Positions 1 to 64,000 of a stretch of 64,000 nucleotides of DNA are shown piece after piece. Positions within the stretch are counted from its first letter, which is position 1; every line of letters begins with the position of its first letter. A program made the position numbers and the translations under genes. The notes under the pieces were generated by a model that worked only from the letters and a program-made list of their open reading frames with translations, searched no databases and was not told the DNA's origin. Where the stretch lies: the NCBI GenBank assembly GCA_026707285.1, contig JAPOXD010000016.1, positions 1 through 64,000 on the forward strand. Direction: 5' to 3'. The stretch is from Chloroflexota bacterium. Its GTDB lineage: Bacteria; Chloroflexota; UBA11872.

Positions 1-201
1 TTCCGATGCCTGCCGCTGCGCAAGATCGCCGCGGGCGCAATCGCCGAAAACGTCGGGTCGATTCGAGTCATGCAGAAGGTCGCCATGCAGCACGAAGGAG
101 TGATGCGTCAGCACTGGGTGTGCCACGGCCAGACTTGCGACTCGGTGCACTACGGCCTCCTGCGCGAAGAGTGGGAGCAGCGAGCGGGCGCCGCCGAATG
201 A
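1..201 (+). CDS. GNAT family N-acetyltransferase, C-terminal fragment cut by window edge
   Basis: An open frame enters from the left edge and stops at TGA 199-201, giving about 66 residues. The end (KIAAGAIAENVGS, then RQHW and GLLREEWEQ) aligns with the C-terminus of the next gene, a RimJ/RimL-type acetyltransferase (KILAHAVADNIGS, RQHW, GILREEWER). The two are therefore tandem paralogues. The ENVGSIRVMQKVAM stretch is the typical final helix and strand of GNAT proteins that transfer acetyl from acetyl-CoA to an amine. The stop overlaps the next start (ATGA), so they are probably co-translated. The substrate cannot be told. Confidence 0.8.
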   Translation, partial: FRCLPLRKIAAGAIAENVGSIRVMQKVAMQHEGVMRQHWVCHGQTCDSVHYGLLREEWEQRAGAAE

Positions 202-794
202 GCACTGACGACTGGCCGCCGCTGCTGGAAACCATCCGAACTCCCCGGCTGCTCCTGCGCCGCTACAGGCTCACCGACGCCGAGGACGTGTTTGCCTACG
301 CCAACGACCCGGAGTGGGCGCGCTTTCTCCCCGGGGTCCCTCGGCCCTACGAGCGGCGACATGCCGACGAGTGGGTCGCAGCGCACGTCCTGAAGGACTG
401 GCGCACCGAACAGCACTGGGCGCTCGAGCACGAAGGCCGCGTGGTCGGACGGGTTGGGCTGACACCGGAGCCTCGGCACGAACGGGCGGAGCTCGGCTAC
501 GACCTGGCCCGGTGGCTGTGGGGCCGAGGCCTCATGACCGAAGCCGCGTCGGCGGCTGTCCATGAGGCATTCAGCAAGCTCCCGATCCGCAAGATCCTCG
601 CCCACGCGGTTGCCGACAACATCGGTTCGACGCGGGTGATGGAAAAGGTCGGCATGCGGCACGAGGTAACGCTGCGCCAGCACTGGATCTTCCGCGGTCA
701 GCCCTACGACGCGGCGAACTACGGGATCCTGCGTGAAGAATGGGAGCGGAACTCGGAGAATCCGAGCGGCGGGAAAAACGCCCAACGTCCTTAG
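198..794 (+). CDS. GNAT family N-acetyltransferase (RimJ/RimL type)
   Basis: This 198-aa protein starts at ATG 198, overlapping the upstream stop by 4 bp. The order is typical of RimJ/RimL-like enzymes: an N-terminal TPRLLLRRYRLTDAEDVFAYA segment of about 20 residues, a central GRVGLTPE strand, the acetyl-CoA loop region (ELGYDLARWLWGRGLMTEA) and the C-terminal NIGSTRVMEKVGM helix. It would acetylate an amine of a protein, antibiotic or small molecule; the substrate is unknown. The last eight residues (GGKNAQRP) and the stop codon lie in a repeat copy (769-802) found again at 891-924, so the native C-terminus was probably replaced by repeat sequence. Confidence 0.85.
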   Translation: MSTDDWPPLLETIRTPRLLLRRYRLTDAEDVFAYANDPEWARFLPGVPRPYERRHADEWVAAHVLKDWRTEQHWALEHEGRVVGRVGLTPEPRHERAELGYDLARWLWGRGLMTEAASAAVHEAFSKLPIRKILAHAVADNIGSTRVMEKVGMRHEVTLRQHWIFRGQPYDAANYGILREEWERNSENPSGGKNAQRP

Positions 795-812
795 ATTCCT
801 CAAGGCGTTTGG
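769..812. repeat. Dispersed repeat copy overlapping the acetyltransferase 3' end
   Basis: Bases 769-802 match 891-924 with three differences in 34 (GCGGGAAAAA, a variable part, then CCTTAGATTCCTCA). The copy contains the stop codon of the acetyltransferase gene. The part at 789-812 is also the right arm of the palindromic element that follows. Confidence 0.75.
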
Positions 813-859
813 AAGAACGCGTCTGGCGCCTCACCGTGGTCACTCGAGCGCACTACCCC

Positions 860-941
860 GTCATTTCGAGCGCAGCGAGGAATCTAAGGAGCGGGAAAAA
901 TGCGCAACGCCCTTAGATTCCTCACATTCGTTTGGAATGAC
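860..941. repeat. Palindromic intergenic repeat (REP/MITE-like)
   Basis: The left arm at 860-889 (GTCATTTCGAGCGCAGCGAG, continuing to AATCTAAGG) is an imperfect inverted copy of the right arm at 911-941 (CCTTAGATTCCTCACATTCG, continuing to GGAATGAC). The spacer is about 21 bases. There is no ORF inside. It lies between the convergent ends of the acetyltransferase and ccdA, where it could act as a transcription-ending hairpin. No target-site duplication was recognised. Confidence 0.7.
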
Positions 942-960
942 AGGGCAAATGCCTCTTCGA

Positions 961-1827
961 CTACAAGAACACTCCAAAGATGTCGGCAAAGACCAGCCAG
1001 TACCAGATGAGGTAGGCGCCGGCGCCGAGCATGAAGAACGAGCTGGCACGGTGGACGTGCGGCAGCGCGCCGCGCAGCCAGCGTGAGATGGCGTCGCGGA
1101 ACAGCGCCGCGCCCAGCGTCACTGCCACGATCACCACGCCCATGCCCAGCGAATAGGCCACGTATTGGCTGAGGGACTCGAAGAACCCCTCCGTCGCGAG
1201 CGACCCGCCCACCACGACCATGAAGATCGGCAGGGTGCAGCTGAGCGAGCCGACGGCGTAGGCGATCCCGAAGACGAACGCATTCCCGAGGTTGCGGCGC
1301 GGCGTCACCTGGATGCGGCTGGCCGCGAGGATGCCCACGTAGCGGTGGGAAACCAGCAGAAAGACGCCGAATCCGACCATCGCCAGCCCGATGACCAGCC
1401 CCAGGTAGGGAAAGACCTGGCCGAGGGCCGAGCCGCCGGCGGACACCACGGCCCCGAAAGCCACGAAGATCAGCACGAAGCCGAGGGTGGCCGTGATCGC
1501 CACGCCCAGGCCGCGGACCAGCCGCAGCGGCGCCGCAATCTCGTTGTAGCCGGCTTCCTCCGTGCCCAGTTGGTAGGCGATGTACGACGGCAACATGAAG
1601 AAGCCACATGGGTTCACGCTGGCCACGAGCCCGGCTGCCGCGGCGAATCCAATGGGCAGGGCCCCCGCGAAGTCGGCGACCGCCGCCTCGGCATTTCCCT
1701 GAATCGAGACCAGGATGCCGATCAGCGCCCCGACCACCGCCGCCGGGATGGCATAGGCCAGGATCGCGGCGCTCTTGGGGCGCTTGCGCGGCTTCGACAT
1801 CGCCGCCGAAGCGTCGCCGGCGCTCAC
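961..1827 (-). CDS. ccdA: CcdA/DsbD-like cytochrome c biogenesis transmembrane protein
   Basis: This 288-aa polytopic membrane protein of the CcdA/DsbD transmembrane family carries about six hydrophobic helices. Each half holds one of the paired redox cysteines, in VNPCGFFMLP and SLSCTLPIF. The family moves reducing equivalents from cytoplasmic thioredoxin across the membrane to extracytoplasmic thioredoxin-like proteins, which keep apocytochrome c CXXCH thiols reduced. The GTG start at 1827 overlaps the stop of the upstream TlpA-like lipoprotein gene (GTGA), so that protein is the likely partner. An ATG at 1800 is an alternative start. Confidence 0.9.
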   Translation of the reverse strand: MSAGDASAAMSKPRKRPKSAAILAYAIPAAVVGALIGILVSIQGNAEAAVADFAGALPIGFAAAAGLVASVNPCGFFMLPSYIAYQLGTEEAGYNEIAAPLRLVRGLGVAITATLGFVLIFVAFGAVVSAGGSALGQVFPYLGLVIGLAMVGFGVFLLVSHRYVGILAASRIQVTPRRNLGNAFVFGIAYAVGSLSCTLPIFMVVVGGSLATEGFFESLSQYVAYSLGMGVVIVAVTLGAALFRDAISRWLRGALPHVHRASSFFMLGAGAYLIWYWLVFADIFGVFL

Positions 1828-2609
1828 AGCCCGGCCTCCGAGGCCTCTTCCAGCTCGGCGACCAGGTCGAGCAAGCCGTTCTTGTCGAGCACGCCGTTCC
1901 AGGTGCGGACGATCGTGCCGCGCGCGGTGATGAATACGGTGGCCGGCATGCCGAGGATGCGGTACTCGATCAGGATCTTGTTGTTGAAGGTCGTTCCGAG
2001 CGGATAGGTGATGCCCAACTCCGACATCAGGTTGACAGCGTCTTCGGTGGATCCGAGGTTGACGAACGGGCCGACGTCCACGCCACAGAGGATCACCCGG
2101 TCCTTGAACTCCTCGTAGGCTTCCTGAAACTCGGGCATCTCACGGCGACACGGGGGGCACAGGCCGGCCCAGAAGTTCAGCACCACGGGCTTTCCGATCG
2201 CCAGGATGTCGGTGAGATTCATGGACATGCGCCCCAGGGATTCGCTCGGCGCGTAGTGCTCCCAGGTGAAGTCCGGGGCCGTCATCTGGTCGCCGGCCGG
2301 GAAGCTTCTGACGTCGGATTCCGACGTCGAGGACTCTTCGGGTTCAGGGGCGGCCGTGGGCGTTGGCGTCGGCTCGGGGGCAGCCGTAGCCGTCGGCTCG
2401 GGCGCGGCCGTAGTCGCCGTGGGGGTCGCGGCGGCTGCCGCCACCGCCGTGGCCTGCGGAGACGCGGCAACTGTCGCCTCCACCTCGGCGGCGACCTGCT
2501 CGTCATCTCCGGCCTCACCGCAGGCCGCCAGAGCGGACGCGGCGACCACCGCCCCGCCGATCAGCACTCGGCGGCGCGACATCCACCGCACCGGCGTCAC
2601 CCTACTCAC
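1824..2609 (-). CDS. TlpA/ResA-like thioredoxin-fold lipoprotein
   Basis: The predicted product has 261 aa, starting at GTG 2609 behind a strong GGAGGGGG about 7 nt upstream. A longer frame opens at 2642 but lacks such a site. SRRRVLIGG (residues 11-19) and the lipobox ALAAC (Cys30) predict a lipoprotein, possibly Tat-exported. An Ala/Thr/Pro/Glu-rich linker (about 45-95) leads to an AhpC/TSA-TlpA domain (from about 110) with the CPPC pair at Cys151/Cys154 and the usual LNFW strand just before it. It would reduce extracytoplasmic disulfides, fed by the overlapping downstream CcdA. In the family the motif is usually WASWCPPC; here it is WAGLCPPC. Confidence 0.88.
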   Translation of the reverse strand: MSRVTPVRWMSRRRVLIGGAVVAASALAACGEAGDDEQVAAEVEATVAASPQATAVAAAAATPTATTAAPEPTATAAPEPTPTPTAAPEPEESSTSESDVRSFPAGDQMTAPDFTWEHYAPSESLGRMSMNLTDILAIGKPVVLNFWAGLCPPCRREMPEFQEAYEEFKDRVILCGVDVGPFVNLGSTEDAVNLMSELGITYPLGTTFNNKILIEYRILGMPATVFITARGTIVRTWNGVLDKNGLLDLVAELEEASEAGL

Positions 2610-2784
2610 TGCAGGTCCCCCTCCCGGATTGGTTCTATCCAATAGTGCCTGGTTCGCAGGCGTGCCGTCTCAGCCGATCCGCTCCGCATTCGCCAAAGCC
2701 GATACCTGAGATTACGCCCCGCGACGTTCCCGTTCAGTGAGGAATACGTAGCCGGACCGCGATCGGTGCTCGCCGGACCGTGGG

Positions 2785-2790
2785 TATATT
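2785..2790 (+). promoter_or_regulatory. Putative -10 element for a leaderless ResA/TlpA transcript
   Basis: TATATT sits 7 nt before the ATG at 2798, so initiation about 7 nt downstream would give a leaderless or near-leaderless mRNA. No convincing -35 is visible, and no Shine-Dalgarno precedes the ATG. The interval 2610-2797 separates two divergent thioredoxin-like genes and also holds ATTGG/CCAAT half sites (about 2629-2644) that could form an operator. Confidence 0.35.
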
Positions 2791-2797
2791 CACAAAC

Positions 2798-3433
2798 ATG
2801 CGCGAGTCCGAGCCGGCGGAAGCAATTTCGCCCAGCGACGCGGGAAGTATGACGGACCCAACTCCCGTACTTCCCGTGCGTCTGCGCGTCGCCATTGCGG
2901 GCGTCTCGGTTGCCCTGCTGCTCGCCTTCATCGTCGTGATGGCGCTGGCGCTGCGGGGCCAGACCGACCAGGGGCAGTTCGGCATCTTCGCCACCGGCCG
3001 CACGGTGGATCTGGAGCCGCGTCCGGCGCCCGACTTCGTGCTGACCACCTATGACGGAGAGCAGCTGCAACTCTCCGACTTTCGCGGGCAGGTCGTGCTG
3101 CTGAACTTTTGGGCGTCGTGGTGTCCGCCCTGCCGGGTGGAAGCCCCCGTGCTGCAGAGCGCCGCCGAGCGCCTGGGCTCGGCCGGGCTGGTCGTCATCG
3201 GGATCGACGTGTGGGACGACGAGGCACAAGGCCGGGCCTTCCTCGACGAGTTCGACATCAGCTATCCAAACGCCGAGGACACGACGCGGTCGATCCCGGT
3301 CGAGTACGGCGTGACGGGACTGCCGGAGACGTTCGTCATCTCGCGCACCGGCGTGCTCGTGCGGCGCTGGGTGGGTCCGATCGACGAAGAACAGTTGACG
3401 GACCTGGTGGCGCCGTTGCTGGAAGGAGCCTAG
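2798..3433 (+). CDS. Membrane-anchored thiol-disulfide oxidoreductase (ResA/TlpA/CcmG-like)
   Basis: This 211-aa protein has an N-terminal anchor (about residues 29-53) and a TlpA-type thioredoxin domain (75-211) with WASWCPPCR (Cys109, Cys112). A Pro in GVTGLPETFVI is the cis-Pro loop facing the active site. ResA/CcmG proteins reduce the CXXCH cysteines of apocytochrome c before heme ligation. No ccmG lies in the maturation cluster at 20.8-29 kb, so this protein or the lipoprotein at 1824-2609 may fill that role. The ATG at 2798 is preferred because a -10-like TATATT sits just upstream; GTG 2780 is the alternative. Confidence 0.88.
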   Translation: MRESEPAEAISPSDAGSMTDPTPVLPVRLRVAIAGVSVALLLAFIVVMALALRGQTDQGQFGIFATGRTVDLEPRPAPDFVLTTYDGEQLQLSDFRGQVVLLNFWASWCPPCRVEAPVLQSAAERLGSAGLVVIGIDVWDDEAQGRAFLDEFDISYPNAEDTTRSIPVEYGVTGLPETFVISRTGVLVRRWVGPIDEEQLTDLVAPLLEGA

Positions 3434-3454
3434 CCAGTGGGTATGGCGCCGGAA

Positions 3455-3766
3455 TCAAGCGTCGTCAGACGACTCCGCCGACGGCGTCGGGCGCAACGCG
3501 AACCGCGCCCGTCCGCCGCGTTCTTCAACCGTCAACGTGTGCCCGCTCAGCACGGCCGCCGCTTCGGCATCCGCGGCCAAGATGGGCCGGTTGTCGAAGG
3601 TCACGGTCTTGTCGTCCTCCAGCAACTCGTCGGGCTCGAGACGCACGTCCAGCTCGCCGGCCGCATTGCGGAAGGCATGCGCCCGAATGACACGCTTCTC
3701 CGCGAGCGCCGCATCGTCGACGGCGGCGCGCAAGGCAAGCGCGGCTTGATACGTGACCACAAGCAT
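3455..3766 (-). CDS. Small HesB/IscA-like protein without cysteines
   Basis: This 103-aa protein begins MLVVTYQAALALRAAVDD and contains DKTVTFDNRPILAADAEAAA followed by LSGHTLTVEE. That arrangement resembles the HesB-like iron-sulfur biogenesis fold: an N-terminal helix, a strand pair, then a segment resembling the usual vFlDpeAa..L loop. No cysteine is present, so an Fe-S carrier role like that of IscA is unlikely. It runs convergent to the ResA/TlpA gene, with 21 bp between the two stops. The family match was made by eye and is moderate; otherwise it is a conserved hypothetical protein. Confidence 0.55.
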   Translation of the reverse strand: MLVVTYQAALALRAAVDDAALAEKRVIRAHAFRNAAGELDVRLEPDELLEDDKTVTFDNRPILAADAEAAAVLSGHTLTVEERGGRARFALRPTPSAESSDDA

Positions 3767-3898
3767 GGTTGGTTGGCACGGTACCGCAGGCGCAATGTCC
3801 GGTTGGGCGTTCCCACCGCGATTGGGCCGCGGAATGGCAACCGGTCGCCGGAGGCTAGAGCCCTAGCAATATCGGAACGCCCCCAGGTTGATGAGAGG

Positions 3899-3926
3899 TG
3901 GATTCCCGCCTTCGCGGGAATGACGG
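3899..3926. repeat. Short palindromic repeat (TGGATTCCCGC-type)
   Basis: ATTCCCGC-CTTC-GCGGGAAT (3902-3921) is a perfect 8-bp stem with a 4-nt loop, flanked by TGG and GACGG. The same element occurs at 7037-7064, and interrupted at 23883-24069. A 13-bp dyad CGACAA-G-TTGTCG follows at 3935-3947, 26 bp upstream of the next gene, and could be an operator. Confidence 0.8.
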
Positions 3927-3972
3927 ACCTTTGGCGACAAGTTGTCGAAGCCCGCGCCCTAGGGAGCCGACC

Positions 3973-4740
3973 GTGCGCGTGATGACGGCCAACGTTCGCA
4001 ACGCCGACCGCGTCGACGACGGCCATTCCTGGGAGAGCCGGAAGGACGTCTGCGCGCGGGTAATCGCTGCGTGCAGACCAGATGTCCTTGGAGTGCAGGA
4101 AGCGACCATCGACCAGGTCGAGTGGATCGCGGCCGCGCTGCCCGAGCATGCCTGGCATGGGCTGCGCCAGGATCCGCATGGGCATCCCCGCAACGCGGTT
4201 TTTGTCCACCGGTCCCTGGTGGTCGTGGACCGGGGAGGCTTCTGGCTGTCGTCCACGCCGCACGTGCCGGGCTCGACCGGATGGGGCGCCAAGTACTCCC
4301 GCCACGTCAACTGGCTGGTACTTGCGGACGACTCGGGTAGGGAATGGCGAGTCTCCAACACCCACCTCGACCACGTGAGCGAGGCGGCGCGGGCCGGCGC
4401 GGCGCGGCTGCTTGCCGAGGACGCCGCCGCCTGGCCGGATGCGACGCCCCAGGTACTTATGGGTGATTTCAACACCGGCGCGGGCAGCGCGCCGGTAAGC
4501 ACGCTGGAAAGGGCCGGCTGGCGCGACGCCTCGGCGGCCGCGAACCCAGACCAACCGGACCCCGGTCCCACACGGCACGGATTCGGCCAGGAGGCCGCGG
4601 CCCATCCGCAGCGCATCGACTGGATCATGGTCCGGGGCCCGGTGGAGGTCCGCGCCCTCGATCTCGTCCGCGACCGGCCGGACGGCGTATGGCCCTCGGA
4701 CCACTACTTCATGTGGGCCGACGTGGAGGCGGTGGGTTAG
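3973..4740 (+). CDS. Endonuclease/exonuclease/phosphatase (EEP) family hydrolase
   Basis: This 255-aa member of the metal-dependent EEP superfamily (DNase I/exonuclease III/sphingomyelinase fold) shows the family motifs in order: MTANVRNAD at the N-terminus, VLGVQEAT with the metal-binding Glu, NTHLDH, LMGDFNTG with the catalytic Asp-Asn, and a closing PSDHYFM with the Asp-His pair. A phosphodiesterase or phosphatase activity is expected, on nucleic acid, lipid or sugar-phosphate. There is no clear signal peptide. GTG 3973 is chosen because AGGGAG precedes it; the longer frame from 3898 would translate the palindromic repeat (DSRLRGNDG), a known artefact. Confidence 0.85.
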   Translation: MRVMTANVRNADRVDDGHSWESRKDVCARVIAACRPDVLGVQEATIDQVEWIAAALPEHAWHGLRQDPHGHPRNAVFVHRSLVVVDRGGFWLSSTPHVPGSTGWGAKYSRHVNWLVLADDSGREWRVSNTHLDHVSEAARAGAARLLAEDAAAWPDATPQVLMGDFNTGAGSAPVSTLERAGWRDASAAANPDQPDPGPTRHGFGQEAAAHPQRIDWIMVRGPVEVRALDLVRDRPDGVWPSDHYFMWADVEAVG

Positions 4741-5810
4741 TCGTACAGCTCGCTGACCGCGACGACGCTGCCGCCGTCGGCCGCCGAGCGATAGGCCGCG
4801 TCCAGCAGCTCGACGCTGCGCAGGCCGATCATGCCCGGCGACCCGTTCGGGGCGCGGCCCAGGCACACGTCCACCAGGTTGGCCGCGGTGGTGAAGCGCG
4901 GGTAGGTGTCGTCCGGATTCGGGATGCTCACCTCTTCAGTCGGTCCGTCGTGGCGGGTGATGGTCAGGTGGCCCTTGATCGCGTCGAGCAGGACGTATCC
5001 GTTCTCGCAGTAGACGCGCACGTCCAGCTGGCCGGCGTCACCGGTCGGCATGTTGCCGGTGCCGGCCACGACGCCCACGGCGCCGCCCTCGAACTGCACG
5101 CTCATCGCGTCGACGAGGTCCAACGGCACGTCGTAGTTGTTCATGACCGCCGACACGCGTTCGGCGCGCAGGCCGGAGACGAAGAACATCAGGCCGGACG
5201 AGTGCGTGATCTGCAGGTGGCCCTCGCCACCGCCGGACACGCGAGGGTCGTTGTAGACCGCGTCGGGGCCGACGACCTTCCAGTCGAACACCGGGCGGTA
5301 GGCCTCGGCGTTGCCGCGCAGGAACTCGATGATCATCGAGGCATAGGCGTTCACCACGTGCTGCGGCTCGCCAAGCTCGCCGCCTGTGATGACCTCGCGG
5401 GCGCGCTGGGCGGTGCGGGTGAAGTGCCAGGGATAGCCGATGATCAGCTCGCGTTCGGCCGCGGCCGCGCGGTCGACCAGGTCGCGCGCGTCGGAGGCGG
5501 TGAGCGTCATGGGCTTCTCGAGCATGACGTGCCGCCCTGCGTCGAGGCAGGCGGCGGCGACCACGTGGTGCGCCGCGTGGGCGACCGCGACGACTACACC
5601 GTCGAGCTCTTCCTCAGCCAGCAGATCGTTGACGTTGGAATAGGTGGCGTGTCCGGGAAACGCGTCGGCTGCCTTTTGGAGGCGCTCGGGGTTCGCGTCG
5701 CAGATGGCGACGAGCTCAGCCAGCGGGTTGTCCCGCAGACCGGGAATGTGGGTGTAGGTCGACCACCAGCCGGTGCCGATGACGCCGATGCGTGCGCGCT
5801 CGCTTGACAT
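4737..5810 (-). CDS. Gfo/Idh/MocA family NAD(P)-dependent oxidoreductase
   Basis: This 357-aa protein has an N-terminal Rossmann domain starting ARIGVIGTGWWSTYTHIP and the family signature EKPMTLTASDARDLVD, whose Lys helps bind cofactor and substrate. A C-terminal alpha/beta domain follows (GGGEGHLQITHSSGL and the MIGLRSVELLDAAYRSA helix). Such enzymes oxidise or reduce sugars, inositols and related polyols. It is last in a minus-strand run after the CrtC-like gene (57 bp gap). Its TAA overlaps the stop of the convergent EEP gene by 4 bp. Substrate unknown. Confidence 0.88.
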   Translation of the reverse strand: MSSERARIGVIGTGWWSTYTHIPGLRDNPLAELVAICDANPERLQKAADAFPGHATYSNVNDLLAEEELDGVVVAVAHAAHHVVAAACLDAGRHVMLEKPMTLTASDARDLVDRAAAAERELIIGYPWHFTRTAQRAREVITGGELGEPQHVVNAYASMIIEFLRGNAEAYRPVFDWKVVGPDAVYNDPRVSGGGEGHLQITHSSGLMFFVSGLRAERVSAVMNNYDVPLDLVDAMSVQFEGGAVGVVAGTGNMPTGDAGQLDVRVYCENGYVLLDAIKGHLTITRHDGPTEEVSIPNPDDTYPRFTTAANLVDVCLGRAPNGSPGMIGLRSVELLDAAYRSAADGGSVVAVSELYD

Positions 5811-5867
5811 GCTCAGGCCCTCGAAACGGTTGTCTGAGGGGCATCGTACGCCGCGCGCCCGACAGAT

Positions 5868-7109
5868 TCAGCCCGACTGTTCCTGCCCCAGGCAGGCACG
5901 GACCGGCTCGCGCTCGGCTGACACCTCCGAAATGCCGGGGGCCTTCGCATAACCGGTGAGCTCGACGTAGCCGTAGCCAGCGATCCGGCCATCCTCGATT
6001 ATGTCAACCAGGCCTTCCCAATAGATGTTGCCCGTGCTGTGCCGCGTGTCGAGCTCCTGGTCGGCCACCACAGGTTGCACGAGCACGTCCAGGCCCAGGA
6101 CCGGAATCAGCACCCGCCAGGCCGCGGGGTAGGTGGCGCCGGTTCTGGGACTCATCCATATCGCGAGCGGAATCGCGGTGAAGTCGTCGCCGGTCAGATG
6201 CAGCGGGGGACCACGGCCGCTGAGCGTGGCATAGGCCAGCACAATCCGGCGACGCTCGTCCCAAAGCTCGGTGAGCATGAGATCGCGGCCGTCGTCAAAC
6301 CGCAGGCTCATCCAATCCCATCCGCCCGTGCTCACCGAAATGAAGTCGCCCCATTGATGGTCGAACCAGGCCGTTCCGCGGACGCCCACCTCGCCGCGCG
6401 CATCGGCAAGTCGCCCGGTCACGCGCATCCGCGGGTAGGAGTAGTAGTAGCTCCAACCCAGCGGACCGAAGTCGAGCAGGCCGTCGTGGTGCTCGACGGC
6501 CGGATACGCGGGATCGAATTCGAGGCTCACGGCGTAGCCGGGCATTGCGGCGTCCACGGTGAACCGGTCGCCGTCGAAGGCCAGCCGCCAGCCGTCGACG
6601 CACAGGTCCAGGTCGTCGGGCGGTCCCTTGCTTGGGCCGAGGGCGGTGCGCTCGTCGAAGACCACGCGGTCCCCGACGGGATCGGTGATCGCGAAGTGCG
6701 CCGCATAGGCCGGGGGGCCGCCGCCGCGCACCGCCTGGAAGATGACGAACTCGAAGCCCAAGTTGCGGCGGTCGCCCGTGGTCAACCGGCCGGTGAAGTA
6801 CCACCACTCGCTCAAGTTGTCGTGCGGCGCCTCGTCGGCCGGCAGGTCGATCGGCGGGAACGTGCGCTCGTCGGAGGTTGGCGTCGGCGCGGCTGCCAGC
6901 GGTGTCACCGCCTCGCCGCAGGCGGCGGCAAGCACCGCCAGGACCAGGACGACTCCCGCCAGGGAGAACGTTGCACGACTCGGGCCAGCGAAGGATTTGC
7001 GGGGAGTTTTTCGTCGCTTCCAGCTTGTATTGCCGGTGGATTCCCGCCTCCGCGGGAATGACGGAAGGGGGAACGTGCATGGGTCTCCTGGACCGGCCCG
7101 CCGCGTCAT
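5868..7109 (-). CDS. CrtC/AttH-like lipocalin-fold lipoprotein with repeat-derived N-terminus
   Basis: The 413-aa protein resembles the hydroxyneurosporene synthase (CrtC)/AttH family: NLSEWWYFTGRL, GFEFVIFQAVRGGGPP, WFDHQWGDF, GWDWMSLRFDDGRDLML and a second lipocalin-like half. Family members include carotenoid 1,2-hydratases and secreted AttH-like proteins of unknown role. A hydrophobic segment ending LAAAC is a lipobox. The ATG at 7109 overlaps the upstream MMPL stop (ATGA), which supports it. However, codons for PSFPRRRES come from the palindromic repeat at 7037-7064, placing the signal peptide about 45 residues from the start. No carotenoid gene is nearby, so lipid or exporter-linked work is equally likely. 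Confidence 0.75.
   Translation of the reverse strand: MTRRAGPGDPCTFPLPSFPRRRESTGNTSWKRRKTPRKSFAGPSRATFSLAGVVLVLAVLAAACGEAVTPLAAAPTPTSDERTFPPIDLPADEAPHDNLSEWWYFTGRLTTGDRRNLGFEFVIFQAVRGGGPPAYAAHFAITDPVGDRVVFDERTALGPSKGPPDDLDLCVDGWRLAFDGDRFTVDAAMPGYAVSLEFDPAYPAVEHHDGLLDFGPLGWSYYYSYPRMRVTGRLADARGEVGVRGTAWFDHQWGDFISVSTGGWDWMSLRFDDGRDLMLTELWDERRRIVLAYATLSGRGPPLHLTGDDFTAIPLAIWMSPRTGATYPAAWRVLIPVLGLDVLVQPVVADQELDTRHSTGNIYWEGLVDIIEDGRIAGYGYVELTGYAKAPGISEVSAEREPVRACLGQEQSG
7037..7064. repeat. Palindromic repeat inside the CrtC-like 5' coding region
   Basis: ATTCCCGC-CTCC-GCGGGAAT (7040-7059), with flanking TGG and GACGG, is a second full copy of the 3899-3926 element. It lies in frame within the start region of the CrtC-like lipoprotein gene, between its coupled ATG and its signal peptide, and encodes SFPRRRES. 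Confidence 0.85.
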
Positions 7110-9307
7110 CGCGGGAAGAGCCTTGGCGGCTCGAACAGCCACGGCGGCGCCCACCAGTTCCAACGTCCCAGCAGTCGCATGGTGGACGGCACCAGCAGCG
7201 ACCGCACGATGGTGGCGTCGACGAACACGGCAACGGCAGCGCCAAGCCCGATGGCCTTGACGAGCACCACGTCGGCGCTGGTGAACGCCAGGCTCACCAC
7301 GATCACGACCAGCGCCGCATTGGTGATCACGCGCCCGCTGCGCGCCAGGCCCTGCGCCACGCTATCGGCGTTGCTCAGCCCGGCATCGCGGCCTTCTTTG
7401 ATCCGTGAGAGCAGAAAGACTTCGTAGTCCATGCTCAGCCCGAAGAGCACCGCGAACAAGATGATCGGCGCCGTGGATTCGATGAAGCCCAACGGCTCGA
7501 AACGCAGCACGTTTTCAAGCCAGCCGTCCTGGAACACCAGCACCAACGCGCCAAAGCTCGCGAGCAGGCTCAGAACGTTCATCACTACTGCTTTGAGCGG
7601 CAGCACCACGGAGCGAAATTGGGCGACGAGCGCCACGTAGGTCACCAGCAGGATCAGGCCAACCGCCCGCGGAAAGTCCCCATAGAGACGATCGACAAAA
7701 TCTCCCAGGCTGGCCGCTCCGCCGCCGACGAGCGCATCCAGCCGGTTGGCGTCGCGGTAGCCGCGGATGGCATGCACGAGCTCTCGGGCCTCGTCCGACG
7801 TTGCCGACGCCCGCGGCTCCACGACCATCAAGACGGTCCGGTCGTTGGTCAGCCCCTCGACGGTGGCGGCGCCGAACGCGTCCGGAATCGCCGTGGGATC
7901 GCGGTAGAGCAGCTGGTATTGCTCCAGCGTGATGCGCGGATCGATGGTCACGTGGCTATACACCCGCGCCACGCGCGGATCGGCGAGAAGCGATTGCCCC
8001 AGGGCGTGCATGCGGGCGATGGATTCGGGCGCGAGCGCCGGAGCGTTCAGCCGGGTCACGATGGCGAGCGGGGCGGGCTGTCCGTGGCCAAACTCCTCGC
8101 TCATGGCGTCGTAAGCCGCTCGGGCGGGGCTATTCGACCCCAGCACCGAAGCGTCGGCGCCGCGGATGCGCACGTGGAGGAACGGCACGCCGAGGAGAAT
8201 CAGCAACGCGCTCACGGCCAGAAACACCGGCAGCGGCCGCCGCATGACGGCGTGCGCCAGGCGCGTCCATCCGTCGCGAACCCTCAATCGCGGGCTCGGC
8301 ACCGCCCAGCGGTTCACGTTGGGTCCCAGCTCGGCCAGGATCGCCGGCACCAGCGTCAGCGCTGCCGCGACGGCGATGAACACCGCGATGGCGCCGCCGA
8401 TGCCGATGGACCGCAGCATCATGAACTCAAAGACGCTGAGCGACGCCAGGCCGACCAGCACCGCGAGGCCCGAATACACCACCGCCCGACCCGCCGTCCG
8501 CATGGTCACTTTGACGGCCTCTTTGACCTCCCGGCCCCGTCGCAGCTCCTCGCGAAACCGGCTCACGAGAAACAGGGAGTAGTCGGCGCCGAGCCCAAGC
8601 CCGACCAGGGTGACGACGTTGAGGGCAAACACCGAAAAGTCCGTCACCTGGCCCACCACCCACACCGCGGCCAGCCCGAGCACGACGGTGGCGCCACCGG
8701 CAACCAGCGGAATCGCCGCCGCCACGATCGAGCCGAAGACGAGGATCAGCACCACCAGGGCGAAGGGACCGCCGATCAGCTCCGCGCGGCGCAGGTCCCC
8801 CTCGCTCAGGGTCTGGATGTCGCTGTAGAACACGGCGGAGCCGGCCACGTGCGTCTCCAGCTCCGGGGTCGCCACCAGCTCGCGAATCGTGGGCACGAGG
8901 TGGTGCGCCTCTTCGATGTCCAGGCTGATGAACACCGTGGCGTAGCCCGCGCGCCCGCTGGGCGCGATCTGGGTGAAGTTCTGCCAGTGGGGAACGACGG
9001 CCACCACCTCAGGCAACGCGGCCAGCGGCTCGAGCGCCGCCGCGGCCGCCGCGATGAAGCGAGGGTCGGTGGCATCCAGCTCGTCGCTGCGAAAGAGAAT
9101 CTCGATCGGCGTGCCGGGGTCGTCGAGGTCGTTGGATAGACGCTCGAGCGCCAGTTCGGCTTCAAGTCCGGGCGCCGAGAATCCCCCCGCGCGAAGGACC
9201 GAGCCCACCTGCGTCGCGGCGATCAGCGCAACCGCCGCGACAACGATCCATAGCCCGATGACCACCCGGCGCCGGTCGATCACCCACGACGCGAGGGTGT
9301 CCAGCAT
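7106..9307 (-). CDS. MMPL/RND-family transporter
   Basis: This 733-aa protein has the 12-TM layout of MMPL/SSD-type RND transporters: TM1 (VVIGLWIVVAAVALIAA), a large extracytoplasmic loop, a five-helix bundle (FALVVLILVFGSIVAAAIPL, then GLGLGADYSLFLVSRFREEL) and a second half repeating the pattern (FGLSMDYEVFLLSRIKEGRD). The GADYS and SMDYE acidic positions are the expected proton-relay residues of MmpL-like lipid exporters. It lies in a coupled operon: a 66-aa protein ends at the codon directly before its ATG, and the CrtC-like lipoprotein starts on its stop. The set suggests lipid or hydrophobic-compound export across the envelope. Confidence 0.92.
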   Translation of the reverse strand: MLDTLASWVIDRRRVVIGLWIVVAAVALIAATQVGSVLRAGGFSAPGLEAELALERLSNDLDDPGTPIEILFRSDELDATDPRFIAAAAAALEPLAALPEVVAVVPHWQNFTQIAPSGRAGYATVFISLDIEEAHHLVPTIRELVATPELETHVAGSAVFYSDIQTLSEGDLRRAELIGGPFALVVLILVFGSIVAAAIPLVAGGATVVLGLAAVWVVGQVTDFSVFALNVVTLVGLGLGADYSLFLVSRFREELRRGREVKEAVKVTMRTAGRAVVYSGLAVLVGLASLSVFEFMMLRSIGIGGAIAVFIAVAAALTLVPAILAELGPNVNRWAVPSPRLRVRDGWTRLAHAVMRRPLPVFLAVSALLILLGVPFLHVRIRGADASVLGSNSPARAAYDAMSEEFGHGQPAPLAIVTRLNAPALAPESIARMHALGQSLLADPRVARVYSHVTIDPRITLEQYQLLYRDPTAIPDAFGAATVEGLTNDRTVLMVVEPRASATSDEARELVHAIRGYRDANRLDALVGGGAASLGDFVDRLYGDFPRAVGLILLVTYVALVAQFRSVVLPLKAVVMNVLSLLASFGALVLVFQDGWLENVLRFEPLGFIESTAPIILFAVLFGLSMDYEVFLLSRIKEGRDAGLSNADSVAQGLARSGRVITNAALVVIVVSLAFTSADVVLVKAIGLGAAVAVFVDATIVRSLLVPSTMRLLGRWNWWAPPWLFEPPRLFPR

Positions 9308-9508
9308 CTAGCGCATGTGGACCCCGGTGTGCAGATTCGGCAGCACGCGCCGGGCGCCCGTCACTGGGTCTTCCATCATCCGAGCATCCACGTCGAACAC
9401 TGTTTGGAGCAAGGCGGAGTTGACGAGATCTCGCGGTTCGTCGACCAGCACGACTCGCCGCGCGGCGCAGCTCGGACGTTCGCAAGGAGGTGCCGGGATC
9501 TTCGCCAC
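9308..9508 (-). CDS. Small 66-aa protein of unknown function, coupled to the MMPL gene
   Basis: The frame starts at GTG 9508, preceded by GGAGG with 6 nt spacing, and ends with TAG directly abutting the MMPL ATG (TAGATG). The product begins VAKIPAPPCERPSCAARRVV and ends LPNLHTGVHMR. It has two cysteines in a CERPSC spacing, no membrane segment and no family I recognise. The Shine-Dalgarno and perfect stop-start abutment argue that it is translated. It may be a small regulatory or metal-binding protein, or a leader coupling translation into the exporter gene. Confidence 0.6.
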   Translation of the reverse strand: MAKIPAPPCERPSCAARRVVLVDEPRDLVNSALLQTVFDVDARMMEDPVTGARRVLPNLHTGVHMR

Positions 9509-9522
9509 GGAATACCTCCGAT

Positions 9523-10779
9523 CGGATGGCGGCGGCTCGGGGCGTACGCTCTGGTGGCCCAGCGTCACGGAGCATTTGCGTCAACGACCCGCGTCCCGGC
9601 AGTCCGCGCGACCTGCTGAACCGCCAGTACGTCGTTGTCATCGCCGCCATGTCGATCGGCGTGGCGGGCTGGCTGCCGGTCAACAACTTCCTCTCGCTTT
9701 TCGTGCGGGACGAGCTTGGCGGCGACTTGCTGGGCGCCGCCGCGTTGCTGATCGCCATTCAGGGCGGCACGGCAACGCTCGGCCTGGCCAGCGGGCTGTG
9801 GATGCACCGCGTCGGCAGCCGCTGGACCTACGCGCTGGGGCTGGCCGGCATGACGGCGTTCTTGCTCGTGATGACGGTTTCGTCCGTCGCCGCCGCCGTG
9901 CTGGTCGCGGCGCCGTTCCTTGGCGTGGCGCTGGCGCTGCACTGGGCCGGATCGCAGACCTACGTGCTGGAGGTGGCGCCCCCGGCCCGCCGAGGTCTCG
10001 CCACGGGCATCATGAGCTTCGCCATCATCGCCGCGCCGGGGATTGCCGGCATTGCCTTTGGGCAAATCGCCGAGAGCGCCGGGCTTCGGGCCATGACCGG
10101 TGTCGCCGGCGGGATGATCGGCGCGGCGCTGCTCCTCGTGGCGCTCTTCCTTCCTTCCACCACGCGCCGTCAACGCGGTCCCAGCCGCTCCGCCGGTGAC
10201 GTGCTTCACGCCCTGCGCACCGTTCCGGCGCTCGCCATGGTGGCGGCTCGATCCGGAACGACCGTCGCCTTCGGCGTGGTCGTGTTGCTGACCGGTCCCA
10301 AGCTCGTGGCCGCCGGCGGCGATCTGCGCTCGGTTGGGCTGTTCACGCTGGTCAGCGCACTGGGCGGAGCGGTCGCGCAGATCGGGATCGGCCGGCTCTC
10401 CGACGCCATCGGGCGGACGGCCATATTCGCGCTATCGCTGGTCATCGGGGCCGGTGCCGCCATCGGCTTTGCGCTGGCCGACGACGTGGTCGCCTTGCTC
10501 ACGCTCTCGGGCGTGATCTACCTCGCGTTCGGGACGCACCAAACGGTGCTTCCTGCGATCGCCGGCGACATCTCGCGCCCGGGCCAGGTGGGCACCATGA
10601 TGACTTTGCAGACCAGCGCCTTCGCCCTCGGCATGATGTTCGGCGCGGGCGCCACGGCGGCCTTGGCGTCCACCGCGCCCGACGCGGCGTTCTACGTCGG
10701 CGCCGCCGGCATGGGCGTCGCGCTGGCGGTGACGCCGTGGCTGCGGCCCAGGTCTACAGGTGCATCACCACCATCTTGA
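9523..10779 (+). CDS. Major facilitator superfamily transporter
   Basis: This protein of about 418 aa has 12 predicted helices (TM1 at YVVVIAAMSIGVAGWLPVNN) and MFS loop features such as LWMHRVGSRWTYALGLAG after TM2 and the equivalent GRLSDAIGRTAIFALSL between TM8 and TM9, which is the RxxDxxGR-type motif. A drug or metabolite efflux role is typical of such proteins, but no substrate can be assigned. The start is uncertain: ATG 9523 is used, in-frame starts also exist at 9490 and 9649, and none has a good ribosome site. It is divergent from the 66-aa/MMPL operon, so 9508-9600 must hold both promoters. Its 3' end overlaps the aldehyde dehydrogenase gene by 26 bp. Confidence 0.85.
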   Translation, partial: RMAAARGVRSGGPASRSICVNDPRPGSPRDLLNRQYVVVIAAMSIGVAGWLPVNNFLSLFVRDELGGDLLGAAALLIAIQGGTATLGLASGLWMHRVGSRWTYALGLAGMTAFLLVMTVSSVAAAVLVAAPFLGVALALHWAGSQTYVLEVAPPARRGLATGIMSFAIIAAPGIAGIAFGQIAESAGLRAMTGVAGGMIGAALLLVALFLPSTTRRQRGPSRSAGDVLHALRTVPALAMVAARSGTTVAFGVVVLLTGPKLVAAGGDLRSVGLFTLVSALGGAVAQIGIGRLSDAIGRTAIFALSLVIGAGAAIGFALADDVVALLTLSGVIYLAFGTHQTVLPAIAGDISRPGQVGTMMTLQTSAFALGMMFGAGATAALASTAPDAAFYVGAAGMGVALAVTPWLRPRSTGASPPS

Positions 10780-12166
10780 GCTCGGTCATTTCCTCGACGG
10801 CGTACTTGGGCCCCTCCTTGCCGAGGCCGCTGTCCTTCACGCCGCCGTAGGGCATCAAGTCGGTGCGCCACTGGGTGCCCCAGTTGATGTGAATGTTGCC
10901 CGAGTCCACGTCGCGGATGAAGCGCATGGCCGAGTCGAGGCTCTCGGTGAAGATCGAGGCGCTGAGGCCGTAGTTCGAGTCGTTGGAGATCGCGATGGCC
11001 TCCTCGATGTCCGCCACGCGGGTAACGCCGACGGCGGGACCGAACAGCTCGTCGCAGGAGAGCCGCATATCCGGCGAGACGTTGGTCACGAGCGTGGGCT
11101 CGAACATCTGGCCGCTGCGACCGCCGCCCACGAGCACCTCGGCGCCGCCCGCCTGGGCCTCGTCGATCCACTCGCCGACGCGCACGGCGTCGCTCTCGCG
11201 AATCATCGGACCCATGCCGGTCGCCTCGTCGAGCGGGTCGCCGGTGGCGATGGCTTCGACCTTGGGCTTGAGCGCGTCGATGAGATCGCCGTAGACCGAG
11301 CCGGTCGCTAGCAGACGCTGGGTGGAGATGCACACCTGGCCGGCGTTCGCGAACGCCGTCTGCGGCAGAACCTCGGCCACCTTGTCGAGGTCGGCGTCGG
11401 GCATCACGATCGCCGCCGAGTTGGACCCCAGCTCCATGGTGACCTTCTTGATGCCGGCGGCCTTGCAGATGCGCTCGCCGATGTCGCGGCTGCCGGTGAA
11501 CGTGACCTTGCGCACGCGAGGGTCGGACACCAGGGCATCGCCGATCTCCGAGCCCGGACCCGTGATGATGTGCACCGCCTCTTCCGGCGCGCCCGCCTCG
11601 AGCAGCAGCTCGATCACGCGCACGCCCATGAGGGGGGTGTCGGTGGCCGGCTTGACGACCACGGCATTGCCCGCCGCCAGCGCGGGGCCGACCTTGTGGC
11701 AAACCAGGTGCAGCGGAAAGTTGAATGGACACACCGCCGCCACGACCCCGCATGGCACGCGCACGGTGAAGCCGAATTTGTCCTTCACGCCCGGGCCGCC
11801 GTCGAGCGGGATCACCTCGGCGCCGAGTCGCTTGGCCTCCTCGGCGGACAGGTACAGGATCTCGGCCGCGCGGGAGACCTCGAAGCGCGCCTCCGAGATG
11901 ATCTTGCCCTCTTCCTGGGTCAGCATGCGCGCCAGCGACTCCTGGTCGCGCAAGATCAGGTCGCCCGCCCGATGCAGGATTTCGTAGCGCTCAAATCCCG
12001 TCAGCTCGGCCATGACTTTGGCGCCGCGCTCGGCGCTCGCCAGTGCGCGGTCCACATCGTCCGCCGAGCCACGGGGCACGGTGTCCACCACCGACCCGTC
12101 GTACGGGTTCAGCACGTCAATCGAGTCGCGGCCAATCGTCCACTGACCCGCTACATACATCTTCAT
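10754..12166 (-). CDS. NAD(P)-dependent aldehyde dehydrogenase
   Basis: This 470-aa enzyme oxidises an aldehyde to its acid with NAD(P)+. It has the ALDH landmarks: CPFNFPLHLVCHKVGPALAA with cofactor-side Asn, VVVKPATDTPL (Lys172), FTGSRDIGERI of the Rossmann fold, the general base Glu245 in MELGSNS, and the nucleophile Cys279 in NAGQVCIS. The sequence is closest to the lactaldehyde/glyceraldehyde-3-phosphate/succinate-semialdehyde branch, but the substrate cannot be fixed by eye. The start MKMYVAGQW at 12166 fits the family N-terminus; a longer frame opens at 12214. It is monocistronic and convergent with the MFS gene. Confidence 0.93.
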   Translation of the reverse strand: MKMYVAGQWTIGRDSIDVLNPYDGSVVDTVPRGSADDVDRALASAERGAKVMAELTGFERYEILHRAGDLILRDQESLARMLTQEEGKIISEARFEVSRAAEILYLSAEEAKRLGAEVIPLDGGPGVKDKFGFTVRVPCGVVAAVCPFNFPLHLVCHKVGPALAAGNAVVVKPATDTPLMGVRVIELLLEAGAPEEAVHIITGPGSEIGDALVSDPRVRKVTFTGSRDIGERICKAAGIKKVTMELGSNSAAIVMPDADLDKVAEVLPQTAFANAGQVCISTQRLLATGSVYGDLIDALKPKVEAIATGDPLDEATGMGPMIRESDAVRVGEWIDEAQAGGAEVLVGGGRSGQMFEPTLVTNVSPDMRLSCDELFGPAVGVTRVADIEEAIAISNDSNYGLSASIFTESLDSAMRFIRDVDSGNIHINWGTQWRTDLMPYGGVKDSGLGKEGPKYAVEEMTELKMVVMHL

Positions 12167-12283
12167 CAGGCGTTTTCCCACGGGTATCGGATTCGATAGC
12201 GAATGGTGGCACATGTGCGGGCCGCGCGCCGCCCCGCACGCCTATCCGGCGGGCGGTCGACTGCTTGCAGCCCGCCTGCATTT

Positions 12284-12299
12284 GTGAAACATTTTGCAA
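12284..12299. promoter_or_regulatory. Possible CRP/FNR-type operator in the alternative complex III upstream region
   Basis: The 276-bp divergent region 12167-12442 separates the aldehyde dehydrogenase from the respiratory island. Its only AT-rich stretch (12280-12300) contains TGTGA-N6-TTGCA, matching one half of the CRP/FNR-family palindrome well and the other poorly. It lies about 145 bp from the first start codon. No clear -35/-10 pair was found. The assignment rests on pattern only. Confidence 0.25.
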
Positions 12300-12442
12300 A
12301 CGGTGCAGAACGCTAGGTTCAGGGCACTGATGTGGGCTCGCGCCACATCTCCCGCACGCAGCTTCCTGAGCGACGCTCGCGTGCCGCGACGCACACTCTT
12401 CGACAACTGCGCCGGCTGCGCGCGCTCGCATGAGGCGGTGGC

Positions 12443-12739
12443 GTGGAGCTAAGGGAGCTCACCGCGAGCGACTGGGCCCAACTGACCGAGTTGAACGTGC
12501 ATCTCTGGATTCTGGCTGCCGTGCTCATCGGAACCGGGCTGGTGTATGCGCTGGCCCATGCGCTGATTCCGTCGCTGGTGCTCACCGGCGACATCGAGCC
12601 GCAGCATGGGCGCATGATGCGCGCGCCGCTCTACGCCGTCATGGCTGCCGGTCTGGGCGCCCTGACGGCCATCATCATCAAGGCCACGCTGCTGGCCCTC
12701 GACTTTCTCCCGACGTTGCTCCCGCGGCTGGCCATTTGA
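12443..12739 (+). CDS. Small two-helix membrane protein at the head of the alternative complex III operon
   Basis: This 98-aa protein starts at GTG. It has two membrane segments (WILAAVLIGTGLVYALAHAL at about 22-41, and the stretch from YAVMAAGLGALTAIIIKATL at about 64-85) and a histidine-bearing loop (DIEPQHGRMMR). It is not one of the canonical ActA-F subunits. Its stop directly abuts the ActA GTG (TGAGTG), so the two are translationally coupled, making a structural or assembly role in the complex plausible. No family was recognised. Confidence 0.7.
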   Translation: MELRELTASDWAQLTELNVHLWILAAVLIGTGLVYALAHALIPSLVLTGDIEPQHGRMMRAPLYAVMAAGLGALTAIIIKATLLALDFLPTLLPRLAI

Positions 12740-13369
12740 GTGTTGGACTCATTCCGGGCGCTCCTACCTCGCCTCTCCCCGAAGCAGTTGATCGTCATCA
12801 GCGGCCTCGGGGCCGTGCTGGGCGGCGGCGCCATTGCGCCGATGATCCTGCTGATCGTGCTCGGGGCCATGGGCGGAACCATCACCGGGCCGCCCGAGCA
12901 GCCGATTGCCTTCGACCATTCCGTGCACGCCGGCAAGGCCGGCATCGCCTGCGAGTTCTGCCACCGCGGGATCCCGGTGGTCGAAAACACGGCGACCGCG
13001 CTGGGCACGCCGGTCTCCGCGGCGGCCACCATCCCCTCCGTGGAGCAGTGCATGTTCTGCCACTCGGTGGTCGCCACCGACAAACCCGAGGTGCAGAAGA
13101 TTCGCGCCGCCTGGGAGACCGGAACCCCCATCGAGTGGATCCGAGTGCACCGCCTCCCGGACCACGTGGACTTCGTGCATGACCCTCACATCCGCGCCTT
13201 GGCCGAGGCCCATCCGAGCTTCAGCACCGCGCAGATTTGCGCCACGTGTCACGGCGACGTGGCGTCCATGACCGAGGTCGAGCAGGTGCGGGCGCTCAAC
13301 ATGGGCGACTGCCAGGGCTGCCACCGCGAGAACAGCGCGCCGCTGGATTGCGCGGTATGTCACAAATGA
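12740..13369 (+). CDS. actA: Alternative complex III subunit ActA, pentaheme cytochrome c
   Basis: This 209-aa protein has one N-terminal membrane anchor (about 17-46) and five CXXCH heme-binding motifs at residues 71-75 (CEFCH), 104-108 (CMFCH), 167-171 (CATCH), 191-195 (CQGCH) and 204-208 (CAVCH), which matches ActA. Extra histidines (FDHSVHAG, HDPH) are candidate distal ligands. ActA passes electrons from quinol oxidation within alternative complex III, a quinol:electron acceptor oxidoreductase that replaces cytochrome bc1. The hemes need the Ccm genes downstream. The start codon GTG 12740 is followed by TTG, so either could initiate. Confidence 0.9.
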   Translation: MLDSFRALLPRLSPKQLIVISGLGAVLGGGAIAPMILLIVLGAMGGTITGPPEQPIAFDHSVHAGKAGIACEFCHRGIPVVENTATALGTPVSAAATIPSVEQCMFCHSVVATDKPEVQKIRAAWETGTPIEWIRVHRLPDHVDFVHDPHIRALAEAHPSFSTAQICATCHGDVASMTEVEQVRALNMGDCQGCHRENSAPLDCAVCHK

Positions 13370-13382
13370 TCGGGGCCAGGCG

Positions 13383-15587
13383 ATGAGCGGCATCGCGCGA
13401 CGACGCTTCCTCACCGGAGCGGCCGCGCTGGCCGGCGGCGCCACCGTGGTCGCCTGCGCGGCGCCCGAGCGCGAGTCGCGGGTGCAGAGCTTTGTGCACT
13501 CGCCGGAACAGACGCTGCCCGGCCAGGAGCTGTGGTTCGCCACCGCCTGCGCCCATTCCACGGGCGGCAATAGCGTGGTGGTGCGCACCGTGGATGGCCG
13601 CGCCAAGAAGGTGGAAGGCACCAAGGGCTTCCCGGTCAATCTGGGCAAGACCAACGTTCGCGGCCAGGCGGGCGTCCAGTCGCTGTACAACCCGGACCGC
13701 CTCAAGACGCCGCTGCGCCGGCGCGGCACGCGCGGCGACGGCCAATTCGAGGCCATCGGCTGGCCCGAGGCGCTCGATTTGCTGACGGAGAACTTCGGCT
13801 CGGCGGGAAGTCCGCTCGTGGTCACCGGACCGATCAGCGGCACGCGCCTTCGAGTGCTGGCGCAATTCCTCGCCAATAGCGAAGGCCGTCACCTCGTCTA
13901 CGAGGACCAAGACACGGCAACGCTGCGTGAAGCCGCGCGGCTCATATTCGGCTACACCCGGCTGCCGCACTTCGACATCGCCAACGCCGGCGCGGTCCTG
14001 TCCTTCGGCGCGGATTTCCTGGGCACGTGGCTCTCACCCGTGCACTACAGCACCGCCTATGGCAAGTTCCGGGAGGAGCCCAAGCGGGGCCGGTTGATCC
14101 AGATCGAGTCCCACATGTCGCTCACGGGGGCCAACGCCGATCGCTGGGTTTATGTCAACCCAGGACACGAAGGCGCGTTGGCCCTCAGCATCGCCCAGGT
14201 CATCGCCGCCGAGAACCTGACCGGCGACGACCGCTGGTTCGATCCGGTCAACGCCGTGGGCGGGATCGACGCCCTCAACGCCTATGCGCCCGAGCTGACC
14301 GCGGCGCGCACCGGCGTGGCGCCCGACGCCGTGCGCGAGATCGCGCGGGACTTCGCCGGCCATCCGCCCGCGCTGGCCATCGCCGGCGGCTCCGCGCTCG
14401 CCCAGACCAACGGCCTTGACAACGCCGCGGCCGCCTTGCTGCTCAACCGCATCGTCGGGAGCACCGGCGCTGCCGGCGGCGTGCGACCCAACCCGTCGGC
14501 GCCGGCGGGGGTGCCGGGACCAACGGCGGCGACCCCGTTCAATCAGTGGGGCGCACTGGCTACCGGGCTACTCGATGGCAGCGAGGAAATCGACGCAGCT
14601 TTCTTCTATGACGTCGATCCGGTCTACGGACTGCCCGCGTCAACGCGGTTCGCGGACGCCCTCGGCGAGATGTCGTTCGTGGTCGGCATGGGCACGTTCC
14701 TCAACGAGACGCTCGCGCGCGCCGACCTGGTGCTGCCGGCCACGCATCCCTTCGAGGAATGGGGCGATTTCGTGGCCGATCCCGCGCCCGACATGGAAGT
14801 CGTCGGCTATCAGCAGCCGGTGGTCACCTCGTGGACCAATGCGCGCAGCTTCGGCGACGTGATGCTGGCGTTGACCTCGGAGCTCTTCCCCGACGCGCCG
14901 CCGCCCTGGACGACCATGCGCGACGCCGTCCGCGACGGCGCCCAGGCGCTGATCGGCCAGGAGGGCTTCGACCGCGGCTGGATCGAGTTGCTGCGCACCG
15001 GCGGTCGATGGCAGGACGGAGAAGGCCGCGAGGCCCAAGCCGACCAGCCGGATTGGCACATCGGCCTGCTGGCCGAGCCGGCGTTCGCCGGCGACACGAC
15101 GGAATTCGATCTGCACCTGATTCCATTCGAAAATGTGGCGTTCGGCGCCGGCAGCGAGTCGGCCAATCCCTGGCTGCAAGCCACGCCCGACCCGCTGACC
15201 ACCGTCACCTGGACCACCTGGGCCGAACTGAACCCGGCGACCGCCCAGCGCCTGGGTGTGAAACGCAACGACGTGGTGCACATCGACACGCCGAATGGCA
15301 CGCTGCGGGCGCGCGTGTACGAATCGCCGGTGGCGCCGCCCAATGTCGTGGCCGTCCCAATCGGGCAAGGCCGCGAGTTTGGCAGCCGGTGGAACGTCGA
15401 TCGGGGAGCGAACGTCATGCAGACCCTGTCCGCCCAAGCCGTTGCCGGCTCCGGGTCGCTGGCCTGGGGGGCGACGCTGGCGCGCGTGCGACCGGCCGGC
15501 GAACACGACCGGCTGCCCACGCTTGAAGTCATCGAAGATCCGCGCAACGACGGGGAGGCGCCACCAGTGCGAGTAACCAGTGGCTAG
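13383..15587 (+). CDS. actB1: Alternative complex III subunit ActB, molybdopterin-oxidoreductase-like half (B1)
   Basis: This 734-aa protein is related to the large subunit of the complex iron-sulfur molybdoenzyme family but lies in an Act cluster, where this subunit is thought to lack the Mo cofactor. A Tat-like start (ARRRFLTGAAALAGG) is followed by VVAC, a possible lipobox. Later segments such as NATMs of catalytic enzymes are replaced by FFYDVDPVYGLPASTRF and DLVLPATHPFEEWGDF, typical of ActB. Near the N-terminus there is no four-Cys Fe-S motif. In several organisms this half is fused to the Fe-S half; here a separate gene follows with an 8-bp overlap. Confidence 0.88.
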   Translation: MSGIARRRFLTGAAALAGGATVVACAAPERESRVQSFVHSPEQTLPGQELWFATACAHSTGGNSVVVRTVDGRAKKVEGTKGFPVNLGKTNVRGQAGVQSLYNPDRLKTPLRRRGTRGDGQFEAIGWPEALDLLTENFGSAGSPLVVTGPISGTRLRVLAQFLANSEGRHLVYEDQDTATLREAARLIFGYTRLPHFDIANAGAVLSFGADFLGTWLSPVHYSTAYGKFREEPKRGRLIQIESHMSLTGANADRWVYVNPGHEGALALSIAQVIAAENLTGDDRWFDPVNAVGGIDALNAYAPELTAARTGVAPDAVREIARDFAGHPPALAIAGGSALAQTNGLDNAAAALLLNRIVGSTGAAGGVRPNPSAPAGVPGPTAATPFNQWGALATGLLDGSEEIDAAFFYDVDPVYGLPASTRFADALGEMSFVVGMGTFLNETLARADLVLPATHPFEEWGDFVADPAPDMEVVGYQQPVVTSWTNARSFGDVMLALTSELFPDAPPPWTTMRDAVRDGAQALIGQEGFDRGWIELLRTGGRWQDGEGREAQADQPDWHIGLLAEPAFAGDTTEFDLHLIPFENVAFGAGSESANPWLQATPDPLTTVTWTTWAELNPATAQRLGVKRNDVVHIDTPNGTLRARVYESPVAPPNVVAVPIGQGREFGSRWNVDRGANVMQTLSAQAVAGSGSLAWGATLARVRPAGEHDRLPTLEVIEDPRNDGEAPPVRVTSG

Positions 15588-16383
15588 CGCCACCGACACG
15601 GCCGAGCTTCCGGTGGTCGCAGCCGCCGCGACCCTCCCCACCGACGATCCGCATCCGGAGACGGACGGGCATCGATGGGGCATGGTCATCGACGCCGACA
15701 AGTGCACCGGCTGCCAAGCCTGCGTGGTGGCCTGCCAGTCCGAGAATAATCTGGCCCTCAACGAGGAAAACCGCGTCATCGAGCGCCGGGCGAAGACTTG
15801 GATTCGCATCGAGCGCTACTGGGAGGGCGAGTGGCCCAACGCCAAGGCGCGGTTCCTCCCCGTGCTCTGCCAGCACTGCGGCAACGCGCCCTGCGAAACG
15901 GTCTGTCCCGTATGGGCGACCTACCACAATCCAGACGGCCTGAACGTGCAGGTCTACAACCGCTGCATCGGCACGCGGTTCTGCGCCAACGCCTGCCCCT
16001 ACTCGGTGCGCTACTTCAACTTCTGGGAGCCCGAGTGGCCGTCGCCGATGGACCGGCAGCTCAACCCCGACGTGACGGTGCGGACCAAGGGCATCGTCGA
16101 GAAGTGCACCTTCTGCATCCATCGCATCAATCGCACCAAGCGCCAGGCGGATCGCGACGGCCGGCCGGTGGCCGACGGCGAAGTCGAGCCGGCGTGCGTG
16201 CAGGCATGCCCGACCACGGCGCTCGTGTTCGGCGACTTGAACGACTCGGACAGCAAGGTCAGCGAGCTGTCGCACTCCAAGCGGGCCTACTCGCTGCTGG
16301 ATTCGCTCGGCACGGCGCCCGCCATCACCTACCTCAAGAAAGTTGACCCGAGCCACGTCGGCGAGGAGGAGGCCGGCCATTGA
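15580..16383 (+). CDS. actB2: Alternative complex III subunit ActB, iron-sulfur half (B2)
   Basis: This 267-aa ferredoxin-like protein has four cysteine clusters: CTGCQACVVAC, CQHCGNAPCETVC, CIGTRFCANAC and CTFC followed much later by CVQACPTTA. That is the four-cluster arrangement of NrfC/PsrB-type subunits and of the ActB C-terminal half. It would wire the quinol site of ActC to the cytochromes. The GTG start at 15580 lies inside the end of actB1, and its stop overlaps the TTG of the next gene. One cluster is normally a 3Fe-4S in this family; the CIGTRFCANAC group, with its wider spacing, is the candidate. Confidence 0.92.
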   Translation: MASATDTAELPVVAAAATLPTDDPHPETDGHRWGMVIDADKCTGCQACVVACQSENNLALNEENRVIERRAKTWIRIERYWEGEWPNAKARFLPVLCQHCGNAPCETVCPVWATYHNPDGLNVQVYNRCIGTRFCANACPYSVRYFNFWEPEWPSPMDRQLNPDVTVRTKGIVEKCTFCIHRINRTKRQADRDGRPVADGEVEPACVQACPTTALVFGDLNDSDSKVSELSHSKRAYSLLDSLGTAPAITYLKKVDPSHVGEEEAGH

Positions 16384-17738
16384 TTAAGCCCGAAGCCGTC
16401 GGCCTCAGCTTGACGCTGCGCCCGCCGTATCGGCCGTCGACCATCGCCATCAACCGCAAGAGCGCGGTGGTGGTTGGCGTCGGCCTGCTCGCGGCGCTCG
16501 GCGTGGTGATGTACGTGGTGAAGCTGTTCAGCTGGGGGGACCGGGCCGAGTGGGCCTATCCGGCGGCGATCACGCTGTTCGTGCTCTCAAGCGTGTCGGC
16601 CGCGCCGTTGGTGGCCTTTGCCTCGCGCATGGCGCGCGGCTACTGGGGTCTGCCGGCCCGGCGCGTTGTCGAGCTCTTCGCGCTCCCGTCGATGCTGCTA
16701 TTCGCCCTGCTCATCCCGATCCTGGGCTCGCTCCCGCCGTTCGAGCAGGACGGCGTCACGCGGGCGAATCTGTGGTTCGGGTGGGGCGGCGGCGCGCCGT
16801 TTCTCACGGATCAGTTGGCCGTTTCGGTGATGCTGCTGGCGGGCGGCGCCCTCATGTGGTTCGCCGCCGTGCCCGATCTCGCCGGCCCACCCAGCCGGGT
16901 CCGCGCCATGCCGGCCTGGAAACGCTTGCTGTTCCTGAACTGGACCGGGACCAAGCGGCAGTGGATCGTCTTGCGGACGTCCATGCGCTGGATCAGCGCC
17001 TTCTACCTGATGATGTACGTCTTCGTGACGATGATCCTGACCACGGATCTCGGCCAGAGCCTCCTGCCCGGCTGGCGATCGGGAATCTTCCCGGCCTATC
17101 ACGTGATCACATCGTTCCAGGGCGCGATCGCGCTAATTGTCATCACGCTGTTCCTGCTGCGCCGCTACGCGCCCAGCGTGGGCCAGTTCATCGGCGACGA
17201 GCAGGCCGCCAGCCTGGGCAAGTTTTTGCTGGCGCTGACGCTGTTTTGGTTCTACTTCTTCTGGTCGGACTTCCTGCTCGTCTGGTACGCGCGCCTGCCC
17301 AGCGAAGTGGCCGCCGTCCAGACCAACGTGGCGGTCACCTACATCGTGCCCTTCCTCATCGCGATGTTCGGCCAGTTCCTCATTCCATTCGTCACGCTCA
17401 TCTTCAACCCGATTCGGAGAAAGCTGGCGCGGCTGACCGCGGTGTCCGTCGTCGTGCTGATCGGGCTGTTGTTCGACCGAATCCGGCTGTTCGTGGCATC
17501 GATGTCCAGTGAGAACCCCTTCTCGCATGGGCTGGCCGAGTTGCCGGAGCCGTACTACCCGAACGCGATCGACATTCTGTTCATGATCGGCGTGGTCGGC
17601 ATGGTGGCCGCGATCTACCTCTGGGTGCTGACACGCATCCCCACGCCCGGCGGCTGGGAGATGCGCGAAGGCGCCATGTACCGCCGCGAGCAGAAATACA
17701 TGCACGCCGAAGTGCTCGTGCTCGGCAAGCCGGACTGA
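16380..17738 (+). CDS. actF: Alternative complex III subunit ActF, NrfD-like integral membrane protein
   Basis: This 452-aa polytopic membrane protein of the NrfD/PsrC family has about ten helices. Several features match ActF rather than ActC: the SDFLLVWYARLPSE stretch, the charged connecting loop around TKRQWIVLRTSMRW, and the absence of the conserved ActC quinol-site pattern. It is a paralogue of ActC and part of the membrane domain suggested to contribute to proton movement. The TTG start at 16380 overlaps the actB2 stop (TTGA). It precedes actC here, a different order from the commonly described A-B-C-D-E-F. Confidence 0.82.
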   Translation: MIKPEAVGLSLTLRPPYRPSTIAINRKSAVVVGVGLLAALGVVMYVVKLFSWGDRAEWAYPAAITLFVLSSVSAAPLVAFASRMARGYWGLPARRVVELFALPSMLLFALLIPILGSLPPFEQDGVTRANLWFGWGGGAPFLTDQLAVSVMLLAGGALMWFAAVPDLAGPPSRVRAMPAWKRLLFLNWTGTKRQWIVLRTSMRWISAFYLMMYVFVTMILTTDLGQSLLPGWRSGIFPAYHVITSFQGAIALIVITLFLLRRYAPSVGQFIGDEQAASLGKFLLALTLFWFYFFWSDFLLVWYARLPSEVAAVQTNVAVTYIVPFLIAMFGQFLIPFVTLIFNPIRRKLARLTAVSVVVLIGLLFDRIRLFVASMSSENPFSHGLAELPEPYYPNAIDILFMIGVVGMVAAIYLWVLTRIPTPGGWEMREGAMYRREQKYMHAEVLVLGKPD

Positions 17739-17745
17739 TTCGGGC

Positions 17746-19122
17746 ATGCAAGAACCCGTAACCGTCGATCGAGAGACCGCCAACCGCGAGTTGCTGGATT
17801 TCGTGTTCGCCTGGCCCAAGTGGTTCTTCGCCACCACCGGCCTGCTCGGGGCCGTGATCACCCTGGGCCTCATCATCTTCCTGCTGCTGATGATCTTCGG
17901 CCTGCAGCTGTTCGGCTACGCCCACCCCGTCTATTGGGGCTTCCCGGTCGTGAATTTCGTGTTCTGGATCGGAGTCAGCCACGCCGGAATCATGGTGTCG
18001 GCCATTCTGCGGCTGGCGCAGGCCGAGTGGCGGCGTCCGGTCACCCGCGCCGCGGAAGTCTTGACGATCTTCTCGCTGATGACCGCCATGACCTTCCCGA
18101 TCATTCACAGTGGACGTCCCTGGCGCACGCTGTACTGGGAGTTCCCCTACGACTGGATGCGCGGCATTTGGCCCAACCCGCGGTCGCCGCTGGTGTGGGA
18201 CCCCGCCGCGATCTTCACCTACCTGACCTCGACGGTGATGTTCGTCTACATCGCCCTGCTGCCCGACCTGGCGCTGGCCCGCGATCGAGTCAAGAACCCG
18301 ATCGGCAAAGCCGTCTACGGGGTGCTGTCGCTGGGATTCCGGGGCACGACTCGGCAGTGGCGCATTCAGGCCATCGCCGGCATCTTGCTCTCGGCGCTGA
18401 TTCTTCCCATCTTCGTCTCGGTGCACAGCATCGTGTCGTGGGACTTCGCCGTCACGATCATCCCCGGATGGCACAACACGGTGTTCGCGCCGTACTTCGT
18501 CATCGGGGCCGTGCACTCCGGCGTGTCCGCCGTGGTGACCGTGATGATCGTCATGCGCTACGCCTTCGGCCTGAAGAACTTCATCACCAAGGACCACATC
18601 GACTCGCTGGCCCGGCTGCTGATCATCGTGGCCACGGTGTGGCTGTTCTTCTTCATGCTGGACTTCATGTTCGGCCTCTACGGCACCGAGCCGGCCGAGG
18701 TCGACACCTGGCAGCGCCGGCTGATGGAGCCGCCGTGGACGGCCATCGCGATCATCTTCATCATCACCGGCTACATAATTCCGGTGGGCCTGTGGCTGTT
18801 CCGCCGCGTGCGCCGCAACTTCTTCCTGATGTTCGTGACGACGGTGCTGGTCAACATTGGCATGTGGCTCGAGCGCTACATGATCGTGATCCCCGGCCTC
18901 GAGCGGAAGTCGAACCTCACGTTCCAGTACGGCGACTACCTGCCATCGGCGGCGGAGTTCGGCATCATCGCCGCCCAGCTGGCGTTGGTGATTGCCGGGT
19001 TCCTCGTGTTCTCCAAGCTGCTGCCGATCATGCCGGCGGCGGACATCAAGGAAGGTCAGATTCTGCGTGACGAAATCAAGGTCGGCCGTGCAAGGGTCCC
19101 GGCCACGATGCGCGAGGCTTAG
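17746..19122 (+). CDS. actC: Alternative complex III subunit ActC, NrfD-like quinol-binding membrane protein
   Basis: This 458-aa protein has about ten membrane helices. The family marks are WIGVSHAGIMVSAILRL on TM2, SRPW-like GRPWRTLYWEFPYD, and VHSIVSWDFAVTIIPGWHNT, which hold the His and Asp residues assigned to the quinol site and proton path in ActC. It would oxidise menaquinol or ubiquinol and pass electrons to the ActB Fe-S clusters. It lies 7 bp after actF and 9 bp before actD in a same-strand operon. Confidence 0.9.
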   Translation: MQEPVTVDRETANRELLDFVFAWPKWFFATTGLLGAVITLGLIIFLLLMIFGLQLFGYAHPVYWGFPVVNFVFWIGVSHAGIMVSAILRLAQAEWRRPVTRAAEVLTIFSLMTAMTFPIIHSGRPWRTLYWEFPYDWMRGIWPNPRSPLVWDPAAIFTYLTSTVMFVYIALLPDLALARDRVKNPIGKAVYGVLSLGFRGTTRQWRIQAIAGILLSALILPIFVSVHSIVSWDFAVTIIPGWHNTVFAPYFVIGAVHSGVSAVVTVMIVMRYAFGLKNFITKDHIDSLARLLIIVATVWLFFFMLDFMFGLYGTEPAEVDTWQRRLMEPPWTAIAIIFIITGYIIPVGLWLFRRVRRNFFLMFVTTVLVNIGMWLERYMIVIPGLERKSNLTFQYGDYLPSAAEFGIIAAQLALVIAGFLVFSKLLPIMPAADIKEGQILRDEIKVGRARVPATMREA

Positions 19123-19131
19123 GGGGGACTC

Positions 19132-19689
19132 ATGAGCGCGAGAGATTCGGACCGTAAGCGCGAGTTGCTCGGGCTGTACAACGAGCCCGACGACGCCGCC
19201 GACGCCGTGTCGCGGCTCCGCGGTGTGGGCTTCGGCGGCAACGACATCGAGATCATCTCGGCCACGCCCTACCCGGAAGGCGCGTTCGGCGAGCAGCACG
19301 CGAAGCATCGCCTGTTTGCGTTCCCGTTCGCGGGCGCGGCCTGTGGGCTGGCCGTCGCCATCGCCTGGCACATCGGCGCCCAGATCGCGCTGCCCATCGT
19401 GACCGGCGGAAAGCCAATCGTCGCGGTCCCGGCCATCATCCAGGTGCTCTACGAGGGCACCATGCTCGGCGCGGTGCTATTCACCGTGCTCGGCGTGCTG
19501 TTCGAGTCCCGCCTGCCGGACGGCATCGGCGTCTACGACGACCGCATTGCCGACGGCCTCATCGGCGTATCGGTGATGGCGCGCGAGCGCCGGATTCCGG
19601 ACGCGCAGATCGCGCTGGAGGAAGCCGGCGCAGTCGACGTGCTCAGTAAGGACGGCAGCCTCATGCGCCCGGCGGCAGCCTCGCCCTGA
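19132..19689 (+). CDS. actD: Alternative complex III subunit ActD (DUF3341)
   Basis: This 185-aa membrane protein has an N-terminal soluble alpha/beta part (LLGLYNEPDDAADAVSRLRG, a DUF3341 hallmark) and two helices around 60-85 and 103-125. Its C-terminal segment includes DGLIGVSVMARE. ActD is a small membrane subunit that holds the complex together; its exact role is not established. An ATG start follows a G-rich stretch (GGGGGGACTC). The stop overlaps the actE ATG by one base (TGATG). Confidence 0.87.
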   Translation: MSARDSDRKRELLGLYNEPDDAADAVSRLRGVGFGGNDIEIISATPYPEGAFGEQHAKHRLFAFPFAGAACGLAVAIAWHIGAQIALPIVTGGKPIVAVPAIIQVLYEGTMLGAVLFTVLGVLFESRLPDGIGVYDDRIADGLIGVSVMARERRIPDAQIALEEAGAVDVLSKDGSLMRPAAASP

Positions 19690-20222
19690 TGTCCGCCGCA
19701 CGCCGCGCCGGACGCGCCACCAGCCTGACCGTTGGGTTGGTGTTGGCGGCGTTTGTGATCGCGGCGTGCGAAACCGGGGCCTATCCGGCCGACCTGTTCC
19801 CCGAGATGCACTACCAGCAGTCCTATCGCACCCAGGAACCGCCCTACGAGGCGCCGCCCGAGGGCCAGGTGTCGACCCTCGGCGCCGAGGTGCCGGTGAC
19901 GGACTTTGTCGCCACCATCCAGCTCGAGAATCCCGTACCGTTCGACGGGCCTTCCATCGATCGCGGAAAGGCGCTGTTTGCCGTCAACTGCGCCATGTGC
20001 CACGGCGCCGACGGCCTGGGGGACAGCTACGTCGCGGACGCCTTCGAGAGCTACGGCGACAAGCGCCCGGCGCCCCTGGTGTCGGACAACGTGAAGGCCC
20101 AGGCGGACGGCGCGCTCTACTGGACGATCACGAACGGCGTGAACAACATGCCGTCCTGGCAATCGCTCCTCACCGAGGAAGAGCGCTGGCTGCTCGTCAC
20201 CTACATCCGATCGATTAACTAG
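19689..20222 (+). CDS. actE: Alternative complex III subunit ActE, monoheme cytochrome c lipoprotein
   Basis: This 177-aa protein has a signal peptide ending in the lipobox VIAAC (Cys27), an ActE-type segment (LFPEMHYQQSYRTQEPP), one heme motif CAMCH at 101-105 and a distal Met in NNMPSW. The GKALFAVNCAMCHGADGLGD core is class I cytochrome c. It is the likely electron exit of the complex toward a terminal oxidase, which is not in this window. About 137 bp without a gene follow before the next start. Confidence 0.92.
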   Translation: MSAARRAGRATSLTVGLVLAAFVIAACETGAYPADLFPEMHYQQSYRTQEPPYEAPPEGQVSTLGAEVPVTDFVATIQLENPVPFDGPSIDRGKALFAVNCAMCHGADGLGDSYVADAFESYGDKRPAPLVSDNVKAQADGALYWTITNGVNNMPSWQSLLTEEERWLLVTYIRSIN

Positions 20223-20359
20223 CGCCGGCGAGCACGCCCGGTTGGGAGTCGACGTGCTGCCATCCGGTTCGCCAGCTTGGCCCGACGGCAATGCCGACTT
20301 CCCGAACGAATCGGTCAAACTTGGGCGTAGCGACGACAACTATCGAATGCGCCGGTTAA

Positions 20360-20824
20360 GTGGCTGAGAGCCCTGCCGTCTTTCTCGTCATCCTGCGCTG
20401 GCTGCACGTCGTGGCCGCCGCGCTCTGGCTGGGCGGGGGGCTGCTGCTGCTGGCGCTGCGGGCCCGCGGGCTCGGTCCGGGCGCCGCCCCGTCGATGCCA
20501 TGGGGACGCGCCGCCGGTCACACGCTGCGACTTGGCGTGGGCGTGTTCATCATCACGGGCGCGCTGCTGACGGCGGTGCGGCTGGCGGAGCCAAACGTGC
20601 CTGTCGCCTACGTCGTCCTTCTCGCCGGCAAGACCGCGCTGGCCTTCGCCATGTTCTGGCTGGCGCTGCCCCGATCGCGCCGCGGCCCGGCGCCGCCGGC
20701 CGCAGGTTGGTCGAGGTGGACGCGGGACCGCACATTTTGGATCGTCGTCATCGCCCTAGTCGTGTATCTGCTGTCGGTGATCCTCAACGAGCTGATCGAA
20801 CGCGCCGCGCTCTCGATCGGCTAG
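20360..20824 (+). CDS. Four-helix membrane protein, CopD-like
   Basis: This 154-aa protein has four helices. The first, ILRWLHVVAAALWLGGGLLL, carries the His and WLGG pattern seen in CopD-type and related small respiratory membrane proteins; the others lie at about 56-72, 80-98 and 123-145. It sits between the alternative complex III genes and ccmE. A link to heme or copper handling during cytochrome assembly is therefore reasonable but unproven. The start is GTG 20360. Confidence 0.6.
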   Translation: MAESPAVFLVILRWLHVVAAALWLGGGLLLLALRARGLGPGAAPSMPWGRAAGHTLRLGVGVFIITGALLTAVRLAEPNVPVAYVVLLAGKTALAFAMFWLALPRSRRGPAPPAAGWSRWTRDRTFWIVVIALVVYLLSVILNELIERAALSIG

Positions 20825-20856
20825 GCTGATTTGGACCGCGTGCCCACACTGACGCC

Positions 20857-21324
20857 TTGACCGACGCCTCGGAACCCACCGGCGCTGCCGCGCCGGAGCC
20901 CATTCGAAACCGGCTCTTGTCCGGCAAGTTCCTTTTCGTCGGCGGCGCGCTGGCCGCGGCGCTTGGGTTCTTGATCTGGACCGCCACGCAGGGAGCCGCC
21001 GTCTACTACCACACGGTGAGCGAGCTGCACACAAAGAGGTCGGAAATCGAAGGCCGCCTGGTGCGCGTGAACGGGATCGTGGTGGACGGATCCATCGAGG
21101 AGTCGGCGGACGGCATCATCCGCTTCGAGATCGAGGACGCCACCGGCGTTCTGCCGGTTGAGTTCCGCGGCTCACCGCCCGATCTCTTTGGCTATGCCGA
21201 GGAGGACAAGTACTCCGACGTGATCGCGGAAGGTCGCCTCCTCGGCACCGGCGTGTTCGAGGCGCGCAACCTCATCGTCAAGCACGGGCCGGAGTTCGAG
21301 CCTCGCGAGATCCCGGCCCAGTGA
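20857..21324 (+). CDS. ccmE: Cytochrome c maturation protein CcmE (heme chaperone) with HxxxF motif
   Basis: This 155-aa protein has one N-terminal anchor (about 22-44) and an OB-fold domain with GRLVRVNGIVVDGSI, IRFEIEDATGVLPVEFRGSP and FEARNLIVKHGPEFEP. The heme-attaching His is present as His143, but the residue four positions on, usually Tyr (HxxxY, an axial ligand to heme), is Phe147. CcmE receives heme from CcmABCD and passes it to CcmF/H. TTG 20857 is the start that gives the normal N-terminus. Its stop overlaps the next GTG by 4 bp. Confidence 0.9.
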   Translation: MTDASEPTGAAAPEPIRNRLLSGKFLFVGGALAAALGFLIWTATQGAAVYYHTVSELHTKRSEIEGRLVRVNGIVVDGSIEESADGIIRFEIEDATGVLPVEFRGSPPDLFGYAEEDKYSDVIAEGRLLGTGVFEARNLIVKHGPEFEPREIPAQ

Positions 21325-22742
21325 ATCCGGTTGCCACGCGGCCGACGCCGCTGGCAACGGGTAGGCCGATCATGCAGCCATCCGCCCTCACCCTGAATCG
21401 ACTGACGGTTGGATTCGGTCGACGCCACGTGCTCCGCGATGTCTCGCTGACTCTACGTGCGGGCGAACGGGTGGCCTTGCTGGGACCCAATGGCGCCGGC
21501 AAGACGACCCTGCTGCGCACGCTGGCGACCCTGCAGCCACCGTTGGGCGGGCAGGCGACCGTCGGCGGCGCGGATGTCGTGCAGCGCAAGCGCGGGGCGC
21601 GCCGTCACGTCGGCTTTGTCGGGCACACGCCGCACCTGATCGGACACCTCACAGCCCGCGAGAACCTCGCGTTTCTGGCCTCGCTGTACGGGCTGTCAAA
21701 CACCGGCGCGCGGGTCTCCGAAGCGCTGAGCGTGGTGGGGCTCGATGAAATCGCCAACCGACGCGCCCGCGAGCTCTCACGCGGCCAGCTCCAGCGACTG
21801 TCCCTGGCGGCGGCAGGGCTGCATCACCCGGCGGTGCTGTTGCTGGACGAGCCCGACGCCAGCCTCGATCGGGACGCCGTCCGCGAGCTACCCGCCATGC
21901 TGGACGCGCTGTGCCCAGGCTCGGCCGTGCTGCTGAGCACGCATGATCCCGATGTGGCCGCACGGGCGGCCGGGCGAAGTGTTCTTGTGGACCAGGGCCG
22001 AGTCATCGAACCAGATACGCCCGGAACGGCAGCGCCGGAGCCACCGGTTACGACCGGAGCAACGAACGTGTCGTTCGCCACCACGGCGTGGACGCTCCTG
22101 CGAAAAGACGCGCTGGTCGAGTGGCGCGCGCGGGAACAGGCGCCCGCGCTCCTGGCCTTCACGCTGCTCATCACCGTGCTGTTCGACATGGCGTTCGTCA
22201 TCCTGGCGCAGGCGGACGCGCCGGCGGTCGCGGCGGGCGTGGCTTGGTCCACGCTGTTGCTGGTCGCCAGCCTATCGGGCGTTCGGCTGTTTGGGTCCGA
22301 GCGCGACGCGAACACGCTCACCTGCCTGCGCCTGGCGCCCATCGACCAGAGCGCGGTGTTCGTGGCCAAGTACCTTCTGCTTGCCGCCCACGTGCTGGTC
22401 GTTGGACTGGTGCAGCTGGCGCTGCTCAGCGCGCTGCTCGACCTGCAGCTATTCCAGGGCGGGATGCTGGCCACCTTGGGCCTCGTGACCATTGCCTTGA
22501 GCGCGGTGGCGGCCATGCAGAGCGCCCTGGCGTTGGAGAGCCGCGCGCGAGAGGTCCTGATGCCGCTGCTGGCGGTGCCGCTGGCGATCCCCGTGATGCT
22601 GGCCGGCGTCGGCGCGACCCTCGAGACGCTGCAGGGCGCGCCGGCAGGCGGCGCCGCGCCGTGGCTGGGTTTGCTGGCCGTGGTGGCCGCCGTATTCTTA
22701 GCCTTGAGCGTCCTGCTCTACCCGCACGCGGTCGACGGCTAG
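21321..22742 (+). CDS. ccmAB: Fused CcmA-CcmB: ABC ATPase joined to its membrane subunit
   Basis: This 473-aa protein combines two usually separate subunits. Residues 22-235 form the CcmA ATPase, with Walker A GPNGAGKT (55-62), signature LSRGQ (152-156, in place of LSGGQ), Walker B VLLLDEP (172-178) and H-loop STHD. Residues 255-470 are CcmB, with a WTLLRKDALVEWR entry and six helices. CcmAB powers release of holo-CcmE from the CcmC-heme complex. The fusion fixes 1:1 stoichiometry. The GTG start overlaps the ccmE stop; ATG 21372 is an alternative start. I found no frameshift at the join. Confidence 0.9.
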   Translation: MNPVATRPTPLATGRPIMQPSALTLNRLTVGFGRRHVLRDVSLTLRAGERVALLGPNGAGKTTLLRTLATLQPPLGGQATVGGADVVQRKRGARRHVGFVGHTPHLIGHLTARENLAFLASLYGLSNTGARVSEALSVVGLDEIANRRARELSRGQLQRLSLAAAGLHHPAVLLLDEPDASLDRDAVRELPAMLDALCPGSAVLLSTHDPDVAARAAGRSVLVDQGRVIEPDTPGTAAPEPPVTTGATNVSFATTAWTLLRKDALVEWRAREQAPALLAFTLLITVLFDMAFVILAQADAPAVAAGVAWSTLLLVASLSGVRLFGSERDANTLTCLRLAPIDQSAVFVAKYLLLAAHVLVVGLVQLALLSALLDLQLFQGGMLATLGLVTIALSAVAAMQSALALESRAREVLMPLLAVPLAIPVMLAGVGATLETLQGAPAGGAAPWLGLLAVVAAVFLALSVLLYPHAVDG

Positions 22743-22754
22743 GAGATCCTTCGC

Positions 22755-23531
22755 ATGAGCCTTGCCAGTTCCGTGCTGCGCCGCCGGGCCAGCAGGCAAC
22801 CGCCGCTCTTCGGGTGGCGGGGCCTTGTGGTCTATGCGTCGCTGCTGGTCCTGATGGCGGCGGCGCTCTACATGATCTTCATCTACGCGCCGGCGGAACG
22901 CGTCCAGGGAGACGCCCACCGCCTGCTCTACGGGCACGTCGCGGTGGCGTGGCTTGCCTTCCTTGCGTTCGGCATCGTCGCCTTCGCCAGCGTCATGTAC
23001 CTGTGGCGACGCACCGCGCGCTGGGACAGCCTGGCGGTGGCGTCCGCCGAGGTCGGGGTGCTCTTCACCACGCTCACGCTGGCCTCCGGTTCCATCTGGG
23101 GTCGCCACGTCTGGGGCGTCTGGTGGACCTGGGACCCGCGGCTCACGACCACGCTCGTGCTGTGGTTCATCTACGTGGCCTACCTGGCGCTCCGCATGTA
23201 CATCGACAACGTCGACACCCGCCGGCGCGTCGCGGCCATCTTCGGCATCGTGGGCGTCGTGGACGTGCCCATCGTGTGGTACTCGGTGGAATGGTGGCGC
23301 AGCCTGCACCCGGTGCAGTCGGTCACGCGCGCGGGACTGACCCCGGAGATGGTGCTCACGCTGGTGGTCACCGTGGTCGCGTTCACCGTGTTTTGCTTCG
23401 TGCTCATCCGCCAGCGTTATCTCTTGGAGTGTGCCAGCGACGAGGGAGAGGATCTAAGGGATTCCGTCCGCAATTGGCATGACGAATTGCGGCTGACAGG
23501 CGCCAGGTCGACGCCGGAGGCTCGGACATGA
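22755..23531 (+). CDS. ccmC: Cytochrome c maturation protein CcmC
   Basis: This 258-aa protein has six helices and the heme-handling tryptophan-rich motif HVWGVWWTWDPRLTTTLVLW, with flanking histidines (YGHVAVAW, SLHPVQ) expected as axial heme ligands. It loads heme onto CcmE. ATG 22755 follows AGGAG at 9 nt. The stop overlaps the ccmD start (ATGA). A charged cytoplasmic tail of about 35 residues follows the last helix. Confidence 0.93.
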   Translation: MSLASSVLRRRASRQPPLFGWRGLVVYASLLVLMAAALYMIFIYAPAERVQGDAHRLLYGHVAVAWLAFLAFGIVAFASVMYLWRRTARWDSLAVASAEVGVLFTTLTLASGSIWGRHVWGVWWTWDPRLTTTLVLWFIYVAYLALRMYIDNVDTRRRVAAIFGIVGVVDVPIVWYSVEWWRSLHPVQSVTRAGLTPEMVLTLVVTVVAFTVFCFVLIRQRYLLECASDEGEDLRDSVRNWHDELRLTGARSTPEART

Positions 23532-23689
23532 CGCAGGAGTTGGTGTTTCTGTTCATCGGGTACGCGGTGATCTGGGTGCTGCTGTTCGGCTACCTGGTGT
23601 TCGTCACGGGGCGGATCCGCAGCGTGCGCGACGCGGTGCATGACATGCGGCGGGAGCTCGACGCTCAGCGTCGCGAGGCCTCCGAGTAG
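23528..23689 (+). CDS. ccmD: Small heme exporter subunit CcmD
   Basis: This 53-aa protein has one membrane helix (LVFLFIGYAVIWVLLFGYLV, about 5-26) followed by a basic/acidic amphipathic tail (RRELDAQRREASE). It starts at ATG 23528 overlapping the ccmC stop and ends at TAG 23687-23689. Size, topology and position directly after ccmC match CcmD, which stabilises the CcmABC-CcmE complex. Sequence conservation in this family is low, so the call rests on topology and context. Confidence 0.8.
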   Translation: MTQELVFLFIGYAVIWVLLFGYLVFVTGRIRSVRDAVHDMRRELDAQRREASE

Positions 23690-23882
23690 GCTCGACTTCG
23701 CGCTCGCTCCACGCATCGTTCAAGGGGTGAGCCGTGGCTCTTGGCCGGTATGCCAGTCAGAATCCATAGGCTGGCATTACACATCGACGCGGTAGCCTCC
23801 GTGTGCGGCGATTCGATTGCGCGATCCAATCAGGCCACCCATGTCCACGAGGACTCTATGTGCGTACTGGTGACGAGGGACC

Positions 23883-24069
23883 TGGATTCCCGCCTCCGGA
23901 GACTGGTGCGAAACTCCTCCGTCATTCCGGCGGAGAGCCTGCCCCGTACTCGATACGAGGCCGGAATCCAGTCCGGTCGAGTCTGGAGCCACGCCGGACG
24001 CTTGGCGTCGGGCGGGTTTGAAACCCGCCCCTACCGGATTCTTCAAAGGCCTCTTTCCGCGGGAATGAC
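23883..24069. repeat. Nested palindromic repeats between ccmD and ccmF
   Basis: The 421-bp gap 23690-24110 has no gene. An outer TGGATTCCCGCCTCCGG (23883-23899) and TCCGCGGGAATGAC (24056-24069) look like the two halves of one element of the 3899/7037 type. Between them lie a second palindromic unit, GTCATTCCGGCGG to CCGGAATCCAG (23921-23971), with a central GTACTCGATACGAGG, and a perfect 10-bp dyad GGGCGGGTTT-G-AAACCCGCCC (24010-24030). At least three repeat families appear to have stacked at this site. Confidence 0.75.
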
Positions 24070-24110
24070 AAACAGGGACGGGGCGCTTCCGGCTAGGAAG
24101 GGCCCCGCCG

Positions 24111-26108
24111 TTGATTGACCTCGTGGTGGTTGGCCGCCTGGCGCTCGGGCTGGCGTTCGGCGTCGCGGTGCTGCAACTCACGATGAGTGGGCTCGCCGTC
24201 TGGCGTCGCAGCCCGGACTTCACGGACGCCGCGCGCAACGCCGCCGTCATCCTGGCCGCCGTCGTGACCATTGCCGTCTCCACGCTCGCCGCCGGATTTC
24301 TCAGCCAGGACTTCTCGATCGCCTTCGTCGCCGACACGTCCAGCCGCTCCATGCCGCTCGGCCTCACGATATCCGCCCTGTGGGGCGGCCAGGAGGGCTC
24401 GCTGCTCTTCTGGGCCTGGGGGCTCAGTCTCTTCAGCGCCATGGCGGCCTGGCGCATGTCCAAGCGCGACGACGCGCTCGCGCCCTGGGGCATCGGCACG
24501 CTGGCCGCCATCGCCCTGTTCTTCATCGGCGTGCTGGTGTTCGTGTCCAGCCCGTTTCAGCGGCTGGTCGTGGCGCCCGTCGACGGACGCGGGCTGAACC
24601 CCCTGCTCTGGGACAGCGGCATGCAAGTGCATCCACCCATGCTGCTCACCGGCTACATGTCGTTCACGATTCCGTTCGCGTTCGCGGCGGCGATGCTGGC
24701 CGCGGGCCGCCTCTCCCAGGATTGGTTGCGCGAGATGCGCAACTGGATGCTCGTGGCCTGGGCCATCCAGGGCGCCGGTCTGCTGCTGGGCGCCTGGTGG
24801 GCCTATCGCGTGCTGGGTTGGGGCGGCTATTGGGGCTGGGATCCGGTCGAGAACGTCGCGCTGCTGCCCTGGCTCGCGGCCACGGCCTACATCCACTCGG
24901 CGCTGGCGCAAGAGCGGCGCGGACAGCTGCGGGCCTGGTCCGTGGGACTGGTGCTCCTCGGATTCGCCCTGGCCGTTTTCGGCACGTTCGTCGTGCGCAG
25001 CGGGATTCTCACCTCGGTGCACTCGTTCGCGCTGTCGGACGTGGGCCCGATCTTTCTCACGTTTGTCGGCATCGTCATGGTGATCGCCGTCCTGGCCTTC
25101 CTCTATCGGCTGCCCATGCTGCGGGCCCCCATGGCCATCGAGTCGCTGGCGTCCAAGGAAGCGGGAGTCCTGCTCAACAATCTGCTGCTCATGGCGGTGC
25201 TGGTGGCGGTGCTCTGGGGCACCGTGTTCCCGATCTTCTCGGAGCTGGTGCAAGGCGTACGCATCGCGGTTGGGCCGCCGTTCTACGCCCAGGTCACCGT
25301 GCCGCTGCTGCTGATCATGCTCGGGCTGTTGGGCATCGGGCCGCTGCTGGCGTGGCGGCGAACAACCGCGCGCGCGGCGTGGCGGGCCACCCGCTGGCCA
25401 ATCGCGGTCACCATCGTGGTTTCCGCCGTCTTGCTCGCCGTGGGCATGCGCGCCGGGCTCGCCGTGCTGGGATTCGGTCTGGCGGCCCTGGTGGGCGCCG
25501 GAGCGTTGCTGGAGCTGGCGCGCAGCATTCGCGCTCGAACGCCGAATTCAGCCGACGAACCCCGAATCGCACTCCAGGTCGTGGGCAGCCGGCGACGCTT
25601 TGGCAGCCACGTCGTGCATTTCAGCGTCGCGGTCTTTGCCATCGGGATCGTCGGCTCGGCGTCGTTCAGCCAGGAGTCCGCCGTGCGACTGGCGCTGGGC
25701 GAATCCGCTACGGTCGACGGCCACACCGTCACGTTCCGCGGCCTGCGCCCGCTGTCGCAGCCCGGTCTGACGACCGTGTACGCCGACCTGGACGTGGAGC
25801 GCGGCGATCAGCCGCCGGCGCGCCTCACGCCGTCGCGGCGCATTCACGTCGGGTGGGAGAACCAACCCACGTCCGACGTGGCGATTCGCACCACCTTCCC
25901 TGGGCTCGACGACCTCTACGTCCTGCTTGACGATTGGGAGCCGGACGGATCGGTGGCGTCGTTCCGCATCCTGGTGAATCCGCTCGTACCGCTGCTGTGG
26001 GTTGGCGGCGTCCTGTACTTCATTGGCGTGCTCGTGATCGCCTGGCCTACCGCCACGCGGCAGCCAGCGCAAGCTCCGGCGCCGGCAGGTCATCCGGTGA
26101 CACCTTGA
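24111..26108 (+). CDS. ccmF: Cytochrome c maturation protein CcmF (heme lyase subunit)
   Basis: This 665-aa protein has about fifteen helices and the CcmF hallmark GGYWGWDPVENVALLPWL, preceded by the His-bearing MQVHPPMLLTGYMSF and followed by WSVGLVLLGFALAVFGTFVV. A periplasmic domain near the C-terminus (TVDGHTVTFRGL onward) precedes the last helix. It joins heme from CcmE to apocytochrome CXXCH cysteines together with CcmH. The start is TTG 24111 with GGAAGG upstream; the stop overlaps the ccmH TTG (TTGA). It lies after a repeat-filled gap of 421 bp, so it could have its own promoter. Confidence 0.95.
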   Translation: MIDLVVVGRLALGLAFGVAVLQLTMSGLAVWRRSPDFTDAARNAAVILAAVVTIAVSTLAAGFLSQDFSIAFVADTSSRSMPLGLTISALWGGQEGSLLFWAWGLSLFSAMAAWRMSKRDDALAPWGIGTLAAIALFFIGVLVFVSSPFQRLVVAPVDGRGLNPLLWDSGMQVHPPMLLTGYMSFTIPFAFAAAMLAAGRLSQDWLREMRNWMLVAWAIQGAGLLLGAWWAYRVLGWGGYWGWDPVENVALLPWLAATAYIHSALAQERRGQLRAWSVGLVLLGFALAVFGTFVVRSGILTSVHSFALSDVGPIFLTFVGIVMVIAVLAFLYRLPMLRAPMAIESLASKEAGVLLNNLLLMAVLVAVLWGTVFPIFSELVQGVRIAVGPPFYAQVTVPLLLIMLGLLGIGPLLAWRRTTARAAWRATRWPIAVTIVVSAVLLAVGMRAGLAVLGFGLAALVGAGALLELARSIRARTPNSADEPRIALQVVGSRRRFGSHVVHFSVAVFAIGIVGSASFSQESAVRLALGESATVDGHTVTFRGLRPLSQPGLTTVYADLDVERGDQPPARLTPSRRIHVGWENQPTSDVAIRTTFPGLDDLYVLLDDWEPDGSVASFRILVNPLVPLLWVGGVLYFIGVLVIAWPTATRQPAQAPAPAGHPVTP

Positions 26109-26581
26109 ACCTTCGCGCGGCCCTGGTGCTGACGCTGGTCATCGCGAGCCTGGGCGTCGCGGTCACCTACGCCGACGAGCACGATGCCGACGCGCGGTAT
26201 GCCCGCCAATCTCGCATCGCCGACAAGCTGGACTGTCCGGTCTGCCAGGGCCAATCGGTCAAGGAGTCCAACGCCCCGTTGGCCCAGCAGATGCGCGCGC
26301 TCATCAACGAAAAAATCGACGACGGCGCATCGGACGAGGAGATCTTCGATTTCTTCGCGGCGCGTTACGGCGTCGGAATCCTGCGCGACCCGCCCAAGCA
26401 AGGCCTGGCGCTGGGCGTTTGGCTGGGGCCGATCGTCGCCGCCGCCGCGGGAGTCCTGGCCGTGGGAGTGGTGCTGCTGCGACGCCGGCCGCAACCAGTC
26501 CCGCGGGCCGACGAGAACCTGCACGAGCTCGAAGCCCGGATCGACAACCTGCGGCAGCCGCCCGACGGCGAGCGCACGTGA
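26105..26581 (+). CDS. ccmH: Cytochrome c maturation protein CcmH (CycL type)
   Basis: This 158-aa protein has a short N-terminal hydrophobic segment, the redox motif LDCPVCQGQSVKESNA (CxxC), and a C-terminal helix (VWLGPIVAAAAGVLAVGVVL). CcmH binds the apocytochrome and reduces its heme-binding thiols for CcmF. The start TTG 26105 overlaps the ccmF stop; its own stop overlaps the next GTG. The order ccmF-ccmH-ccmI is preserved. Confidence 0.93.
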   Translation: MNLRAALVLTLVIASLGVAVTYADEHDADARYARQSRIADKLDCPVCQGQSVKESNAPLAQQMRALINEKIDDGASDEEIFDFFAARYGVGILRDPPKQGLALGVWLGPIVAAAAGVLAVGVVLLRRRPQPVPRADENLHELEARIDNLRQPPDGERT

Positions 26582-27831
26582 CGCCGGCTGTCCTGCTGGT
26601 TGGCCTGGCTTTGGTCGCCGTCGGCGGGCTGGCCTGGATCTCGACGCCACTGCTGCGCGACACGGCGCGACGCGTGCGTCCCCGACGCCAGCCGTTCAGC
26701 GACGAGGTGCAGCGGTCCCTCGATCTGATGACCGACCTCGATCTCGAGCGCCTGCGCGGCGCGATCAGCGACGCCGAGCATGCCGAATTGACGGCCGAGT
26801 CCCGCCGTCAGGCCGCGCTCGAGCTCGGGGCGCACGAACGGCGGCGCGCCCGCGCCAAGGCGCAGGTCGAGCAACTGCTTGCCGACCGGCCGCGGATTCC
26901 CGAGCGCGCCGCGCCCAGCCTGCCGCCGGCGTCGGCGCGCCGCCCGCTCGTCTGGCTGCTCACCGGGGCAACGTTGGTCGTGGGAATCGTCGCGGTGGTC
27001 CTGGTCGTGACCCTGGGCGCGCGCGAGGGCATCGGCGAGCAAACCGCCGTGGGCAGCGTGGGCGTTCCGGCAGTCAGCGCCGTGGCGGCCTCACCGACAG
27101 ACGCTGACACTCTGGTCGCCGCGCATCCGTCGGGGCTGCAAGTCAGCCGCGACGGCGGCGCCACCTGGCAGCCCGCCGACTTTCCGCGCGCGACCCGCTC
27201 GGTGGCCGCGACACGCACCGGCTTCGTCGCCATCACCGACGACGGGGCGTTTCGCGGCGACTCCTCCGCAGCCACCTGGACCGAGGGATCGACAACGCTC
27301 GACGTAGCGCACCTTGCGTCGGGCCGTGAGTCCGGTCGCCTCGTGGCAATCGATGCCGCCGGGACCCTCCAAGTCTCGGACGACGACGGTGCGACCCGGC
27401 GGCCACTGGCCGCTGTGGCGCCGCCGAACGTGACGGGCATCGCCGTCGTCGAGCAGCCGGTCCTACAGATCGTGGTGAGCACGTCCACCGAGGGGGTGCT
27501 GGCCGCGGGTTTCGACGGGAGGTGGCGCAGCGCGAACGGCTTCGTCAACGGCGCGCTGCCGACCGTCAACGTGCGCTCACTGCACTACGAGCCGAACAGC
27601 GGCGACCAGTACGTTTCACCCACCGGCCAGGAGTTCCGGGGCGCGGTCTACGTCGCAACCAACGCCGGCGTCTTTAAGTCCGTCGACGGCATGCAGTCTT
27701 GGAACCGCCTGACGCTCGCCGCCGACATCGCCGTCGTCACCGGCAGCGCCGCGGCGCCGCGTGAGCTCTATGCCATCACCCGCGACGGCACGGTGTTCCG
27801 CAGCCGCGACCTGGGCGCGTCATGGGGCTAG
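26578..27831 (+). CDS. CcmI-like membrane protein fused to a BNR/Asp-box propeller
   Basis: This 417-aa protein starts at GTG 26578 on the ccmH stop. Residues 1-150 resemble CcmI: TM1 (3-22), a long charged helical cytoplasmic loop (40-105) and TM2 (124-146). After it, instead of a TPR domain, residues 155-417 contain Asp-box/BNR-type repeats: SRDGGATW, SDDDGATR, SVDGMQSW and SRDLGASW, characteristic of sialidase-like beta-propellers. TPR-bearing CcmI delivers apocytochrome to CcmFH; here the propeller may take that docking role outside the membrane. The last repeat ends at the C-terminus, so the propeller may be short or shared. Confidence 0.75.
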   Translation: MTPAVLLVGLALVAVGGLAWISTPLLRDTARRVRPRRQPFSDEVQRSLDLMTDLDLERLRGAISDAEHAELTAESRRQAALELGAHERRRARAKAQVEQLLADRPRIPERAAPSLPPASARRPLVWLLTGATLVVGIVAVVLVVTLGAREGIGEQTAVGSVGVPAVSAVAASPTDADTLVAAHPSGLQVSRDGGATWQPADFPRATRSVAATRTGFVAITDDGAFRGDSSAATWTEGSTTLDVAHLASGRESGRLVAIDAAGTLQVSDDDGATRRPLAAVAPPNVTGIAVVEQPVLQIVVSTSTEGVLAAGFDGRWRSANGFVNGALPTVNVRSLHYEPNSGDQYVSPTGQEFRGAVYVATNAGVFKSVDGMQSWNRLTLAADIAVVTGSAAAPRELYAITRDGTVFRSRDLGASWG

Positions 27832-29030
27832 CCGTCACCGCCGCGGCTCGCCGGACGCTGCCGCGATTGCTTGCCGCGACGGCGGTGCTGGTCGTCATGC
27901 TGGCCGCGTCCTGGCAACCGGCCGGCGCCCAGGATGAGGGAGTGATTCGCGGCGCCGTGGTGAACGGCACCGCGGGCGCGGCCATCCCGACCGATCTAGT
28001 GGTGGCGATTGTCGGTCGTCAGGGCCCCGACGCGCTCCCCACCCTCACGACCGGCGTAGACCCAGACGGCACGTTCACGTTCTCCGGGCTCCCCACGACA
28101 GCGGACGCGGCCTACTTCGCCCACGTGGACTACCAGGGCGTGTCGTATGCCACGGACGGAGTCAGCTTCGACGGCCGAACGGAAATAGAGACGACGCTCA
28201 CGATCTACGAGTCCACCGGCCAGAACCCAGGCATCTCTCTGCAATCCGTGTCGCGGCTCTTGCGACATCAGACTGCCGACGCCATTGCCATCCTGGACGT
28301 GATCGACGTCTTGGTTCCCGGCGACCGAACATTCCTGCCCACCGCCTCGACGACCGCTCCGCCGCCGCTGCGGTTCGCCGTTCCGGACGGCGCGTTCGGC
28401 CTCCAGCCGGTGAGCGGCTTCAGCTCGAACGAGCTGGTCATCGGGGGGCCGGGATTCGCCGTGCTGGCGCCGTTGCGACCGGGAGTCACCACCATCGCCT
28501 ACGCCTATCAGCTGCGTCTCGTCGACGGCGCGGCCTCGTTCGACTGGCTCATCGGGCTGCCTGCGGGCGTCGTGCGCCTACTCAGCGAGCAGGACGTTTT
28601 GGTGACGACTCCCCAGGGCTTGGCGCCGGGCGACGCCACGTCGTTTGCGGGGATCGCGGTGGACCGGTGGGAGGCCCGTGACGTCGCGGCCCGGACGACG
28701 TTCGCCATCGAGGTGTCCGACACCACGCTGCCCGGCATCGTGCGCGCCATTCGCACCACCACGGCCGACCGTTGGGCACTCATTGCGGCCGGAGGCGGTG
28801 TGGTCCTGACGCTCATCGTCGCAGCGCAGCGCCGCGTCTGGCGCGCGCGACCCACGCCGGACGACCTCGCGCGGGGGCGGCGACTGCTGGCGGATCTGCA
28901 GCGCTCGAATCCGGATTCCCGCGCCGAGCAGTCGGCGATGCGCGAGGAGCTTGTGGACCTGATCGAGCGCCGCCCCGACCTCGCGGCCGAGCTGCGCCGC
29001 GACCGAGCGGCGCAAGGCCCGGCGCCCTAG
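27822..29030 (+). CDS. Secreted, membrane-anchored protein with carboxypeptidase-regulatory-like domain
   Basis: This 402-aa protein has a signal peptide (about 1-36, ending AGAQD), a beta-sandwich-like domain from about 41 ([17 protein letters not shown], then [20 protein letters not shown], the carboxypeptidase-regulatory/prealbumin pattern), a second extracytoplasmic part, one helix at about 322-341 and a charged cytoplasmic tail. It overlaps the previous gene by 10 bp, placing it in the maturation operon. It could help recognise apocytochromes or scaffold the heme lyase. No catalytic site is visible. Confidence 0.65.
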
Positions 29031-29059
29031 CTTTACGGAGCGCTCACCGTCTACCTACC

Positions 29060-30859
29060 ATGAGCGCCGTGGACCAACTGCAGCACGACGTGCTCGTCAT
29101 CGGCGGTGGTGGGGCCGGCCTTCGGGCCGCCATCGCCGTGGCCCAAGAGCACCCCGACCTCAGCATCGGCATCGTGTCCAAGGTCTATCCGATGCGCAGT
29201 CACACCGTCGCCGCCGAGGGCGGCATGGCGGCGGTCATCAAGGACAACGACAGCGCCGAGGACCATATCTACGACACCATCAGCGGCTCGGACTGGCTGG
29301 CCGACCAGGACGCCGTCGAGATGTTCGTCGAGGAAGCGCCCCGCGAGCTGATTCAGCTGGAGCATTGGGGCTGCCCCTGGTCCCGCGAGGCGACCGGCCA
29401 CGTGGCGGTGCGCCCCTTCGGCGGCATGAAGCTCCAGCGCACCTGGTTCGCCACCGACAAGACGGGCTTCCACGTCCTGCACAGCCTGTTCCAGACCTGC
29501 TTGCAGTTCCCGTCCATCACGCGCTACGACGAGTGGTTCGCGACCAAGCTGCTGGTGGACGACGGCCGCTGCCAGGGCTGCACCGCCATCGAGCTGCGCA
29601 CTGGCCAGCTGCGGCCCATCTACGCCAAGTCGGTGATCATCGCCACGGGCGGCTTCGGGCGCATCTTCCCCTTCACCACCAACGGCGCCATCAAGACGGG
29701 CGACGGCCTGGCCATTGCCTATCGCGCCGGTGTGGCGCTCAAGGACATGGAGTTCGTGCAGTACCACCCCACCGGCCTGCCCGGCACGGGCATCCTCATT
29801 ACCGAGGCGTCGCGCGGCGAAGGCGGCGTGCTCCGCAACAATAAGGGCGAGCGGTACCTGGCCGACTACGACCTGGGCGAGCCGCTGCCGCTGGACGATC
29901 CGCGGCATCCGCAGTTGCGAACCATGGAGCTCGGCCCGCGCGACCGGCTGTCGCAGGCATTCATCAAGGAGCAGGAGAAGGGGAACACCTACTCAGGTCC
30001 TTACGGCGACTACGTGCACCTGGACATCCAGCACCTCGGCGAGCACCGCATCGACACCAAGCTCCCCTTCGTGCGCGAGCTGGCGCGGAATTACGGCGGC
30101 ATCGACCCCGTCACGGAGTCGATTCCGGTGCGGCCGGTAGTGCACTACATGATGGGCGGCATCGACACCGACATCGAAGCCGCCACCAGCCTGCCGGGGC
30201 TCTACGCCGCCGGTGAGTGCGCGTGCGTGAGCATCAACGGCGCCAACCGGCTCGGCTCGAACTCGCTCACCGAGCTGGTGGTCTTCGGCGCGCGCGCGGG
30301 GCGCAATGCGGCCAACTTTGCGCACGCGGCCGATCCGGCGGCGATTGATCGCTTGGAGTCGCAGGTCGACGATGAGCGGGCGCGCATCCGGCGCATCCTC
30401 GAGCAGCCGTCCGGCGGCGAGCGGGTCGCCGAGCTGCGGCGTGATATGACCACGACCATGGAGGAAGGCGCCGGCATCTACCGCACGCAGGAGGGCATTG
30501 AGCAGACCTACGCCACCCTCAGCGACCTGCGCGAGCGCTTCGGCAGCGTCGATCTTGACGACCGCACCAACGTCTACAACACCGACCTGATCAGCGCGCT
30601 GGAGCTCGACTACATGCTCGAAATCTCGCTGGCTCTGGCCGCGAGCGCCAGGGACCGCACCGAGTCGCGCGGATCGCACCAGCGCACCGACCACCCGGAC
30701 CGTGACGACGACCATTTCCTGAAGCATTCGCTGGCAATGCGTGGGGACGACGGCACGCCCGAGGTGTCCTTCCGCGACGTGGTGATCACGAAATGGCCTC
30801 CCGGATCGCGGACGTACGGATCCTCCGATCAAGCAAAGGCGGCGACGACCGAATCATGA
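29060..30859 (+). CDS. frdA: Fumarate reductase/succinate dehydrogenase flavoprotein subunit (FrdA type)
   Basis: This 599-aa protein has the Rossmann FAD motif [13 protein letters not shown], the covalent FAD-binding His48 in [11 protein letters not shown], the substrate loop [21 protein letters not shown], an active-site Arg region, and [20 protein letters not shown]. Length and the [10 protein letters not shown] pattern fit FrdA of quinol:fumarate reductases, and the small FrdC/FrdD partners support this. In aerobes such enzymes can oxidise succinate. The ATG 29060 start is preferred over the longer frame because it begins the conserved domain, 29 bp after the previous stop. Confidence 0.95.
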
Positions 30860-31614
30860 GCACGGCCATCGAGACGACGATCAAGTTCGAGGTGTTTCGC
30901 TACCAGCCGGATTGGGACGAGCCGACCTACCAGCTTTACGACGTGCCCTACCGCGAGGACTGGGTGGTGTTGGACGCGCTCAACTACATCAAGGACACGG
31001 TGGACGGAACGCTGACCTATCGCTGGTCGTGCCGCATGGGGGTCTGCGGATCGTGCGGCGCCATGGTCAACGGCTATCCCAAGCTCACCTGCGCGGCCTT
31101 CTTGTCGGAGTACATGCCGGGACCGATCCGGGTCGAGCCGCTGGTCAACTTCAACGTCGAGCGCGACCTGGTGACCAGCATCGAAGGCTTCATGGAGAAG
31201 CTGGAGAGCGTCCAGCCGTGGATCATCCGCGAGGACGGCGCCACCGACGACCTCAAGTCCGAATACCTGCAGACGCCGGACCAGCACGCCGCCTATCAGC
31301 AGTTCAGCATGTGCATCAACTGTCTGCTGTGCTATGCCGCCTGTCCGGTTTCCTCGCACAGCGACGAGTTCATTGGACCGGCGGCGCTGGCGCTGGCCCA
31401 GCGCTACAACCTCGACACGCGCGACGAAGGCGTGGAGCAGCGCCGCGACGTGATTCTCAAGGACGAGGGCATCTGGGAATGCTCGTTCGTCGGCGAGTGT
31501 TCGGCCGTCTGTCCCAAGCACGTAGACCCCGCCGGCGCCATTCAGCAGGCCAAGATGACCGGCGCGATTGACTACTACCGGCGGCTGCTCATGCCGTGGA
31601 CGGTGAAGTCTTGA
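30856..31614 (+). CDS. frdB: Fumarate reductase/succinate dehydrogenase iron-sulfur subunit (FrdB)
   Basis: This 252-aa protein has an N-terminal 2Fe-2S domain with [15 protein letters not shown]...C (Cys59, 64, 67 and 79) and a C-terminal dicluster domain with [13 protein letters not shown] and [17 protein letters not shown], for the 4Fe-4S and 3Fe-4S centres. It passes electrons between FAD and quinone. The start ATG 30856 overlaps the frdA stop (ATGA), and the frdC start overlaps its own stop. Length is normal for the family. Confidence 0.95.
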
Positions 31615-32006
31615 CGCAGCCGGTGTTTCGCTCGCTGGGATGGACGTGGTGGACCAAGCGGCCCTCCTACGCGCTGGTGTTTCTGCGCGAAACCTCGTCG
31701 GTGTTCATCGCCGTTCAGGTCGTGCTCGTACTGGTGCTGCTGCACAAAGCCGGTCAGCCGGCAGCCGACTACCAGGCCTATCTGGACTTCCTCTGGAATC
31801 CGGGCATGGTCGTGTTCCACGTCGTCTCCATCGCTTTCGCGCTGTTGCACACGTACACCTGGTTCAACCTGCTGCCGCAGACGATTGCGATTCGGGTCAT
31901 GGGCCGACGCATTCCCGGGCTGCTGCTCGTGGCGCCGCAGTTTGGCGCGTGGGCCGTGGTGACCGGGCTGATCATCGCCTGGGTCTGGTGGGTAGGCGCA
32001 GGATGA
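31611..32006 (+). CDS. frdC: Fumarate reductase membrane anchor subunit C
   Basis: This 131-aa protein, the length of E. coli FrdC, has three helices and the opening segment SLGWTWWTKRPSYALVFLRE typical of FrdC. It contains no obvious bis-His heme pair, in line with heme-less Frd-type anchors. TTG 31611 is chosen because it overlaps the frdB stop (TTGA) like the other junctions in this operon; GTG 31596 is an alternative. Confidence 0.87.
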   Translation: MTQPVFRSLGWTWWTKRPSYALVFLRETSSVFIAVQVVLVLVLLHKAGQPAADYQAYLDFLWNPGMVVFHVVSIAFALLHTYTWFNLLPQTIAIRVMGRRIPGLLLVAPQFGAWAVVTGLIIAWVWWVGAG

Positions 32007-32365
32007 GAGGCCGGTCGCACGAGCCGATCTGGTGGTCGCTCTTTGGCCTGGGCGGGATTACCGCCGCCCTGTTCGCGCCGGTCATGATCTTCGTCGTCGG
32101 CATTGGCGGCGCCGTCGGGTGGGATGCGATGACTGAAGCGCTTGCCCACGGCGAGGACGGCATCGGCGCGCTGCTGCGGCACACGCCCGTGCGAGCGGTG
32201 CTGGGCCTGATCCTGGCGCTGGTCACGGTGCACGCCGCGCACCGCATCCGGCACACGCTGATCGACCTGCATGTTCATGCTCCGCCCGCCGTGCTCATCG
32301 TCGCGAGCTACGGCGCGGCGGCGGTCGTGAGCGCGCTGATAGCCGTCGTTCTCGCGCTGTTCTAA
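32003..32365 (+). CDS. frdD: Fumarate reductase membrane anchor subunit D
   Basis: This 120-aa protein, close to the 119 aa of E. coli FrdD, has three helices. It opens with SHEPIWWSLFGLGGITAALFAP and contains the HAAHRIRHTLIDL segment near the last helix. With FrdC it forms the heme-less quinone-binding anchor. ATG 32003 overlaps the frdC stop. The 193-bp gap that follows shows no recognisable element. Confidence 0.88.
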   Translation: MRGRSHEPIWWSLFGLGGITAALFAPVMIFVVGIGGAVGWDAMTEALAHGEDGIGALLRHTPVRAVLGLILALVTVHAAHRIRHTLIDLHVHAPPAVLIVASYGAAAVVSALIAVVLALF

Positions 32366-32558
32366 AACCGTCCGCCGCTCGACTCTGGTGGCCCGCGCTG
32401 CGTGCAGCTTGGGACCCTCCGAGGCCGACCGAGGGCGCTCACAGCCTCCGAGCGCCGCTCCCGCAGCATCGCCCGCCCAGGCGCACTAGCCGATGCCGGT
32501 CAGTTTCGGCAACAATGCACCCGCAGTCGCCGTCCTCGCCCCAGAACGGAGCGCTCTC

Positions 32559-33446
32559 GTGCACGCGATTTCCTACGCCGCGCCCACGACAGTCGCGGAC
32601 GCGGTTTCCATCCTCGCCGAGCATGGGGCGAACGCCCGCATGCTCGCCGGTGGCACGGACCTCATCGTGCAGGTCCGTGAAAAGCTCCGCGACACCACGG
32701 TTTTCGTGGATGCCAAGCACATCCCGGACCTGATGCAGCTGTCAGTCAATGCCGACGGCTCGGCCACGCTGGGCGCGGCCGTTCCCTGCCACCAGATCTA
32801 CGGTGACGACGCCTTTGCCGGGCAGTACCCCGCGCTGGTGGATGCGTGCCAGATCATTGGCAGCACCGGGATCCAGGGGCGCGCGTCGGTGGGCGGCAAT
32901 CTCTGCAACTCGGGACCCGCGGGCGACACCATCCCGCCGCTGATCGTGCACGGCGCCGTCGCCAACATCGCCGGCGCCAACGGTGAGCGCACGGTGGCGG
33001 TGGAGGACTTCTGCACCGGCCCGTCGCAGAACGTGCTCGGCGCCGACGAGCTGCTCGTCTCACTGACGCTGCCGAAGCCCGCGGCGGGCTCCGGATCGCA
33101 CTACCTGCGGTTCATTCCCCGCAACGAGATGGACATCGCGGAAGTGGGCGCGGGCGCATCGGTGACGCTGGACGGCGACACCATCAGCGCCGCCCGCGTC
33201 TCCATCGGGGCGGTCGCTCCGACGCCGCTGTTCGTCGCCGAGGCGGGCGAGGCGTTGATCGGCCAGACGGCCGGCGAGGCCGCCTACGAAGTCGCGGCCA
33301 ACATCGCCCGAGAGGCGGCGACCCCGATCAACGACATGCGCGGCACGATCGCGCATCGCAAACATCTGAGTTTCGTCCTTACGCAGCGTGCCTTGCGCGG
33401 CGCGGTAGCCCGCGCGCGTGGAATGGAGGTCGGCCATGGCCACTGA
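32559..33446 (+). CDS. Molybdenum hydroxylase FAD-binding subunit (CoxM/CutM-like)
   Basis: This 295-aa protein belongs to the FAD subunit family of xanthine dehydrogenase/CO dehydrogenase-type enzymes. It shows the FAD-binding ARMLAGGTDLIVQV and ASVGGNLCNSGPAGDTIPPL motifs and the C-terminal CO-dehydrogenase flavoprotein domain (RFIPRNEMDIAEVGAGASV). It carries electrons from the Fe-S subunit to NAD+ or quinone. GTG 32559 is used because GGAG lies 8 nt upstream and the family N-terminus starts there; an upstream in-frame ATG at 32493 adds nothing conserved. Its end overlaps the next gene by 11 bp. Confidence 0.9.
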   Translation: MHAISYAAPTTVADAVSILAEHGANARMLAGGTDLIVQVREKLRDTTVFVDAKHIPDLMQLSVNADGSATLGAAVPCHQIYGDDAFAGQYPALVDACQIIGSTGIQGRASVGGNLCNSGPAGDTIPPLIVHGAVANIAGANGERTVAVEDFCTGPSQNVLGADELLVSLTLPKPAAGSGSHYLRFIPRNEMDIAEVGAGASVTLDGDTISAARVSIGAVAPTPLFVAEAGEALIGQTAGEAAYEVAANIAREAATPINDMRGTIAHRKHLSFVLTQRALRGAVARARGMEVGHGH

Positions 33447-33933
33447 GATTCTCAGCGGCAAGGTGCATGTCAACACCACGATCAACGGGGAGTCGACCGA
33501 CTTTCTCGCTGAGCCGCGCGAAAGCCTGCTCGAGGTCCTGCGCGAGACGCTGGGCCTCACGGGCGCCAAAGAGGGCTGCAACGACGGCAACTGCGGCGCC
33601 TGCAACGTCATCTTGGACGGGCGCCTGGTGAATTCCTGCTGCGTGCTGGCGGTCGAGGCCGGCGGCGCGGACGTCACCACGATCGAGGGCATCGCCGGAC
33701 CGTCTGGGCTGCACCCGCTGCAGGAGAAATTCCTGGAGCACGCCGCGCTGCAATGCGGCGTCTGCACACCGGGATTCCTGGTGTCGGCCAAGGCCATGCT
33801 CGACGAAAACCCCAACCCGACGGAAGACGACGTGCGGTGGTGGCTGGCCGGCAACCTCTGCCGCTGTACCGGGTACGACAAAATCGTGCGCGCGGTGCTG
33901 GACGCCGCCGCATCCATGCGCGGGGAGGGCTGA
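33436..33933 (+). CDS. Molybdenum hydroxylase 2Fe-2S subunit (CoxS-like)
   Basis: This 165-aa protein has the two Fe-S domains of the family: a plant-type cluster CNDGNCGACNVILDGRLVNSC and an alpha-helical one with CGVCTPGF and CRCTGY. It links the Mo centre to the FAD subunit. ATG 33436 has an ideal GGAGGT 5 nt upstream. It is the only small subunit in a locus that encodes three large subunits. Confidence 0.94.
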   Translation: MATEILSGKVHVNTTINGESTDFLAEPRESLLEVLRETLGLTGAKEGCNDGNCGACNVILDGRLVNSCCVLAVEAGGADVTTIEGIAGPSGLHPLQEKFLEHAALQCGVCTPGFLVSAKAMLDENPNPTEDDVRWWLAGNLCRCTGYDKIVRAVLDAAASMRGEG

Positions 33934-33935
33934 CG

Positions 33936-36248
33936 ATGGCTGTTGAGACGCGCGAAGAAGCCGTAACCATCAAGCACCACTCCGAGGACTACAGCGTCGT
34001 CGGAACGCGGCCGGTTCGGCACGACGGCGTGGACAAGGTCACCGGAGCGGCGCGTTACGGGGCCGATGTCAGCCAACCGGGGCAGATCTACGGGGCCGTG
34101 ACGCGCAGCCCGCACGCCCACGCTCGCATTCGGTCCATCGACACCAGCAAGGCCGAGGCGTTGCCGGGCGTTCACGCAGTGATCACCAGCGCCGACCTCG
34201 CCGATCCGGGCGAGAAGGTGACCGGCGGCGGCGAAGCCACGGCGGTGCCGCTGAAATACAAGAGCGGCAATGTCCTGGCGCGCGGCAAGGCGCTCTATCA
34301 CGGCCACGCGGTCGCCGCCGTGGCGGCGGTTGACGCGCATACGGCCGGCGAGGCCGCGGCGCTGATCGAGGTCGACTACGAGGTCCTGCCGCCGGTCATG
34401 GACGTGCTCGAGGCGATGCAGCCCGGCGCCACGCTGCTGCACGACGACCTGCACACCGACATCGCGGGAGAGGCGTCCGAGGAGCCGAGCAACGTGGCCG
34501 CCAAGTTCCTCTTCGAGGAAGGCGACGTCGAGGCGGGATTCGCCGAGGCCGCGGTGGTCGTGGAGCGCGAGTTCACCTTCGCCACGGTTCACCAGGGCTA
34601 CATCGAGAACCACAACGCCCTCGCGCTATGGCATGGCGACGGCGAGCTCACCGTGTGGTGCAGCAGCCAGGGCCATTTCACCATCCGCGCCGAGGTGGCG
34701 GACATCCTCGACGTGCCCGTTTCCAAGGTCAAGGTGATCCCCACCGAGATCGGCGGCGGGTTCGGCGGCAAGACCACCTGCTACCTCGAACCGCTGGCGG
34801 CGGCGCTCGGGCGCAAGGCGGGGCGTCCGGTCAAGATGACCATGGCTCGCGCCGACATCCTGAAGGCCACCGGACCGACGCCGGGCGGCTACGTCCGCGT
34901 CAAGATGGGCGCCGACAGCGACGGCAAAATCACAGCCGCCGAGGCGTACATGGCGTTCGAGGCCGGCGGATATCCCGGGTCGGTCGTGGCTGCCGGCTGC
35001 ATGTGCGTGTTCGCGCCCTACAAGCTCTCGAACGTGAAGATCGAGGGCGACGACGTGGTCGTGAACCGGCCGAAGACCCACGCCTACCGCGCCCCGGGCG
35101 CCACGCAGGCGGAGTTCGCCAGCGAGACGGTGGTGGACGAAATCTGCGAGCAACTGGGGATGGACGTGCTCGAATTCCGCACGCTGAACTCGGCGGAAGA
35201 GGGCACGTGGCGCGCCGGCGGTCCGGCCTACGGTCGGATCGGGCACAAGGAGTGCGTGGAAGCCGCGCGCGACTCCGAGCACTGGCAGTCGACGCTCGAG
35301 AAGCCGGCGGGCACCTATCGCGGACGCGGCGTGGCCTCCGGGTTCTGGTTCAACATCGGGTTCACGTCATCCGCCATCGCCCGTCTGAACCCGGACGGCA
35401 CGGTGACGCTGCTCGAAGGCTCGCCCGACATCGGCGGCACCCGCTCGTCGATCGCCATGCAGTTCGCCGAAACCTTGGGGATCGGCTTCGACGACGTCAT
35501 TCCGATGGTCGTCGACACCGACTCTGTCGGCTACACCGATGTCACGGGCGGAAGCCGCGTGACATTTGCCACCGGCTACGCCGCGCATGAGGCCGCCAAC
35601 GACATGCGCCGGCAGATGATCGAAGGCATGGCCGACGTCTGGGACGTGGCGGCGGATTCCATCACCTACGAGAACGCGACCTTCACCGCCAACGGCGAGT
35701 CGGCCACGTTCAAGGAAGCCGCGCACCTTCTCAACGAAGACACCCAGCAAATCATCGGCAAGGCCACCGTCACGCCGGAGAAAGAAGGCAACGCCTTCGC
35801 GGTGCACATCGCCGATGTGGAGGTCGACGTCGAGACCGGCAAGGTGACGGTCCTGCGGTACACGGCCGTCCAGGACGCGGGCGTGGCGATTTACCCGCCG
35901 TACGTCGAAGGCCAGATGCAGGGCGGCGCCGTGCAGGGCATCGGCTGGGCGTTCAACGAGGAGTACTTCTACGACGAGAACGGCCTGCTGCGGAACGCCA
36001 CGCTGCTGGACTACCGCATGCCGACCACGCTCGACGTGCCGATGATCGAAACGATCATCGTGGAAGTGCCGCACCCGGGCAGCCCGTTCGGCGTCCGCGG
36101 CGTGGGCGAGGTGCCCATCGTGCCGCCGCCGGCCGCGCTGGCCATCGCCATCTACGACGCCGTCGGCATCCGCTACCGCGACCTGCCCATGTCGCCCCAC
36201 CGCGTCTACGCGGAGCTGGCGGCGAGGCAGAACGGCGCTGAAGCGTAG
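33936..36248 (+). CDS. Molybdenum hydroxylase large subunit 1 (xanthine dehydrogenase/CoxL-like)
   Basis: This 770-aa protein is a molybdopterin-cytosine-dinucleotide-binding subunit. The N-terminal a/b-hammerhead domain (PVRHDGVDKVTGAARYGADV) is followed by the cofactor-binding GGGFGGKT, a HAYRAPGATQ loop and the catalytic Glu in GVRGVGEVPI near the C-terminus. The active-site loop lacks the AYXCSFR of form I CO dehydrogenase, so CO oxidation is unlikely; aromatic, heterocyclic or aldehyde substrates are typical of the wider family. Of the three large subunits, this one directly follows the FAD and Fe-S genes (2 bp gap) and is probably their original partner. Confidence 0.92.
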   Translation: MAVETREEAVTIKHHSEDYSVVGTRPVRHDGVDKVTGAARYGADVSQPGQIYGAVTRSPHAHARIRSIDTSKAEALPGVHAVITSADLADPGEKVTGGGEATAVPLKYKSGNVLARGKALYHGHAVAAVAAVDAHTAGEAAALIEVDYEVLPPVMDVLEAMQPGATLLHDDLHTDIAGEASEEPSNVAAKFLFEEGDVEAGFAEAAVVVEREFTFATVHQGYIENHNALALWHGDGELTVWCSSQGHFTIRAEVADILDVPVSKVKVIPTEIGGGFGGKTTCYLEPLAAALGRKAGRPVKMTMARADILKATGPTPGGYVRVKMGADSDGKITAAEAYMAFEAGGYPGSVVAAGCMCVFAPYKLSNVKIEGDDVVVNRPKTHAYRAPGATQAEFASETVVDEICEQLGMDVLEFRTLNSAEEGTWRAGGPAYGRIGHKECVEAARDSEHWQSTLEKPAGTYRGRGVASGFWFNIGFTSSAIARLNPDGTVTLLEGSPDIGGTRSSIAMQFAETLGIGFDDVIPMVVDTDSVGYTDVTGGSRVTFATGYAAHEAANDMRRQMIEGMADVWDVAADSITYENATFTANGESATFKEAAHLLNEDTQQIIGKATVTPEKEGNAFAVHIADVEVDVETGKVTVLRYTAVQDAGVAIYPPYVEGQMQGGAVQGIGWAFNEEYFYDENGLLRNATLLDYRMPTTLDVPMIETIIVEVPHPGSPFGVRGVGEVPIVPPPAALAIAIYDAVGIRYRDLPMSPHRVYAELAARQNGAEA

Positions 36249-36255
36249 TTCCCTT

Positions 36256-36289
36256 CCGCGACGCGGCGGCCTGTGCCGCCGCGTCGCGG
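36256..36289 (+). other. Perfect 15-bp stem-loop between large subunit 1 and the MoaD-like gene
   Basis: CCGCGACGCGGCGGC (36256-36270), loop CTGT, then the exact inverse (36275-36289). It starts 7 nt after a stop codon and ends 28 nt before the next start. No T-run follows, so it is not a standard intrinsic terminator. It may protect or attenuate the mRNA and so set the ratio of upstream to downstream products. Confidence 0.6.
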
Positions 36290-36317
36290 GGACCACGCGC
36301 ACCGGCGAGGCGTAGCC

Positions 36318-36659
36318 GTGGCGAGGGTGCACATCCCCACGCCGCTGCGGGAGTTCACGGACGGCCAGATCAAGGTCGACGTGGAGGGCGGCACCGTGCG
36401 TGTCGTCGTCGAGAACCTCGAATCCCGCTTTCCGGGGCTCAAGAACCGACTGGTGCAGCAGGGCGACCTGCGGCCAGGGCTTGCCATCTTCGTGGACGGG
36501 GCCAACAGCCGCCGCGGCCTGCGCACCAAGCTGCGCGAGGACAGTGAAGTGTTTTTCCTCGAATCCATTGGCGGCGGCAATGGGCCTTCGATGAAACTCC
36601 ATCAGGCGGGCCGCACCGACCTGCGACCGGGCGCCGGCGCCATACGCGCGCGGGAGTAG
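36318..36659 (+). CDS. MoaD/ThiS-like sulfur-carrier protein with C-terminal extension
   Basis: This 113-aa protein starts at GTG 36318 with GAGG 7 nt upstream. The ubiquitin-like fold opens VHIPTPLREFTDGQ, includes FPGLKNRLVQQGDLRPGLAIFVDG and ends in ESIGGG, the site where MoaD/ThiS carriers have a terminal Gly-Gly that is thiocarboxylated. Here 26 residues follow Gly87 (residues 88-113). Such a tail must be cut off for sulfur transfer, or the protein has another task, such as a small-subunit-like partner. Between two molybdopterin enzyme genes, a cofactor-sulfuration role is the natural guess. Confidence 0.7.
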   Translation: MARVHIPTPLREFTDGQIKVDVEGGTVRVVVENLESRFPGLKNRLVQQGDLRPGLAIFVDGANSRRGLRTKLREDSEVFFLESIGGGNGPSMKLHQAGRTDLRPGAGAIRARE

Positions 36660-36666
36660 CGCCTGC

Positions 36667-38988
36667 ATGGCGGGTGCAAACGCCACGTACAAGGTCATCG
36701 GCACCCGGCCCGTGCGGCACGACGGCGTTGACAAGGTCACCGGGCGCGCGATCTACGGGGTCGATGCGCATATGCCGGGCATGCTGTGGGGCGCGGTGCT
36801 GCGCAGCCCGCACGCCCACGCCCGGATTCTCTCGATCGACGCCACGCGCGCCGAAGCCCTGGAGGGCGTTCACGCCGTCATGACCGCGGCCGACCTGCCG
36901 GATCCGGGAACCGGCCTGGCCGAGGGTCACGAGTCGGGCCTGCAAAGCATGCGCTACAAGAGCGCCGGCCTGATGGCCCGCGACAAGGTGCTCTTCGAGG
37001 GTCACCCGGTCGCCGCGGTGGCCGCGACCAACAAGCACCTGGCCGAACAGGCCCTCGAGTTGATCGACGTCGACTACGAGCGGCTGCCCGTGGTGCTCGA
37101 CGTCCGCGAGGCCATGCAGCCCGACGCGCCGCTGCTGCTGGACGACCTCCACACCGGCGATCTCTTCACGATTGGGGGCAGCGACGCCACGGGCGGGCCG
37201 AGCAACATCGCCTCTCGTACAACCTACGAGGAGGGCGACATCGGGGCGGGGTTCGCCGCGGCCGACCGGGTGTTCGAGGGCGAATACACGTTGTCCATGG
37301 TGCACCAGGGCTACATCGAGCCGCACAACGCCCTGGCCCATTGGAGCGCCGATGGGCACTTGCGCGTCGAGTGCAGCTCGCAGGGCCAGTTTGGCATTCG
37401 CCGCGAGCTTGCCGATCACCTGCAATGGCCAATCTCCAAGATCACCGTGCAGCCGTTGGAAATTGGCGGCGGGTTCGGCGGCAAGACCACCATCTACCTC
37501 GAACCTCTGGCGGCGGTCCTGTCGCGCAAGTCGGGACGGCCGGTCAAGCTCACCATGAGCCGCTCAGAGATTCTCCGCGGCACGGGACCGGCGTCAGGTG
37601 GCTACGTCCAGGTCAAAATCGGCGTCACCCACGAAGGCCAAATCACCGCGGTCCGGGCCAAAGTTGCATTGGAGGCCGGCGCCTTTCCCGGATCGCACGT
37701 GAACATCACCTGCCTGTGCGCCTTGGGCTGCTTCAAGCTCGACAACTTCCGCATTGACGGATTCGACGTCCTGGTGAACAAGCCGAGCTCGCACGCCTAT
37801 CGCGCTCCGGGCGGGCCGCAGGGCGGGTTCGCGGTCGACAGCCTGGTCGACGAGATTTGCTCGGAGATGGGCTTCGATCCGCTGGCATTCCGAGCCCTAA
37901 ATGCGTCGGAGGAAGGCGATCTGCGGGCCAACGGCACACGGCTCAACCGCGTGGGCAACCGCGAGGTCATCGACGCGGCCCGCGCCTCGGATCACTGGCG
38001 CTCGCCGCTCGGGTCGGCGCCCGGACGAAAGCGCGGTCGCGGAGTCGCCTCGGCCTTCTGGATCAACGCCACCGGCATGTCAACCGCCGTCGCGCAATTG
38101 AACGCCGACGGCACGGTGACGCTGCACGAAGGTTCGGTCGATATCGGCGGCACGCGCACGTCGGTGGCCATGCAAGCCGCGGAGACGCTGGGAATTCCGG
38201 TCGAGGACGTCGATCCCATCGTGCCCGATACGGACAGCATCGCCCACACGCACGTCACCGGCGGCAGCCGGGTGACCTTTGCCACCGGGTGGGCCGCCAT
38301 CGAAGCCGCCCGCGACCTGCGGCAACGAATGGTCAACGGGCTGGCCGACCACTGGGACGTATCCAGCAACTCCGTGGTCGTTGAGGGCGGCCTGTTTAGG
38401 CAAAACGGCGACACGGTGTCGTTCAAGGAGGCCGCCAGGATCCTCGACGGCGATGAACTGCGCCTCGTCGGGTCCGCCACCGTGTTGCCGCAGGGCGTGG
38501 GGAACGCCTTCGCCGTTCACATTGCGGACGTGGACGTGGACCCCGAAACCGGCAAGGTCGACGTGGTGCGCTATACGGCCGTCCAGGACGCCGGGACGGC
38601 CATCTATCCGCCGTACGTCGAAGGTCAGATGGAGGGCGGCGTTGCTCAAGGCATCGGCTGGGCGCTGACCGAGGAATACGTGTTCGACGACGAGGGCCGT
38701 ATGCGGAACGTGAGTCTGCTGGACTACCGCATGCCGACGACGCTGGACGTGCCGATGATCGAGACGATCATCGTCGAGGTGCCGAACCCCGAGCATCCTT
38801 ACGGCGTCCGAGGCGTGGGAGAAATCCCGATCGTGCCGCCGCTGGCCGCCATCGCCAACGCCATTGCCGATGCCACCGGCGTCCGCATCCGACACCTGCC
38901 GGCATCGCCGCCACGGGTCCAGGCGGCGATCGCCGCGCGGCAAGCCGTTCACCCGACCGCATGGCGGCGACGAGCGCCTTTGGCATGA
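36667..38988 (+). CDS. Molybdenum hydroxylase large subunit 2 (xanthine dehydrogenase/CoxL-like)
   Basis: This 773-aa paralogue shares the complete domain order with subunit 1: PVRHDGVDKVTGRAIYGVDA, GGGFGGKT, HAYRAPGGPQ and GVRGVGEIPI with the catalytic Glu. It is far closer to subunit 3 (long identical stretches) than to subunit 1. The loop after HAYRAPG reads GPQGGFAVD, where subunits 1 and 3 have a Glu (QAEF, QGEF), a possible substrate-pocket change. It starts at ATG 36667, 7 bp after the MoaD-like gene. No second FAD or Fe-S gene accompanies it. The extra C-terminus (VHPTAWRRRAPLA) is absent from subunit 3. Confidence 0.92.
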   Translation: MAGANATYKVIGTRPVRHDGVDKVTGRAIYGVDAHMPGMLWGAVLRSPHAHARILSIDATRAEALEGVHAVMTAADLPDPGTGLAEGHESGLQSMRYKSAGLMARDKVLFEGHPVAAVAATNKHLAEQALELIDVDYERLPVVLDVREAMQPDAPLLLDDLHTGDLFTIGGSDATGGPSNIASRTTYEEGDIGAGFAAADRVFEGEYTLSMVHQGYIEPHNALAHWSADGHLRVECSSQGQFGIRRELADHLQWPISKITVQPLEIGGGFGGKTTIYLEPLAAVLSRKSGRPVKLTMSRSEILRGTGPASGGYVQVKIGVTHEGQITAVRAKVALEAGAFPGSHVNITCLCALGCFKLDNFRIDGFDVLVNKPSSHAYRAPGGPQGGFAVDSLVDEICSEMGFDPLAFRALNASEEGDLRANGTRLNRVGNREVIDAARASDHWRSPLGSAPGRKRGRGVASAFWINATGMSTAVAQLNADGTVTLHEGSVDIGGTRTSVAMQAAETLGIPVEDVDPIVPDTDSIAHTHVTGGSRVTFATGWAAIEAARDLRQRMVNGLADHWDVSSNSVVVEGGLFRQNGDTVSFKEAARILDGDELRLVGSATVLPQGVGNAFAVHIADVDVDPETGKVDVVRYTAVQDAGTAIYPPYVEGQMEGGVAQGIGWALTEEYVFDDEGRMRNVSLLDYRMPTTLDVPMIETIIVEVPNPEHPYGVRGVGEIPIVPPLAAIANAIADATGVRIRHLPASPPRVQAAIAARQAVHPTAWRRRAPLA

Positions 38989-38991
38989 TGG

Positions 38992-39010
38992 GCGGCGGCA
39001 GTGCCGCCGC
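38992..39010 (+). other. GC-rich dyad between large subunits 2 and 3
   Basis: GCGGCGGCA-G-TGCCGCCGC forms a 9-bp dyad just after the stop of subunit 2. The rest of 38989-39157 (169 bp) shows no gene; a possible ribosome site AGGAGG at 39143-39148 precedes the next ATG by 9 nt. No T-run follows the dyad. Confidence 0.4.
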
Positions 39011-39157
39011 ACGAGGCTCGACGACCACCGCGGAGTGCTTGTGGTTGAGTCCATCGGCAGCGGCCCTGCCAAGCGACGCAAAATCCAGCACAATTGGGCA
39101 GGGCAACATCACGTGCGACCGCACGTCGGCATCGCACGCGCCTAGGAGGACGCCTGC

Positions 39158-41428
39158 ATGGCGGAAACGAACGGCAACTACAACGTCATAGGCACTCGAC
39201 CCGTTCGTCACGACGGGGTCGACAAGGTCACCGGACGCGCGATTTACGGGGTCGACGCGCACATGCCGGGCATGCTGTGGGGTCAGGTGCTGCGCAGTCC
39301 GCACGCCCACGCGCGGATCCTTTCGATCGACACCTCGCGCGCCGAGGCGCTGGAGGGCGTTCACGCCGTCATGACCGCGGCCGACATCCCCGATCCAGGG
39401 GCCGGCGTCGCCGAAGCCAACGAGTCGGGCCTGCAGAGCAAGCGCTACAAGAGCTCCAGCCTCATGGCCCGCGACAAGGTGCTGTTCGAGGGCCACCCAA
39501 TCGCCGCGGTGGCCGCGACCAACAAGCACGTCGCCCAGGAAGCCCTTGAGTTGATCGATGTCGAATACGAGCTGTTGCCCGTGGTGCTCGACGTCCGCGA
39601 GGCCATGAAGCCCGACGCGCCGCTACTGCTGGACGACCTCCACATGGACACCGGCGGCGAGCTGGCCGACGAGCCAAGCAACGTCGCCTCGCGCACGATC
39701 CACGAGGAGGGCGACATCGAGGCGGGATTCGCCGCCGCCGACCGCGTGTTCGAGGGCGAATACACCATGTCCATGGTGCACCAGGGCTATATCGAGCCTC
39801 ACAACGCCCTGGCCTACTGGAGCGCCGACGGGCACCTGCGCGTCGAGTGCAGCTCGCAGGGGCAGTTCGGCATTCGCAGCGAGCTTGCCGACCACCTGCA
39901 ATGGCCCATCTCGAAGATCAACGTCTTCCCGTCGGAAATCGGCGGCGGGTTCGGGGGCAAGACCACCATCTACCTCGAGCCGCTGGCGGCCATTCTTTCG
40001 CGCAAGTCGGGACGCCCCGTGAAGCTCACCATGAGCCGTTCCGACATCCTGCGCGCGACCGGACCGGCGCCCGGCGGCTACGCCTGGGTCAAGATCGGCA
40101 TCACCAACGAGGGACGGATCACGGCCGCGCAGGCCATGTTCGCCTTCGAGGCCGGCGGCTACCCGGGGTCTGCCGTCGGCGCGGCCTGCCTGTGCGCCTT
40201 CGGGCCCTACAAGCTGACGGATTTCCGCATCGACGGCTACGACGTGGTCGTCAACATGCCCAAGTCCCACGCCTACCGCGCGCCGGGAGCGCCGCAGGGC
40301 GAGTTCGCCGTGGACAGCCTAGTCGACGAGATTTGCGAGGAGATGGGCTTTGATCGGCTGGAATTCCGCGCCATGAACGCCTCGGAGGAAGGCGATCTGC
40401 GCGCCAACGGGACGCGGTACCACTGCATCGGTAACCACGAGGTCATCGAGGCGGCGCGCACGTCGGATCACTGGCGCTCGCCCATCGGGTCGGCGCCCGG
40501 ACGGCGCCGAGGACGCGGCATCGCCTCGGGCTTTTGGATGAACGGCGGCGGGATGTCAACCGCCGTGGCTCAGCTGAACGCGGACGGCACGGTGACGCTG
40601 CGTGAAGGCTCGGTGGACATCGGCGGCACCCGCACGTCGGTCGCCATGCAAGCCGCGGAGACTTTGGGGATCCCGGTCGAGGACGTCGATCCCATCGTGC
40701 CCGATACGGACAGCATCGCCTTCACGGGCGTGACCGGCGGCAGTCGCGTCACCTTCGCCACCGGCTGGGCGGCCATCGAAGCCGCGCGCGACTTGCGGCG
40801 GCAGATGATCGACGGGCTGGCGGATCACTGGGATGTGGCCAGCGAGTCCATCGCGGCCGACGAGGACGGCACGTTTCGCCAGAACGGCGTGACGGTGTCC
40901 TTCAAGGAGGCCGCCGGCATTCTCGACGGCGACGACTTGCGCCTGGTCGGCTCCGCCACGGTGGTGCCCGAAGGCTCGGGCAACACCTTCGCCATTCACA
41001 TCGCGGACGTTGACGTGGACCTCGAGACCGGCAAAGTCGACGTGGTGCGCTATACGGCCATCCAGGACGCCGGAACGGCCATCTACCCGCCCTACGTGGA
41101 GGGGCAGATGGAAGGCGGCGTGGCGCAGGGCATCGGCTGGGCGCTCACCGAGGAATACGTCTACGACGACGAGGGCCACATGCGGAACGTGAGTCTGCTG
41201 GACTACCGCATGCCGACGACGCTGGACGTGCCGATGATCGAGAGCATCATCGTCGAGGTGCCGAACCCCGGCCATCCCTACGGCGCCCGAGGCGTCGGCG
41301 AGGTACCCATCGTGCCGCCGCTGGCGGCGATCACCAACGCGATCGCCGACGCCACCGGGGCCCGAATGCGTGACCTGCCGGCCTCACCGCCCAAGGTTCA
41401 GGCGGCCATCGCCGCGCTCGATTCATAA
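39158..41428 (+). CDS. Molybdenum hydroxylase large subunit 3 (xanthine dehydrogenase/CoxL-like)
   Basis: This 756-aa protein is very similar to subunit 2 along its whole length and retains GGGFGGKT, HAYRAPGAPQGEF and GARGVGEVPI. The last motif has Ala where subunits 1 and 2 have Val. It begins at ATG 39158 behind AGGAGG. Its own upstream gap of 169 bp might give it separate expression. The 2/3 pair looks like a recent tandem duplication after an older split from subunit 1. Confidence 0.92.
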   Translation: MAETNGNYNVIGTRPVRHDGVDKVTGRAIYGVDAHMPGMLWGQVLRSPHAHARILSIDTSRAEALEGVHAVMTAADIPDPGAGVAEANESGLQSKRYKSSSLMARDKVLFEGHPIAAVAATNKHVAQEALELIDVEYELLPVVLDVREAMKPDAPLLLDDLHMDTGGELADEPSNVASRTIHEEGDIEAGFAAADRVFEGEYTMSMVHQGYIEPHNALAYWSADGHLRVECSSQGQFGIRSELADHLQWPISKINVFPSEIGGGFGGKTTIYLEPLAAILSRKSGRPVKLTMSRSDILRATGPAPGGYAWVKIGITNEGRITAAQAMFAFEAGGYPGSAVGAACLCAFGPYKLTDFRIDGYDVVVNMPKSHAYRAPGAPQGEFAVDSLVDEICEEMGFDRLEFRAMNASEEGDLRANGTRYHCIGNHEVIEAARTSDHWRSPIGSAPGRRRGRGIASGFWMNGGGMSTAVAQLNADGTVTLREGSVDIGGTRTSVAMQAAETLGIPVEDVDPIVPDTDSIAFTGVTGGSRVTFATGWAAIEAARDLRRQMIDGLADHWDVASESIAADEDGTFRQNGVTVSFKEAAGILDGDDLRLVGSATVVPEGSGNTFAIHIADVDVDLETGKVDVVRYTAIQDAGTAIYPPYVEGQMEGGVAQGIGWALTEEYVYDDEGHMRNVSLLDYRMPTTLDVPMIESIIVEVPNPGHPYGARGVGEVPIVPPLAAITNAIADATGARMRDLPASPPKVQAAIAALDS

Positions 41429-41494
41429 GGCGCCGCGGTAGCGACATCGCCCAGGCCAAACACCCATAAGCCCCGAACGCGCTAGGCTGCGTCC

Positions 41495-43261
<1,767 letters not shown>

Positions 43262-43298
43262 CGCCGGCAACCACCTCAGAGATTCCGGGGAGGAATTG

Positions 43299-44057
43299 AT
43301 GAGCGATCTCTCAGGGCGCGCAGCCGTCGTCACCGGCGCGGGCACGGGTATCGGTGTCGGTATTGCCCGGCGCCTCGCCGAGCATGGGGCGCGTGTCGTC
43401 GTCTCGGCGTCGGGCAGCATCGAGGGCGCCGAGCGCCTGGCGGCCGAGCTTCGCAGTCAGGGCGCCGACGTGCGCGCGGTGCAGTCCGACTTTCGCCGCG
43501 CGGCCAACGCCGCGCACGTCGTAGAGCACGCCTTGGACGCCTTCGGCCAGGTCGACATCCTGGTGAACAACGCCGGGCGCACCATGGTGAAGCCGTTCCA
43601 CGAATGCGACGAGCAGGACTGGGACCACCTGTTCAACGTCAACATCAAATCCATGTTCGTCACCTGCCAGGCCGCGCTCCCGGGCATGCTGGAGCGAGGA
43701 TTTGGACGCATCATCAACATCAGCTCGGTGCACTCGCAGGTGCACGCGCCGGGCTACGTCATCTACTCGGCCACGAAGGGCGCGATCAACGAGTTCACCC
43801 GCAACCTGGCCATCGATATCGGGCGCGACAACATCACGGCCAATGTCATCGCTCCGGGCGCCATCCACGTCGAGCGGTACGAGCGGGAGAACGTGGACGA
43901 GTCGAACATGATTCGCGGCATCCCGTCGGCTTCCGTCGGCACGCCTGCCGACATCGCCGGCGCGGCGGCCTTCCTTGCATCCGAGGATGCGCGCTACGTC
44001 AACGGCGCGGTGCTGTTCGTCGACGGCGGCCTCACCGCGCGCATGAGCATCGAGTAA
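43299..44057 (+). CDS. Short-chain dehydrogenase/reductase (SDR), NAD(P)-dependent
   Basis: This 252-aa classical SDR has TGAGTGIG (nucleotide binding, residues 12-19), NNAG (90-93), catalytic Ser142/143, Tyr156 and Lys160 in YSATK, and the PGAI segment after it. It resembles 3-oxoacyl-ACP reductase/glucose dehydrogenase-like enzymes; the substrate is unknown. ATG 43299 is chosen over the longer frame from 43176 because GGGGAGG lies just upstream and the family N-terminus (LSGRAAVVTGAG) begins there. Confidence 0.9.
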   Translation: MSDLSGRAAVVTGAGTGIGVGIARRLAEHGARVVVSASGSIEGAERLAAELRSQGADVRAVQSDFRRAANAAHVVEHALDAFGQVDILVNNAGRTMVKPFHECDEQDWDHLFNVNIKSMFVTCQAALPGMLERGFGRIINISSVHSQVHAPGYVIYSATKGAINEFTRNLAIDIGRDNITANVIAPGAIHVERYERENVDESNMIRGIPSASVGTPADIAGAAAFLASEDARYVNGAVLFVDGGLTARMSIE

Positions 44058-44112
44058 CACCGACCCGTCCGGTAGAAAACGGTACATCTCCGGCGGCGAC
44101 TGTCGAGTAGCA

Positions 44113-44139
44113 TTGGGCAGCCCCTGAAGGCTCACCCAA
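44113..44139 (+). other. Stem-loop after the SDR gene
   Basis: TTGGG-C-AGCC, loop CCTGAA, GGCT-CA-CCCAA forms a 9-bp stem with one internal bulge, 56 nt after the SDR stop. No T-run follows. The 219-bp gap 44058-44276 shows no gene; it must hold the promoter of the transhydrogenase operon, but no clear -35/-10 pair was seen. Confidence 0.35.
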
Positions 44140-44276
44140 AGCGAGGCCCCGACGACGCCTGACACCGGCTACACACACGATGGCTTTACGGCCAGTATCG
44201 GTGTATCGGGTTTGGCGTTAAAGCATCCAGCTGACCTCGCATTCGGCTGTCCGCGGACGCCCGGGCTTTCGCATCC

Positions 44277-45443
44277 ATGAGCCTCCGGATCGTCGTTCCG
44301 CGTGAGCTGCGCCCGAGCGAGGCACGCGTGGCGCTCGTGCCCGATGCAGTCGCCCAGCTTGTCGACGAGGGCTTTTCCGTCGCGGTCGAATGCGGCGCCG
44401 GGGTCCGATCGTTCGCCGACGACGACGCGTACCGAGCCAACGGTGCGAACGTCATCGACGAGCGAGCCGCGCTGCTTCGCGACGCCGACGTGGTGCTCAC
44501 GGTTCGCGGGCTCGGCGCGAGCGACGACGAGTCGTTCATGGGCGATGTCGCATGTGTCCGGCTCGGCGCGGCGGTCGTGGGCCTGCTCGATCCCTACGAC
44601 CACGAGGACCGAGTCCAGTCCATGGCCGATCACGGCGTCCTGGCGTTCGCGCTCGAGCGCATGCCGCGCATCACCCGAGCGCAGAGCATGGACGTGCTCA
44701 GCTCGATGTCGACCATCACCGGTTACCAGGCGGTTCTGCTGGCCGCCCGGAGCTCGCCCCGCATGTTTCCCCTGATGATGACCGCCGCCGGGACGCTGGC
44801 CGCGGCCCGCGTGCTGGTCCTGGGGGCGGGTGTGGCCGGCTTGCAGGCCATCGCGACCGCCCGGCGCCTCGGCGCCGTGGTTCAGGCCTACGACGTGCGC
44901 CCGGTCGTTCGCGAGCAGGTGGAGAGCCTGGGCGCCACGTTCGTCTCATTTGGCGGCGAGCACAGCGGCGACACCGCCGGCGGCTACGCCATCGAGCAAT
45001 CCGAAGTCTTCTATGCCCGCGAGCGGGAAATGCTGGCCGACGCACTTTGTGACGTGGATGTCGCCATCACCACCGCGCTGGTGCTCGGACGGCGCGCCCC
45101 CACACTCATCACGGCCGCCGCCGTGGCAGGCATGCGCCCGGGATCGGTCATCGTCGACCTGGCCGCCGAGCGCGGGGGCAACTGCGAGCTGAGCGAACCG
45201 GGTGAAACCGTGGTTCGCCACGGCGTATCGATTGCCGCGCCGCTCGACCTGGCGTCGAGCGCACCGGTGCACGCGAGCCAGATGTACGCCCGCAACGTGT
45301 CGACATTTCTGCGCCACATCGCATCGCCGGACGGCCTAACGCTCGATGCCGACGACGAGATCGTTCGCGAAACCCTGGTGACCCCGGCCGCGCTCCTCCC
45401 CGAGGAGTCTCCCGCCGACGTGGCCCCGGTGGCAGGAGCGTAG
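44277..45443 (+). CDS. pntAA: NAD(P) transhydrogenase subunit alpha, NAD-binding part
   Basis: This 388-aa soluble component (domain I) of proton-translocating transhydrogenase begins RIVVPRELRPSEARVALVPDA and contains the NAD-site Rossmann motif VLVLGAGVAGLQAIATARRLG, VVQAYDVRP and the mobile loop region. It binds NADH and passes hydride to NADP+ on PntB. The membrane part of PntA is a separate gene (next), giving the three-gene form known from Rhodospirillum-like bacteria. A C-terminal Pro/Ala-rich tail ends the protein. Confidence 0.92.
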   Translation: MSLRIVVPRELRPSEARVALVPDAVAQLVDEGFSVAVECGAGVRSFADDDAYRANGANVIDERAALLRDADVVLTVRGLGASDDESFMGDVACVRLGAAVVGLLDPYDHEDRVQSMADHGVLAFALERMPRITRAQSMDVLSSMSTITGYQAVLLAARSSPRMFPLMMTAAGTLAAARVLVLGAGVAGLQAIATARRLGAVVQAYDVRPVVREQVESLGATFVSFGGEHSGDTAGGYAIEQSEVFYAREREMLADALCDVDVAITTALVLGRRAPTLITAAAVAGMRPGSVIVDLAAERGGNCELSEPGETVVRHGVSIAAPLDLASSAPVHASQMYARNVSTFLRHIASPDGLTLDADDEIVRETLVTPAALLPEESPADVAPVAGA

Positions 45444-45728
45444 ATGGAAGTCTTCATCCTGGCGCTCACCGTGTTCCTGCTCGCCGCGTTCATCGGGTTC
45501 GAAGTCATCACCAAGGTCCCGCCGACGCTCCACACGCCACTCATGTCCGGCGCCAACGCGATCTCGGGAATCTCCATCGTCGGAGCGATCATCGCCGCCG
45601 GCGCGCAGCAGACGACGCTGGCCGCGGCCCTGGGCGTGGCGGCGCTGATCCTCGCCACCGTGAACGTGGTGGGCGGATTCCTGGTCACCCACCGCATGCT
45701 CTCGATGTTCCGGTCGCGGAAGCGGTAG
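45444..45728 (+). CDS. pntAB: NAD(P) transhydrogenase subunit alpha part 2, membrane part
   Basis: This 94-aa protein has three helices (FILALTVFLLAAFIGFEV; the stretch with PLMSGANAISGISIVGAI; AALGVAALILATVNVVGGF). The HTPLMSGANAISGI motif is characteristic of transhydrogenase domain II. It starts at ATG directly after the pntAA stop (TAGATG) and forms the proton channel with PntB. Confidence 0.93.
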   Translation: MEVFILALTVFLLAAFIGFEVITKVPPTLHTPLMSGANAISGISIVGAIIAAGAQQTTLAAALGVAALILATVNVVGGFLVTHRMLSMFRSRKR

Positions 45729-45731
45729 GGC

Positions 45732-47120
45732 GTGCCCGAAGGCGTCGTCAACGGCGCGTATCTGGTCGCCGCGACGCTGTTCATCCTCGGCCTGAGAGGG
45801 CTGGCGTCCATTCGCGGCGCCCGTCGCGGAAACGTGCTCAGCTCCCTCGGGATGCTGGTGGCCATCGTCGTGACCTTGCTCGACCGCAAGATCATCGGAT
45901 TCGAGCTCGTAGCCGTTGGATTGGGCGTCGGCGCGGCGCTCGGGGCCATCCTCGCCCTGCGGGTGCACATGACCGCCATGCCCCAGCTGGTCGCAGCTTT
46001 CAACGGGTTCGGCGGCGGAGCCTCGGCGCTCGTCGCGGGCAGCGCCATCGCCTCCGGCACGGTGATGACGGCGGCGACGGAGCTGCAAGCCGTGGCGGCG
46101 GGAGCGGTCAGCGGTCTGGTCGGCGCGCTGACCTTCGCCGGCAGCGCGGTGGCCTGGGGCAAGCTGCAAGAAGTCTTGCGCTGGCAGCCGAGCAACACTT
46201 CACTCCACCACGGCATCAACGGGGTGCTGGCCGCGGGGGCGCTCGCCCTGTTTGCCCTGGTCATCGTCGACGTGTCGCTCCAATGGCCGTTTTGGGCGCT
46301 CGTAGCCGCCGCGGCGATCCTGGGAGTGCGGCTCACCCTGCCGATCGGCGGCGCCGACATGCCGGTGGTGATTGCGCTGCTCAACTCGGCCTCCGGCCTC
46401 GCCGCCGCGGCCACCGGCTTCGTCCTGAGCAACAACGTGCTGATCATCGGCGGCGCACTCGTGGGCGCGTCGGGATTCATCCTCACCACGCTCATGAGTC
46501 GCGCCATGAATCGATCGGTGCTCAGCGTGTTGTTCGGCACGCTCGGCCCCTCCGAAGGCGGTCCGGGCGACGAGATCTACGAGGGGCGCATCAAGCGGAC
46601 GAGCCCCGAGGAGACCGCCCTGCTGCTGCGCGACGCCCGGAGCGTCATGATCGTGCCCGGCTACGGCATGGCGGTGGCCCAGGCGCAGCACGCGGTGCGC
46701 GACTTGTCGGCGGAGCTCGAGCGGGGCGGCGTGGACGTGAAGTACGCCATCCATCCGGTCGCGGGCCGCATGCCGGGCCACATGAACGTGCTGCTCGCCG
46801 AAGCCGACGTGCCCTACGAGCAGCTCTTCGACCTGGAGCAACTCGTCGGGACCTTTGCGCAGACGGACGTGGCGCTGGTGATCGGCGCCAATGATGTCGT
46901 CAATCCGCTGGCGCGTGAAGACCCCACCAGCCCGATTTACGGCATGCCGATTCTCGACGTCGACAAGGCCCGCACCGTGGTCGTCGTCAAGCGGAGCCTG
47001 AGCCCGGGATTCGCGGGAATTCCGAACTCGCTCTTCGCCGCGCCGAACACGGCCATGCTCTTCGGCGACGGCGAGGACGTGTTGCGCGAGCTGATCGGCG
47101 AACTGAAGGCGACCGGCTAG
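45732..47120 (+). CDS. pntB: NAD(P) transhydrogenase subunit beta
   Basis: This 462-aa protein has an N-terminal membrane domain of about eight or nine helices (FNGFGGGASALVAGSA is a family hallmark) and a C-terminal NADP-binding domain III with VMIVPGYGMAVAQAQH, AGRMPGHMNVLLAEA and KRSLSPGFAGI. It uses the proton gradient to make NADPH from NADH. GTG 45732 lies 3 bp after pntAB. It ends 6 bp before the stop of the convergent kinase-like gene, with no terminator between. Confidence 0.95.
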   Translation: MPEGVVNGAYLVAATLFILGLRGLASIRGARRGNVLSSLGMLVAIVVTLLDRKIIGFELVAVGLGVGAALGAILALRVHMTAMPQLVAAFNGFGGGASALVAGSAIASGTVMTAATELQAVAAGAVSGLVGALTFAGSAVAWGKLQEVLRWQPSNTSLHHGINGVLAAGALALFALVIVDVSLQWPFWALVAAAAILGVRLTLPIGGADMPVVIALLNSASGLAAAATGFVLSNNVLIIGGALVGASGFILTTLMSRAMNRSVLSVLFGTLGPSEGGPGDEIYEGRIKRTSPEETALLLRDARSVMIVPGYGMAVAQAQHAVRDLSAELERGGVDVKYAIHPVAGRMPGHMNVLLAEADVPYEQLFDLEQLVGTFAQTDVALVIGANDVVNPLAREDPTSPIYGMPILDVDKARTVVVVKRSLSPGFAGIPNSLFAAPNTAMLFGDGEDVLRELIGELKATG

Positions 47121-47126
47121 AGAAAC

Positions 47127-50100
47127 CTACCCCGGCGCGGCCGCAACGCCCCACAGACGCGCGGCGCCGTCGAATGCGGCGCTGGCTGCCAGGTCGCCGG
47201 CCGCGCTGAACTGGACATTCACGATCGGGGCGCCGTGCCCCTCGTGGACGCGCAGCGGCTCACCCGATGCCGTGTCCCACCAGCGCAGCGTGCCGCTGCG
47301 ATGTCCGGAAACCAACAGCGCGGCAATGGGGCTGAACGCCACGGCCAACGTGCCGGATTCCGGGCTCTCCAGGCGCCGGATCCACGCGCCCTCCACGCCG
47401 TCCCACAGGATCACCGCGCCATCATCGAGCGCTCCCGCGATCGGCCCGCCGTTCGCGTGGATCGCAACCGCCCGCACGGGCACGCCGCCGGACGGCAACT
47501 GGACCGGTGTCAGATTAGGGATGTCCCAGAAGTAGACGAGTCCATCGATATCGGCGGTGACCAGTCGATCCCCTGTGGGACCGAACTGCAGCGCATCCAC
47601 CAGCGTCGTGTGCGCGGACAGCGAGGTCACCAGGCTCCATGTCTCAGTGTGCCATACCCGGACGATGCCATCGCTCCATCCGGTCGCCAGCAGGCCGCCG
47701 TCCGGGCTGAACGCGGCGGCGCCGATGGTCGCCTGTGGCAGCGCCTCCGGCGCAAAGCTGTCGACCGCGGCGCCGCTGGACGCGTCCCACATGCGAAGCG
47801 GCGGACCGTCCGCCGAGCCGCCGCTTACGAGCCGCGACCCATCCGGACTGAAGGCCAGCGCGTGCGCCAATCCGGTGTGGTAGTAAATGGACCCGGCGGC
47901 GGACCCGCTCGGCAGCCCCACCAGCTCGATGGTTCCCACGGGATGCGATGACGCCAGGAGCGTTGCGTCGCCTCGCAGCGCGACGCGGGTGGCGTCGCCA
48001 TAGGCGCCGAGTCGATGCCGCAGCCGTCCGTCAGGCAGGCTCCACAGCGCAACGGCCAAATGCCTTACCGCACACGCCAGGGACGCGCCGTTGCCGGTGA
48101 CCGCCAGCGAACCCCGGCTCACGGCGCCGGCCCGCTCTTGAAGATCCAGGAGCACCGCGCTGGTGACCACGTCCCACACGAGGACTCGCTCCGTGCCGTC
48201 CGCGGCCGCAATCCACCTTCCATCCGGGCCAAAGACCACGTCGTCCGCATCGAACCGGAGTCCGCTCAGCGTGGTTTGGCGCGTCTGGCTGGCAAGGTCC
48301 CAAATGCCCACCGATCCGCCGGCCTCGGCGGCAGCCAATAGCGTGCCCGCCGCATTGAACGCCAGCGCGCGAATCGGGCGTGTGGCGTCGCCGAAGGCCG
48401 CCTCCACCGTGCCCTGCCGCACGTCCCACATCGCAATGTTTCCATCGTCGCCGCCGGCGGCCAGCAGCGGCCGCGTGGGATGGAACGCCACGGCACGCGC
48501 GGCCGCGGCTTCCGGCGCCAGTTGCCGATCGACGGCGCCATCGCTTCCCCGCCACACGCCGACCGTCCCGGCGGCCCCCGTGGCCGCCACGGCGGCGCCG
48601 GTGTCGTCGATCGCCAGACTGGTCACCTCGGAGTCGAGCTGAGACGACCACCGGCGCATGCCGGTGGCGGCGTCCCAGGCGCCGAGCGTGCCGTCGGAGT
48701 GGCCGCTGATCAGGGCTCCATCGCGGGCGGCCAGCGCCGTGACCGCGAAGCCAGGCGTTTCGTCGAATCCGGTCGACCAGCGCCGAAGTTCGCGGCCCGA
48801 GTCGCTATCGAACACGCTGATCAGGCCAATGCTGGAGCCAACAGCAATCGCCCCGTCCGGCAGCGCCGCCAGCGCGTGGGCCTTCCCCAGACCCACGCGA
48901 TGGAGTTGGGCCAGGCGGGCCAAATTGTCCGTGCGAATCGGTTCGAGGACGCTGGGAAGCGCCTGACTTTCACGATCGAGCGGGAACCGCGCACCGGCGT
49001 CCGCAACCGTCACTCCGGCCGGAGCGGGCGTAGGTGTCGCCGCCGCTGGCTCCGGCGTCGCTTGTGGGGTAGCCGTCGGCGGGACGGTCGGCGTCGCGGG
49101 CGGCTCCGCGGGACTCTGGGGAACCACCTCACGGATGATTGTTCGCTCGACGGGAACCTCACGCACCACGTCGCGCGTTACGACGCGATCCACCGTCACC
49201 ACCTTGACCACTTCCTGCGGCAGCAGGCGCTCCACTTGCACCACCGGCTGCCGCCGACCCACCAGCACGCCTATCGCCGCGGCCCCGGCGGCGACGGCAG
49301 CCCCACCCAGAGCCGTTGTTGATACCGCCAGGATCAGCTGACGGCGCGAAATCGCGCCTCCGGACGCCTCCCGCCCCCGGCGCGGTCCGGCCCGAAATCT
49401 GTCGCTTGCGGGGGCCGGCGCCGCCCTGGCGAGCGCACGCTCCGTGGCCTGAATGTCCTCGATCCGCGCCCGCACCTCGTCGGCAGTCGGGGGCCGGGCG
49501 TCGGGATCCTTGGCCAGCAGGTGGAGCATGAGCTGCTCGACAACCGGCGGCACGTCGTCGCGATGCGACGCCAGCGGCGGCACGGACGCCCGCCGGTGAA
49601 GATCGAGCACCGCCAGTGGCGTGTCGGCCCGGAACGGCGGCACGCCGGTCAGCAACTCGAACAACACGGTTCCCAGCGAGTACAGGTCGGCCTGGGCTGT
49701 GGCGCGGCGTCCGGCCGCGCGCTCGGGCGCGATGTAGGCCGTTGCGCCCGACGGGTCGAGCTCATGCTGCGGGGCCGTGCCGGCGTCGAGGATCTTGACC
49801 CGGCCGTGCTGGAGCTTGAGGTTCTCGGGCGTGAGGTTGCGGTGGGACAGCCCCTGCGCATGCATCGCCGCCAGGCCGGCCGCAATTGACTTTGTGATGT
49901 CAAGCGCTTCGGTCACTCCGACGGGGCCGCGAGCCTCCAGGTATTGCCGCAGCGTCAGACCCCCGGCCAACTCCATGACGACACACCAGCGACCGTCGAC
50001 TTCTTCGGCGCGGTGGACCTGCGCCACGCACGGGTGCTCGATGCGCCGAGCAAGTTTGACCTCGCGCACGAGCTGCGCCATCAGTTCCCGACGCTGCGCG

Positions 50101-50237
50101 AGATGTTCGTGAACAACGAGCACCGCCACGTCGCCGCTGCCATCGGAACGGGCGGCGCGAAACACGGTGCCGCGTGGACCGGCGCCAATGCCGACACCGC
50201 GCTCGAGGCCCTCGAGCGGCGGCCAGGCGTCAATCAC
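47127..50237 (-). CDS. Predicted pseudokinase with transmembrane segment and two WD40 propellers
   Basis: This 1036-aa protein resembles Pkn/Stk kinases (1-270): a GxGxxG-like loop (GIGAGPRGTV), alphaC Glu (LVREVKLARR), APE (170-172) and YSLGTVLFELLTGVPPF. Three key positions are lost: the VAIK Lys is Leu40 (VAVL), HRD is HRN (Asn134), and DFG is DAG (151-153). Phosphotransfer is therefore unlikely. SRRQLILAVSTTALGGAAVA and following residues (about 297-325) form one helix. A valine/arginine-rich stalk and a Pro/Thr linker lead to about 14 WD40-like units (GAWDAATG, MWDVRQG, VWDVVTS, FWDIPN, WWDTASG), enough for two seven-bladed propellers. The start is GTG 50237; a -10-like TACAAT lies at 50280-50285. 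Confidence 0.82.
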   Translation of the reverse strand: MIDAWPPLEGLERGVGIGAGPRGTVFRAARSDGSGDVAVLVVHEHLAQRRELMAQLVREVKLARRIEHPCVAQVHRAEEVDGRWCVVMELAGGLTLRQYLEARGPVGVTEALDITKSIAAGLAAMHAQGLSHRNLTPENLKLQHGRVKILDAGTAPQHELDPSGATAYIAPERAAGRRATAQADLYSLGTVLFELLTGVPPFRADTPLAVLDLHRRASVPPLASHRDDVPPVVEQLMLHLLAKDPDARPPTADEVRARIEDIQATERALARAAPAPASDRFRAGPRRGREASGGAISRRQLILAVSTTALGGAAVAAGAAAIGVLVGRRQPVVQVERLLPQEVVKVVTVDRVVTRDVVREVPVERTIIREVVPQSPAEPPATPTVPPTATPQATPEPAAATPTPAPAGVTVADAGARFPLDRESQALPSVLEPIRTDNLARLAQLHRVGLGKAHALAALPDGAIAVGSSIGLISVFDSDSGRELRRWSTGFDETPGFAVTALAARDGALISGHSDGTLGAWDAATGMRRWSSQLDSEVTSLAIDDTGAAVAATGAAGTVGVWRGSDGAVDRQLAPEAAAARAVAFHPTRPLLAAGGDDGNIAMWDVRQGTVEAAFGDATRPIRALAFNAAGTLLAAAEAGGSVGIWDLASQTRQTTLSGLRFDADDVVFGPDGRWIAAADGTERVLVWDVVTSAVLLDLQERAGAVSRGSLAVTGNGASLACAVRHLAVALWSLPDGRLRHRLGAYGDATRVALRGDATLLASSHPVGTIELVGLPSGSAAGSIYYHTGLAHALAFSPDGSRLVSGGSADGPPLRMWDASSGAAVDSFAPEALPQATIGAAAFSPDGGLLATGWSDGIVRVWHTETWSLVTSLSAHTTLVDALQFGPTGDRLVTADIDGLVYFWDIPNLTPVQLPSGGVPVRAVAIHANGGPIAGALDDGAVILWDGVEGAWIRRLESPESGTLAVAFSPIAALLVSGHRSGTLRWWDTASGEPLRVHEGHGAPIVNVQFSAAGDLAASAAFDGAARLWGVAAAPG

Positions 50238-50354
50238 GCCAATGCCAGGCGCGTTGGTATTTCGGAGTCACAAGTTCCGATTGTAAAGGCGGCGTCACCA
50301 ACCACAACCGGACGGCCCCGCCCCAACCGCCGCTCCCCATCCAGACCATTGCCA

Positions 50355-50397
50355 CCGGGTGCGTCGTGCTAGCGCTTCTCCCTCACGACGCACCCGG
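50355..50397 (-). terminator. Stem-loop downstream of the sulfite-oxidase-like gene
   Basis: CCGGGTGCGTCGTG (50355-50368) and CACGACGCACCCGG (50384-50397) form a perfect 14-bp stem with a 15-nt loop, 39 nt past the stop of the minus-strand gene. There is no T-run, so it may be a Rho-assisted or stabilising structure rather than a standard terminator. The rest of 50238-50435 must contain the promoter of the pseudokinase gene. Confidence 0.45.
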
Positions 50398-50435
50398 CTG
50401 GAGGGCCGACGCGGACCGCGTTTTCGCCGCGGCGC

Positions 50436-52229
50436 CTATCCGTCGGTGACGCGGAAGTTGACCTGGTGCCAGCCTTCGGCGCCGTTCGGCGCCGGACTCT
50501 TGGGCCCCTTGGCCTGGAGCTCGCCGTCGGAGTCCGTCGCGCGCACTCGGACGAAGTGTGCGCCCGGCGTGAACTCGAATTCGCTCACCCACTGCACCCA
50601 GGTGTGCTTGCTGATCGGCGAGGAGAGCTTCGCTTCCTTCCACTCACCGTCGCCGTCGAGCTGCACTTCCACCTTGCTGATGCCGCGGTTCTGCGCCCAC
50701 GCCACGCCCGCAACCGCCTGCAAGCCCGGCGCGGTGTCGAACGAGAACGGCTTCGGCACGTCGATGCGGGACTGCGTCTTGATGGGGCCTTCCTTCGACC
50801 AGCCGCGCGGGATCCAGTAGCCGTCGAACCCTTCCCAGGTAGTGAGCTCGATCTCCTGCAACCACTTCGTCGCGGAGACGTAGCCGTAGAGGCCTGAGAC
50901 GACCAGGCGCGCCGGGAAGCCGTGCTTGAATGGCAACGGCTCGCCGTTCATGCCGACGGCGACCAGAACCGGGCGTCCGTCGAACGCCACCTCGCGCGGA
51001 AAGCCGGCCGAGAAGCCATCCACCGACCGGCCGACGATCTGGGTGGCCTCATCCTGGATGCCGGCGCGGTTGAGCACGTCGGCCAGTGGGATGCCCTGCC
51101 ACTTGGCGTTGCCGATCAGACGGCCCCCAACCTCGTTGGACACGCAGCAGAGCGTGACGTAGTCCTCATCGGTGGCCAGATCGAGCAGCTCGCGGTAGGT
51201 GAGGGAGTAGGGGCTGTCCACCAGGCCGGTGATCTTGAGCTCCCAGTCCTCAACGTCGACGCGGGGAATCGAAAACGCGGTGTCGATGCGATAGAAGTCT
51301 CGGTTTGGCGTAACGAGCGATGAGATGCCGCGCACGTCCAACATCGTCTCCGACGGCAGCGACCCGGTGGCCGCTTCCACCTCGATCGGGGTGGGCGTGT
51401 CGGTGGCGGCGGCCGCGTCGGGCGATGCCGCCTCGGTCGCGGCCGGCGTTGCCACTGGGGCCGGGGTCGTCAGCGGAGCCTGAGTGGCGGACGGCGCGGC
51501 CGTTGCCGCCGGCGCCGGGGTTGGCGCAGGCGTCTCGACGGCGGCAGCCGCCGGTGACGGAGCGGCCGCGGCCGCTCGGCTGCGCGCGGGCGGCAGCACG
51601 ATGTCATCGCGGCTAGCCACGGCGACCTTGGCGCCCTCAATCAGGTTGCGCCCAAGCACCCCGGTGACGACCGCGGCCAACGCAACCACCGCACCGCTGC
51701 CAAGAAAGACGCGGCGCTGTCGCTGAAACTGAATGGACATCGCGTCGTCGCCGGCCATGGTCGCCAGCGGGTTCGCGCGGGTAAACCACAAGAGCGCCAG
51801 AATGGCCAGCCCCGCCGAGATTGCGGCCATGGCCACACCGTGTGCCGGCGTCGACTGCGCGTCAACCACGTTCGAGATTCCGGCAAGTATCCCGAACGCC
51901 GCGAATCCGGCGGCGCCAATCGGCCGGGACCGCAGGGCAACGACCCCAAGGATGGCCCCAAAAATCCCGCTGAGCACGACCAGGAATATGACCAACGCCA
52001 GCTTGTCGCTGGTGCCGAACACGCTGATGGCGAACTCCTCCATCGCGCGCGGGCTCAGGTCGACGATCCGTCCGCTCATCGATACGAGGAGCGACGGCAA
52101 GCCGCCGAAGATCCCGGCGTAGAGCTCGCTCACGCCCACGGCCAGCAACGCGGCCAGCAGCCCAGCCAGGCCGCCCCGTCCCCAGTAGCTCAACATGCGG
52201 GAGAACTTCCCGCCGCTCTCGTCAGCCAT
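50436..52229 (-). CDS. Membrane-anchored sulfite-oxidase-fold molybdopterin enzyme
   Basis: This 597-aa protein has about five helices in the first 195 residues, a long Ala/Pro/Thr-rich linker (215-285), and a sulfite oxidase-type Mo-binding domain (about 295-480) plus the C-terminal Mo-co dimerisation domain (to 597). The Mo ligand is expected in the pair Cys361-Cys362 (TLCCVSNEVGG); Cys362, before VSN, fits the family position. FKHGFPARLVVSGLYGY carries cofactor-contact residues. It would act outside the membrane on sulfite or oxidised sulfur/nitrogen groups, but the substrate is unknown. No heme domain is present. The start is ATG 52229. Confidence 0.87.
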   Translation of the reverse strand: MADESGGKFSRMLSYWGRGGLAGLLAALLAVGVSELYAGIFGGLPSLLVSMSGRIVDLSPRAMEEFAISVFGTSDKLALVIFLVVLSGIFGAILGVVALRSRPIGAAGFAAFGILAGISNVVDAQSTPAHGVAMAAISAGLAILALLWFTRANPLATMAGDDAMSIQFQRQRRVFLGSGAVVALAAVVTGVLGRNLIEGAKVAVASRDDIVLPPARSRAAAAAPSPAAAAVETPAPTPAPAATAAPSATQAPLTTPAPVATPAATEAASPDAAAATDTPTPIEVEAATGSLPSETMLDVRGISSLVTPNRDFYRIDTAFSIPRVDVEDWELKITGLVDSPYSLTYRELLDLATDEDYVTLCCVSNEVGGRLIGNAKWQGIPLADVLNRAGIQDEATQIVGRSVDGFSAGFPREVAFDGRPVLVAVGMNGEPLPFKHGFPARLVVSGLYGYVSATKWLQEIELTTWEGFDGYWIPRGWSKEGPIKTQSRIDVPKPFSFDTAPGLQAVAGVAWAQNRGISKVEVQLDGDGEWKEAKLSSPISKHTWVQWVSEFEFTPGAHFVRVRATDSDGELQAKGPKSPAPNGAEGWHQVNFRVTDG

Positions 52230-52460
52230 CCCTATCTCCTATGCAACAAGCTCTCTCGACCATTGATACGTGAACGGAGCCGGGACGGTTGCCAAATCCG
52301 CGAAAGACGTGCGTTGTCCCGGAAGAAGTGACCATCGGCGTCATCCTCGCCCTGCGGCCGCCCCGGCGCGACCATGACCCATTCTATGGCGCGCAAGGGC
52401 GGTCTCAGCGAGCGTCGGTGCCATATCTCACGGTTGCTGCGGCGCCCGTGCGGGCCAGCG

Positions 52461-52489
52461 TTGACACCGTCGAGCGTCTTTGGCACGGT
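52461..52489 (+). promoter_or_regulatory. Weak promoter candidate for the DUF1761 gene
   Basis: A consensus -35 TTGACA (52461-52466) is followed 17 nt later by CACGGT (52484-52489), a poor -10, 36 bp before the GTG at 52525. The 295-bp divergent gap 52230-52524 otherwise shows no gene. Confidence 0.25.
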
Positions 52490-52524
52490 CGCAGCCCGCG
52501 GCCAGAGAAAGATCGGGGACTCCT

Positions 52525-52938
52525 GTGTGGACGGCTGAGATCAACTACGCGGCAATGATCGTGGCGGCCCTTGTGCCGATCGCGGTTGGCTTCAACTGGT
52601 ATTCCCTGCGGGTGTTCGGCAAGGCGTGGATGCGCCTGATCGGCAAGACCCAGGAGCAGATCGAGGCCGAGGGGAACATGGTGCGGGCGCTGGTCGTGAG
52701 CAATGTCGGCGCCCTGGTGACGTCATATCTGCTCGCCCAGATCGTGGCCTTCACCGGCGCGGAAGGGTTCGGCGAGGGCTTCGTGATCGGCATCTGGGGC
52801 GCGATTGGGCTGGTGGCCACGGCCTTCGCCTCGTCCTACGTCTACGAGAACCGGCCCCAGTCGCTCTACCTGATCAACGTCGGCTACCACGTCGTGACCC
52901 TGCCGATCATGGCCGGCATCCTGAGCGTGTGGAGCTAG
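52525..52938 (+). CDS. DUF1761 family membrane protein
   Basis: This 137-aa protein has four helices. The family pattern shows in FNWYSLRVFGKAWMRLIGKT near the N-terminus, MVRALVVSNVGALVTSYLLA in the middle, and YLINVGYHVVTLPIMAGILS at the end. DUF1761 proteins are small membrane proteins of unknown function. GTG 52525 is preceded by GGGGA at about 7 nt; the longer frame from 52480 lacks support. It is divergent from the sulfite-oxidase-like gene. Confidence 0.83.
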   Translation: MWTAEINYAAMIVAALVPIAVGFNWYSLRVFGKAWMRLIGKTQEQIEAEGNMVRALVVSNVGALVTSYLLAQIVAFTGAEGFGEGFVIGIWGAIGLVATAFASSYVYENRPQSLYLINVGYHVVTLPIMAGILSVWS

Positions 52939-52990
52939 GCGCAGGACAGCGCCCTCGCCCTCTCCGATCTGCAGAAATTTGCTCGGACTT

Positions 52991-53057
52991 GTAGGGGCGT
53001 CCCTTGTGGGCGCCCGCTCTGCTGGCGAACCGAGCAGCCACAAGGGCTGCCCCTATA
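52991..53057. repeat. Palindromic element, copy 1 of 2
   Basis: GTAGGGGCGTCCCTTGTGG at one end pairs imperfectly with CCACAAGGGCTGCCCCTATA at the other, separated by about 28 bases that include GCCCGCTCTGCTGGCGAACC. A near-identical copy follows at 53085. The interval 52939-53255 has no gene. Confidence 0.8.
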
Positions 53058-53084
53058 GTGGTCGTCGGCCTCGGCCATGGATCT

Positions 53085-53151
53085 GTAGGGGCGTCCCTTG
53101 TGGACGCCCGCTCTGCCGGCGAACCGGGCAGCCACAAGGGCTGCCCCTACA
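53085..53151. repeat. Palindromic element, copy 2 of 2
   Basis: A direct repeat of the 52991-53057 element with few substitutions (for example GGACGCCC for GGGCGCCC, and CCCCTACAG for CCCCTATAG). The two are separated by 27 bp of unrelated sequence. They lie 105 bp upstream of the RmlD-like start and contain no ORF of interest. Confidence 0.8.
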
Positions 53152-53255
53152 GCGCATGAAGGCTATGCAGTGACCCCATCAGGACGGCAAGAATCGGCGG
53201 GATGCCTCCAATCAGCGACTCCAGGAATGCCTCATCCAGACCAGCCAACTCTGCA

Positions 53256-54167
53256 ATGGCCGGTGCTTGCGTGAGCACCGGCCGCGACGCCGCGCGCGTT
53301 CTGATCACCGGCGGCGGCGGGCAGCTGGCGAGCAATTTGGCCCAGCAGTTGCCGGCCGACTCAACCGTTGCGCTGCCGCGCGCCGAGCTGGACATTACCG
53401 ACGCCCCGGCGGTTGAACGTGCGTTCACGGAACTCGCGCCGGCGGTCGTCATCAACACCGCCGCGTACAACCACGTGGACATGGCCGAGACGGAGTTCGA
53501 TCGCGCGTTCGACGTCAACGCCCAAGGCTCCTTGACCCTGGCCCGGGCCTGCGCCGCGGCCAACGCGACGCTGGTCCACGTGAGCACCGACTACGTCTTT
53601 GGTGGCCAGGCGGCCCGCGAGCCGCTGTCCGAGGGCGCCCTGCCGGCGCCCTTGAGCGTGTACGGGGTGTCCAAGCTCGCCGGTGAGCACCTGGTTCGCG
53701 GCACGGGCGTGCGGCACCTGATCGTGCGCACCTGCGGGCTCTACGGATCACGCGGCTCGGCGGTCAAGGGCGGCAACTTTGTTCGCACGATGCTGCGACT
53801 GGCGCGGGAAGGCCGCGACCTCCGCGTCGTCAACGACCAGCACTGCACCCCGTCATATGCGCGAGATGTCGCGGAAGGGATCATCGATCTAATACAGGCC
53901 GGCGCCGACGGCACCTTCCATGTGGTCAACGACGGCGTCTGCACCTGGTTCGAATTCGCCCGGGAGATCTTCGCCGCCGCCGGCCTCGCGCCCTCGCTGA
54001 CCCCGGTCACGACGGCCGAATACCCCACGCCGGCCGGGCGCCCGCCGTACTCGGTACTGGCCACGGACCGAATGATCGCCGTTCGCGGGCGTCCGCTGCG
54101 GGACTGGCGCGCCGCCGTCCGCGCCTATTTGGCTGAGCTAGGGGAACTGTCCGGCGCCGACGGTTAG
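53256..54167 (+). CDS. dTDP-4-dehydrorhamnose reductase-like NAD(P)-dependent enzyme (RmlD)
   Basis: This protein of about 303 aa is an extended SDR. It has LITGGGGQLASNLAQQL at the cofactor site, INTAAYNHVDMAE, VHVSTDYVFGG, the catalytic SVYGVSKLAGE (Tyr-x3-Lys) and HLIVRTCGLYG, as in RmlD/RfbD, the last step of dTDP-L-rhamnose synthesis. No other rhamnose gene is adjacent, so another nucleotide-sugar reduction is possible. The ATG 53256 is used; GTG 53271 is also plausible, and the longer frame from 53202 has no family support. It is convergent with lpd (4-bp overlap). Confidence 0.8.
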   Translation: MAGACVSTGRDAARVLITGGGGQLASNLAQQLPADSTVALPRAELDITDAPAVERAFTELAPAVVINTAAYNHVDMAETEFDRAFDVNAQGSLTLARACAAANATLVHVSTDYVFGGQAAREPLSEGALPAPLSVYGVSKLAGEHLVRGTGVRHLIVRTCGLYGSRGSAVKGGNFVRTMLRLAREGRDLRVVNDQHCTPSYARDVAEGIIDLIQAGADGTFHVVNDGVCTWFEFAREIFAAAGLAPSLTPVTTAEYPTPAGRPPYSVLATDRMIAVRGRPLRDWRAAVRAYLAELGELSGADG

Positions 54168-55591
54168 CCCCGAGCCCGCCTTCGCGCCATGAAGTGCGGG
54201 CTGTCGTCGTCCAGCAGCGCCGCGGCTTCCATGATGGTTTCGGAGAGCGTCGGGTGCGCGTGGACGCTGAGCGCCAAGTCGTCCGCCGTCGCGCCCATCT
54301 CGATGGCGTGGACGCACTCGCCGATTAGGTCGCCGGCGCCCCGTCCGACGATGCCGGCGCCGAGCACCAGCCGCGTGCGCGGCTCGACGACGAGCTGGGT
54401 CAGCCCCTCGTTGCCGCCCAGCATGGCCGCGCGTCCGGAGGCCATCCACGGAAAGCGGCTGACCTCCACCTCCAGGCCGCGCGCGATGGCCTCGTCCTCG
54501 GTCAGACCGCACCAGGCAATCTCCGGATCGGTGAAGACCACGGCCGGAATGGCCTGCGCGTCGAATGCCGAAGCCTTGCCCGCGATCGCCTCCGCGGCCA
54601 CGTGACCCTCGTGCGTCGCCTTGTGCGCCAGCATCGGCTCGCCCGCCACGTCTCCGACGGCGAGGATCGTCGGCTCGGCCGTTCGTTGCTGCGCATCGGT
54701 TTGGATGAATCCCTTGGCATCGACCTCGACGGCCGTGTGCTCCAGGCCCAGGTCGCCGCTGTTGGGCGTCCGCCCCACCGCCACGAGCACGCGATCGAAC
54801 ACGCGCCGCGGCTGCTTCACCGACGGCCCGCTAAGCTCCACCTCGACCCGATCCGCCGTCGGTCGCAAGGCGGTGACCCGCGTGTCCAACAAGACCTCGC
54901 GCAGCACGGCGTCCATGTGCGCCGCCAGCGGCTTCACCAGCGCCCGATCGACTCCCGGCAATAGTCCCGGCGTCATCTCGACCAGCGTCACCTGGGACCC
55001 CAGGGCCGCGTATACCGATCCCAGCTCGAGTCCGATATAGCCGCCGCCGACCACCAGCAGCGTGGCCGGCACCTCGTCGACGGCCAGCGCGGCGGTCGAG
55101 TCCATGACGAGCGGCGAGTCGCTGCGAAGGCCCTCAGGCGCCGCGGGCGACGACCCCGTGGCGACGATGGCCGCGTCGAAATCGATGACTTGCGGCTGCT
55201 CCCCCGACACTTCCAGCGAGTGGGCGTCGCGGAATCGGGCGCGCCCCTGCACGTGTCGCACCCGTCGTGCTCGCGTGAGGCTGGCGAGGCCGCGCGTCTG
55301 CTTGACCACCACCTCGTCTTTCCACGCGCGCAGGCGGTCCAGGTCAACGCGCGGTGCGCCGAACGCCAGCCCCATGGCATCCGCGTCGCTCGCCGCCCGC
55401 ATCACCTCCGCCGCGTGCAGCAGCGCCTTGGAAGGAATGCAGCCCCGGTAGAGGCACACTCCGCCGGGAAGCGCTTCCGGGTCGATCAGCGTCACGCCAA
55501 AACCCAGCTTGGCCGCGCGGAACGCCGCGGGATAGCCCCCGGGTCCGGCGCCGATCACGACGACGTGCCGCCGACCGTCTGAACTGGTCAC
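54164..55591 (-). CDS. lpdA: Dihydrolipoyl dehydrogenase (E3)
   Basis: This 475-aa flavoprotein has the FAD motif VVVIGAGPGGYPAAFRAAKLG, the redox-active disulfide Cys46/Cys51 in GGVCLYRGCIPSK, the NAD motif LLVVGGGYIGLELGSVYAALG and the C-terminal His-Glu pair in SVHAHPTLSET. It reoxidises dihydrolipoamide on E2. The motif CLYRGC differs from the commoner CLNVGC. It is the last gene of the lipoylation-pyruvate dehydrogenase run, 6 bp after E2, starting at GTG 55591. Confidence 0.95.
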   Translation of the reverse strand: MTSSDGRRHVVVIGAGPGGYPAAFRAAKLGFGVTLIDPEALPGGVCLYRGCIPSKALLHAAEVMRAASDADAMGLAFGAPRVDLDRLRAWKDEVVVKQTRGLASLTRARRVRHVQGRARFRDAHSLEVSGEQPQVIDFDAAIVATGSSPAAPEGLRSDSPLVMDSTAALAVDEVPATLLVVGGGYIGLELGSVYAALGSQVTLVEMTPGLLPGVDRALVKPLAAHMDAVLREVLLDTRVTALRPTADRVEVELSGPSVKQPRRVFDRVLVAVGRTPNSGDLGLEHTAVEVDAKGFIQTDAQQRTAEPTILAVGDVAGEPMLAHKATHEGHVAAEAIAGKASAFDAQAIPAVVFTDPEIAWCGLTEDEAIARGLEVEVSRFPWMASGRAAMLGGNEGLTQLVVEPRTRLVLGAGIVGRGAGDLIGECVHAIEMGATADDLALSVHAHPTLSETIMEAAALLDDDSPHFMARRRARG

Positions 55592-55597
55592 GGCGCG

Positions 55598-56917
55598 CTA
55601 GGGCTCCATCGCCAGCATCGTCGGCCGCTGGAGCGCATCGACTATCGAGGACAGGAAGCGCGCACCGTCGGCGCCGTCGAGCGCCCGATGATCGAACGAC
55701 AGCGAGAGCGGCAGCATGAGCCGCGTTTGCATGGCGTCGTCGTGGAGCGTCGAGCGTGGGACGGCGCGGCCGACGCCCAGGATGCCCACCTCGGGCGGGT
55801 TCACGATGGGGGTGAAGAATCCGGTCCCCAGCCCGCCGAGGTTGCTGATGGTGAAAGTCGCGCCTTGCATCTCGTCGAGCGTCAGCTTGCCGGCGCGCGC
55901 CCGCTCGGCAATGTCGGTCAGCTCGGCCGCGATCTCGATCACGCCCTTCGTACCCACGTCGCGGACCACCGGAACGAGCAGCCCGCGCTCCGTATCGGCC
56001 GCCACGCCCAGGTGGTAGTAGCCCTTCCGCACGATTTCGCCGGCGGCCAGGTCCAGGCTGGCGTTGAGCTCGGGATGCGCCTTCAGCGACGCCGCAACCG
56101 CCGGCAGGATGAAGGCGGTGATCGTGAGCTTGGCGCCCCGGGCTTTCGCGCGCTCCTTGTACTCGGCTCGCAAGGCTTCGACATCGGTCACGTCGGCCTC
56201 TTGGAACAGCGTGACGTGGGGAATCGTGGTCCACGACCGCGACAGATTGTCGGCCAGCGTCCGTCGCAGGCGGCTCAGCCGCACGCGCTCGATGGGTCCC
56301 CATTGGGCAAAGTCGGGCAGCGGCGGCGCGACGTCCGACGCGGGCGCCGACGGGCGCCGGCGCGCATGCGCTTTCACGTCATCCATGGAGATCCGTCCGC
56401 CAGGGCCCGAGCCCTCGACCTGGCGCACGTCCACGCCGATTTCCCGCGCGAAGGTGCGCACCGACGGCGCGGCAGCCACCGGCCGGCCATCGGCATCGGC
56501 ATCGGCGTCTGCGAAGGGCGGCGCGACGTGGACCTCCGGACCGGCGCTTGCCGTCGTCGGTTCGAGCGTCGCCCGCTGTGGGGCAGCCTCTGCGCCGTCC
56601 GGCGCACCGTCGGCGGTTGGTCCCGGCGCCTCGTCGACCTGAGCCTCCGATGCCGCCGGGGCAGCTGGCGACTCCGCGCCGTCAGGCTCCAGCGTGAGCA
56701 CCGGCTGGCCCACCGCAATCGTGTCGCCCGATTTCACGTGGATGCCGGTGACGGTGCCTGCGGCGTCGGTGGGCACCTCTAAGGTCGCCTTCTCGCTCTC
56801 GATCTCGATCACCGAGTCGCCGGCGTCCACGGCCTGGCCCACGCTCACCAGCACGCTGAGCACGTCGGCGGATTCGATCCCCTCGCCGAGGTCCGGCAGG
56901 CGCAGGTCGACGCTCAC
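55598..56917 (-). CDS. aceF: Dihydrolipoamide acyltransferase (E2)
   Basis: This 439-aa protein has an N-terminal lipoyl domain (1-77) with Lys43 in ESEKATLEVP as the lipoylation site, an Ala/Pro/Glu-rich linker, an E1/E3-binding domain (VRTFAREIGVDVRQVEGSGPGGRI) and the catalytic domain ending in SFDHRALDGADGARFL with the active-site His and Asp. It lies between E1 and E3, so acetyl transfer from pyruvate is the likely role. It has one lipoyl domain only. The start is GTG 56917. Confidence 0.94.
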   Translation of the reverse strand: MSVDLRLPDLGEGIESADVLSVLVSVGQAVDAGDSVIEIESEKATLEVPTDAAGTVTGIHVKSGDTIAVGQPVLTLEPDGAESPAAPAASEAQVDEAPGPTADGAPDGAEAAPQRATLEPTTASAGPEVHVAPPFADADADADGRPVAAAPSVRTFAREIGVDVRQVEGSGPGGRISMDDVKAHARRRPSAPASDVAPPLPDFAQWGPIERVRLSRLRRTLADNLSRSWTTIPHVTLFQEADVTDVEALRAEYKERAKARGAKLTITAFILPAVAASLKAHPELNASLDLAAGEIVRKGYYHLGVAADTERGLLVPVVRDVGTKGVIEIAAELTDIAERARAGKLTLDEMQGATFTISNLGGLGTGFFTPIVNPPEVGILGVGRAVPRSTLHDDAMQTRLMLPLSLSFDHRALDGADGARFLSSIVDALQRPTMLAMEP

Positions 56918-56960
56918 GGCAGACGCGGCCCGTCGCCTGCACCCGGGTCTGTCGCTTGCA

Positions 56961-59660
56961 TCAGCTCAGCCGCGGATTCGGTTTCTCGGCGTCGATGCCC
57001 AGGTCCTCGATCGCCTCGGATACCAGTTCAGCGTCAATTCGGCTTTCTTGCGCCAGCGCGTGCAGCGTCGCGAGGGTCACAAACCGCGCATCAACCTCGA
57101 AGAAGTCGCGCAGGGCCGCGCGCGTATCGCTGCGGCCGAAGCCGTCGGTGCCCAGCGCCACCAGCCGTCCCGGAACCCATTTTGCTATCAGGTCCGGCAG
57201 CGTCTTCATGTAGTCGGAGGCGGCCACGACCACGTCGGGCGCATCCGCCAGGCAAGTCGCCACGTACGACGCGCGCGGCGTCCGGTCGGGATGCAGCATG
57301 TTCCAGCGGTCGGCGTCCAGCGCCTCCCGGCGCAGCTCGGTATAGCTCGTCACCGACCACACGTCCGCCGCCACCCCATAGCGTTCCGCCAACATCTCCT
57401 GCGCCTCGAGCACCTCGTTGAGGATCGCGCCGCTTCCCAACAGCGTGGCGCGCGGCTGGCCGGGCGACGCATCGGCCGCACGCAGGCGGTACATGCCCTT
57501 GAGGATGCCTTCCCGCACTCCCTCATCCGTCGGCAGGCTCGGGTGCGGATAGGCCTCGTTGCCCAGGGTGAGGTAGTAGAACACGTCCTCATCCTGCTCG
57601 TGCATGCGGCGGATGCCCTCGCGGATGATGACCGCGATTTCATAGGCAAACGCGGGATCGTAGGCCAGGCACGTGGGCACCACCGAGAACAAGAGATGGC
57701 TGTGGCCGTCCTGGTGCTGCAAGCCTTCGCCCGCCAGCGTCGTCCGGCCCGCGGTGGCGCCCAGCAGAAATCCGCGCGTCCTCGCGTCGGCCGCGGCCCA
57801 GACAAGGTCCCCGACGCGCTGGAAGCCGAACATCGAGTAGTAGATGAAGAACGGCAACGTGGCGACGCCGTAGGTCGCGTGGGAGGTACCCGCGGCGATG
57901 AATGAGCTCATCGCCCCGGCCTCGGCGATCCCCTCCTCCAGGATCTGGCCGTCGGTGGCCTCCTTGTAGTAGAGGAGCGACGCCGAATCGACCGGCTCGT
58001 AGAGCTGGCCCACGGCCGAGTAGATGCCGACCTGGCGGAACAGTGCCTCCATGCCGAAGGTGCGGGCTTCGTCGGGCACGATCGGAACGACGCGCGGACC
58101 CAACGCCGGATCGCGCAGCAGCTTGGACAGCATGCGCACGAACGCCATGGTCGTGGAGGCGGGCCGCTCGCTGCCGGCCTGGAACTCGGCGAAGACGTCG
58201 GCCGGCGGGGTCGTGATCTGGCTCTTCTCCGCACGGCGCATGGGCATGAATCCGCCGAGCTCCTCGCGGCGGACGGTCAGATAGCGGACCTCGCGGCTGT
58301 CGGGCGCCGGTCGGTAGAGCGGGGCGCGACCGAGGTCCTCATCGGAAATCGGGATCTTGAATCGATCGCGGAACGTCAGCAGCTCATCCTCGTTCAGCTG
58401 CTTCTGCTGATGCGTCACGTTGCGGCCTTCGCCGGCTTCGCCGAGCCCGTAGCCCTTGATCGTCCGCGCCAGCACCACCGTCGGGGCGCCCTCATGGCGC
58501 ACGGCCGCATTGAACGCCGCGTATACCTTGCGCGCGTCATGTCCGCCGAGGTTCATGCGCACCAGGTCGTCGTCGCTGCGGTCGGCCACCATGGCCAGCA
58601 GCCGCTCGTCCGCCCCGTAGAAGTTCTCGCGGATGTAGGCCCCGCCGGCCACGCTGTACTTCTGGTATTCACCGTCGACGATTTGGCCCGCGCGGCGCGT
58701 GAGCAGCCCGTCGTGATCGTTGGCGAACAGCTCGTCCCAGTCCCCGCCCCACAGGACCTTGATCACGTTCCAGCCGGCGCCGCGAAATAGTCCTTCCAGC
58801 TCCTGCACGATGTTGCCGTTGCCGCGGACCGGGCCGTCCAGGCGCTGCAGGTTGCAGTTGACCACCCAGGTGAGGTTGTCCAGGTACTCGCGGCCGGCGA
58901 GTGAGATCGCCGCGATGGTCTCCGGCGCGTCGGCTTCGCCGTCGCCCACGAACGCCCATACCCGCTGGTCGGAGGGCTGCTTCAGCCCCCGGTCCTCCAG
59001 ATAGCGCATGAACCGCGCCTGGTAGATCGACATCAGCGGGCCCAAGCCCATGGACACGGTGGGGAACTGCCAGAAATCGGGCATCAGCCAGGGATGCGGA
59101 TATGACGAGACGCCGCCGCTGGGCATGAGCTCGCGCCGAAAGTCGTGGATCTGCTCGGCGGTCAGGCGACCTTCGAGATACGCCCGCGCATAGATGCCCG
59201 GCGCCGCATGGCCCTGGAAATAGATGATGTCCGGCCCTTCGGGGTGATCCGGCCCGCGGAAGAAGTGGTTGAAGCCGACCTCGTAGAGCGTGGCCGCCGA
59301 CGCGTAGGTGGAGATGTGCCCGCCGATGCCGTCCGCCTCGCGGTTGGCGGCCACGACCATGGCCATCGCGTTCCAGCGAATGATGCTGCGGATCTGCCAT
59401 TCCAGCGCTTCGTCGCCGGGATAAGCCGGCTCGCGCTCCGGCGGAATGGAGTTGACATACGGCGTGCGCGCGGTGACCGGCAGCACGCCGCCGGCCCGCT
59501 GCGCGTGGATTTGCAGCTCGCGCAGCAACTCACGCACGCGCTCGTTGCCGGAAAGCCGCCGCACGTCATGCAGCGCGTCCAGCCAGTCTCGCGTTTCGAC
59601 CGCGTCGGCCCCCCGGCCGCCGTTCAAGGCGCCGTCGCGGTGGGTGTCTAGCTGTGCCAT
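56961..59660 (-). CDS. aceE: Pyruvate dehydrogenase E1, homodimeric (AceE type)
   Basis: This 899-aa protein is of the large single-chain E1 class. The thiamine diphosphate motif (GDGEADAPETIAAISLAGRE to VVNCNLQRLDGP) lies near residue 235. Other marks are HISTYASAATLYEVGFNHFF, RTIKGYGLGEAGEGRNVTHQ and SFIAAGTSHATYGV. It decarboxylates pyruvate and acetylates the E2 lipoyl group. The ATG 59660 has GGAG just upstream. 155 bp separate it from lipA and contain no gene. Confidence 0.95.
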   Translation of the reverse strand: MAQLDTHRDGALNGGRGADAVETRDWLDALHDVRRLSGNERVRELLRELQIHAQRAGGVLPVTARTPYVNSIPPEREPAYPGDEALEWQIRSIIRWNAMAMVVAANREADGIGGHISTYASAATLYEVGFNHFFRGPDHPEGPDIIYFQGHAAPGIYARAYLEGRLTAEQIHDFRRELMPSGGVSSYPHPWLMPDFWQFPTVSMGLGPLMSIYQARFMRYLEDRGLKQPSDQRVWAFVGDGEADAPETIAAISLAGREYLDNLTWVVNCNLQRLDGPVRGNGNIVQELEGLFRGAGWNVIKVLWGGDWDELFANDHDGLLTRRAGQIVDGEYQKYSVAGGAYIRENFYGADERLLAMVADRSDDDLVRMNLGGHDARKVYAAFNAAVRHEGAPTVVLARTIKGYGLGEAGEGRNVTHQQKQLNEDELLTFRDRFKIPISDEDLGRAPLYRPAPDSREVRYLTVRREELGGFMPMRRAEKSQITTPPADVFAEFQAGSERPASTTMAFVRMLSKLLRDPALGPRVVPIVPDEARTFGMEALFRQVGIYSAVGQLYEPVDSASLLYYKEATDGQILEEGIAEAGAMSSFIAAGTSHATYGVATLPFFIYYSMFGFQRVGDLVWAAADARTRGFLLGATAGRTTLAGEGLQHQDGHSHLLFSVVPTCLAYDPAFAYEIAVIIREGIRRMHEQDEDVFYYLTLGNEAYPHPSLPTDEGVREGILKGMYRLRAADASPGQPRATLLGSGAILNEVLEAQEMLAERYGVAADVWSVTSYTELRREALDADRWNMLHPDRTPRASYVATCLADAPDVVVAASDYMKTLPDLIAKWVPGRLVALGTDGFGRSDTRAALRDFFEVDARFVTLATLHALAQESRIDAELVSEAIEDLGIDAEKPNPRLS

Positions 59661-59815
59661 GGGCTCCGCCTAGAGACTACGCAAGGGTAGTACGCCCGGC
59701 GCTGGGCGCTTCGCGAGCTGCCAGACGGTCGGCGTTGGCCTGGCGCTTCACGCGGCCACTCGGCCGCAGCGAGGCGCCTCCGGCGGGACAAGCGTGCCAC
59801 GCCGGGCTCGGTTGT

Positions 59816-60712
59816 TCATCCCACGCGCGCGCGGTTCATGGACGCGGCAAGGGCTTGACGCCCGGCGTGGTACGAGCTGCGCACCAGGGGGCCGGATTCC
59901 ACGTGGACGAACCCCAGTGCTCGGGCCTCCTCGGCGATCTCGACGAACTCGTCCGGGTGATAGAAACGCTGCACCGGCAAGTGCTTGCGCGTCGGCTGGA
60001 GGTATTGCCCCACGGTGAGCAGCTCGCAGCGGTGCTCCACGAGGTCGGCAAGCGTCGCGCGCAGCTCGTCGCGTGTTTCGCCCAGGCCGACCATCACCCC
60101 CGATTTTGTCGCCACGTCCGGCGCCATGTCGGCCGCTCGGCGGATGAGCTCCAACGTGCGCTCGTAGCGCGCCTTGGGCCGCACCCGGGCATAAAGCCGC
60201 GGCACCGTCTCGGTGTTGTGGTTGAGCACCACGGGGCGCGCCGCCATCACCGTCGCCAGAGCGTCCCAGTCGCCCATGAAGTCCGGAATGAGCACCTCGA
60301 CCTGGCACGAAGGACGCACGCGGCGCACCGCGCGAATGCAGTCGGCAAACACGCTCGCGCCGCCGTCGGGCGCGTCGTCCCGATTCACCGACGTGATCAC
60401 GCAGTAGTCGAGCCCCATGCGCTCCACCGCGGCCGCCAGGCGCAGCGGCTCCAATGGGTCGATGGCATCGGGCCGGCCCGAGGTGACGGCACAGAAGCCG
60501 CACGCCCGCGTGCAGGTGTCGCCCAGGATCATGAAGGTGGCGTGGCCGTCGTTCCAGCACTCGCCGATGTTGGGACAGCGAGCCTCTTCGCACACGGTGT
60601 GCAGCGATTGCGTGCGCATCAGCCGCTTCAGGCCGGTAAAGCGGTCGCCGGTCGGCGCGCGGACCTTGAGCCACGCCGGCTTGGGGTATCGGGGCCGGAC
60701 CTCAGTGGCCAT
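59816..60712 (-). CDS. lipA: Lipoyl synthase (radical SAM)
   Basis: This 298-aa protein has both cluster motifs: the auxiliary CEEARCPNIGEC and the radical SAM CTRACGFC. It also has the LNHNTETVPRLY segment and the terminal RSSYHAG whose Ser ligates the auxiliary cluster. It inserts two sulfurs into protein-bound octanoate. ATG 60712 overlaps the lipB end by 11 bp; a start at 60739 is also in frame but adds no conserved residues. Confidence 0.95.
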   Translation of the reverse strand: MATEVRPRYPKPAWLKVRAPTGDRFTGLKRLMRTQSLHTVCEEARCPNIGECWNDGHATFMILGDTCTRACGFCAVTSGRPDAIDPLEPLRLAAAVERMGLDYCVITSVNRDDAPDGGASVFADCIRAVRRVRPSCQVEVLIPDFMGDWDALATVMAARPVVLNHNTETVPRLYARVRPKARYERTLELIRRAADMAPDVATKSGVMVGLGETRDELRATLADLVEHRCELLTVGQYLQPTRKHLPVQRFYHPDEFVEIAEEARALGFVHVESGPLVRSSYHAGRQALAASMNRARVG

Positions 60713-61388
60713 TGGCAAGGGCCTTGTCCGAGGCAACATCCCGCAACGCTACATCGAACGTCTGCGCGAAGGCAGTGATGAACGCCTCCTTGGCCGCCTC
60801 GTGATCGGGTGTGGCCCCACAGTAGCGCTCCACGGACGTGATGCCCCCGTCATGGATGCCGCAGGGCACGATGGCTTCGAAGGCCGTCAGGTCCGGCGCC
60901 AGGTTGAGCGCGATGCCGTGCATGCTCACACCCCCGCGCACGTGCACGCCCAGCGCGGCGATCTTGTCGTTGCCCACCCACACGCCGGGCAGGCTCTTCC
61001 GGGGCGCCGCGGGCACGCCGAGCGCGGCCAGGGTGCTCACCAGCGTCTGCTCCAGACCGCGAACGAAGCTGATCGGATAGATGCCGCGGCGGCGCAGGTC
61101 CAGGATCGGATAGGCCACCAGCTGGCCCGGGCCGTGATAGGTCACGTCGCCGCCGCGTTCCACGTCCACGACCTCGATCCCCTGGGCCGCCAGCCGTTCT
61201 GGCGACGCCAACAGGTTCGCCGGGTCGCTGCGGCGGCCGCAGGTGTACACCGGCGGATGCTCCAGCACGGCCAGGGCCTCCGCCGCCGTGCCCGCGCGCA
61301 CGTCGTCGGCGCGCGCATGCTGCCAGGCCCACGCGTCGCGATAGGCCACCCGGCCCGCTCGGTGCACATCGACGGTGGTCGACACCAT
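60702..61388 (-). CDS. lipB: Octanoyl-(acyl carrier protein):protein N-octanoyltransferase LipB
   Basis: This 228-aa protein has the substrate motif RGGDVTYHGPGQLVAYP, the catalytic Lys in GNDKIAALGVHV and the nucleophilic Cys in PCGIHDGGITS. It moves octanoate to lipoyl domains before LipA acts. ATG 61388 (MVSTTVDV) matches the family N-terminus; a longer frame to 61586 has low-complexity sequence only. It overlaps lipA and lies 79 bp after the radical SAM gene. Confidence 0.94.
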   Translation of the reverse strand: MVSTTVDVHRAGRVAYRDAWAWQHARADDVRAGTAAEALAVLEHPPVYTCGRRSDPANLLASPERLAAQGIEVVDVERGGDVTYHGPGQLVAYPILDLRRRGIYPISFVRGLEQTLVSTLAALGVPAAPRKSLPGVWVGNDKIAALGVHVRGGVSMHGIALNLAPDLTAFEAIVPCGIHDGGITSVERYCGATPDHEAAKEAFITAFAQTFDVALRDVASDKALANGH

Positions 61389-61467
61389 GGCCCGAGCGTA
61401 CCCATCAAGGCGAACCGATCCAAGCCCCGCCGAGGTCTCGGATTTCGGCAGGGGAACCGTGCGGGCG

Positions 61468-62886
61468 CTAGATCCCCGCCAGCTGCGCGAATTGAAGCTC
61501 GGTCGGCTCAGCGCAGCAGAACCAGGCCTCGGTGAGCCTCGGCCGCGCCGCCGCGCGCTCGGCGTTGACGAGGACATCGCGCGCACGTCCGTCGGCGGCC
61601 GCTCCGGCAGCGTCGATCACAGCCGCCCGCACGGCGGAATAGGACGTGGCGATATCCGTGTCCTCGTCGGCCATTTCCGCCACCAGCGCCCCGATCGCCG
61701 CTTGAAGCGCGTCGACCGCCGGATCCGCCGCCCGCCACCTATAGCTGAGTTGCGCCTGGTCGTACGGCCCCAGGTGGCGTTGCATGTCGGGCAACCCGAG
61801 AAGCAGCGATCCCTTCGGCAGCAGCAGCCGGATGCCGTACTGCACCGGGTCGACGTTGCCCACCAGGTCGTGCGCGGCGACGAAATCGAGGATGTCCAGC
61901 ACGTCGGTGAACGTCGTCCACGGCGTGAACGGCAGCCAGGACGGCCGGGTCTCGATGCCGTGGCGGCGCAGCAAGGTGATCGCCTGCTCGGCCTCGGCGG
62001 CTACGTGACCCTTGTCCAGGCGCTCCAGGATTCCGTCATTGAGCGACTCGAACGCCGAGATGACGAACAGGCACCCCGCGTCGGCGAACTCGGGCCACAC
62101 ATGGGCGTGCTCCAGGATGTGCTCGACCTTGGTGGTGCAGTCGAACGTGAGCTCCGGGAACCGCGCCTGCATGGCGCGCACCACCTTGCGCGAGTGGCGC
62201 CAGCCGTTGAGGAAGTCCGGATCGCCGAAGGTGATGTGGCGCGCGCCCGCGTCGACGAGCCGCGCAATGTCGTCCAGCACGGTGTCGGCTCCTACGATGC
62301 GAATGCGGCCGTCGTAGACCACCGGCACCGGACAGTGGCGGCACTTGTGCACGCAGCCGTGACTGGCCTCGACATAGCCCGCCAGCCGCTCTTCACCATC
62401 GACCGCAAGCCGCGCATAGCGGTCGATGGGCGGCAGCAGCTCGCGCGCCGGGGCGTGAAAGTCATGCTTGCCGAGTTGGATGACCTCCGGGGCAACGCTC
62501 AGCGTCCCGTTTGCGCTCGGCAGCGCGTCCACCCAGGCCACGAGCTCTGGCTCGTACTCGCCGGCAAGCGCGCGGTCCATGGGATGGCTCGGGTCCAGCG
62601 CCGGCGCCATCTCGCCGTAAAGGCCGTAGAAGCAAATGGGAACGTCCGGGTGCGTGCGACGCGCCGCCTGCGCGGCGCTCACGGCGATGCGCATGGCCGT
62701 GTGCATCGGAACGGAGAACGCCAGCGCGTCGATGCCGTCCAGCGCATCGGGGTCCCACATCTCGACGGCTAGGTCCAGTGCGCGCACCTCGTGTCCCGCC
62801 GCCTGCAGCGCCGCGGCCGGCGAGGCCGCATGCACGGGCTGGTGCCCGAGCTCGTACGTCGAGACGATCAAAACTCGCATCAACAT
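61468..62886 (-). CDS. Radical SAM protein with C-terminal CCAEP tail
   Basis: This 472-aa protein has an N-terminal alpha/beta domain resembling cobalamin-binding-type Rossmann domains (MRVLIVSTYELGHQPVHAAS) but without an obvious DxHxxG. The radical SAM CxxxCxxC is at Cys178, 182 and 185 (CVHKCRHC). The last 18 residues carry WFCCAEPTELQF (Cys457-Cys458), a form of the CUAEP/CCAEP tail known from a family of radical SAM proteins that may use selenocysteine; here both codons are TGC. The substrate is unknown. ATG 62886 or 62880 overlaps the upstream ATP-grasp stop, so the pair is co-translated. Confidence 0.85.
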   Translation of the reverse strand: MLMRVLIVSTYELGHQPVHAASPAAALQAAGHEVRALDLAVEMWDPDALDGIDALAFSVPMHTAMRIAVSAAQAARRTHPDVPICFYGLYGEMAPALDPSHPMDRALAGEYEPELVAWVDALPSANGTLSVAPEVIQLGKHDFHAPARELLPPIDRYARLAVDGEERLAGYVEASHGCVHKCRHCPVPVVYDGRIRIVGADTVLDDIARLVDAGARHITFGDPDFLNGWRHSRKVVRAMQARFPELTFDCTTKVEHILEHAHVWPEFADAGCLFVISAFESLNDGILERLDKGHVAAEAEQAITLLRRHGIETRPSWLPFTPWTTFTDVLDILDFVAAHDLVGNVDPVQYGIRLLLPKGSLLLGLPDMQRHLGPYDQAQLSYRWRAADPAVDALQAAIGALVAEMADEDTDIATSYSAVRAAVIDAAGAAADGRARDVLVNAERAAARPRLTEAWFCCAEPTELQFAQLAGI

Positions 62887-64000
62887 CCCGCCTCAGGACT
62901 CTCCGTTCCGGGCCGCTCCCGCGGCGCTCGGTCCGGATCGATCTCCACGTCAAGCTTCGCATGCGCGCGCCGGAGCGCCGATTCGACGGCATCCGGCGTC
63001 TCACCCCGCGCAAACATGAATCCGAGGTACCGGTCGCCCTCCGGCAGCGGCTCGACCCAGCCGCCCGGCGCGATGGTGATCTCCAGCCCCACGATGCCGG
63101 GAACATCCAGCGCCGCCTCGCGCCCGCGCACCTCGACCAGCACGCCGGCACGGACAATGGGCAGCATCATCACGCCCGACGCGGCGTGGGCGGTGGTGGT
63201 GTCACGCAGCGGCAGATTCAGCGCGTGCCGCAAGATGAGCGACTCCAGCGACACGCCCAGCCCAAATCGCAGCGATCGCGCGCAGAGGCCGCCGATGGAA
63301 CGCGCGGCGACCTCGATGACCGTCGCCGCGTCGCTGTCCACGCGAATCTCGGCGTGAACCGGTCCCTCGGTGAGACCCAGCCCCGCCACGGCCGCGCTCG
63401 TCACGTCCTCGACCGCACGCTGAGTCTCATCGGGCAGACGTGACGGTGTTATGTAAAGCGTTTCCTCGAAATAAGGGCCGTCGAGGGGGTCGGGCTTGTC
63501 GAAGATGGCAAGCGTGTGCAGCGTCCCGCTTCGCAGGAGGCCCTCCACCGCCACCTCCACGCCCGGTACGAACCGCTCGACCAGCAACGGCGCGGGCCGG
63601 CCGTCATCGGACTCCGGCAGCATCCGTCGAATTCGCGCCGCGGCCGCCGCGGTCTCGGCCTTGGTGTCCGCTCGGATCACGCCGCGGCTGGCTGACAAGG
63701 TCAGGGGTTTGAGCACCACCGGGAAGCCAAGCTCCGCAGCGGCAGCCACCGGGTCCGCATCGCCGTCAACGAGCGTAAACGCCGGCTGCGACACACCGGC
63801 CTGCGCCAACCGCCGGCGCATGGCGGCCTTGTCCCGCGTGAGCGCCGTCGCCGCGGGCGGACTGTGCGCCAGGCCCAAACGCTCCGCCGCGAGCGACGCC
63901 GCCGCGACTCCCGCGTCATCCACCGGCACGATGGCGTTGAGCGGCGCCTCGTCGGCAAACTCGACGATGGCGTCCGCCGCGATCTCCGGACGGTGCAGGG
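62880..64000 (-). CDS. ATP-grasp domain protein, N-terminus beyond the window
   Basis: The frame is open to the right edge, and about 373 residues are visible. The visible N-terminal part (AIVPVDDAGVAAASLAAERL) fits the pre-ATP-grasp domain. Next come TRDKAAMRRRLAQAGV, FPVVLKPLTLSASRGVIRAD for the phosphate/adenine contacts, LVERFVPGVEVAVEGLL and VHAEIRVDSDAATVIEVAAR with the Mg-binding acidic residues and Asn-less variant. A C-terminal domain follows. Such enzymes ligate a carboxylate and an amine or thiol via acyl phosphate. Its stop overlaps the radical SAM start, hinting at a shared pathway. Confidence 0.85.
   Translation of the reverse strand, partial: LHRPEIAADAIVEFADEAPLNAIVPVDDAGVAAASLAAERLGLAHSPPAATALTRDKAAMRRRLAQAGVSQPAFTLVDGDADPVAAAAELGFPVVLKPLTLSASRGVIRADTKAETAAAAARIRRMLPESDDGRPAPLLVERFVPGVEVAVEGLLRSGTLHTLAIFDKPDPLDGPYFEETLYITPSRLPDETQRAVEDVTSAAVAGLGLTEGPVHAEIRVDSDAATVIEVAARSIGGLCARSLRFGLGVSLESLILRHALNLPLRDTTTAHAASGVMMLPIVRAGVLVEVRGREAALDVPGIVGLEITIAPGGWVEPLPEGDRYLGFMFARGETPDAVESALRRAHAKLDVEIDPDRAPRERPGTESPEAGC

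What the first reader, a model, noticed from the sequence alone, without database searches (positions are those of the whole stretch)
61468..64000. ATP-grasp ligase coupled to a CCAEP-tail radical SAM enzyme
The ATP-grasp stop overlaps the radical SAM start, so both are made from one message. The radical SAM protein has the CxxxCxxC motif at residues 178-185 and ends in a conserved-looking WFCCAEP tail far from the catalytic core, where related proteins can carry selenocysteine. A redox-active vicinal dithiol/selenothiol tail plus an acyl-phosphate ligase suggests a modification or biosynthesis pathway with no assigned product. It lies immediately upstream of lipB-lipA, so a link to lipoyl or sulfur chemistry deserves testing. 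The function is inference; motifs and coupling are seen directly.
Basis: partly seen in the sequence, partly recalled or inferred. Interest (0 to 1): 0.75.

Follow-up and report, generated by a model that had tools for sequence, protein, structure and literature searches.

The report
Ligase, radical enzyme, tailed iron-sulfur carrier

Summary
The radical SAM gene belongs to NCBIfam NF040546 (CUAEP/CCAEP tail). The tail is conserved in nearly every homologue read, and its second Cys is selenocysteine (UGA) in 24 loci, with a covarying SECIS hairpin. The ATP-grasp partner has an L-amino-acid-ligase fold. The partnership is real. The ligase adjoins the radical SAM gene in 45 of 70 loci, and 19 of 20 genomes checked without adjacency carry it elsewhere. 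In 296 genomes of one actinobacterial class, 98 of 101 with the radical SAM gene have the ligase. A third gene, just beyond the window, belongs too: a divergent Nfu-type iron-sulfur carrier. It ends in Lys-Lys in 97 of 99 ligase-associated copies and in 0 of 46 copies from genomes without the ligase. The nearest characterised radical SAM enzyme is ArsL (arsinothricin). It shares the vicinal CC tail, and ArsL-type plasmid operons also carry an ATP-grasp gene, but no ars operon surrounds this family. The lipB-lipA neighbourhood is local to Chloroflexota. Best guess: the ligase acts on the carrier's C-terminal lysines and the radical enzyme works with or after it. The module is well supported; the chemistry is inferred.

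The parts
61468..62886 (-). CCAEP-tail radical SAM gene, 472 aa (470 aa from Met3, start at 62880)
   Evidence: NF040546 557.8 bits against cut-off 500; Pfam Radical_SAM 48.6 bits; structure model pLDDT 92.8
62332..62355 (-). CxxxCxxC site for the SAM-binding [4Fe-4S] cluster (C178, C182, C185)
   Evidence: invariant in 83 of 83 family members and 6 of 6 ArsL-type proteins
61504..61542 (-). conserved tail PRLTEAWFCCAEP (residues 449-461); second Cys is Sec (UGA) in 24 homologous loci
62880..64000 (-). ATP-grasp ligase, L-amino-acid-ligase type (ATP-grasp_4 + LAL_C2); continues to about 64151 on the contig
   Evidence: best PDB match 3vot, L-amino acid ligase, E 1.7e-31; full length read from the genome contig
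62880..62886 (-). overlap of the ATP-grasp stop (TGA) with the radical SAM start codons
60702..61388 (-). lipB, downstream, not translationally coupled; local neighbour, not part of the conserved module
59816..60739 (-). lipA, local neighbour, not part of the conserved module

Best explanation
This is part of a three-component module: (1) an L-amino-acid-ligase-type ATP-grasp enzyme; (2) an Nfu-type Fe-S carrier, encoded divergently just beyond the window (contig 64199-64861, + strand), which carries an obligatory C-terminal Lys-Lys; (3) the CCAEP/CUAEP radical SAM enzyme. Shown by comparative genomics: the three are inherited together, the Lys-Lys end of the carrier tracks the ligase, and the radical SAM gene almost never occurs without the ligase, whereas ligase plus Lys-Lys carrier can occur without the radical SAM gene. 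Inferred: the ATP-grasp enzyme makes an acyl-phosphate and forms a peptide or isopeptide bond at the carrier's C-terminal lysine(s), attaching an amino acid. The radical SAM enzyme acts with or after this step. Like its relative ArsL it probably generates a 3-amino-3-carboxypropyl radical from SAM, while the vicinal Cys-Cys/Cys-Sec tail holds a soft (thiophilic) acceptor or intermediate near the cluster. Whether the product stays on the carrier or is released is unknown.
For: Adjacency: ligase within 2.3 kb upstream in 45 of 70 loci with enough flank, Nfu gene in 52 of 70. Where unlinked, 19 of 20 genomes have exactly one ligase orthologue elsewhere, and at least 13 of those keep the Nfu gene beside it. 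Co-occurrence: Actinomycetota draw of 246 genomes, 20 of 21 with the radical SAM gene have the ligase against 6 of 225 without it; one class, 296 genomes, 98 of 101 against 29 of 195; genomes of 1.1 Mb or less, 14 both, 3 ligase only, 25 neither; Chloroflexota, 21 of 22. Carrier tail: KK in 97 of 99 ligase-associated Nfu proteins, 0 of 46 without the ligase; six supported independent contrasts one way, none the other, sign test p = 0.031. The HMM-end proxy gives 104/44 with two exceptions, which are contig-edge cases. Near-identical Nfu proteins differ exactly there...NPYFESSKK with the ligase...NPYFESSSHSH without. KK persists where the radical SAM gene was not found (L194, L196, L197, L198; L192). 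Fold: ATP-grasp to L-amino acid ligases 3vot, 3vmm, 4wd3. The ArsL relation: 274 bits and the aligned CC tail. ArsL is reported to transfer 3-amino-3-carboxypropyl to As(III) (PMC8552651; JACS 2024 as cited in PMC12159101).
Against: No biochemistry. The Lys-Lys tail could be a docking signal rather than a substrate. The nearest characterised ATP-grasp enzymes join free amino acids, not protein C-termini. The tree contrasts for the tail number only six or seven. One family member (G052) has ligase and radical SAM gene without a detectable Nfu of this type. In 29 of 127 ligase genomes of the class no radical SAM gene was found, so its role may be optional (MAG incompleteness explains an unknown share). 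ArsL-type plasmid operons carry an ATP-grasp gene but no Nfu gene is annotated beside them.
Confidence: 0.38

Rival explanations
1. Small-molecule pathway: the radical SAM enzyme makes a non-protein amino acid by adding the 3-amino-3-carboxypropyl group of SAM to a soft acceptor, and the ATP-grasp ligase joins that amino acid to another to give a di- or tripeptide, as bialaphos contains phosphinothricin. The Nfu protein only supplies or repairs Fe-S clusters.
For: ATP-grasp fold closest to dipeptide-forming L-amino acid ligases. ArsL-type radical SAM genes on plasmids sit with an ATP-grasp gene in 5 of 6 operons read (not 38), so ligase plus ArsL-like enzyme is a recurring pair without Nfu.
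Against: Does not explain why the Nfu C-terminus tracks the ligase, nor ligase plus Lys-Lys Nfu in genomes without the radical SAM gene. The two ATP-grasp groups are only about 23% identical. No exporter gene was seen among the commonest conserved neighbours.
Confidence: 0.25
2. The Lys-Lys tail is a docking element: Nfu binds the ATP-grasp and/or radical SAM enzyme through it and delivers clusters or holds a complex together, without being modified.
For: Nfu proteins serve radical SAM enzymes, e.g. lipoyl synthase with NFU1 (PMC9585516); a short charged terminal motif is typical of docking.
Against: The tail follows the ligase, which has no Fe-S domain by Pfam, rather than the radical SAM enzyme. 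The tail ends exactly at the second Lys in nearly all copies, which suggests the free C-terminus matters.
Confidence: 0.2
3. Organoarsenical synthesis: the enzyme is an arsenic-specific ArsL variant that makes a hydroxyarsinothricin-like amino acid, then conjugated by the ligase.
For: Nearest characterised relative is ArsL; the vicinal Cys pair is shared.
Against: No arsC, arsB/ACR3, arsQ, arsM, arsN1 or aquaporin homologue in any of 85 loci and a single ArsR-like hit, whereas the ArsL-type operons read carry ars or arsinothricin genes. The third tail Cys of ArsL is Pro in this family.
Confidence: 0.08
4. Lipoyl or pyruvate dehydrogenase maintenance: the module supports LipA or protects lipoylated complexes.
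For: In the window's own genus and its sister genus the genes lie beside lipB, lipA and the pyruvate dehydrogenase genes; a separate actinobacterial lineage has aceE beside the radical SAM gene.
Against: lipA and lipB are adjacent in 0 of 68 non-Chloroflexota loci; in one congener an insert of about 3.5 kb separates lipB.
Confidence: 0.05

Closest known systems
NCBIfam NF040546, CUAEP/CCAEP-tail radical SAM (seleno)protein
   Same: Same family by score and by tail
   Different: No paper in the searched library names it; its partners and role are not described there
ArsL, arsinothricin biosynthesis radical SAM enzyme (NF040542)
   Same: Homologous over most of the length (about 32% identity); same CxxxCxxC and aligned vicinal CC tail; plasmid relatives also sit with an ATP-grasp gene
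   Different: Below the ArsL cut-off; tail is FCCAEP plus 11 residues, not RCCLKC; no ars operon; partnered with an Nfu gene
L-amino acid ligases (BL00235/3vot, BacD/YwfE, RizA)
   Same: Fold of the ATP-grasp partner and LAL_C2 domain
   Different: About 25% identity; co-inherited with an Nfu protein tail and a radical SAM enzyme
NfuA-type Fe-S carriers
   Same: Degenerate A-type domain plus NifU domain with CxxC
   Different: Below the NfuA cut-off; fixed C-terminal Lys-Lys that follows the ligase
Systems that modify a carrier's C-terminus (LysX-LysW, RimK, PEARL peptides), from general knowledge
   Same: ATP-dependent ligation at a protein C-terminus
   Different: Different ligase subfamily and carrier; only an analogy, not tested

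Membership tests
NF040546 CUAEP/CCAEP-tail radical SAM | whole-protein score over the curated cut-off (500 bits) | tested here: met
   557.8 bits
NF040546 CUAEP/CCAEP-tail radical SAM | C-terminal CUAEP or CCAEP motif | tested here: met
   CCAEP at residues 457-461
ArsL (NF040542) | score over 450 bits | tested here: not met
   274.3 bits
ArsL (NF040542) | RCCLKC C-terminus with three Cys | tested here: not met
   two Cys shared, third is Pro
ArsL (NF040542) | lies in an arsenic operon | tested here: not met
   no ars genes in 85 loci except one ArsR-like hit
ArsL (NF040542) | transfers 3-amino-3-carboxypropyl to As(III) | not testable with these tools
   needs enzymology
B12-dependent radical SAM | B12-binding domain over Pfam's cut-off | tested here: not met
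   28.5 bits against 32.1
L-amino acid ligase (ATP-grasp, LAL_C2) | ATP-grasp plus LAL_C2 domains | tested here: met
   102.7 and 61.8 bits, both over cut-off
L-amino acid ligase (ATP-grasp, LAL_C2) | joins free amino acids | not testable with these tools
   fold match only
NfuA (TIGR03341), partner beyond the window | score over 269.35 bits | tested here: not met
   104.2 bits; NifU domain itself 80.9 bits over its cut-off
Selenoprotein, for UGA-bearing relatives | in-frame UGA at the Cys position followed by a SECIS hairpin | tested here: met
   157 of 168 stem pairs form in 24 UGA loci, 0 of 5000 shuffles as good; 2.66 of 7 pairs in Cys loci; SelB over its cut-off in most UGA genomes

The most novel reading that the evidence does not exclude
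A previously undescribed post-translational system: an L-amino-acid-ligase-type ATP-grasp enzyme conjugates an amino acid to the C-terminal dilysine of an Nfu-type Fe-S carrier, and an ArsL-like radical SAM (seleno)enzyme then remodels the conjugate, using a Cys-Cys/Cys-Sec tail to hold a soft element.
Probability: 0.28. Interest if true: 0.88.

Novelty: new variant of a known kind. Interest (0 to 1): 0.68.

Why it matters
Hundreds of mostly uncultured Actinomycetota and Chloroflexota carry this module, including streamlined genomes of about 1 Mb, so it is probably not an optional luxury. If the ligase modifies the carrier, it would be a new covalent modification of an iron-sulfur protein and a new job for the ArsL branch of radical SAM enzymes. 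The Lys-Lys tail makes a clear, testable prediction, and the Sec/Cys exchange in the radical SAM tail says that residue does chemistry.

Tried and rejected
Lipoyl link: rejected as general, since lipA and lipB are adjacent only in Chloroflexota. Arsenic operon: not found. Cys272 as a third thiol ligand replacing ArsL's third tail Cys: 83% conserved and absent in the ArsL-type proteins, but a GC at that place is, from general knowledge, common in the wider radical SAM family, so given no weight. Viral copies: none found. No ArsL entry stood out among solved structures by sequence; fold matches are AprD4, MgmA, OxsB, TsrM and others. The structure tools gave no coordinates, so the distance from tail to cluster could not be measured; the tail is modelled with pLDDT of about 84-86. 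All-against-all clustering of raw ORFs was swamped by shadow ORFs in high-GC DNA and was replaced by codon-model gene calls and tblastn. Two papers on selenoprotein neighbourhoods (PMC12013261, PMC9879109) are not held, so they may describe parts of this.

Full report
What is there. The window is part of contig C54 of a 3.2 Mb genome; its nearest named relatives are Chloroflexota MAGs. The radical SAM gene (61468-62886, minus) and the ATP-grasp gene (62880 to about 64151, minus) overlap at TGATG. NCBIfam names the first a CUAEP/CCAEP-tail radical SAM (seleno)protein at 557.8 bits; the next family is ArsL at 274 bits, below its cut-off. The second has ATP-grasp_4 and LAL_C2 domains.

The tail. 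In 41 diverse sequences E453, W455, F456, C457, C458, E460 and P461 are invariant, behind a variable linker. Of the 80 species loci fetched, 79 showed a readable tail, a few of them as WFCCSEP. One of the two fetch patterns was the tail itself, so that count is not unbiased, but the UGA-bearing loci cannot match the tail pattern and were found by the N-terminal one. In 24 loci the second Cys is UGA. The bases after it form a 7-bp hairpin at a fixed distance: 157 of 168 pairs form, none of 5000 shuffles does as well, and Cys-coding relatives form only 2.66 of 7. SelB is present over its cut-off in most UGA genomes. The window's own genome has SelB yet uses Cys. The annotated Thermomicrobium roseum protein ends at WFC, at such a UGA.

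Partners. Across 85 loci the ATP-grasp gene lies within 2.3 kb upstream in 45 of the 70 with enough flank, and an Nfu-type gene, usually divergent from it, is found in 52 of 70. DUF169 genes occur in 26 of 85. lipA, lipB and aceF are neighbours in Chloroflexota only. No ars genes are nearby except one ArsR-like hit. On the radical SAM tree adjacency is spread over most of the family and missing in one clade and some tips. Of 20 genomes without adjacency, 19 have a single ligase orthologue elsewhere, most with the Nfu gene still beside it.

Co-occurrence. Actinomycetota draw of 246: radical SAM 21, ligase 26, both 20. One class, 296 genomes: 101, 127, both 98; Fisher p about 2e-47, which ignores relatedness. 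Among genomes of 1.1 Mb or less: 14 both, 3 ligase only, 25 neither. Chloroflexota panel: 22, 23, both 21; Nfu of this type in 22 of the 61, all in ligase carriers. In G048 and G056 ligase and Nfu gene are adjacent and no radical SAM gene of the family was found.

The carrier's end. Nfu proteins of ligase genomes end ...NPY[YF]ExxKK: 97 of 99 read, the exceptions being QK (ligase status unknown, short contig) and KQ. Of 46 from genomes without the ligase none ends KK; many end in His. In the small genomes otherwise near-identical Nfu proteins read ...NPYFESSKK with the ligase and ...NPYFESSSHSH or ...NPYFASH without. An HMM-end proxy over 150 genomes gave 104 and 44 with two exceptions; both are contig edges, one showing a ligase fragment cut by the contig end and the other a contig that ends within the tail. 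On the Nfu tree, with the tail left out, the ligase changes about nine times; seven contrasts lie on supported branches, six go together and none opposite, p = 0.031. Second Nfu copies within ligase genomes (G126, G137) lack KK.

Reading. The ligase and the Lys-Lys carrier form the inner pair; the radical SAM gene nearly requires them, not the reverse. That order is easiest to understand if the ligase acts on the carrier's C-terminus and the radical enzyme works with or after it. The ligase fold is that of L-amino acid ligases. For the radical SAM enzyme the best guide is ArsL: the CC pair aligns with RCCLKC, and ArsL moves the 3-amino-3-carboxypropyl group of SAM to As(III) (PMC8552651; JACS 2024 cited in PMC12159101). 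ArsL-type plasmid genes in Priestia, Pantoea, Alicyclobacillus and Klebsiella also sit with an ATP-grasp gene, a distant homologue of this one (tested for Priestia and Pantoea). Chemistry, acceptor and product are inference.

Limits. Most genomes are MAGs, so absences are soft. Genome-level counts are not independent. The structure model gave no coordinates. Two relevant selenoprotein papers could not be read.

Noticed in passing
contig C54 64199-64861 (just past the window), L009:6199-6861: Nfu-type Fe-S carrier divergent from the ATP-grasp gene, ending ...NPYFEASKK; Lys-Lys tail tracks the ligase across genomes
   Followed up: yes
L207-L213, L218-L238: Nfu proteins of genomes without the ligase often end in His-rich tails (SH, AHSH) in place of Lys-Lys
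   Followed up: partly
L143, L144, L145, L146, L147: ArsL-type (RCCLKC) radical SAM operons on plasmids carry an ATP-grasp gene, often with MFS, ArsM and GTP-binding genes: possible arsinothricin-peptide pathways
   Followed up: partly
L117, L118, L119, L128, L132, L133, L138: aceE (pyruvate dehydrogenase E1) close upstream of the radical SAM gene in an actinobacterial lineage, apart from the Chloroflexota case
   Followed up: no
L122:8415-8780, also L064, L065, L066, L070: SaoD/DsrE-family gene beside the radical SAM gene in Solirubrobacterales-type loci; Sao proteins are linked to organometal chemistry
   Followed up: no
L106:6479-7207 and 25 further loci: DUF169 (COG2043) gene recurs in the neighbourhood
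   Followed up: no
L141:8935-10371: Thermomicrobium roseum protein annotated as ending at WFC; the next codon is UGA followed by AEP, so a selenoprotein truncated by annotation
   Followed up: partly
L058:7433-8731: transposase-like gene inserted between ligase and radical SAM gene in G020, whose radical SAM tail has UGA
   Followed up: no
L060: G052 radical SAM gene has an insert of roughly 40-50 residues and a convergent ligase, with a formyltransferase-like gene divergent to it and no Nfu of this type
   Followed up: partly
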